Shown: positions 1 through 24,005 of the stretch, one piece after another
How positions within the stretch are numbered: position 1 is the stretch's first letter
How the letters are laid out: every line of letters starts with the position of its first letter
Virus record (IMG/VR): IMGVR_UViG_3300042889_001225
Location: 1-24,005 of that record
Direction: 5' to 3' (one strand)
DNA: 24,005 nt
DNA from: a virus
The notes under the pieces: model-generated
The model's database searches: none
What the model was told of the DNA's origin: nothing
The model's input: the letters and a program-made list of their open reading frames with translations, nothing else
Made by a program: the position numbers and the translations under genes

Positions 1-49
1 GTCGTCTCCACAGACCCCCCAGACTTTGAAACCACCCCCCCGGGGTAGA
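1..49. other. Left-edge stretch with G-runs, beyond HNH
   Basis: The 49 nt beyond the HNH stop contain two G-runs on the minus strand (CCCCGGGGGGG and CTGGGGGG). A GTG-initiated frame may begin here (VVSKSGGSVET), possibly the small terminase, but it is too short to judge. A cos-type packaging site is equally possible in this location. Nothing more can be supported. Confidence 0.2.
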
Positions 50-418
50 TTACGCCTCAGACTCGAGGCGAGCGTGGCACTTAGTGCAGACGCTCATCAA
101 ATTCGCTTGGTCGTCGCACAGTTCTGGGTGCGTCACCAAGGGTTTGATGTGGTGGACTTGGTCAGCATTCCCTGTAAGGCCACGGTGTGTGTGGTAGCCG
201 AACGGATCCTCGCACATCGGCGAGGTTGCTATCTTCAATCTTCTGGCTTTCTTCCACCTCGATGAGGATCGGAAGAGCGCCGCTTTTCTCAGCGCTGGAT
301 CTTGGCGACGTGTGATATCGTATAGCCTGTGCTTGTTGGGTGCGTACTTGGCATGCGTCGAACAATACCCTGGCTTAGCCAGTAGCTGAGCGCAGCATGG
401 GTAACGACACGGGTGCAT
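50..418 (-). CDS. HNH endonuclease
   Basis: A 122-residue protein of the phage HNH endonuclease type. Such enzymes usually sit beside the terminase genes and assist DNA cleavage at packaging. An N-terminal cysteine cluster (MHPCRYPCC, then GYCSTH) looks like a zinc-binding knuckle. The HNH core follows: a Cys near residue 69, the DQVHHIKPL segment with the paired histidines, the central Asn in QANLMSVC, and a closing CTKCH. The start overlaps the end of the DnaB gene by 4 nt (ATGA), so it is the last visible gene of the leftward early operon. In related phages HNH genes lie just before the small and large terminase genes. The large terminase ends this window at the opposite edge, which suggests the two are neighbours on a circular or permuted genome. 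Family assignment is firm; the packaging role is inferred. Confidence 0.85.
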   Translation of the reverse strand: MHPCRYPCCAQLLAKPGYCSTHAKYAPNKHRLYDITRRQDPALRKAALFRSSSRWKKARRLKIATSPMCEDPFGYHTHRGLTGNADQVHHIKPLVTHPELCDDQANLMSVCTKCHARLESEA

Positions 419-1659
419 CAGCGATGATTAAACCGTTGATACTGACCGTCCAATGTTAGGTTCAACGTCGAGTCGCGTTGACCATTCCTTAGCTTACAAA
501 TCTTAATACCGTCATCGACGATCATCAGCAGAGCATCGGCGTCCTGCTCGATGGCCCGTGACTCACGCGTCTGGCCTGAGTCGTTGAGTTGAGTCGCGCT
601 GATCACCGGACACTGTAAACGCTTTGCCAGTTGCTTCAGTCCCCCGCTCACCTTAGCGATCTCCTCTTCTCTGCTTTCGTCCCGCGCTCTAGATCCACGG
701 ATGAGTTGCAGGTAGTCCACCACCACCAGCGATATGCTACCGTTCACATCACGGATGCGCTCAGCCTCAGTCTCGATAGTATCCAGCGTTTGTCCTGGCG
801 AGCAATCCACCCACAGGTTGCTACCTATCAAATTCGTCACCCCGAGCTTGATCTTCGCCATGTCTCCGGTGTTGGCACTGCGAGGTTGAGTGATGGTCCC
901 GTAGTCCACATGCACCATGGTCGAGATCAGTCTGCCTATAATCTCGTTCGCCATCATCTCCAGGCTAAACACCGCCACCGTTTTGCTGTTGGCGATAAAC
1001 TCGGATGCGATCTGCAACATCAGCACAGATTTGCCTCGGCTCGGTTTGCCACCGATCACCCAGAATTCACCTGCCCTCATACCGCCGCTGTGCGCGTCCA
1101 GCTCGGCGATGCCGGTGCTAGCCCCGGGGATGTCACCGGCGGCGTGATCGTTCTGGTATGAATTGATAAACGCGTTGGCCGCGTCCTTAGCGGTCACAGC
1201 TCTCATTTTGCCACTGACCGCCGCTGTGAGTGCCGCTAAGGTGCCTTTAGCCGTCTCGATTGCCTCTTCGCTGTCATTTGCCCCATCGAGCGTCACCGCG
1301 CCCGTGATGGCTATCCTGCGAGCTTTCGCTTCTCTGAGTTGTTGCGACCACTTGGACCAACCAGCCGGGTTGATCGCGTAGGTGTAGGCCTCGTACACCG
1401 CCGCTGGTCCACCGGATCGGTCCAATGTCCCATCAAGCGCCATCCCCTGGACCAGCGCCACCATGTCGATCTCGCCTTCAATCTCGGGATCGGCTTTGTA
1501 AAAATCTATCACCGCCGACCTCAGCGGTCCAAGGTGCCAGAATGCCGCCTCATCGAGTCCCTCCGCTGCGGCCCGTCCAACGAAGCCTTTTGGGTTCTGG
1601 ATCATGCATGAAACCACGGCCTTCTCTGCCATCACCGCGCTCGGCATCGCTCGGCTCAT
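418..1659 (-). CDS. Replicative DNA helicase, DnaB-like
   Basis: A 413-residue hexameric replicative helicase of the DnaB family that unwinds DNA at the phage replication fork. The N-terminal DnaB domain covers about residues 8 to 105, a linker helix follows, and the RecA-like ATPase begins near residue 180. Walker A is GGKPSRGKS (203 to 211), the FSLEM motif is at 231 to 235, and Walker B is LVVVDYLQLI with D315. The C-terminal end has the ATQLNDSGQTRESRAIEQDAD segment split over the usual motif H4 region, then KICKLRNGQRD. Length is slightly short of cellular DnaB, as is usual in phages. The start overlaps the end of the replication initiator by 4 nt (ATGA), and the stop overlaps the HNH start the same way. 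It is probably loaded by the adjacent initiator protein; no separate loader is visible. Confidence 0.95.
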   Translation of the reverse strand: MSRAMPSAVMAEKAVVSCMIQNPKGFVGRAAAEGLDEAAFWHLGPLRSAVIDFYKADPEIEGEIDMVALVQGMALDGTLDRSGGPAAVYEAYTYAINPAGWSKWSQQLREAKARRIAITGAVTLDGANDSEEAIETAKGTLAALTAAVSGKMRAVTAKDAANAFINSYQNDHAAGDIPGASTGIAELDAHSGGMRAGEFWVIGGKPSRGKSVLMLQIASEFIANSKTVAVFSLEMMANEIIGRLISTMVHVDYGTITQPRSANTGDMAKIKLGVTNLIGSNLWVDCSPGQTLDTIETEAERIRDVNGSISLVVVDYLQLIRGSRARDESREEEIAKVSGGLKQLAKRLQCPVISATQLNDSGQTRESRAIEQDADALLMIVDDGIKICKLRNGQRDSTLNLTLDGQYQRFNHR

Positions 1660-2342
1660 ATCCCGACCTCCGCTGAGGTGAAATTCCGTCCTAGTCCGAC
1701 ATCCGCCGAGGTGAAGCTGTCCTTCTTCACAGGCTTCTGCTCAAACACACCTTGCCAGCCCATGCGTATGCTCGTCTCGATGGCCGTCACCGCATTCACC
1801 GCACCCATGGCGCTGAACTTCTTGAGTTGCGCGTTCTCGGTCATCGGCGACCACGCTTTGAGGTTCGCCTGCTTTCGATATTCTTTCCAATTGTTCCACG
1901 CCGCTCTGAATGCATCGGTGTCGAGAGAAATGGGAAACTCCTTCTTTATATTCTTCTCTTCTCTTCTCTTCTCTGGTGACGATGGTGTTACGCTGTCAGC
2001 GTCACGCTTTTTTTTCATTCGTTTCGCTGTAAGTGACCTAGTCTTAGAGGTCTGACCGTTGTGCCTACTGAAGTTGCTAAAGGTCAAAAAACCACTTTTA
2101 CCCTCAATCCAACCGACTGTGCGCATTGCTGTTGCGAAACCGTTACGACCAGCGATACGATCGAGTGTCTTTTCTGTTACGCTGACAGCGTCACATTTAA
2201 ACACTTGTTGGTCTGCCCATACCCAGATTTTCAAAAGCCTTCCAATGACCTCCTCCGGTTCAATCTCGAGCATGTCCGAGATCTGATAAACCTCTGGCTT
2301 ATCGATCGTCGCGTGTTCAAATTTGATCCAATCTCCGGCCAT
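1656..2342 (-). CDS. Phage replication initiator / primosomal protein (putative)
   Basis: A 228-residue protein of the two-domain type found next to phage DnaB genes. Residues 1 to about 105 look like a winged-helix DNA-binding domain (DWIKFEHATIDKPEV..., VIGRLLKIWVWADQQ). A charged linker follows (KRMKKKRD, EKRREEKNIKKE). The C-terminal domain from about residue 145 (FRAAWNNWKEYRK ... GWQGVFEQ) resembles the helical domain of phage replication initiators. The final 21 residues carry FTSADVG and FTSAEVG, a short internal duplication. The position immediately before the helicase, with a 4-nt overlap, supports an origin-binding and helicase-loading role. The gene also contains two near-identical palindromic repeats and a pyrimidine tract that could form the origin. 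The exact family is uncertain; the function is inferred from domain look and context. Confidence 0.7.
   Translation of the reverse strand: MAGDWIKFEHATIDKPEVYQISDMLEIEPEEVIGRLLKIWVWADQQVFKCDAVSVTEKTLDRIAGRNGFATAMRTVGWIEGKSGFLTFSNFSRHNGQTSKTRSLTAKRMKKKRDADSVTPSSPEKRREEKNIKKEFPISLDTDAFRAAWNNWKEYRKQANLKAWSPMTENAQLKKFSAMGAVNAVTAIETSIRMGWQGVFEQKPVKKDSFTSADVGLGRNFTSAEVGI
1948..1976. repeat. Polypyrimidine TTCTC microsatellite in initiator gene
   Basis: About four and a half tandem copies of a 5-nt TTCTC unit on the plus strand lie inside the coding sequence of the initiator linker (EKRREEK). A T8 run lies about 30 nt further on (2008 to 2015). A 5-nt unit is not a multiple of a codon, so a change in copy number would shift the frame. 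The tract could also be an easily melted or triplex-prone purine element near an origin. Confidence 0.6.
1986..2194. repeat. Pair of palindromic iteron-like repeats (candidate origin)
   Basis: The 20-mers TGTTACGCTGTCAGCGTCAC (1986 to 2005) and TGTTACGCTGACAGCGTCAC (2175 to 2194) differ at one position. Each is an almost perfect inverted repeat around CGCTG-N-CAGCG. They are 189 bp apart and in the same reading frame, encoding DADSVT and DAVSVT. A degenerate third copy (GTTACG, then AGCG, at 2142 to 2154) sits between them. Origins inside the initiator gene, bound by the initiator, are known from lambda-type phages; that this is one is inferred. Confidence 0.5.
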
Positions 2343-2344
2343 GG

Positions 2345-2488
2345 TTAAGCAGCTTTCTGTGTGTAGGTTTTGTGTGCCACCACCAAGGCATCAAGCGCCT
2401 TGGTTAGCTCAGCCTTCAGCTTCTCGATCATGCGCTGTGCGTCGAGTAGCTCGTCCTGTAGTTGTTGGTTGTTTTTCATGGGTGTCAT
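2345..2488 (-). CDS. Small helical (coiled-coil) protein, unknown function
   Basis: A 47-residue protein beginning MTPMKNNQQLQDELLDAQ and continuing MIEKLKAELTKALDALVV. Its heptad pattern of leucine, isoleucine and alanine predicts a short amphipathic helix or coiled coil. The chosen ATG overlaps the stop of the upstream 194-residue gene by 4 nt (ATGA), the rule in this operon; a second in-frame ATG lies three codons later. The stop is 2 nt before the ATG of the replication initiator. No family is recognised. The tight fit between two genes and the clear helix pattern argue that it is real. Its placement suggests a replication accessory, but nothing in the sequence proves it. Confidence 0.6.
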   Translation of the reverse strand: MTPMKNNQQLQDELLDAQRMIEKLKAELTKALDALVVAHKTYTQKAA

Positions 2489-3069
2489 TTGGTCAGTTGA
2501 GTGATGATAGTTGCCAGTTCACCGGCGCTCAGCGATGCTCCAGCGGTAAACTCCACGCGCCCACCTTTGATACGCCACGCTGCGGCCGTGTTGTTTGTCG
2601 GCGATGATCTCGCGGCATTTGATTGCTGCTGGATCATCCACGCCTTCTGCTCGCCCTCGGTGCGTAGCCGGTTGGGTGCGAACACCTGCGCGGCCTGTTC
2701 TTTGGTCAAGTCCTTGGCTTTGACCAAGAGAACGTCGGTGCCTTGCTCGGTGTGGACAATGAGCGCGATCGGCTCCTCGATGAATCGCTCTTGTAGCGAA
2801 TACGGGAGCTTCTGTAATCGAGCAAAGCCCGGTGACGATGTCAGCAGCAACTGAGGGTGTAGCGACTTGCGGCCCATCTGCTCGAAACGTCCGAGGATGC
2901 CAGCATTGAGTTGTGGACATTGCTGTATGATGTAGTCGTATGAATGCGGGTCTTCCTCGACCAATTCGACCAGTATCTCCCCTGCTTTGATCCATGAATC
3001 GACACCTACTTTGAATAGGTCGATAAATGCTGTAATCCTTGAGCTTTGCGATGTCAGTGTGGTATTCAT
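2485..3069 (-). CDS. Conserved-looking phage protein, unknown function
   Basis: A 194-residue soluble protein with no signal peptide or membrane segment. The N-terminal half is predicted helical, with segments AFIDLFKVGVDSWIKAGEIL and QCPQLNAGILGRFEQMGRK. It then has a short beta-like stretch (PIALIVHTEQGTDVLLVKA) and a C-terminal region (AAAWRIKGGRVEFTAG, then a helix). I do not recognise the family. It overlaps the repeat-protein gene upstream and the 47-residue gene downstream by 4 nt each. Lying between the repeat protein and the initiator, it is probably made with the replication proteins; no further role can be claimed. Confidence 0.7.
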   Translation of the reverse strand: MNTTLTSQSSRITAFIDLFKVGVDSWIKAGEILVELVEEDPHSYDYIIQQCPQLNAGILGRFEQMGRKSLHPQLLLTSSPGFARLQKLPYSLQERFIEEPIALIVHTEQGTDVLLVKAKDLTKEQAAQVFAPNRLRTEGEQKAWMIQQQSNAARSSPTNNTAAAWRIKGGRVEFTAGASLSAGELATIITQLTK

Positions 3070-3836
3070 TTGGTTTCTTTTGTTTGTGTTATTTTGGAGA
3101 TTAGTTGGGCAGCACCTACCATGATGAAAAATTGGTCGGCGGCGACTTGCTGGATAGCGTTTTGCCGATAGGCTTTCGCTCTAGCTATGTGTTCGGGCTT
3201 TTGCCGCTTAGCTATGTTTTTAGGCGATTGCCGCTTAGCTTTCTCCTTGGCTTTGCCTTCCGGCGATTGCTGATAGGCTTTCGCTCTAGCTATGTGTTCG
3301 GGCTTTTGCGAGTAGGCTTTTGCTCTAGCTATCTGTTCGGGCTTTTGATGCCAGGCTTTCTGCTTGGCTTTGTATTCCGGCTTTTGCCGGTAGGCTTTCT
3401 CCTTGGCTTTGCCTTCCGGCGATTGCAGCCAGGCTTCTCGCTTGGCTTTTAATTCTGGCGATTGCTGATAGGCTTTCGCTCTAGCTATGTATTCCGGCTC
3501 TTGCCGCTTAGCTATGTTTTCTGGCGATTGATACTTAGCTTTCCGCTTAGCTATGTTTTTAGGCGATTGCTGCCAGGCTTTCTGCTTGGCTTTGCCTTCC
3601 AGCGATTGAGAGTAGGCTTTCGCTCTAGCTATGTATTCCAGCTTTTGCTGGCGGGCTTTCTCCTTGGCTATGCGTTCTGGCGATTGCCGGTAGGCTTTCT
3701 CCTTGGCTTTGCCTTCTGGCGATTGCCGGTAGGCTTTCGCCTTGGCTTTCGCCTTGGCTTTGCGTTCCAGCTGATTCACCAACCAAGCCTCATGCTGCTC
3801 AGGTGTCCATGTATCAGATGCTTTCGGTTTTGCCAT
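3066..3836 (-). CDS. Basic 13-residue-repeat protein (KAYRQSPEGKAKE repeats)
   Basis: A 256-residue, very basic protein. A short N-terminal domain (residues 1 to 25, MAKPKASDTWTPEQHEAWLV) precedes a KAKAKAKA bridge. Then, at residues 34 to 225, come about 15 copies of a 13-residue unit of the form KAY-x-Q-S-P-E-x-x-A-K-x. Two copies are shortened to 9 residues (QEPEYIARA and QKPEHIARA), both lacking the first four positions. The C-terminus is a helical, partly hydrophobic tail (NAIQQVAADQFF, IMVGAAQLI). Lys and Arg dominate, so nucleic-acid binding is likely. The ATG at 3836 is preferred over one 20 codons earlier because a stable hairpin lies between them. Similar basic repeat proteins occur in other phages without a known function. 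The stop overlaps the next gene by 4 nt. Confidence 0.75.
   Translation of the reverse strand: MAKPKASDTWTPEQHEAWLVNQLERKAKAKAKAKAYRQSPEGKAKEKAYRQSPERIAKEKARQQKLEYIARAKAYSQSLEGKAKQKAWQQSPKNIAKRKAKYQSPENIAKRQEPEYIARAKAYQQSPELKAKREAWLQSPEGKAKEKAYRQKPEYKAKQKAWHQKPEQIARAKAYSQKPEHIARAKAYQQSPEGKAKEKAKRQSPKNIAKRQKPEHIARAKAYRQNAIQQVAADQFFIMVGAAQLISKITQTKETK
3162..3737 (-). repeat. 39-bp degenerate tandem repeat array in coding sequence
   Basis: About 15 tandem 39-bp units encode the 13-residue repeats. Units have diverged from each other but share blocks such as GCTTTCGCTCTAGCTATGT on the plus strand. Two units lack 12 bp each, keeping the frame. The array keeps the opposite strand open in long stretches, which is a by-product of the biased codons. 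Confidence 0.85.
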
Positions 3837-3863
3837 GATATATAAAAGGTTCTCACCCAGAAA

Positions 3864-3889
3864 GCCCCACCGAGTTATCCCGGTGAGGC
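3864..3889 (-). terminator. Hairpin before the repeat-protein gene (terminator-like)
   Basis: On the minus strand GCCTCACCG, an 8-nt loop and CGGTGGGGC form a 9-bp stem (one G-U pair), followed by TTTCT. It lies in a 96-nt gap, the largest in the early operon, between the single-strand-binding gene and the repeat-protein gene. The T-run is weak, so it could act as an attenuator or as an mRNA stability or translation element and not as a full terminator. Confidence 0.4.
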
Positions 3890-3932
3890 GATGCATTGTG
3901 CTTCCCTGTTTTCTGGTCCCGATCAGAAATCT

Positions 3933-4361
3933 TTAGAATGGGACATCGTCGTCCTCATTCTTTTCGTATACCTTTACTGGTGGCTCACGGTTGGCTTCGT
4001 GATAGTTGCGCATTCTCTCCGCAATCTTTTCACGGTTAGCTCCGCTTTGCATTGCGGATTGTTGCGGTGCCGGTGCTGGTGCCGCGCCTGGCTTCTTGCG
4101 GTCAAACTTCCACGCTTGCAAACTGACGTAGTATTTCCCGTTGTACTCGTTGCCTCGGAGGTTGAATGAACAACTGATGCTATCTCCCAGTAGATACGAT
4201 TCTAGATATAGAACGTCATCCTTGATCGCCTCGATTTTAATGTTCTGTGGATACTTGCCGTCCTCGATCTGGATGACAAATTCCCGCTTTTTAAAGCCGC
4301 TTTCAAACACCTGCACATCGGCGACGTGATGCAGGATTCCTTGTATTTCGTATTGGTTCAT
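3933..4361 (-). CDS. DUF3127-type single-stranded-DNA-binding protein
   Basis: A 142-residue OB-fold protein resembling the DUF3127 family and single-strand-binding proteins. It probably coats single-stranded phage DNA during replication and recombination. The OB-like domain runs from residue 1 to about 95 (GILHHVADVQVFESGFKKREFVIQ, then SISCSFNLRGNEYNGKYYVS, then LQAWKFDRK). A flexible Ala-Pro-Gln linker follows, and the protein ends in the acidic EDDDVPF tail, the hallmark used by SSB proteins to recruit partners. The ATG at 4361 overlaps the stop of the RuvC-like gene by 4 nt; 34 earlier in-frame codons lie inside that gene and do not look like protein. Neighbours are RecT, exonuclease and resolvase genes, which agrees with a recombination role. 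Confidence 0.85.
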   Translation of the reverse strand: MNQYEIQGILHHVADVQVFESGFKKREFVIQIEDGKYPQNIKIEAIKDDVLYLESYLLGDSISCSFNLRGNEYNGKYYVSLQAWKFDRKKPGAAPAPAPQQSAMQSGANREKIAERMRNYHEANREPPVKVYEKNEDDDVPF

Positions 4362-4849
4362 AGATGGTTGAGTCGGCCGTATTCGGCGATGAGTGCTGCG
4401 TCGATGAGTCCACCGTGTGGCACTGTAGATCTCTTCGTCGCCAGAAAAGTCTCGGTCGGCCATAGCTGCCGCACCTTTACTGCGGCCGCTGGTTTGGTGT
4501 CGCCCTTAGCACACCCAGCGATCATGACCTTCTGCCACTTCTGTGGGCTGATGCGGTGATGGCGAATGCCTAAGCACTCCAGCACCGCTCGGATGCAACC
4601 GTAGCTGTCCCACATCGAGCAGAGCGCCATCACACCCGGTGAGTGTTTGCCAGGCGTTTCAAGAATCGCTGTCATGGTGTGCGGTGGTCCGATAAGGTAT
4701 AGCCACTCCTTGAGTGCCAGCGGATCCACCTCGTTGCCTTTGACTTGGCTACGGGTCGGCATCAGCACCATATCGATCGGCGGCCCCGGGTGACTACTAA
4801 TCGCCACCAGCGCCCCGCTGAGTCCGTTGTCGATGCCGATGTAGATCAT
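4358..4849 (-). CDS. RuvC-like Holliday junction resolvase
   Basis: A 163-residue RNase-H-fold nuclease of the RuvC type that cuts branched DNA, probably resolving recombination or replication intermediates before packaging. Motifs from the ATG at 4849: the first catalytic Asp in MIYIGIDNG (D7), the Glu in AILETPG (E64), and the Asp in GGLIDAALIAEYG (D150). The fourth acidic residue of E. coli RuvC is not obvious; His-Gly-Gly occupies that neighbourhood, as in many phage versions. The start at 4849 gives a 4-nt overlap with the upstream 72-residue gene and places the beta strand right at the N-terminus; an alternative ATG lies five codons earlier. Length is close to RuvC. Confidence 0.85.
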   Translation of the reverse strand: MIYIGIDNGLSGALVAISSHPGPPIDMVLMPTRSQVKGNEVDPLALKEWLYLIGPPHTMTAILETPGKHSPGVMALCSMWDSYGCIRAVLECLGIRHHRISPQKWQKVMIAGCAKGDTKPAAAVKVRQLWPTETFLATKRSTVPHGGLIDAALIAEYGRLNHL

Positions 4850-5064
4850 GCTTCTATCAACCATGATTTAATTCCCAGTAATTTAGAGGCCGTCAGGAGA
4901 GCGGCATGCTCGTCGCACCCGCTGCATATTCTATCCATCCCGTGGTATACTTTGTATGGCATCATGTCCTCTGGTTTTATAATCACATTGATATAGTGTC
5001 GTTTCATCCATTTGGATTTTCTTTCCTCCACATCTTCTACTTCGAAAAATCTCTGCTGGCTCAT
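4846..5064 (-). CDS. Small phage protein, unknown function
   Basis: A 72-residue soluble protein bounded on both sides by 4-nt overlaps. It starts MSQQRFFEVEDVEERK, has a central IINVII-like strand region (HYINVIIKPEDMMPYKVY), and then a CSGC pair (residues 48 to 51, ICSGCDEH) followed by a helix (AALLTASKLLGI). Two cysteines alone do not make a recognisable zinc finger. I do not recognise the family. Its setting between a DUF551-like protein and a RuvC-like resolvase suggests only that it is co-expressed with the recombination genes. Confidence 0.65.
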   Translation of the reverse strand: MSQQRFFEVEDVEERKSKWMKRHYINVIIKPEDMMPYKVYHGMDRICSGCDEHAALLTASKLLGIKSWLIEA

Positions 5065-5444
5065 ACTTGTGGTAGTGCTGGCATCTCAGCCCAGTAGGTG
5101 ATGTAGTAGTCGATGTCCTCGCATGTATGTGCATCCTGCCATCCGTCATGCTTGGTGTAGGTCGCCATATACATTATCTCACCGTCAGTCGCCAGCACAA
5201 CTCGCATTGTGTCTGGATACGGGCCTGCCTGCCAATCTATTGTCCATGCAGATGGTTCTTTTGCCAGCCTGTCCCGCACATCTTGCGCTTTTTTAAGCCG
5301 AGCAAGAAGGTCTAATGATGTCGTCCTTAATGATTTAACGGTCTTTCGCGCCTCGTCGCGCTCGTGTTCTAATTGTTGTGCGAACTCGGTAGGGACAACA
5401 TGATTGCCTCGCGCTAGGTTGTCTGTTTCTGGTGTGTCAGTCAC
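5061..5444 (-). CDS. Early phage protein with DUF551-like C-terminus
   Basis: A 127-residue protein. The N-terminus (MTDTPETDNLARGN, then a coiled coil with HERDEARKTVKSLR) is of a kind common in phage early proteins. The C-terminal part (SAWTIDWQAGPYPDTMRVVL ... YYITYWAEMPALPQV) resembles the short DUF551 domain, whose function is unknown. It uses a GTG start that overlaps the stop of the 92-residue gene upstream by 4 nt (GTGA), the only non-ATG coupling in the operon. No enzymatic residues are evident. Confidence 0.7.
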   Translation of the reverse strand: MTDTPETDNLARGNHVVPTEFAQQLEHERDEARKTVKSLRTTSLDLLARLKKAQDVRDRLAKEPSAWTIDWQAGPYPDTMRVVLATDGEIMYMATYTKHDGWQDAHTCEDIDYYITYWAEMPALPQV

Positions 5445-5719
5445 TTCAGCACCTCCTGCACCTCGATGCGTTCCCAGTTTGAATCACTTAAGCTCTGGTG
5501 CGAGATTTGGTGGTTATATACATTTTGATATATTACCCATGTTCTAGGTTCCGGCTTAATGCGGTAGTATTCTGGTGCGTCGTAAAAACCGATTTCTTCA
5601 GTTTCTCCAAAGTCTTCCCAGTAAGAATTACCAAATTCGCCGGATTTAAATTGTAAGTTTTTACCATCCACTAATGCTTGCAAGAGTGGCAGAAATTCGT
5701 GTGCGTTGTGTTTCGTCAT
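5441..5719 (-). CDS. Small phage protein, unknown function
   Basis: A 92-residue acidic protein starting MTKHNAHEFLPLLQALVDGK. Residues 20 to 65 are rich in aromatic and acidic residues (WEDFGETEEIGFYDAPEYYRI), and a KPEPRTWVIYQN motif follows. The family of small phage proteins with a YRIKPEP-type segment is common, but its function is unknown to me. The start overlaps the exonuclease stop by 4 nt, and the stop overlaps the next GTG by 4 nt. A longer in-frame extension inside the exonuclease gene is not protein-like. Confidence 0.7.
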   Translation of the reverse strand: MTKHNAHEFLPLLQALVDGKNLQFKSGEFGNSYWEDFGETEEIGFYDAPEYYRIKPEPRTWVIYQNVYNHQISHQSLSDSNWERIEVQEVLK

Positions 5720-6345
5720 GATGCCGCAAGTGCTTGAAGTTTTTCGGACGTTGCTTTCAGATATACATCGAATGCCTTGAGTCCCTCCAGCATCTGGTTG
5801 GTGTACTCGTCGCGCTGTACATAGACATGGAAGCTCGGTAATCCACGGTGGTAGGCATAGAAGTGCCACCCGATCGCGCCGGTTACCGCAAGTGACCCGT
5901 GTACTTGGTCCCGATACTCGTCTGGCAGTCCACCGATTTGATGGTAGGTCAGCAGTTTGCTCGCCCTCGGACATTTGATCTCGAGTCCTTCGCCTGTCTC
6001 TAAAATCAAACCGTCGGGCGAACACCCGAACAGGCCGTGCTTGCTCTTGGCGAATCCGATCGCGTCCACGAGTAGCCCGGTTAATTTGGAAAACTCTTCG
6101 ATGGCCTCCGGCTCCTGCTCGATGCCGCGTTGGATGTCGGGTGTCACAAAAACCTTGGGGTCTGGATAACCAGCAATCTCCGCCAGCACCTGGCTCGTCG
6201 CCGTGATCCGCGCTTTGTGGCTCGTCTTGTCAGACTTTGTTAACCAGGCACCCATGCCGCTTGCCGTGAGGTGGCCGCGTCGTGCTTCAAACCACTCGTC
6301 GCTGCGTTGGTCGCAGTCGATTAAATCGCATTCTGGGTAGTTCAT
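5716..6345 (-). CDS. YqaJ/lambda-type alkaline exonuclease
   Basis: A 209-residue PD-(D/E)XK nuclease of the YqaJ viral recombinase family. It probably degrades one strand of duplex DNA to give the tails that RecT anneals. Motifs in order: SDEWFEARRGHLTASGMGAWL (the Arg-rich N-terminal motif, residues 15 to 35), QEPEAIEEF with the conserved Glu (about 80), CSPDGL with D111, LEIKCP with E122 and K124, and YRDQV with Q147. These form the metal-binding and catalytic set. The gene follows RecT with a 4-nt overlap, so the two make a classic exonuclease plus annealase recombination pair. Length is typical. Confidence 0.92.
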   Translation of the reverse strand: MNYPECDLIDCDQRSDEWFEARRGHLTASGMGAWLTKSDKTSHKARITATSQVLAEIAGYPDPKVFVTPDIQRGIEQEPEAIEEFSKLTGLLVDAIGFAKSKHGLFGCSPDGLILETGEGLEIKCPRASKLLTYHQIGGLPDEYRDQVHGSLAVTGAIGWHFYAYHRGLPSFHVYVQRDEYTNQMLEGLKAFDVYLKATSEKLQALAAS

Positions 6346-6959
6346 GCTGTTGCTCCGTTTAGGATTTCCTGTGAGTTTTTAGGCAGAGCAAACGACACAA
6401 CTGCGGCCGGTGCGCTCGGTGTTACATCGCGCATGCCAGAAATGGTCCGAGCCTCGTCGTCGTCGTGAATCCCCGAGAATCCAAATGCCACACGAGCGCA
6501 CTGGATGAGCGCCTTGTGCCGTAGCATTCGCGTCTCCATCTTCCATGGGTCGGTGGCGCGTTTGCACTCGGCGAGGTACTCGGTGACCGAGGTAGGATGA
6601 GCGCGGTCCTTGCGGTGGATCGTGCAGGTCACACTGACCAGCTTGCCCTCGTCAAATGACTCGACGAACTGGATGCCGTCCATGTGCGGGTGGTCGTTGC
6701 ACATCCGGATCCAACCATCCACGGACACCACCGGCACGATGCCACCGCCCTTGTTTGGAAAAGCGTACAGTTCTTTCAACAATGGGTTGAGGCCGTACTC
6801 ATTTGCCACCACCACCAGGCTGAGCAACTCCTCGTTGGTCGCGCCTTTGAAGACGGTATTTTTAAGAGTAGCCAGCAGCTTGTCTGGATCGACCGAGTAC
6901 TTGTCGGCCATGATAGCAAGCGCCGACGTTTTTTGTGTTTTTTCAATTTCGTTTTTCAT
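6342..6959 (-). CDS. recT: RecT family single-strand annealing protein
   Basis: A 205-residue RecT/Bet-type annealase that promotes pairing of complementary single strands in phage recombination. Recognisable segments are DKLLATLKNTVF and ATNEELLSLVVVANEYGLNP in the N-terminal half, LYAFPNKGGGIVPVVSVDGWIRM in the centre, and the KMETRMLRHKALIQCARVAFGF segment typical of the family, then GIHDDDEA. The ATG at 6959 overlaps the stop of the small membrane protein upstream (ATGA). A longer in-frame reading upstream would run through that gene and is less likely. It pairs with the exonuclease just downstream and the DUF3127 protein further on. Confidence 0.92.
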   Translation of the reverse strand: MKNEIEKTQKTSALAIMADKYSVDPDKLLATLKNTVFKGATNEELLSLVVVANEYGLNPLLKELYAFPNKGGGIVPVVSVDGWIRMCNDHPHMDGIQFVESFDEGKLVSVTCTIHRKDRAHPTSVTEYLAECKRATDPWKMETRMLRHKALIQCARVAFGFSGIHDDDEARTISGMRDVTPSAPAAVVSFALPKNSQEILNGATA

Positions 6960-7084
6960 AAAAGTAAAAGGGTTATGGTTGCGACCATGGCCGCGAAGAT
7001 TACCAGCGACACCCACCCGAGGTGGTTCAGCCGTTGGCGGCGTTTCCGCCTGCGATAAAAAGTGATCATTTTTTGGTGATTCAT
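6956..7084 (-). CDS. Small basic single-pass membrane protein
   Basis: A 42-residue protein: a positively charged N-terminus (YRRRKRRQRL) followed by one hydrophobic stretch (GWVSLVIFAAMVATITLLLL) that ends at the stop. This fits a membrane anchor with the N-terminus in the cytoplasm. The stop overlaps the RecT start by 4 nt, and the first ATG at 7084 directly follows the excisionase stop; a second ATG at 7069 would give 37 residues. The fit and the clear helix support a real gene. The function is unknown; small early membrane proteins in phages may act in exclusion or host takeover, but nothing here decides that. Confidence 0.6.
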   Translation of the reverse strand: MNHQKMITFYRRRKRRQRLNHLGWVSLVIFAAMVATITLLLL

Positions 7085-7279
7085 TTAGTAGACCAAGAAT
7101 GATGGGTCGGCGGGTGGCAGCGTTGCATGCAGCGCCTCGATGACGTCATCGTAGACGAATCGGATGATTCTTCCGTTGTGGATCTTCGCTGGGATCCGCC
7201 CGGCGCGGTGCCATCTCAGCACCACCGCCGTGTTCATCCCGAGCCGCTCGGCCAGTTCCTTAGCGGTCAGCAGTTTCAT
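7085..7279 (-). CDS. Excisionase-like MerR/HTH_17 DNA-binding protein
   Basis: A 64-residue DNA-binding protein with a winged helix-turn-helix of the excisionase/HTH_17 type: LTAKELAERLGMNTAVVLRW (helix-turn-helix), HRAGRIPAKIHNGRIIRF (wing), DDVIEAL (last helix). In phages such proteins bind near attP and direct the integrase towards excision, or act as small regulators. It lies in the leftward early transcript near attP and the divergent integrase, which suits an excisionase. The start overlaps the 26-residue peptide by 4 nt. The excision role is inferred; the fold is clear. Confidence 0.8.
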   Translation of the reverse strand: MKLLTAKELAERLGMNTAVVLRWHRAGRIPAKIHNGRIIRFVYDDVIEALHATLPPADPSFLVY

Positions 7280-7356
7280 GCCTGCTGGTACATGACGAAG
7301 ACGATGGTCCAGATCGTCAGGTTAAATCCGAGAAAGGCCGCAAGGACAATTTTCAT
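7276..7356 (-). CDS. 26-residue membrane peptide
   Basis: A 26-codon frame, MKIVLAAFLGFNLTIW then TIVFVMYQQA, which is one hydrophobic helix. It overlaps the gene before it and the gene after it by exactly 4 nt (ATGA), the junction style of the whole operon. It also has one of the best Shine-Dalgarno sequences in the window, GGAGGT at 7363 to 7368, 6 nt before its ATG. The ribosome-binding sequence lies within the last codons of the upstream gene, so it could be partly coincidental, but the combination supports translation. Function is unknown; a regulator or a membrane-active early peptide is possible. Confidence 0.55.
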   Translation of the reverse strand: MKIVLAAFLGFNLTIWTIVFVMYQQA

Positions 7357-7544
7357 GGTTCCACCTCCACGGCGTTGGCAGCGTCGGCCGCACGTTCCAG
7401 GTAGTATCTGGCGAAGCTCGATTCGGTTCGATGCTCTGCCATGGCGGCGATTTTGATTCTGTTTCTCAGTCCTCTATCCATCTGGATTGCAAGGATTGTG
7501 TTTTCGTTTTCGATGTTGTCGTTGTCTAGCGTTGCGTCAGGCAT
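7353..7544 (-). CDS. Ribbon-helix-helix regulator (leftward)
   Basis: A 63-residue protein with an Arc/MetJ-type ribbon-helix-helix pattern: ENTILAIQMDRGLRNRIKIA (beta strand and helix A), then AEHRTESSFARYYLERAADAA (helix B). An acidic, probably disordered N-terminus (DATLDNDNIENEN) precedes it. It is the first gene of the leftward early operon. A 19-bp palindrome sits just upstream (7556 to 7574), a likely operator for autoregulation. A second ribbon-helix-helix gene is divergent across the same gap. No CI-type helix-turn-helix repressor is seen, so these two may form the lysis-lysogeny switch. The fold is judged by pattern, not by a search. Confidence 0.65.
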   Translation of the reverse strand: MPDATLDNDNIENENTILAIQMDRGLRNRIKIAAMAEHRTESSFARYYLERAADAANAVEVEP

Positions 7545-7555
7545 GTGAGCCGTTG

Positions 7556-7574
7556 TATGCCGTAAAACGGCATA
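7556..7574. promoter_or_regulatory. Palindromic operator candidate TATGCCGT-AAA-ACGGCATA
   Basis: A perfect 8-bp inverted repeat with a 3-nt spacer sits 11 nt upstream of the leftward ribbon-helix-helix start. A similar half (ACCGTAAAA, about 7619 to 7627) lies further into the divergent gap. The region between (7575 to 7640) is very AT-rich and probably holds the early promoter; a weak candidate is TTGAAG and TTTAAA 17 nt apart on the minus strand. An operator for one or both divergent regulators is the simplest reading. Confidence 0.6.
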
Positions 7575-7679
7575 GGCAAGAAAAATTATTAAATTCCTTT
7601 AAATACTTTTTAAAAACGTACCGTAAAAAAACTTCAAATTTTTTGTTGTTTTCTTGTGTGCAGATGTTATGGCGAAAGA

Positions 7680-7868
7680 ATGAAAAGAAACAAAGCACGC
7701 GCCGCAGATAAGACAACTCTGGGAGTATCAATGCCTAAGACTTTAAAATGCAAGATCTCAGAGGCCGCCGAGGCTGATCGTCGCAACATGGCATCATGGT
7801 GCTGCATACAGTTAGAGAAGGCACTAAAAGAACTCGGGTTCATCGACAGCAAACCAGACAAGAAATAA
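7680..7868 (+). CDS. Ribbon-helix-helix regulator (rightward)
   Basis: A 62-residue basic protein of the ribbon-helix-helix type: MKRNKARAADKTTLGVSMPK (basic arm and strand), LKCKISEAAEADRRNMASWC (helix A and turn), then CIQLEKALKELGF (helix B). It reads towards attP and the integrase, opposite to the other ribbon-helix-helix gene, so both could bind the intervening palindrome. The ATG at 7680 is preferred to a GTG eight codons earlier because the ribbon fold needs no more. This arrangement of two small repressors back to back recalls Arc/Mnt-type phage switches; that is an inference from context. Confidence 0.65.
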   Translation: MKRNKARAADKTTLGVSMPKTLKCKISEAAEADRRNMASWCCIQLEKALKELGFIDSKPDKK

Positions 7869-7870
7869 TA

Positions 7871-7906
7871 TTTTAGTGGCAACTATTTGGCAACTTTGCC
7901 ACTAAA
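7871..7906. promoter_or_regulatory. Integrase arm-type sites, left (P) arm
   Basis: Three boxes in 36 nt: TTTTAGTGGCAAC (7871 to 7883), ATTTGGCAAC (7885 to 7894) and, inverted, TTGCCACTAAA (7896 to 7906). They match three boxes on the other side of the tRNA core. Arm-type sites bound by the integrase N-terminal domain usually flank attP cores in this way; the assignment is inferred. Confidence 0.5.
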
Positions 7907-7945
7907 TCATAAACTTCCTAGTGTTCATATAGGGTCGGTTAATTC

Positions 7946-7990
7946 TTCGTAATGAATAGGTCGTCGGTTCAATTCCGACCAGCGGCTCCA
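7946..7990 (+). other. attP core: 3' half of a tRNA-Thr(CGT) gene
   Basis: The sequence carries the 3' half of a tRNA: anticodon loop TTCGTAA (7946 to 7952, anticodon CGT, Thr), 3' anticodon stem TGAAT, variable region AGGTC, T-stem and T-loop GTCGG TTCAATT CCGAC (7963 to 7979), 3' acceptor strand CAGCGGC, discriminator T, and encoded CCA (7988 to 7990). No 5' half is present: the preceding bases (AATTC) do not pair with TGAAT, and GCCGCTG does not occur upstream. Phages often carry such a half as attP so that integration restores the host tRNA. The plus-strand integrase is next door. Confidence 0.8.
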
Positions 7991-8045
7991 GTTTTCCTTG
8001 TACTTGCTAGCATTTGAAGTTACTTAAAAGCACCCGAAAGCACTC

Positions 8046-8076
8046 TTTTAGTGGCAATAGTGGCAATTATGGCAAC
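8046..8076. promoter_or_regulatory. Integrase arm-type sites, right (P') arm
   Basis: Three boxes repeat every 9 nt: TTTTAGTGGCAA (8046 to 8057), ATAGTGGCAA (8057 to 8066) and TTATGGCAAC (8067 to 8076). They share AGTGGCAA with the three boxes left of the core. They lie just upstream of the chosen integrase ATG, so integrase binding here could also limit its own expression. Confidence 0.5.
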
Positions 8077-8091
8077 CAATTCTGGCATCAA

Positions 8092-9138
8092 ATGAGTCGT
8101 CCAAATACATTCAAACCGACGCTCACCGAAAAAGGTTGGATGGTTTCCATCGGACCATCGATGACGGCATCGGGTAACCGGGTGCGTAAATTTTTTACCA
8201 CCGAGTCTGCGGCCAAGAAATTTGCGGCCAGCGTTAAATCTCAACACGCCGCTGGCATGCGTGGCAGCATGATTCCTGCGGCCCTCGCCATCGATGCGGT
8301 GCGAGCGGCGGCGCTTCTGGAAGGCACCGGCATCACCATTTTTGAAGCGGCCTCGATGGCGGTGACCAAGTTCAACTCCTCGAGCGCAGAGTTGTTTGGC
8401 GATCGATACCTGCGGACCATGACCGCGATGGAAAATGCCTGGTCAAATTCCTACCGACTCAGCATGACCGCGATCCCTCGGTGGTTGCCTCCAGAGTTTC
8501 TACAGCGTCGGTGCCACGGCATCGACCGCGTCGCCATCGAGGCGGCGTTGCGGGTGGTCCAACCGGCGCTGAAACAGTCGTCGCTCGACATGAAATCCAC
8601 TCGGATTCTGGCAGTCGTAAATTTCCGACCTCGGCACCGTAAAGCCTCTGCGATCGAGATCCTCAGCGTGGGCCAGTGCGCTCGATTGCTGCGTGTCTGT
8701 GAGTGTGCTGCTGAGCGCCGAGTCGTTGCGCTGTTGCTCTTTGCCGGAATCCGACCCGACGCGCAGAACGGGGAGATTGGTCGCCTTGAGTGGTCGGCGA
8801 TCACTAATCAGATTTACATCTCCGCCCAGATCAGCAAGACCAGCTCGGACCGCTACATCCCGATCAGCGCTCGACTCGGTCGTCTGCTGCGCGGCCATCC
8901 GTCGTCTGGCTCAGTGTGTCCACCGAACTGGCGGCGAGCATGGCAGCGCATTCGCCGAGATGCCGGCATCAGTGACATGCACGATGTGCTGCGTCACACG
9001 TTTGCTTCTAACCATCTCGCGGCCCACGGCGAGGAAGCAACCAAGAATGCCATGGGCCACACTCAGGGATCGGTGACGCTGTTCCGTCACTACCGTCGTG
9101 CGATTTTGCCAGCCGACGGCATCAAGTTTTTTCACTGA
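8092..9138 (+). CDS. int: Tyrosine-family phage integrase
   Basis: A 348-residue tyrosine recombinase that inserts the phage at the attP tRNA core and, with the excisionase, removes it. An N-terminal arm-binding region (residues 1 to 60, with a KGWMVSIG strand and a FFTTESAAKKFAAS helix) and a core-binding helical domain (about 75 to 185) lead to the catalytic domain. Its residues are R221 (AGIRP), K249 (SKTSSDR), R301 (VLRHTFAS), H323 (MGHTQ) and the nucleophile Y334 (FRHYRR). The usual first His of box II may be H297. The ATG at 8092 is chosen because an upstream TTG frame runs through the arm-site repeats. It converges on the endolysin gene with a 7-nt overlap. Confidence 0.93.
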   Translation: MSRPNTFKPTLTEKGWMVSIGPSMTASGNRVRKFFTTESAAKKFAASVKSQHAAGMRGSMIPAALAIDAVRAAALLEGTGITIFEAASMAVTKFNSSSAELFGDRYLRTMTAMENAWSNSYRLSMTAIPRWLPPEFLQRRCHGIDRVAIEAALRVVQPALKQSSLDMKSTRILAVVNFRPRHRKASAIEILSVGQCARLLRVCECAAERRVVALLLFAGIRPDAQNGEIGRLEWSAITNQIYISAQISKTSSDRYIPISARLGRLLRGHPSSGSVCPPNWRRAWQRIRRDAGISDMHDVLRHTFASNHLAAHGEEATKNAMGHTQGSVTLFRHYRRAILPADGIKFFH

Positions 9139-9707
9139 GTTGCTTGAAAATGCTGTGCGTCGTAACCCCATTCGACCGCCGCAGAAATCCATCCTTGGCG
9201 GTAGAAACATTCGATGATCTCGATCGGCATGTTTGATCGCATCGGCCATGAGTCGCGGAATCCGTTAGTGCTTGGTGCCAGGTCGATCGCAGCACCGTAG
9301 GCATGCAGCGACCATGTGACGCCGCCACGCTTTTGCCTGAAATTAAAACACCCACCAAAGTCGCTGGCGATGCGCATGATCGATTGATCGCTGCCGTGCC
9401 TCGATTTAATGTCCTCCAGGATCCGCATGAGCGAGTGAGCGCAGTCCTCGTGAACACGGGTGGTGGAAACCGCGTTGCCTTGGTAGTAGGTCGGAAACGG
9501 AAACTTAATTTTGTCGAGATTAGCCTCATTGCCCGGCTGCCCGTAGAATGCTTGGAGCGCCGACTGAGACTGTAGCGGCCATGGCGATGGGTGCGGCATG
9601 AGAGCATGCACGCGAGCGCGACACGCAGATATCGACCTCGGCCCCCAGAATCCATCCGGCTCGGCTCCCACGCGCCGCTGTAGCGCCACGATCTCGGAAT
9701 GCACCAT
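9132..9707 (-). CDS. Endolysin: peptidoglycan-binding plus M15-type peptidase
   Basis: A 191-residue endolysin that probably cleaves the peptide part of peptidoglycan to release progeny. Residues 5 to 30 (IVALQRRVGAEPDGFWGPRS) form a short peptidoglycan-binding motif. The peptidase domain has the zinc-site motif SLHAYGAAID (H135, D142) and the final YDAQHFQ (H186), the pattern of M15 D-alanyl-D-alanine-type peptidases. No signal peptide is present, so a holin should release it; small membrane proteins lie just upstream. Its 3' end overlaps the convergent integrase gene by 7 nt. Family fit is good; bond specificity is not known. Confidence 0.9.
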   Translation of the reverse strand: MVHSEIVALQRRVGAEPDGFWGPRSISACRARVHALMPHPSPWPLQSQSALQAFYGQPGNEANLDKIKFPFPTYYQGNAVSTTRVHEDCAHSLMRILEDIKSRHGSDQSIMRIASDFGGCFNFRQKRGGVTWSLHAYGAAIDLAPSTNGFRDSWPMRSNMPIEIIECFYRQGWISAAVEWGYDAQHFQATQ

Positions 9708-9709
9708 GA

Positions 9710-9898
9710 CTATTTACTGGCGTGGTAATCAACCTCGATGGCGCCGGTGGTCGGCTCGTACCGGACGCGGCCATGCTCGCCTATAAACTCAAACGCGCCG
9801 CTTGATGGAGCGCATGACGTGCAGAGCGACATCAGTGCCACGATCGCACCGAGCGCGATCAGAATCCAGATCCCTGGTAGTGCTGAGTCGGTGATCAT
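9710..9898 (-). CDS. Small membrane-anchored or lipoprotein-like lysis protein
   Basis: A 62-residue protein: a hydrophobic segment (GIWILIALGAIVALMSL), then CTSCAP and a polar C-terminal part (EHGRVRYEPTTGAIEVDY). The two cysteines right after the helix suggest a lipoprotein, but the box is not classical. It lies between a holin-like gene and the endolysin, which is where spanin-type or accessory lysis proteins occur. The start overlaps the holin-like stop by 4 nt. A spanin role is a guess; the membrane anchor is clear. Confidence 0.65.
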   Translation of the reverse strand: MITDSALPGIWILIALGAIVALMSLCTSCAPSSGAFEFIGEHGRVRYEPTTGAIEVDYHASK

Positions 9899-10053
9899 TT
9901 TGCTTTGATGTTGATGATTCCCATCAGCGCGAGGCCGACGACAAGGATGCTGTTTTGCAGCTCGGGATCCAGTTGCAGTCCGCAGGCCATCGCGATGGCG
10001 ATCAGTCCGCGCCAGGTGGATTCCTCTTTGAGCTTTTCGATGATGGTGTTCAT
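9895..10053 (-). CDS. Small holin-like membrane protein
   Basis: A 52-residue protein: a charged N-terminal helix with STWRG (MNTIIEKLKEESTWRGL), then two hydrophobic stretches (GLIAIAMACGLQL and SILVVGLALMGIINI) and a basic end (KAK). The STWRGL signature followed by two short membrane helices is typical of small phage holin-like proteins. Its place directly before the lysis genes agrees. The ATG at 10053 leaves 1 nt after the upstream stop; a longer upstream frame is not protein-like. Confidence 0.7.
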   Translation of the reverse strand: MNTIIEKLKEESTWRGLIAIAMACGLQLDPELQNSILVVGLALMGIINIKAK

Positions 10054-10054
10054 G

Positions 10055-10240
10055 TTACTTGAGGTTTTTGGTTTTGATTGAAATGGCAGACAAGGTCGAA
10101 ACGATGATCGCCGCGACAAGAGCAATGGTCTGCAGCCATGGATTAATGTCGGCAGGTATGTTGACCATCATCCCGGCGATCGGCGCACCGATGCCATACA
10201 AGAATTTTGTCCCGAGGTCGGTATGGTCAAATGGATTCAT
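10055..10240 (-). CDS. Second small membrane protein of the lysis region
   Basis: A 61-residue protein with two hydrophobic helices (FLYGIGAPIAGMMVNI and WLQTIALVAAIIVSTLSAISI) and a basic C-terminus (KTKNLK). It could be the holin, an antiholin or a holin partner of the 52-residue neighbour. It is translationally linked to the upstream secreted protein by TAATG. The family is not recognised; the two-helix topology and the location are the only evidence. Confidence 0.65.
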   Translation of the reverse strand: MNPFDHTDLGTKFLYGIGAPIAGMMVNIPADINPWLQTIALVAAIIVSTLSAISIKTKNLK

Positions 10241-10557
10241 TATTTTGGGGTGGCTGTTGTGGTGCGAACAATTTTAGAAATTCTGAATCCTTTTGGGATG
10301 CTTGGCGCAGCCGGGACGACGAGCGTTGCCGATTTCTCGCTCTCGCCAGCGATGTTGCTGGCGGTCACGTTGACGTTTGTCTTGCCATCAGCGAGCTGCA
10401 CGGTTATCTGCGTTTCGGTAGTGCTGACTACAGGCGCACCATTGACGTACAAGTTATAGCTCGTCGCATCGGGCGTTGCATCCCACGCAAAAGTGACGGT
10501 GCGCTCTGCTAGTGCAGAGGTTGACAGTGCCAGTGCGATCATTAGCATTCGCATCAT
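10240..10557 (-). CDS. Secreted fibronectin-III-like protein
   Basis: A 105-residue protein with a Sec signal peptide (MMRMLMIALALSTSALA, cleavage after ALA). One fibronectin-type-III-like beta domain follows (VTFAWDATPDATSYNLYVNG, then NVTASNIAGESEKSATLVV). It ends in a short basic tail. A signal peptide is unusual for a phage protein between tail fibre and lysis genes. It may be exported to the envelope, or be virion-associated. The start overlaps the upstream gene by 4 nt. The domain call rests on the strand pattern and the W, Y and Y/N positions. Confidence 0.7.
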   Translation of the reverse strand: MMRMLMIALALSTSALAERTVTFAWDATPDATSYNLYVNGAPVVSTTETQITVQLADGKTNVNVTASNIAGESEKSATLVVPAAPSIPKGFRISKIVRTTTATPK

Positions 10558-10928
10558 GGCTCTGGTGCTGGCTCTGGTTCTGGTTCTGGCTCTGGCGCGA
10601 CATATACAAACGCGGCTCCGTCGAACACGATGTCCGACCTGCCAGCGGTTACAGGTGCGCGGGTGGAAAAACGCGGAACGGCAAGCGCATCAAGACTGGC
10701 GTTGACCTGCAAACCCAATGCTGTATTGGCTTCAAATGTGGCGAGCGTGGACGGCAGGTCAGCATTCAGGATAGCCAGCAGGCGGTCGGTTGGGAGCTGC
10801 CAGAACCTCGCGTTGGTGCTAGCAAGCGTGCTGGCAAGATGGTGGGTTGCTTCTCCAGCTTGGAGGACGAGTTGCTCTTTTGCTGCGAGATCGGCTTCTG
10901 CTTCGGTGAGTTGGCGGATGATGGACAT
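10554..10928 (-). CDS. Tail-region protein with Pro-Glu tail, unknown function
   Basis: A 124-residue protein. Residues 1 to 80 are helical (LTEAEADLAAKEQLVLQAGE ... ARFWQLPTDRLLAILNADL). A middle strand region follows (SDIVFDGAAFVYV), and the protein ends in repeated Pro-Glu (PEPEPEPEPAPEP), encoded by a 6-nt repeat at about 10558 to 10595. It follows the tail fibre by a 33-nt gap. I know no function; a fibre-associated or assembly protein is possible. The extended, charged tail could be a flexible linker. Confidence 0.65.
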   Translation of the reverse strand: MSIIRQLTEAEADLAAKEQLVLQAGEATHHLASTLASTNARFWQLPTDRLLAILNADLPSTLATFEANTALGLQVNASLDALAVPRFSTRAPVTAGRSDIVFDGAAFVYVAPEPEPEPEPAPEP

Positions 10929-10961
10929 ATTGATAAGTGGTGGTGGTTTGTTTGCTGTAAA

Positions 10962-12911
10962 TCAATCCATAATAAGAAGGCGATCAAGAACTTTTATAGA
11001 TGTAGAACCAGTTGCTGTATTTGTCGAATGGTTGACACACGCCCACTGAACTCCCGAAGTTGCAAAATTGTTCCCTGTGGTTGGTCCACCTGCCAATGTA
11101 AGGGTCGGCGTACCAGATACGCGCATAGGGGCAACAGGGTTATTGGTAAAAACAGTCCATGCTGAAACCAAGCCTGCGGATAAACCTACAATAATATGGA
11201 AAAATCCATCATAAAAAACGGGATTTTGACCTGTTGCGATTGCTGCTGATCTACCGCCAGTGCCGTCAGTCGTCACATAGGTCGTTCCGTCGTGTGCAAA
11301 TAAGCCAAAAACTATATTGGTTCCGTCCCAATAAATTTCCCACCCGAAACCTCTACCAGCAAGTGCATTAGCATTGGCAGCAGGGATACTGGCTCCAAGT
11401 GCCATCCCTATTCCACAACGGATTCTGCTGTCAGGGTTAAAAGTTGCGCTATGATTGTACCCACCATAACTAGCTATACGTATTGGGCAAACTGCTACGT
11501 TCCCACCACTGCCAAATCTATTGATTTGGCGATACCGAATGCACACGGGCCGATTATTTGCCGCGGTCCCTGTGGACAAGTTGTCTCCGTCATTCAACGA
11601 GGATGTTCCGCCATTCGCTGTATAACTTTGTGCATAGTCTGAACGCTGGATGCGTGCCATATTGAAAATGATTTCATCCACCGCATCTGACCGAGTAATT
11701 AAACTCGTCGCGGCTGGAGTTCCAGCGGCACTGCTGGTTGGGCGAGTGCTAAATTGTTGTTGTTCGCTAAAGGTTTGACCTACGTCGGTTAAGGCTACAG
11801 TGCCGCTTGCGTTTGGCAGTGTGATAGTTTTGGAGCTACCCGTAGCTGTTTGTGCAATGGATGTGTTTAGCGTGGAAGATCCTAATTTTAGCGTGTTACC
11901 AGCAAGTCGTGTTTGGGTCGTATTGGTATTGCCGATTACAGTGCTGTTGTCCTGATCTCCGATTGCCGAGCTACCAATAACAATTTGGTTAGACGATACT
12001 GCCGCCGAACCCTTTGTAAGCCTCCCAAGAAAAGTACAACCTGCCGCCTGTGTTAAAGAAAGATACCCAGTACCATAATACACACCAGCAGCGTCTCCTA
12101 TTATAGTTGAGGAATTGCTATCAGCAGTCAAAAACATACCCGCATAAGTGCCTATAAATACAGAAGACTGACAAGTAGTTAAACTGGATAAAGCAAAAGT
12201 ACCAATAGCAATATTATTTGTGTTATACCCCGTTGCTGAATTTAACGAGTCTAAGGCGTTATCTCCAATGCCAATGTTGCCCTGAACATTGTTGCTTAAA
12301 GTAACATTACTTGTAGGTGTAAATGGGTTAAATCCAATGCCAATATTTGAAGTTAGAGTACCACCACCAGAATATGGTAAAGCGTTTATCGCTATTTGTC
12401 CACCACCGACTTTTAAAACGCCAGTATTGCCAGTGCCTGTGAACACCAGACCGCTGTCTGCTCCGAGCGCACCGGCGTTGTTGATCTGCACCGAGCCGGT
12501 TGTGCCCGCTGGTGTGGCTCCGCCGCCTGCGCCTGGATCCACCGTGTAGATTGGCACTGAGACAGTCGTTTGCCTGGTGATGTCGCGCACCAATGTGAGA
12601 GTGCCTTTTGCAGCGGTGATCACGGCGGCCGTGCTGTTGTGCTGCGCTTGGATGTCCCAGTACAGCACCGGCTCGTCCTCGTTGGTCGTGTCGGTATACA
12701 GCACCGTGACGATCGCGTTGGTCGTGCTGGTGGTGATAGTACCTGTAGCGGTAGATTTCTGAAAAACCGCAGCGGTGTCAGGATCTTTGCTAGATCGCTT
12801 TGCTGTGAAAATTAACGAGTAAGATCCACCTGGTGTGAATGCCGCAGCACCGTTGGTGAGCGGTATGGTGAAACTCATTGAGTCGCCCCTGTATGCAGTG
12901 AGTTCGATCAT
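10962..12911 (-). CDS. Tail fibre with YadA-like beta-roll repeats
   Basis: A 649-residue fibre, the likely host-recognition protein. Residues 1 to about 120 are a beta-rich attachment domain (ELTAYRGDSMSFTIPL, then EPVLYWDIQAQ). After a Gly/Thr linker comes a run of head repeats of the YadA/trimeric-autotransporter type: NIGIGDNALDS, NIAIGTFALSS, SVFIGTYAG, STIIGDAAG, QIVIGSSAIG, STVIGN. These suggest a trimeric left-handed beta roll. Residues about 400 to 649 form a separate C-terminal domain, possibly the receptor-binding head. By eye the DNA is richer in A and T than its neighbours from 10962 to about 12420, which fits module exchange. A promoter-like sequence precedes it. Confidence 0.8.
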   Translation of the reverse strand: MIELTAYRGDSMSFTIPLTNGAAAFTPGGSYSLIFTAKRSSKDPDTAAVFQKSTATGTITTSTTNAIVTVLYTDTTNEDEPVLYWDIQAQHNSTAAVITAAKGTLTLVRDITRQTTVSVPIYTVDPGAGGGATPAGTTGSVQINNAGALGADSGLVFTGTGNTGVLKVGGGQIAINALPYSGGGTLTSNIGIGFNPFTPTSNVTLSNNVQGNIGIGDNALDSLNSATGYNTNNIAIGTFALSSLTTCQSSVFIGTYAGMFLTADSNSSTIIGDAAGVYYGTGYLSLTQAAGCTFLGRLTKGSAAVSSNQIVIGSSAIGDQDNSTVIGNTNTTQTRLAGNTLKLGSSTLNTSIAQTATGSSKTITLPNASGTVALTDVGQTFSEQQQFSTRPTSSAAGTPAATSLITRSDAVDEIIFNMARIQRSDYAQSYTANGGTSSLNDGDNLSTGTAANNRPVCIRYRQINRFGSGGNVAVCPIRIASYGGYNHSATFNPDSRIRCGIGMALGASIPAANANALAGRGFGWEIYWDGTNIVFGLFAHDGTTYVTTDGTGGRSAAIATGQNPVFYDGFFHIIVGLSAGLVSAWTVFTNNPVAPMRVSGTPTLTLAGGPTTGNNFATSGVQWACVNHSTNTATGSTSIKVLDRLLIMD

Positions 12912-12926
12912 TGTTTTCTGGGTAGG

Positions 12927-12954
12927 ATAGTATTTATATTTTGTAAAAAGTCAA
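12927..12954 (-). promoter_or_regulatory. Promoter candidate for the tail fibre
   Basis: On the minus strand TTGACT (12949 to 12954) and TACTAT (12927 to 12932) are 16 nt apart in a 48-nt AT-rich gap before the fibre ATG. The predicted transcript would have a leader of only about 10 nt. No other gap in this part of the operon looks like a promoter. Confidence 0.4.
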
Positions 12955-12959
12955 GCAAA

Positions 12960-13154
12960 TCAAGGTAGTGGTCGACCTATATTGTTGAGTGCCTCGCGGC
13001 GTTTGGCACATGCCTTGCATGATTGTACTTTGGTGCCGAGGACGGCGTCGATGGCCTTGGCTATAGGCTGTGCCACCCTAGCGACAAGGTCACCGAGTTT
13101 CACCTGGTGTTTAGTCGCCGGTGGTGCTTGCCATTGCTCGTCTGGATCGGTCAT
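12960..13154 (-). CDS. Small cysteine-pair phage protein
   Basis: A 64-residue protein with a helical centre (LGDLVARVAQPIAKAIDAVL) and a CKACAKRREALN segment near the C-terminus. Small proteins with this CxxC-xxRR-xALN end are frequent in the tail region of phages and are of unknown function. The start overlaps the stop of the 285-residue gene by 4 nt. The 48-nt gap downstream holds the promoter candidate of the tail fibre. Confidence 0.6.
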   Translation of the reverse strand: MTDPDEQWQAPPATKHQVKLGDLVARVAQPIAKAIDAVLGTKVQSCKACAKRREALNNIGRPLP

Positions 13155-14008
13155 GCGGTTGCTACTTGTGGGCCGGTTAATACTGGCAGTGATCCGAATC
13201 GACTGGATTGGAAATGAAAGTAGCGCATGTTGGCGACTCTGGTTTCTGATGCTACTGCTGCTGCCTCAAGCGGGATGTCGTACCAGTCACTAAACGGTGT
13301 CGCCATGCTGCCGCCCCATATCCATTCTTCAAGCGTGACTAGCAGTACGCCGCCTGCTGGTGCAGATCCAACTCGGCCACCGTCGTGCCAGTTCCACCAA
13401 GTTTTTTTTGCTGCGATAGTATCCCATGTGACCTTGTAATATGTTTTTGGCAGTGGTCCGGTGCTGTAGTTGAGCGGCACACCGACGCGAAATCTGGCGT
13501 TGATGATGTCGATGGAATAGTATGAATCACCAAAAGTATTGGTACCAACAATCCCTGAAAATTCAGAAGCATTAACACCCGTCTGTACGCATGTTGGATC
13601 GTCGAAGTCTTTGTTGGCGTTGAAGTTTGTGACTGCTTCAGCTATAAAGATCGTTGGGGTGTAGGCAGTAGTGCCATTTCTTGTAATGCTTGTCAGTGAC
13701 CCTCTTGTTGCTGGATCGCAAGTTTCCGCTGATACGGTGTATGTGGGTGCTGCAAGCTCGTAACTACAAGTGCTGCCATTAAGCAAATAATTGTAGCTGT
13801 AGTTCAGTGTGTCCGTGCAGTTTGCATAGACTACGGTAATGGTTCCATTCGTATAAAGCGCACCATTGGATGCCTCAGCATCAAGCTCGCTATTGTACTC
13901 ACCATAAGTGCTTTCGTATTCAAGTCGCGGCGCCGCACCAACTGGCATGAGACAACACCCGCATTCGGTGAGTATCACGTTCGCCTCTGGTATGGTGGTG
14001 ACGATCAT
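13151..14008 (-). CDS. Distal tail / baseplate protein (putative)
   Basis: A 285-residue beta-rich protein located between the tape measure and the fibre, where distal tail and hub proteins are encoded. It has early cysteines (LTECGCCLMPVG), several Asn/Tyr/Ser-rich strands (NYSYNYLLNGSTC), and a C-terminal half with WWNWHDGGRVG and WIWGGSMATPFSDWYDIPLE, then RVANMRYFHFQSSRFG. The start at 14008 overlaps the upstream gene by 4 nt; a longer frame inside that gene is unlikely. No family is recognised. Its role comes from position only. Confidence 0.65.
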   Translation of the reverse strand: MIVTTIPEANVILTECGCCLMPVGAAPRLEYESTYGEYNSELDAEASNGALYTNGTITVVYANCTDTLNYSYNYLLNGSTCSYELAAPTYTVSAETCDPATRGSLTSITRNGTTAYTPTIFIAEAVTNFNANKDFDDPTCVQTGVNASEFSGIVGTNTFGDSYYSIDIINARFRVGVPLNYSTGPLPKTYYKVTWDTIAAKKTWWNWHDGGRVGSAPAGGVLLVTLEEWIWGGSMATPFSDWYDIPLEAAAVASETRVANMRYFHFQSSRFGSLPVLTGPQVATA

Positions 14009-14619
14009 CCTCGGGTGTTGGTCAAGATTCCACCGCACTGCGTTGCCTCGATGACACCACATCCTACAGGCGTCAGGGTAGCAGCACCGGATGCGACGAC
14101 GAGTATACCGATCGGGATGACGATCGTGCCGGTGCCGCTCGGTGATGCTGGGTTGGTGTTGCTGGTGTAGCTCTCGGACCCGGTATAGGCGATCGTCCCC
14201 CAGGCGGGTGTGCCACTCGCGGTGACGATGCCGCTGAGGAATACCTGGTCGTCGTCGTCAGTCGCTGGGTCGATGCCGGTCAGCGTGAGTTTAACCAGCC
14301 AAGATCCGCTGGTGGCAAGGACTATGCCACGGTACGGGACGTTGAAATTCTTATCACCGCACAGGAACAGTCCGCCGGAAATTGCCCGAGTGTAGGTGCC
14401 GTCGTCGACCGTGATGATCTCACCGAACGGACACGCGGTTGATGCTCCCGCTGTCGATGTAACACCCGGCTTCTGCACGTTGATGATGGTGCCGTTCGGC
14501 GTCTCGCGCAGCACACCACCGTTCACCGAGGTCACCGTCGTGGCCCGGATGTAGTTGATGATGTCGCGCACGGTCGTCTCTACAGATCCCCCGCGCTGTG
14601 GCATGCTTGGCAGTTTCAT
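14005..14619 (-). CDS. Distal tail protein (putative)
   Basis: A 204-residue protein with a helical start (QRGGSVETTVRDIINYIRA) followed by beta-rich, Gly/Thr-rich sequence (GTIINVQKPGV, PFGEIITVDDGTYTRAISGG, and a GTIVIPIGILVV segment near the end). Its setting between two other tail genes suggests a baseplate or hub component. It is linked to its neighbours by a TGATG junction upstream and a 4-nt overlap downstream. I do not recognise the family. Confidence 0.65.
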   Translation of the reverse strand: MKLPSMPQRGGSVETTVRDIINYIRATTVTSVNGGVLRETPNGTIINVQKPGVTSTAGASTACPFGEIITVDDGTYTRAISGGLFLCGDKNFNVPYRGIVLATSGSWLVKLTLTGIDPATDDDDQVFLSGIVTASGTPAWGTIAYTGSESYTSNTNPASPSGTGTIVIPIGILVVASGAATLTPVGCGVIEATQCGGILTNTRG

Positions 14620-15350
14620 CAGAAGTACAGTGAGTTTTTATCGACCATGATTTTCTTTGCACCGAGCCATTGCTCGGTGCGGTCCCACTTGTTTTTCTTT
14701 CCGGCCTTCACGGCGCGGTCGGCGCTTTTGATCCACTCGTAGCCGGATGGCGCGTTGGGGAATCCGGATGGGGTTGATCCCTCTTTTGCACCGGCGGTGG
14801 ATGTCGACGGTGGCCCGTTGGTAAATGTTGTCGTCTTGGAAAGGATGGGCGCAAAGTCGTCGTAGGTGTCTATTCCCAGGTCGACGGCTTTTGCGTACTT
14901 CTCGGCGGCTGCGCTCAGTGCCGTCCTGTTCGCTGCGGTCTTGCTGTTTTCCCATGTCGCGATTTTCTCGCCGTCGGTGGCGGTCAGCGTGTAGGTGCCG
15001 GTGCGGAATTCTGGATGTTCGAGTAGCGGCCGCGACACCACTGTCCACTCGACCTCGTAGGAAATCTCACCCGACACGCCTGCTGTGGATCCACCACCGT
15101 CGGCTTCAAACTCCCGGGTGACTGTCACCGTAAGCTCGCCCTGTAGTGGGTTGGTGCCGCTGATCGGTTCGATCTTGGCGGTGTCGACCTTGCCAATGTA
15201 GTCGCCCCATGATGCCCCCACCGCCGGTGCTGCTGCCAACAATGTGGCGTATGGCCCGATGTACAGGAGGTCTGATTGTTTGGTACTGGCCGTGACCCCA
15301 ATCTGCGGGTAGTTCGGTTTGAGGTAGGTGATGATTGATTCTGCGGCCAT
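14619..15350 (-). CDS. Tail protein downstream of the tape measure
   Basis: A 243-residue protein with a beta-rich core (LYIGPYATLL, GELTVTVTREFEADGGG, ISYEVEWTVVSRPLLEHPEF), then a helical part (AALSAAAEKYAKAVDLGI) and a basic C-terminus (KKNKWDRTEQWLGAKKI). It directly follows the tape measure, the usual place of the distal tail protein. An N-terminal LKPNYPQIG segment is seen. The family is not recognised. It could be the distal tail protein or a tail hub subunit. Confidence 0.65.
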   Translation of the reverse strand: MAAESIITYLKPNYPQIGVTASTKQSDLLYIGPYATLLAAAPAVGASWGDYIGKVDTAKIEPISGTNPLQGELTVTVTREFEADGGGSTAGVSGEISYEVEWTVVSRPLLEHPEFRTGTYTLTATDGEKIATWENSKTAANRTALSAAAEKYAKAVDLGIDTYDDFAPILSKTTTFTNGPPSTSTAGAKEGSTPSGFPNAPSGYEWIKSADRAVKAGKKNKWDRTEQWLGAKKIMVDKNSLYF

Positions 15351-15359
15351 ATGTATATG

Positions 15360-16802
15360 TTACCAGCTAAGTGTGAAGCCGCCATTCTGCGCGGCCTTGA
15401 GTGTGTCCTTGATCGATGCCAGCAATGGCATCATGGCATCGGTCTTTTTCATCGGCGCACCGTCGAGACTGAGGCCCCGCGATTGGTATGAGTTCACCGC
15501 CCTCGATGGCGCGGTGCTTGGATCTTCACCGGTCTTGATCCGAGCGTCGACGATGGCGGCCGCTGCATTTTTGTTGGCCTCGTCTTGGATGTTGAATCCA
15601 GCCTCGGCCATCTTGTTGAGTTCCTCGCGGATGTCGCGCTGACGCTCAAGTGCTTTGACTGCTTTATCGTCTCCGCTAAGTTTTGCATTGAGTAGGTCAG
15701 ACTCTTCTTTGTATGTCGCAAGATATTCTTTTCTGGCTTTCAACCTGTCCATTTCTGGTCCAATCGATTTCGTTATCATCTCAACCGTTTTATTCAATGC
15801 CTCGTTGCCAATTGCCGGACCTCTTTCGATTGGATTTGAGTTTATTGGATCTGGTTTATTTTTGGACAATTTGCCGTCAGCTCCAATCGTAAGATTCGAT
15901 GGCAGTTCTGTGCCTTTAGAATCACCAGTTAATTCTTTAAAAGCAGCGTAAGCAGCAATAAATCCATCAAGAGGAGTTGTGACTCCTTTTAAAGAAGAGG
16001 CAAAATTAAGCAGCACATTTGTATATTCACCAATGGCTGTTCCTGTATCTGTGAGATCTAATTTGTTTAATGATTCTGCCGTTGCTTCAAGTCCAGGTAT
16101 CAGACCAACTGTGAAACCAACTGCTAGTTGAGAAACTTTTATCTGTAGCTGACCAAAAGAATCGCCAATGTTGTCAAGAGCCGCTGCGTTTTCTGCTAGT
16201 GTTTTGCCTAATCCTCCGACTTGTGTTGTCGCTTGGGAAAATGCATTTGGATCGTTCAGGACTGTAAGCGCCTTACCTCCAGCCTTGCCAAATAAATCTA
16301 TTGCTCGAGCGGTCCTGGTTGTTGGATCTTTGATGGATGTAATTGCCTTGGCGATGGCCTCAAATGCTTTCGCTGGATCCATGGCCGTGAGTGCCTCGGC
16401 GCTAAGTCCGAGCTGGGCAAACACCCCTGCTGTCTGGTCGCCGTCTTCGTTGACGCCTGCCAGTGCTTTCTGCATTTTGTTGAGCGCATCTGGTACCATC
16501 TCAGCCGCAAGGCCAGCATTCTGAAATGCTGTCTGCATGATGACCAACCCCTCACCGGCAGCACCTGTCCTGGTCATCATGTCCTGCAATGCACCGCCCT
16601 GGTCGATGGCGCTCTTGATGGCGGCACCCATGGTGACAAACGGCGATGACAGTCCGGCCGCAGCGAGTCCCTTCTTGCCGAGAGACGCGATGGTCGAGTT
16701 GAATGATGACGCATCTGCCCGTGCCTTTTTCAATCCCTTGCTGAAGTCTTTATCGCGGAGATAGAGACTGGCGTAGATGCTACCTATACTTCTGGATGCC
16801 AT
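15360..16802 (-). CDS. Tape measure protein
   Basis: A 480-residue protein that sets tail length and helps DNA passage. The N-terminus (SIYASLYLRDKDFSKGLKKA) is typical of tape measure proteins. Long helical, Ala-rich stretches follow, with two hydrophobic helices (about 45 to 60 and 225 to 245, VGFTVGLIPGL) and charged coiled-coil segments (RLKARKEYLATYKEES and ERQRDIREELNKM). At about 0.15 nm per residue, a known rule, the tail would be near 70 nm. The start follows the chaperone stop directly (TAA then ATG). By eye the middle third (about 15660 to 16200) is richer in A and T than the ends. Confidence 0.9.
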   Translation of the reverse strand: MASRSIGSIYASLYLRDKDFSKGLKKARADASSFNSTIASLGKKGLAAAGLSSPFVTMGAAIKSAIDQGGALQDMMTRTGAAGEGLVIMQTAFQNAGLAAEMVPDALNKMQKALAGVNEDGDQTAGVFAQLGLSAEALTAMDPAKAFEAIAKAITSIKDPTTRTARAIDLFGKAGGKALTVLNDPNAFSQATTQVGGLGKTLAENAAALDNIGDSFGQLQIKVSQLAVGFTVGLIPGLEATAESLNKLDLTDTGTAIGEYTNVLLNFASSLKGVTTPLDGFIAAYAAFKELTGDSKGTELPSNLTIGADGKLSKNKPDPINSNPIERGPAIGNEALNKTVEMITKSIGPEMDRLKARKEYLATYKEESDLLNAKLSGDDKAVKALERQRDIREELNKMAEAGFNIQDEANKNAAAAIVDARIKTGEDPSTAPSRAVNSYQSRGLSLDGAPMKKTDAMMPLLASIKDTLKAAQNGGFTLSW

Positions 16803-17114
16803 TTACTTGGTGATCTTTTGTTTGAGTAATGCGAGCTTCACTTCGTTTTCCATTGCAGTGATACTGCACCTTTTTTCTGGCTTGGCATATTCTGGTAGGA
16901 AATCTCGGAGTTCGAGATTGCGGCCGTTTCGTAGTTTCATCCCTTGAGACTGTGCAATGGTGAGTTGCACACTGGCGACTCGGTATTCGTCGCGCTTTTG
17001 TTTTTCGGTCCAGACTTTTATATAGGCATTGCCACAGTCTGGGTGCATGTTTTCCCACTCGGCCTCGGTCAGTCCGAGTTCGATTCTTGCGAAGGCGATT
17101 TCTTCAAGGTGCTT
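16803..17114 (-). CDS. Tail assembly chaperone, frameshifted T-part (G-T fusion)
   Basis: The second tail-chaperone domain. The frame is open from the A9 slippery run down to the stop at 16803 and has no good start of its own until a Met about 22 codons in. A -1 slip on the A-run after residue 99 of the G protein would add 103 residues and give a 202-residue fusion. The T part contains EEIAFARIELGLTEAEWENM, AYIKVWTEKQKRDEY, VQLTIAQSQGMKLRNG and a final LRDFLPEYA, which resembles the DFMP-type end of lambda G-T and related proteins. The tape measure starts right after. Confidence 0.75.
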   Translation of the reverse strand, partial: KHLEEIAFARIELGLTEAEWENMHPDCGNAYIKVWTEKQKRDEYRVASVQLTIAQSQGMKLRNGRNLELRDFLPEYAKPEKRCSITAMENEVKLALLKQKITK

Positions 17115-17410
17115 TTTTTTTCAGCCGTGGTCGACATCGCTTTGAATATCTCACCCACCGCCGCGAACAACGATTCATCCTCTTTGTCGGTCATGCTGGT
17201 GTACATGTCCTCGTGAGTTTTAAATTTCACGAAGTCGTCGTAGGGTAGCAATGCCCAGGCGATCTTGACCATAGCGGACGATAGTCGCTCGCCCTTGGTG
17301 TCTCGGTTCCAATCGAATCCGATGTCGGCCAAGCGCAGGCGCATGAGTCGCGCCGACGCATTGGTCCATTGGATGTCGAATGGCTCACCCGCTATGGTCA
17401 TGGAGGCCAT
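17069..17410 (-). CDS. Tail assembly chaperone G
   Basis: A 113-residue chaperone that helps assemble the tail tube around the tape measure. The sequence (AGEPFDIQWTNASARLMRLRL, DIGFDWNRDT, KIAWALLPYDDFVKF) and the place between the major tail protein and the tape measure are typical. The last 14 codons run past an A9 slippery run at 17113 to 17121, so some ribosomes should shift -1 and make the G-T fusion. It starts 2 nt after the major tail protein stop. Confidence 0.8.
   Translation of the reverse strand: MASMTIAGEPFDIQWTNASARLMRLRLADIGFDWNRDTKGERLSSAMVKIAWALLPYDDFVKFKTHEDMYTSMTDKEDESLFAAVGEIFKAMSTTAEKKSTLKKSPSQESNSD
17113..17121 (-). promoter_or_regulatory. A9 slippery site for -1 frameshift
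   Basis: Nine consecutive A on the minus strand, read GAA AAA AAA AGC in frame 0, offer an A-AAA-AAA heptamer for -1 slippage. The -1 frame then continues AAG CAC CTT GAA into the T part. A small hairpin (CTCGG and CCGAG) lies about 35 nt downstream, a possible but not obvious stimulator. Confidence 0.75.
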
Positions 17411-17412
17411 GA

Positions 17413-17796
17413 TTAAACGGAGTAGGTTTTAACACCGTCAATTTTGCATGAGATCGAGAAATCAACTGTGCCTTCAAATGAAATCGATTCATTCATGGCA
17501 CCGATCACTGCGTTGAATCCGATGGTCGCGGTGCTTGGCAAAGTGATGAGGAATGCTTTGCTTGTCCCGGTGTTGGCTCGGAGGTAGTCCTGACCTACCG
17601 AGAGGTTGTCAAACTTGCCTGTTAGTTCAAGTGTGCCGTTGTCAATGAGTCCGGCCACGAATTCCTTCGCGGTGGAGTCGTTGGTGGTGATGTCGATGAA
17701 TGGCACCTCGGCTCCGGAGAGCGTGATGTCATTGATGCCTGTGATAGCCGTGGCGTTGACCGAGACTATGGTGCCGAATGCTTTGCTTTTAGCCAT
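17413..17796 (-). CDS. Major tail (tube) protein
   Basis: A 127-residue beta-rich protein that forms the tail tube. It follows the tail terminator and precedes the tail chaperones, the invariant place of the tube protein. Segments such as ATAITGINDITLSGAEVPFI, DIGTLELTGKFDN-like strands and FEGTVDFSISCKIDG fit the phage tail-tube fold. It is shorter than lambda V. It is preceded by a 44-nt leader with a stem-loop shared exactly with the capsid gene, as expected for a product needed in many copies. Confidence 0.85.
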   Translation of the reverse strand: MAKSKAFGTIVSVNATAITGINDITLSGAEVPFIDITTNDSTAKEFVAGLIDNGTLELTGKFDNLSVGQDYLRANTGTSKAFLITLPSTATIGFNAVIGAMNESISFEGTVDFSISCKIDGVKTYSV

Positions 17797-17805
17797 GTTT
17801 TTGAT

Positions 17806-17823
17806 GTCTGCTTCACAGCAGTC
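17806..17823 (-). promoter_or_regulatory. Shared 18-nt hairpin, copy before the major tail protein
   Basis: GACTGCTGTGAAGCAGAC on the minus strand folds into CTGCT-GTGA-AGCAG, a 5-bp stem capped by a GNRA tetraloop. It ends 9 nt before the ATG at 17796. The identical 18-mer sits 9 nt before the capsid ATG. No Shine-Dalgarno sequence is present in either leader. Confidence 0.7.
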
Positions 17824-17840
17824 AGTTTTTTATTGTTAGT

Positions 17841-18227
17841 TTAGTTGGTGAGTGAATGACCTCGGTATTCCACAAGTTCGCCATATAGCTTCGTGTCGGT
17901 TTCGTAGGTCGAGTTGGACGATGAGAATGATAGTGAGGTGCTGCTTGAGCCGGGGAGTGTGAAGCCCTCGATGTCGGTCTTGAGTGCCGCCGTGATTGCG
18001 ATGACCGACACCTTGGTCTTCGCCCATATAGAAAACTGGATGAGCGGAAAGGATAGTGACCTGTTGCCGTCGTTGGTATTCTCCGACAAGGTGCTGACCG
18101 TCTGCGCGACGATGTATGGTGCCACTGCGTCACCGTCGGCGATGTCCCAGAAGAACCGATTGCCGATGAGCGGCGAGAGGGTGGCACCTGCTACCACTGC
18201 ATCATAGATGTCTGATTGGTAGCTCAT
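17841..18227 (-). CDS. Tail terminator / tail completion protein (DUF3168-like)
   Basis: A 128-residue protein that probably caps the tail tube and joins it to the head. Typical elements are IYDAVVAGATLSPLIG, a PYIVAQTVS strand, an IQFSIWAKTKVSVIAI strand-helix segment and the EYRGHSL end. Size, position after the gp10-like protein and the INFSIWA-like core fit DUF3168-type tail completion proteins. It is joined to its upstream neighbour by TAATG. Downstream lies one of the two hairpin leaders. Confidence 0.8.
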   Translation of the reverse strand: MSYQSDIYDAVVAGATLSPLIGNRFFWDIADGDAVAPYIVAQTVSTLSENTNDGNRSLSFPLIQFSIWAKTKVSVIAITAALKTDIEGFTLPGSSSTSLSFSSSNSTYETDTKLYGELVEYRGHSLTN

Positions 18228-18727
18228 TATGATTTCGCCAGAATGCGGGTGAGGTAGAGGTCGAGCTGTGCCGCCATGGCACCAGCCACCTTTTCTTGCG
18301 TCGCATCGATCGCCGGGCGTATGTATGGTTGTGCCGGTGTCTTGCTGGTGCCGTACTCAACTAGGTGAGAGTATCTTTGCGGATTCGCTTCCATGCTATA
18401 TTTTCTATCAGGATCATCACCACGTCCCTTCTTCATTGTTTCAGGCCATGTTCTAGTCACCGTCATTTTGAAATTTTTTAGCGGTCCGACACGAGCTGTC
18501 TTGCTGCCAGTTTTTCCTGTGATGGTCACTGCGATGGATTTACTAAGTGCGCCTGAGTCTTTACTTCTGGCCGCGAAAATCTTGGCAGATTTGCGAATAA
18601 GTCCCGCACCAGCGCGAAGCACTGATAGCTCGGCACCTTTGCGTAGCTTCTTGGGTAGTGCGTCAATCTCCCGCAAGAGGTCGTTGAACTTCTTCTTCTC
18701 GATGGCGAGTGATTGTAGGGTAGCCAT
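18227..18727 (-). CDS. HK97 gp10-like head-tail joining protein
   Basis: A 166-residue protein of the HK97 gp10 family, which acts at the neck or tail of siphoviruses. The N-terminal helix (EKKKFNDLLREIDALPKKLRK) and the central RAGAGLIRKSAKIFA are typical, and the C-terminal HLVEYGTSKTPAQPYIRPAI is the hallmark of the family. Both junctions are TAATG, so its translation is coupled to head closure upstream and tail terminator downstream. Confidence 0.88.
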   Translation of the reverse strand: MATLQSLAIEKKKFNDLLREIDALPKKLRKGAELSVLRAGAGLIRKSAKIFAARSKDSGALSKSIAVTITGKTGSKTARVGPLKNFKMTVTRTWPETMKKGRGDDPDRKYSMEANPQRYSHLVEYGTSKTPAQPYIRPAIDATQEKVAGAMAAQLDLYLTRILAKS

Positions 18728-19056
18728 TAGGAGAGCGATTGATAGGTCACGGTGTCGAGGAGGAGAGACGCCTGGCGTCCTTCCTCGGTGATGCCGGTGA
18801 TGTTAAAAAATTTGCTGCGGTATAGCAGTCTGTAGCCGGTGCTGGTGATCGTCCTGTAGCGGATGCGAAATTGCTGGACCTCTGTGGCGCGGTCGGCGTC
18901 GGCGATGTCTACCTCGTTTGGCTTGGCTTTCGCGGTGACCAACTCGGCCCACACCGTGGCGTGGTCAGACCATGTCTCGACTCTCGATCCGGTGGCGTCC
19001 TTGGAAAAGACGCGCACTTGGATGACGACGCGGCGGTCGAGCTTGCCCGGGTTCAT
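18727..19056 (-). CDS. Head closure / head-tail adaptor protein
   Basis: A 109-residue protein of the phage head-tail adaptor type. It starts MNPGKLDRRVVIQVR, then has the usual beta segments (TVWAELVTAKA, QQFRIRYRT, YRLLYRSKFFNITGI) and ends at an EGRQASLLLDT strand. The ATG at 19056 gives a 4-nt overlap with the connector gene; an earlier GTG start is three codons upstream. It connects the portal ring and the tail in HK97-like phages. Confidence 0.85.
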   Translation of the reverse strand: MNPGKLDRRVVIQVRVFSKDATGSRVETWSDHATVWAELVTAKAKPNEVDIADADRATEVQQFRIRYRTITSTGYRLLYRSKFFNITGITEEGRQASLLLDTVTYQSLS

Positions 19057-19688
19057 ACAAACCACCCTCCTATTTTCTGCTGCTCGATGAGTGCCTTGAG
19101 TGAGTAGGGTAGCTCGGCGGTGATGTTACCGATGACAACTGGCACACGGTTTTCGTATAGGTGAGCGGTGAGCAACTGGACCGCGTGGCGTTGTCCTGGT
19201 GTGACGGCCGACATGACTGTCTGGCCAGCGGTGAAGGTGATCTGGATTGCGTCGACCCGGTCCTCGACCGTTGGCAGGTCGATGACAAACTGCACCATTC
19301 CTGGCAGCGAGCCGGTGATGACGCGGTAGTCTGCCGATGAGATTGTCGTTAGTACATTGGATCCGCTTGGGTAGTATTTGACGTGGCTCACCGAGGTGAG
19401 CGGCGACCTGTACAGGTTGACGGTGTCGAGAAACTCTGGACCTGTCAGTCCGACCCATGAATTGGCGCTGACCTGGTGGGTGCTGTGCATGGCCACGCGG
19501 CCGGTGACGTTGTCGACGTACTCACGGGCCACGCCGATGAGCGCTTCGATGTACGTTAAATCGTCCTCGGAATCCACCCGTAGATGCGCTGATGCCTGCT
19601 CGACCGAGATTGGCTCAGTGGTCGGCGGCGTGATCAGCGTATAGAACGGCCGCTGTGTGCGAGGCGGGGTATAGAACGGGTCAGACAT
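19053..19688 (-). CDS. Head-tail connector (gp6-like)
   Basis: A 211-residue protein of the phage head-tail connector family. Known members form a ring below the portal. The N-terminal helices (SVEQASAHLRVDSEDDLTYIEALIGVAREYVDNVTGR) are typical, followed by a beta region (VNLYRSPLTSVSHVKYYPSG, DYRVITGSLPGMVQF) and a helix (GQRHAVQLLTAHLYENR). It is longer than HK97 gp6 but like the phiE125 gp8 type. The start overlaps the small head protein by 8 nt. Confidence 0.88.
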   Translation of the reverse strand: MSDPFYTPPRTQRPFYTLITPPTTEPISVEQASAHLRVDSEDDLTYIEALIGVAREYVDNVTGRVAMHSTHQVSANSWVGLTGPEFLDTVNLYRSPLTSVSHVKYYPSGSNVLTTISSADYRVITGSLPGMVQFVIDLPTVEDRVDAIQITFTAGQTVMSAVTPGQRHAVQLLTAHLYENRVPVVIGNITAELPYSLKALIEQQKIGGWFV

Positions 19689-19878
19689 TTAGCGAGGCGT
19701 TTTCTTTTTTGGGCTTTGCCGCAGCGGTTTCGCGCTGTGATTTCGCCGGGGTAATGAATGCAACAGCGTCGCCGTCTGCCACCGCGATTGCGGCGGCGAG
19801 GTGGTCCATGTCATGCACTGAGCCTTGCTCACGGTGGATGCCCTGCACACATACGGTTCTGACAAATTGCACTAGCAT
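19681..19878 (-). CDS. Small head protein downstream of the capsid
   Basis: A 65-residue protein beginning MLVQFVRTVCVQGIHREQG, then MDHLAAAIAVADGDAVAF and a charged tail (KSQRETAAAKPKKEN). Small proteins of this kind, with a VRTVCV-type beta start and an Asp-Ala turn, often follow the capsid gene and may be head-associated or neck accessory proteins. Its function is unknown. A strong stem-loop lies between the capsid stop and this start, so it is probably made at a lower level than the capsid. Confidence 0.65.
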   Translation of the reverse strand: MLVQFVRTVCVQGIHREQGSVHDMDHLAAAIAVADGDAVAFITPAKSQRETAAAKPKKENASLNV

Positions 19879-19891
19879 ATAGGAAAGTGAA

Positions 19892-19919
19892 AGGTGGACC
19901 GGTGTTACCCGATCCACCT
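19892..19919 (-). terminator. Stem-loop after the major capsid gene (partial terminator)
   Basis: On the minus strand AGGTGGATCGG, loop GTAACA and CCGGTCCACCT form an 11-bp stem with one G-U pair. It is followed by TTCACTTT, not a full T-run. The U-G pair becomes A-C on the plus strand, so the hairpin is best on the late transcript. It begins 12 nt after the capsid stop and could attenuate transcription or protect the 3' end of capsid mRNA. Confidence 0.6.
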
Positions 19920-19931
19920 AGTAGGTGTTAA

Positions 19932-21242
19932 TTAAGCACCGAGCGCATCAAGCTGCGCCGCAAACGATTTCGGACGGACAACACCGCCGTCGTAGTAGGT
20001 CGAAGCGACGAGCGAATAGATGCCGGTAATGGCGTTGGTCTTGTCGCGGACCATCTCGAGGGAAACACCACCCCAGTAACCGACGACATAATCGGCGAAG
20101 TTGCCGAAGAAAATCGCCGATGCGAGAGAACTGGTTCCTTTGGTAAGAGTCCGGCTCACTGCATTCGTGAAGTACGGTGTGTAGCCGTTCACGAGGCCGT
20201 CGCTGTCGAGCAACATGCGGCTGTCGGTGGTAGCGACCTTTGGCGTACCCTTGAGCTTGCCGCGAATCTGACCGTTAGAAACGTAGGCCAGATTGCCAAG
20301 CAATGCGTTGGTGGTATCCACTGCAGTTTCAAGCGCGATCAGGCTTGCAAGGCTAGGTGCAAGGCCGTTAGTGCCACCAACAACAGATCCGATGCCAGAG
20401 GCTCCAGCGATACCATTGGCCTCGTTGGTGCCGGTGCCGTGGAAAAATGCCGCTTCTTGCGTGGCACCCATTTGCGTAGCGAGGTGACCGCGAAGGATCG
20501 TCTCGATGGCAACTGAGGATTGAAGCAACAAGCGCTCGCTGATGTCGATGTATGCTGGCAAACGCTTAGGCGTGAGTTGTAGCATGGCGGTCGTCGGCGA
20601 CACTTCGTCGGAGGTTCCGTTTTCTGCTTTTCCTGCGGCCGCTGTGCCAGCGATGATGCGTGGCAAGTCGAGGTTGCCAGTGAGTCCTTCAAGCACCGTG
20701 GCACCTGCTAGACGCATTACGGACGAGTTGAAGAAGTCGTCAAGCAATCCACGCTTCTCAACTTGTACGGTCATGCCGCCTTGGTCGCCAGTAGTGGTAG
20801 TCGTGCCGCTTGCGGTCATGTCGCGGTTTTCACGGCGGACCAGGAGACGCGGTAGCAGGATGCCACCGGCGCTGATGCCTGCGGAACGAGCTTCTGTTTC
20901 GCCCTCGCGGATCATTTCGGCCTCGATGCCGTCGATGACTGTGGCACCGCCTTTTGCGGAACGGTAGAGGTGGTTCAAGACCTTGTTAAAATCGAACGTG
21001 TTGACATCGCGTTGTTCGCCGGCATTCAACACCGGAGTGCTGCGTGCTGCGCCTTCGCGTTGCATTTGGCGGACCTCTGCGTCGATCGATGCAGTGAGTC
21101 CGTCGATGTCACCTTCCATGGCGCGGATCTTTGTTTCCTCGTCAGCGGTTAGTGAGCGGTTTTGAGTCCCGACGAAGTCGAGGATTTCGCGTACTTGCTT
21201 CATCAGCGAGCCGCGCTTTTCTTGCAGTTCTTTTAGTTTCAT
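19932..21242 (-). CDS. Major capsid protein, HK97 fold
   Basis: A 436-residue HK97-type major capsid protein. Residues 1 to about 75 form a charged coiled-coil delta domain (LKELQEKRGSLMKQVREILD ... ASIDAEVRQMQREGAA), probably removed by the prohead protease. The mature part has the capsid features AGGILLPRLLVRRENRDM, DLPRIIAGTAAAGKAENGT, YIDISERLLLQS, ATQEAAFFHGTGTNEANGI and VVGYWGGVSLEMVRD. The ATG at 21242 is chosen because it sits 9 nt after the repeated hairpin; a longer frame runs through that leader. Confidence 0.93.
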   Translation of the reverse strand: MKLKELQEKRGSLMKQVREILDFVGTQNRSLTADEETKIRAMEGDIDGLTASIDAEVRQMQREGAARSTPVLNAGEQRDVNTFDFNKVLNHLYRSAKGGATVIDGIEAEMIREGETEARSAGISAGGILLPRLLVRRENRDMTASGTTTTTGDQGGMTVQVEKRGLLDDFFNSSVMRLAGATVLEGLTGNLDLPRIIAGTAAAGKAENGTSDEVSPTTAMLQLTPKRLPAYIDISERLLLQSSVAIETILRGHLATQMGATQEAAFFHGTGTNEANGIAGASGIGSVVGGTNGLAPSLASLIALETAVDTTNALLGNLAYVSNGQIRGKLKGTPKVATTDSRMLLDSDGLVNGYTPYFTNAVSRTLTKGTSSLASAIFFGNFADYVVGYWGGVSLEMVRDKTNAITGIYSLVASTYYDGGVVRPKSFAAQLDALGA

Positions 21243-21251
21243 GTGGTGGGC

Positions 21252-21269
21252 GTCTGCTTCACAGCAGTC
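21252..21269 (-). promoter_or_regulatory. Shared 18-nt hairpin, copy before the major capsid protein
   Basis: Identical in all 18 positions to the copy before the major tail protein, with the same 9-nt distance to the ATG. It stands in a 41-nt leader that begins with an A-rich stretch after the protease stop, as in the other copy. No Shine-Dalgarno sequence is seen. Confidence 0.7.
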
Positions 21270-21283
21270 GTATTTTTGTTTGG

Positions 21284-21958
21284 TTAGACGGCAGGCTTGC
21301 TGATGCCCCACCGTCGCTGCCAGTGACTTAGGGAGTGGTTTTCAAGAGGTGCCGGTGGTGGCGTTTCCTCTGGTTGAAAATCTTTGATGAGAGTGGTGAT
21401 CGAGCGGACATCGACCTCGGTGTCCTCGTAAGCCGGGTAGGTCACCGGCGAGACATCGTAGAGGCGTGACACTTTGTTGATGGTGCGCTCGAAGACGGTA
21501 GCGCCGTTCTCGTCGCGGGATTCCACCCAACTTTGTCCGTCCTTTGAGACGGTGAAAGAGAACGAGCTTTGATCGATGTCACCGCGTCGAAGAGAGACAA
21601 GAAGGTCGCGACCGACTTGCGTGTCCGGTGCCTCAAACATGTAGGTCAGACCCACGTCATCGATGCCAAGCGTGAGTGTCCCTTCACCGTTCTTTGACCG
21701 TGCGAGGATCATGTCTGCCTCGTGGTTGAAGAGTGCGCGGACATCATCTAGCAGCACATCGTCGAATGCACCTGGTGCGATCGTTTCGTAGAATTGCCTG
21801 TTTGCTTCACCGAGGTTGCCCGAGCGCGAATTGAATTTTGCCGCATAGCCGAAGATGATGTTGCTCTGCTCGCTGTCGCCCTCGGCGCGTAGCTCGATGG
21901 GTGCTGTGAGTCGGCGTGACTCGCGGCCTCCGATGGTGATGGTTTGTAAAGATTTCAT
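21284..21958 (-). CDS. Prohead protease (family S78-like)
   Basis: A 224-residue serine protease that matures the prohead by cutting the capsid delta domain and itself. The catalytic pattern is visible: His in ALFNHEADMILAR (H79) and Ser in RGDIDQSSFSF (S132). The usual beta core is FGYAAKFN near the start and the YDVSPVTYPAYEDTEV segment near residue 180, then a Pro-rich tail (EETPPPAPLENH). The ATG at 21958 overlaps the portal stop by 4 nt; an in-frame reading further up is inside the portal gene. Confidence 0.9.
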   Translation of the reverse strand: MKSLQTITIGGRESRRLTAPIELRAEGDSEQSNIIFGYAAKFNSRSGNLGEANRQFYETIAPGAFDDVLLDDVRALFNHEADMILARSKNGEGTLTLGIDDVGLTYMFEAPDTQVGRDLLVSLRRGDIDQSSFSFTVSKDGQSWVESRDENGATVFERTINKVSRLYDVSPVTYPAYEDTEVDVRSITTLIKDFQPEETPPPAPLENHSLSHWQRRWGISKPAV

Positions 21959-23265
21959 GGTGCCTCGGGTGCGGGTTCGGTGGCCTTCGCTTGTGCGGCT
22001 CCACCCGTGTTGTTGAATGGCAGTGCGTAGTCGTCGCCGCCGTCTGTTGGTGCGATGCGGCGCTCGTCGATGCGCTCGCGGATGTCGTTGACCGAGTAGA
22101 CGCCGATGCCGCGCATCGTCTGGAAATAAGCCGCTTTGGATGCGAGGTCGGCATTCGCCAAGGCATCGCGGTCGAATCGGAAATAGAATCCCGACTGCTG
22201 CTCTTGAGTGGTGAGCAATGTCATGGCCATCGACTGCTCCCACGCGACTAGGTGCGGATCCAAGCAGTTGTTGAGGAATCCGAGCGTCTGCTGCTCGATG
22301 CCAGTCCCCCATGTGGTCGAGGCCGTCGAGTCGCCGACCATGAATGCCGGGATGCCATAAAACCTTGCGATCTCCTGCAACTCGAAGCGGCGGGATCCGA
22401 GAAACTCGGCGTCGACCATGCTCATGCCGTTGGTCTGTTTGAAGTCAAATCCGCCGTGCATGATCGGGACGCGGCCAGCATTTTTTGCACCGGCGGTGTT
22501 GCGGTCCCACTCGGTCCGAGCGTCTTCCATCTGCTTCGATGAAAGCGCCTGTGGTGCGACTAGGTAGCCCGGGAAGTGGGTGCCTTCGCGCATCAGTTTT
22601 CCGGCGGCCTCGGTCTGTGCCAGGCATGTGCCGATTGACTCGCGCAGCATGCGGATCGGTGAGACGCCCTCGATGCCGTCGCGGCTGATACCTCGCACAT
22701 GTAGTATGTCGTGGCGGGTGAGGATCTCGCGGGTGCCTTTGACCTCGTACGAAATATAGCACTCGCCATTTGGACGCGACACCTTGCGAGGTGTGACATC
22801 GTACGGGTTGATCCATTGGATCGCCCTTGGCGCACCAAACGGGTCACGGTAGACCCGAGCGTAGCCATTGCCGCCAAGGCCTTTGGATACTTCCATCAGT
22901 TGGCGTAGCTCAAATGTAGTGTGCAGCTCGGACGGGATGCCACCGATGCACCGAATGCCAGGGTGATCGATGACTTCCAATGGTCCGTCGGGTGTGTCGC
23001 GGTATAGATAAATCGGGAGCTTCGCGATCATGTCGGCCAGCAGTCGGACGCAGGCCGTAACAGCGGCGACGTTCAGCGCAGTGTTCTCAGTAACAACTGC
23101 ACCGGACGCCGCCGGAGTGCTGATAAGGTGCAGGATGCCGTTTTGTAAGTCATTGCTAGAACGCGACTCACGTTGGTTTTTGCCACGAAATGACAAGCCA
23201 GTCATCGCGCTGATATTCGCGAATGATAGTACTCCCCTGCTCTTGCTAAGTATGTTTCGCAACAT
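21955..23265 (-). CDS. Portal protein, HK97 family
   Basis: A 436-residue portal, the dodecameric ring through which DNA enters and leaves the capsid. Typical segments: VAAVTACVRLLADMIAKLPI near residue 70, LRQLMEVSKGLGGNGYARVY, RHDILHVRGISRDGIEGVSP and the conserved RRFELQEIARFYGIPAFMVGD. The C-terminal crown region ends in a low-complexity tail (AQAKATEPAPEAP). It is slightly longer than HK97 portal. It overlaps the protease by 4 nt. Upstream is the divergent lipoprotein gene; the gap shows no convincing leftward promoter, so transcription may read in from the terminase side. Confidence 0.92.
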   Translation of the reverse strand: MLRNILSKSRGVLSFANISAMTGLSFRGKNQRESRSSNDLQNGILHLISTPAASGAVVTENTALNVAAVTACVRLLADMIAKLPIYLYRDTPDGPLEVIDHPGIRCIGGIPSELHTTFELRQLMEVSKGLGGNGYARVYRDPFGAPRAIQWINPYDVTPRKVSRPNGECYISYEVKGTREILTRHDILHVRGISRDGIEGVSPIRMLRESIGTCLAQTEAAGKLMREGTHFPGYLVAPQALSSKQMEDARTEWDRNTAGAKNAGRVPIMHGGFDFKQTNGMSMVDAEFLGSRRFELQEIARFYGIPAFMVGDSTASTTWGTGIEQQTLGFLNNCLDPHLVAWEQSMAMTLLTTQEQQSGFYFRFDRDALANADLASKAAYFQTMRGIGVYSVNDIRERIDERRIAPTDGGDDYALPFNNTGGAAQAKATEPAPEAP

Positions 23266-23293
23266 TCTTGGACGCTATGGTGTATTAAAATTA

Positions 23294-23322
23294 TAGACTT
23301 GTCAAGCTTATAGCATTATAAC
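23294..23322 (+). promoter_or_regulatory. Promoter candidate for the lipoprotein cargo gene
   Basis: TAGACT (23294 to 23299) and TATAAC (23317 to 23322) are 17 nt apart, with 4 of 6 and 5 of 6 consensus positions. The predicted start of transcription falls at about the ATG at 23329, so the message may be leaderless. This would let a lysogen express the gene independently of late transcription. Confidence 0.5.
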
Positions 23323-23328
23323 ACAGGT

Positions 23329-23715
23329 ATGAAAAAATTATTGGCGCTATGTTTTCTCGTGGTCGGGTGTTCGACAACGCCGAAGAATCCCGAAAAATAT
23401 GTAGAATGGGAAAACAACTCGTGCTTGCCCACGGCGATTACCATGCGGCATGGGTTGAGAAACTCGACGAAGTGGTCCGAGGTTTTGCTGTACCAATACA
23501 CATCTTTGAAGACTGGCGAAATGAAAGGTCACGCCGTCTGTGCATACATTTACCCGGTCGGGTCCAATAAACTCTGGGTGTATGACTACGAAGGAAGCAC
23601 CAGAATCAAAGCCTACATCAATGACCCGATGATGATTGCCCAACTTGCCGAGGTCGCCCGAGGTCGCCTACACCACCAAGTGTCTGAGGCTGAGTATTTA
23701 AAAGACAAAGAATGA
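23329..23715 (+). CDS. Lipoprotein cargo gene, possible papain-like fold
   Basis: A 128-residue protein on the plus strand, opposite to the late operon, between portal and terminase. It has a lipoprotein signal (MKKLLALCFLVVGC, lipobox VVGC with C14), so it should be anchored in the envelope. The mature part has a Cys, His, Asp order: C32 in NSCLPTA, H68 in KGHAVCAYIY and D86 in LWVYDYEGS. This resembles papain-like or transglutaminase-like cysteine-peptidase folds, but only by motif spacing. It has its own promoter candidate. The 3' end overlaps the terminase end by 18 nt. An envelope-directed moron, for example for superinfection exclusion, is a plausible but untested role. Confidence 0.75.
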   Translation: MKKLLALCFLVVGCSTTPKNPEKYVEWENNSCLPTAITMRHGLRNSTKWSEVLLYQYTSLKTGEMKGHAVCAYIYPVGSNKLWVYDYEGSTRIKAYINDPMMIAQLAEVARGRLHHQVSEAEYLKDKE

Positions 23716-24005
23716 TCCAGCGACGTCTTCCGGTCTGGTCATCGCTCTACCTATAGCCATGAGCGCTGCGACCACTGGGTCGATTTTGTTTTGCGCGGTG
23801 TCCTTGTTTGGGTACACATTGTCCTTGCAGTCGTAGCGGCCGGTGACGTTACCGATCGCCCAGGCTAGTACCGGATCACCATCGTGGATGATGCGGCCGC
23901 TGCGGATGAGTGCGTCAAGTTGCTTCATCGGCTCGGACATGGTCAGCACCGTGTTCCTATACTCGACAACGGGAATGCCCTCGCGTTGTAGCGCTGGGAA
24001 AACTC
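23698..24005 (-). CDS. Terminase large subunit, C-terminal part (cut by window)
   Basis: The last 101 codons of the large terminase, which drives DNA packaging. The part seen belongs to the nuclease domain: ALQREGIPVVEYRNTVLTMS, then KQLDALIRSGRIIHDGDPVL, AWAIGNVT, a YPNKDTAQNKIDPVVAALMA end with the conserved K-IDP-VVA pattern, and a final VAGSFFVF. The ATPase domain lies beyond the right edge. It overlaps the convergent lipoprotein gene by 18 nt. Confidence 0.9.
   Translation of the reverse strand, partial: VFPALQREGIPVVEYRNTVLTMSEPMKQLDALIRSGRIIHDGDPVLAWAIGNVTGRYDCKDNVYPNKDTAQNKIDPVVAALMAIGRAMTRPEDVAGSFFVF

Follow-up and report, generated by a model that had tools for sequence, protein, structure and literature searches.

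The window, by which we mean the whole stretch of 24,005 nucleotides analysed here (positions 1 to 24,005 of IMG/VR virus record IMGVR_UViG_3300042889_001225), carries near its right end a small plus-strand gene between two minus-strand genes. The latter encode the portal protein (21955-23265; Pfam Phage_portal, 3.6e-81) and the C-terminal part of TerL (23698-24003, cut by the window end; Pfam TerL_nuclease, 1.6e-17; phrog_2699, 3e-29). The plus-strand gene (23329-23715) has relatives and encodes a protein of 128 residues; it overlaps the end of the TerL gene tail to tail by 18 nt, and its G+C content is 48%, against 53% for the window and 59% for the portal gene. A preliminary description of this DNA had reported the reversed strand and the overlap, both of which are confirmed here. 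The end coordinate given there, 23715, is also correct, whereas its start, 23294, is the first base of a promoter candidate and the CDS begins at 23329.

The protein opens with a predicted signal peptide (23329-23370, plus strand, as for all features of the gene) that ends in the lipobox VVGC (V11-V12-G13-C14), C14 (codon 23368-23370) being the predicted lipidated residue, with Ser at +2. Further on lie the predicted nucleophile C32 (23422-23424) in the motif NSCLPTAI, the predicted catalytic H68 (23530-23532) in GHAV and the predicted third residue D86 (23584-23586) in LWVYDYEGS, so that lipobox and Cys-His-Asp residues stand where they had been claimed. Because C14, C32, H68 and D86 are kept in all 64 rows of the family alignment described below, the ORF is, judged by its sequence, a real gene, and the lipobox together with C14 supports its product as an envelope lipoprotein.

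The gene had also been credited with a promoter of its own. The hexamers TAGACT and TATAAC, 17 nt apart at 23294-23322 on the plus strand, can be read by eye and score 9/12, but the stricter scan does not list them; three other promoter matches were found in 23100-24005, with 0.9 expected. At the position of the second hexamer, the relatives L002, L003 and L011 read TATAAT and L001 reads TATAAC. The sequence is consistent with an almost leaderless start of the gene, although it does not prove it.

A near sister phage, L388, lacks the lipoprotein gene at the TerL-portal site. Its match to the window is 96.3% across 4,658 bases towards portal and 94.8% across 305 bases towards TerL; its portal protein is 99% identical, the last 101 residues of TerL are 100% identical, and its portal start lies 56 bases past the TerL stop. 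The blastn matches stop at 23316 and resume at 23701, leaving a cassette of about 384 bp (23317-23700) unmatched in L388, with breakpoints that a global alignment shifts by a few bases. This cassette holds TATAAC and a few bases, then the lipoprotein gene without its last five codons, which fall in DNA matching L388; the first hexamer of the promoter candidate likewise lies in DNA common to both phages, and the second inside the cassette. Two phages with portal proteins 62-63% identical to that of the window carry something else at the junction, namely a Methyltransf_24-like ORF (L392, 2671-3237) and several small ORFs (L391, 1060-3340). Since the junction is empty in L388 and differently filled in L392 and L391, it is an accessory site, and the lipoprotein gene is present-or-absent cargo that differs even between near-identical phages. 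The empty site in L388 bears out the proposal of moron-type cargo.

Elsewhere in the window, an ORF at 8014-9138 is tyrosine-recombinase-like (Pfam E 3e-5; 24.3 bits, below the cut-off of 27.1), from which the phage is probably temperate. The endolysin gene (9132-9707) lies about 13.6 kb from the lipoprotein gene. Beside it, a minus-strand ORF of 62 codons (9710-9898), recognised by eye, has a hydrophobic stretch and a Cys (LCTSCAPS) and is a possible small spanin-like lipoprotein. Also on the minus strand, 3066-3896 encode a 276-aa protein of Lys/Ala/Gln-rich repeats (KAKAYRQSPEG-type), with repeat periods of 39, 78, 117 and 300 bases in the DNA. A 27.9-kb relative (L001/L120) matches the right end of the window (23698-24005) and, about 2.1 kb later, its left end (1-418), in the order DnaB, HNH, a 131-aa ORF where TerS is expected, TerL, lipoprotein and portal. 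As this relative joins both ends of the window via about 2.1 kb, the window may represent a phage genome of some 26 kb, cut open and without most of TerL and its neighbour.

Two scans of IMG/VR yielded 11 and 16 close relatives, respectively, and distant ones came from a search with a degenerate pattern spanning the His and Asp motifs. The sequences so found are no evidence of conservation, since the pattern fixed G67, H68, A69, V70, Y85, D86 and G89 and an expression then required C-L/M-PTAI. An alignment of 20 sequences (A2) led to 122 IMG/VR relatives, found by CLPTAI[TA][MF] or G[SEK]N[KQ]LW[VAT]Y, neither of which fixes H68 or D86; a later filter, C.P.A[IL], removed only L054, a fragment without that region. 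The best 80 of these 122 represent 64 distinct sequences, and with L054 dropped the alignment has 64 rows, i.e., 63 distinct relatives and the window protein. Searching with 63 sequences (A3, from which the truncated L041 was left out) gave 136 stretches encoding relatives, the best 80 of which were largely repeats of the A2 loci and were counted once. Identity to the window protein is 82-97% in the closest relatives and goes down to 42% among the A3 sequences.

None of the 63 homologues has lost C32, H68 or D86, a loss that would have spoken against the proposed triad. Also invariant in the 64 rows are P18, N20, N30, P34, A36, I37, L43, V52, G78, N80, W83, Y85, G89, S90 and A104. A simple lipobox expression matched 60/63 relatives, with lipoboxes such as LAGC, LASC and LSAC, and the remaining three read HASC (two) and SVAC. 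For the mature part, dN/dS was tried against ten relatives, with dS incomputable for five; the values are 0.13 (L001), 0.05 (L002), 0.09 (L004), 0.06 (L016) and 0.29 (L188, dS 1.6), with dS near saturation for L004, L016 and L188. These estimates show purifying selection against near relatives.

Three tblastn queries of 50,697 GenBank phage records gave no relative with an E value of 1 or below. A single plasmid match (tblastn, E 0.9, one of two queries) was taken as chance. Nine bacterial loci from a genome scan (L026-L034) were rejected as well; they encode large lipoproteins, presumably SusD-like, that share little with the family beyond WVYDYEG. A search of 198 genomes from one phylum outside Pseudomonadota, that of a Labilibaculum locus, found no member, though it had no positive control. 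The window protein has no match in Pfam, NCBIfam or PADLOC and two weak ones in PHROGs (E 0.074 and 0.16), and we recognised no description of the family in the literature searched, which covered few subscription papers. By these profile comparisons the family appears to fall outside curated models, with no convincing Pfam, NCBIfam or PHROG match, and annotation with these resources would miss it.

The locus counts that follow refer to 64 distinct loci from the best 80 of the 122 relatives. They comprise 30 with T4-like or associated markers, 7 of a terminase type, 5 of a lysis/phosphoesterase type, 3 of the window type and 19 others, where a locus counts as T4-like if any part of the stretch retrieved matches RNA ligase or two unnamed neighbours, and the lysis/phosphoesterase group includes L188 on a weak match and leaves L182 under the others. 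RNA ligase-like genes (phrog_562 in one example) occur in 25/64 loci, in 23 of which they are at most 730 bases away. One locus, L187, has a baseplate hub gene (phrog_1922), and gp23 was found in 4 of 50 carrier contigs.

The closest relatives (82-97% identity) already occupy three settings. The first is the TerL-portal junction in phages of the window type. In the second, the gene is next to the TerS and TerL genes of different terminase families (phrog_57/phrog_15), either between the two (L015) or just before both (L022). In the third (L018/L019), it follows genes for an endolysin, an HNH protein and a metallophosphoesterase. The gene is thus present in several phage lineages with different terminases, and we regard it as horizontally exchanged cargo common to many unrelated uncultured phages.

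Placement next to lysis genes recurs beyond the closest relatives. In L148, the lipoprotein gene overlaps each of its two neighbours by 4 bases, the one on one side encoding a holin (phrog_3427, 9.8e-28), that on the other an endolysin (phrog_17001, 1.6e-24); an endolysin gene lies within 1.7 kb after it in L182, L188 and L177 and before it in L123 and L124. As the last two are near copies, the lysis placements amount to five settings. This link was noticed from the neighbours, and the endolysin search is no unbiased test of it because its queries were mostly those same neighbours; the window's own endolysin, used as a query, brought up no further locus. The window and most of the 64 loci have no detected lysis gene beside the lipoprotein gene. 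In L177, a second small lipoprotein-like gene (8403-8687, by eye) lies between the family member and the endolysin gene downstream. Genes of one metallophosphoesterase family (phrog_1649 in one example) occur in 23/64 loci, and a gene of another such family (phrog_221) overlaps the lipoprotein gene in L019; the enzyme is a possible functional partner of the lipoprotein.

The gene had been proposed to be expressed in the lysogen. The analysis does not support this: just 2 of the 50 carrier contigs showed an integrase (the contigs are not all independent, exclude the window and are in many cases fragments, and a divergent integrase could have escaped detection), T4-like or associated markers occur in 30 of the 64 loci, and several relatives lie in lysis modules. 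A lysogeny-only role is disfavoured, and left unsupported, by the integrase count.

An AlphaFold2 model of the window protein, built with A2, reached a pLDDT of 77.1 and a pTM of 0.69, with ten-residue blocks from residue 31 onward at 83-94 and the last block at 78; an earlier model from 10 close sequences (pLDDT 44) was discarded. The predicted elements are helix 32-43, strands 49-59, 65-74, 81-86 and 89-95, helix 100-110 and strand 116-123, a helix-strand order that matches papain-like enzymes. C32 is placed at the N-terminus of the first helix, and H68 (strand 65-74) and D86 (at the end of strand 81-86) on consecutive strands joined by the turn 75-80, where they would be neighbours if the strands pair as a hairpin. 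In the model, the Cys thus stands at the N-terminus of the core helix and the His and Asp on following strands, as is characteristic of the class, and the three residues lie on the elements that bear the triad in this fold, so that the predicted fold does not speak against the triad put forward in the preliminary description.

In Foldseek searches of the PDB, the best rows are vasohibins (E 0.046, probability 0.98) and LapG (E 0.052, probability 0.91), no match reaching E 0.001; lower rows of low probability belong to unrelated folds (a viral matrix protein, a relaxase complex and a PH domain). VIA-align gave Z 6.9 for vasohibin 6j4o_A (3.4 Å over 106 residues), 5.8 for SseI 4g29 (3.4 Å over 92) and 5.0 for LapG 4fgo (3.6 Å over 94), with 38 of 963 chains at Z of at least 5 and none at 8, below which, as the tool warns, scores can reflect a common arrangement. 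In most of the rows for vasohibins, 120 residues are superposed at about 9 Å. Judged by their names, the 50 VIA-align rows listed are presumably all papain-like enzymes. The structure matches listed include vasohibins, LapG, SseI, arylamine N-acetyltransferases (NAT), N-terminal Gln amidase and PeiW, and PMC10318531 assigns vasohibins, C93/LapG, C96/Transglut_core3, PeiW, SseI, NAT and Nt-Gln amidase to cluster III of the papain-like enzymes. A viral structure library had nothing at E 0.001 or better, its best row being insulinase-named (E 0.0028), with a COG3672 transglutaminase-like phage protein at 0.074. Each of these scores is modest, yet one superfamily dominates among the matches to the predicted model.

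Separate but weak support comes from sequence. Two PDB sequence searches produced three weak matches each (best E 0.48, and 0.025 to ThreeFoil). PF13471 (Transglut_core3) is weakly matched by 9/63 members, with a best E of 0.002; because L182, at E 0.023, scores 15 bits against a cut-off of 26, over residues 27-57 only, we infer that the best match also stays below the cut-off. More members (16/63, best E 0.0041) match DUF4995, in the two inspected over the signal region. In hhalign, the family reached 48.6% against PF13471 (23 sequences), Cys on Cys and His on His, 18.2% against PF13529 (C39-like), with the same residues paired, 0.8% against PF01841 and 0.1% against PF00877; a reversed profile gave 0.1-0.4% (0.1% against PF13471) and the related pair PF13471-PF01841 89.6%. 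PF06035 is not among the 17 families matched by the 63 members at E up to 10 and has no match in a six-frame search of the window, and PF00877 is matched by none of the 63 members. The proposal of a papain- or transglutaminase-like Cys-His-Asp enzyme is supported by prediction, through the model, the structure matches, the invariant triad and hhalign. By predicted fold and motif, the protein appears to be a transglutaminase-like cysteine enzyme whose membership of PF06035, PF13471 or PF00877 the profiles do not support. Because PF13529 also aligns Cys and His and the pair PF13471-PF01841 far outscores the family, any assignment to a subclass is tentative, and a C39-like relative is a possible alternative.

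With such a fold and a lipid anchor, the enzyme would be expected to work on the envelope, whether to help lysis, to exclude further phages or to remodel the surface. Our preferred reading, to which we give a probability of roughly 45%, is an outer-membrane-anchored transglutaminase-like amidase or peptidase that acts on the envelope of the infected cell, most likely late in the lytic cycle. We infer its periplasmic location, catalysis, time of action and part in lysis along the following lines. The lipoprotein would leave the cytoplasm through Sec and receive its lipid at C14. With Ser at +2, its destination would, by a rule that comes from enterobacteria, probably be the inner surface of the outer membrane. 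The tethered domain of about 95 residues would be a minimal papain-fold enzyme whose C32-H68-D86 cuts or transamidates an amide bond in an envelope substrate. In the lytic cycle it may serve as a late accessory, e.g., by weakening a protein or peptide connection that holds outer membrane and cell wall together, which would help lysis. A late role is favoured because lysis modules contain the gene in several lineages and an integrase was found in few carriers. The family offers a testable candidate for enzymatic envelope attack during infection.

Superinfection exclusion or receptor modification, in which the tethered enzyme would cut or mask an outer-membrane receptor or its assembly and shield the infected (or lysogenic) cell, seems to us a doubtful explanation but a serious rival, because the window gene is far from its endolysin gene and on its own strand. 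A small lipoprotein of outer-membrane type, carried or missing in near-identical phages and preceded by a promoter candidate, would suit such a task; the invariant triad, however, suggests catalysis, several lineages have relatives within lysis modules, and no exclusion family is convincingly matched (PHROG Cor in 2/63 members, best 0.026).

We think it unlikely that the protein remodels the surface in the manner of HvyA and LapG, as a periplasmic transglutaminase-like enzyme that blocks capsule assembly or frees an adhesin, so that the host loses its coat or leaves the biofilm. The fold class is the same. HvyA, which depends on its catalytic residues even though D241N works, prevents capsulation, and Caulobacter that has lost it is insensitive to the T4-like phage phiCr30 (PMC4241560). 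Enzymes of this kind may also be exchanged among phages: in a river single-virus study, BTLCP ranked first among the AMGs by frequency, which suggests its exchange between virus clusters (PMC11283719). Against this stand the missing PF06035 matches and the lack of a lipidation signal in HvyA (PMC4241560).

Rather improbable, in our estimate, is a far-reaching version of the preferred reading, i.e., that this new outer-membrane-tethered amidase family is a late weapon common to uncultured phages, which severs links between outer membrane and cell wall (or other envelope links), adds in this way an enzymatic step to Gram-negative lysis that supplements or replaces spanins, and passes between unrelated tailed phages as a cassette of the gene alone. 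A non-catalytic lipoprotein, e.g., an o-spanin or structural factor with the triad kept for some other reason, is very improbable: some members do lie in lysis modules, and there are weak matches to Rz-like spanin PHROGs (phrog_812 in 9/63 members, best 0.085; phrog_3198 in one, 0.0093) and to NCBIfam P2_Rz1 (2/10 members, 0.037), but the phrog_812 match of the window protein (E 0.16) is confined to the signal peptide (residues 2-22), the predicted model has a folded alpha-beta domain and the triad is invariant.

Among known systems, T5 Llp and Cor are likewise small phage-encoded envelope lipoproteins, which exclude without an enzyme and have no known catalytic domain, whereas the window protein bears a triad in a predicted domain and has no convincing match to their families. 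NlpC/P60 lipoproteins such as MepS/Spr have a small papain-fold domain that a lipid tethers to the outer membrane, as predicted here, but their triad is Cys-His-His, while our third residue is Asp in all 64 rows, and PF00877 profiles do not match. The best sequence lead is Transglut_core3/C96, the family of the lasso-peptide leader peptidase McjB, a cytoplasmic maturation enzyme, whose catalytic Cys and His co-align with those of our family, although the match stays below the Pfam cut-off where bits were seen. With BTLCP/Peptidase_C93 (LapG, HvyA), the window protein has in common an export signal (here a lipobox) and the Cys-His-Asp order, with spacings of 36 and 18 residues compared with 34 and 15 in HvyA (C192-H226-D241), and its model weakly matches the fold of LapG. 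It differs in the lack of PF06035 matches among the 63 members, in its size, about 95 residues after the signal region against the 272 of HvyA, and in its predicted lipid anchor, HvyA being without a lipidation signal (PMC4241560). That transglutaminase-like proteinases are probably exchanged phage genes is already known from PMC11283719; new, as far as our searches show, are the family itself, the combination of lipid anchor and invariant triad, the compact cassette of the empty-site pair and the placements in lysis modules. The family links a defined triad and a lipid anchor to a very compact form of cargo exchange across phages with different terminases.
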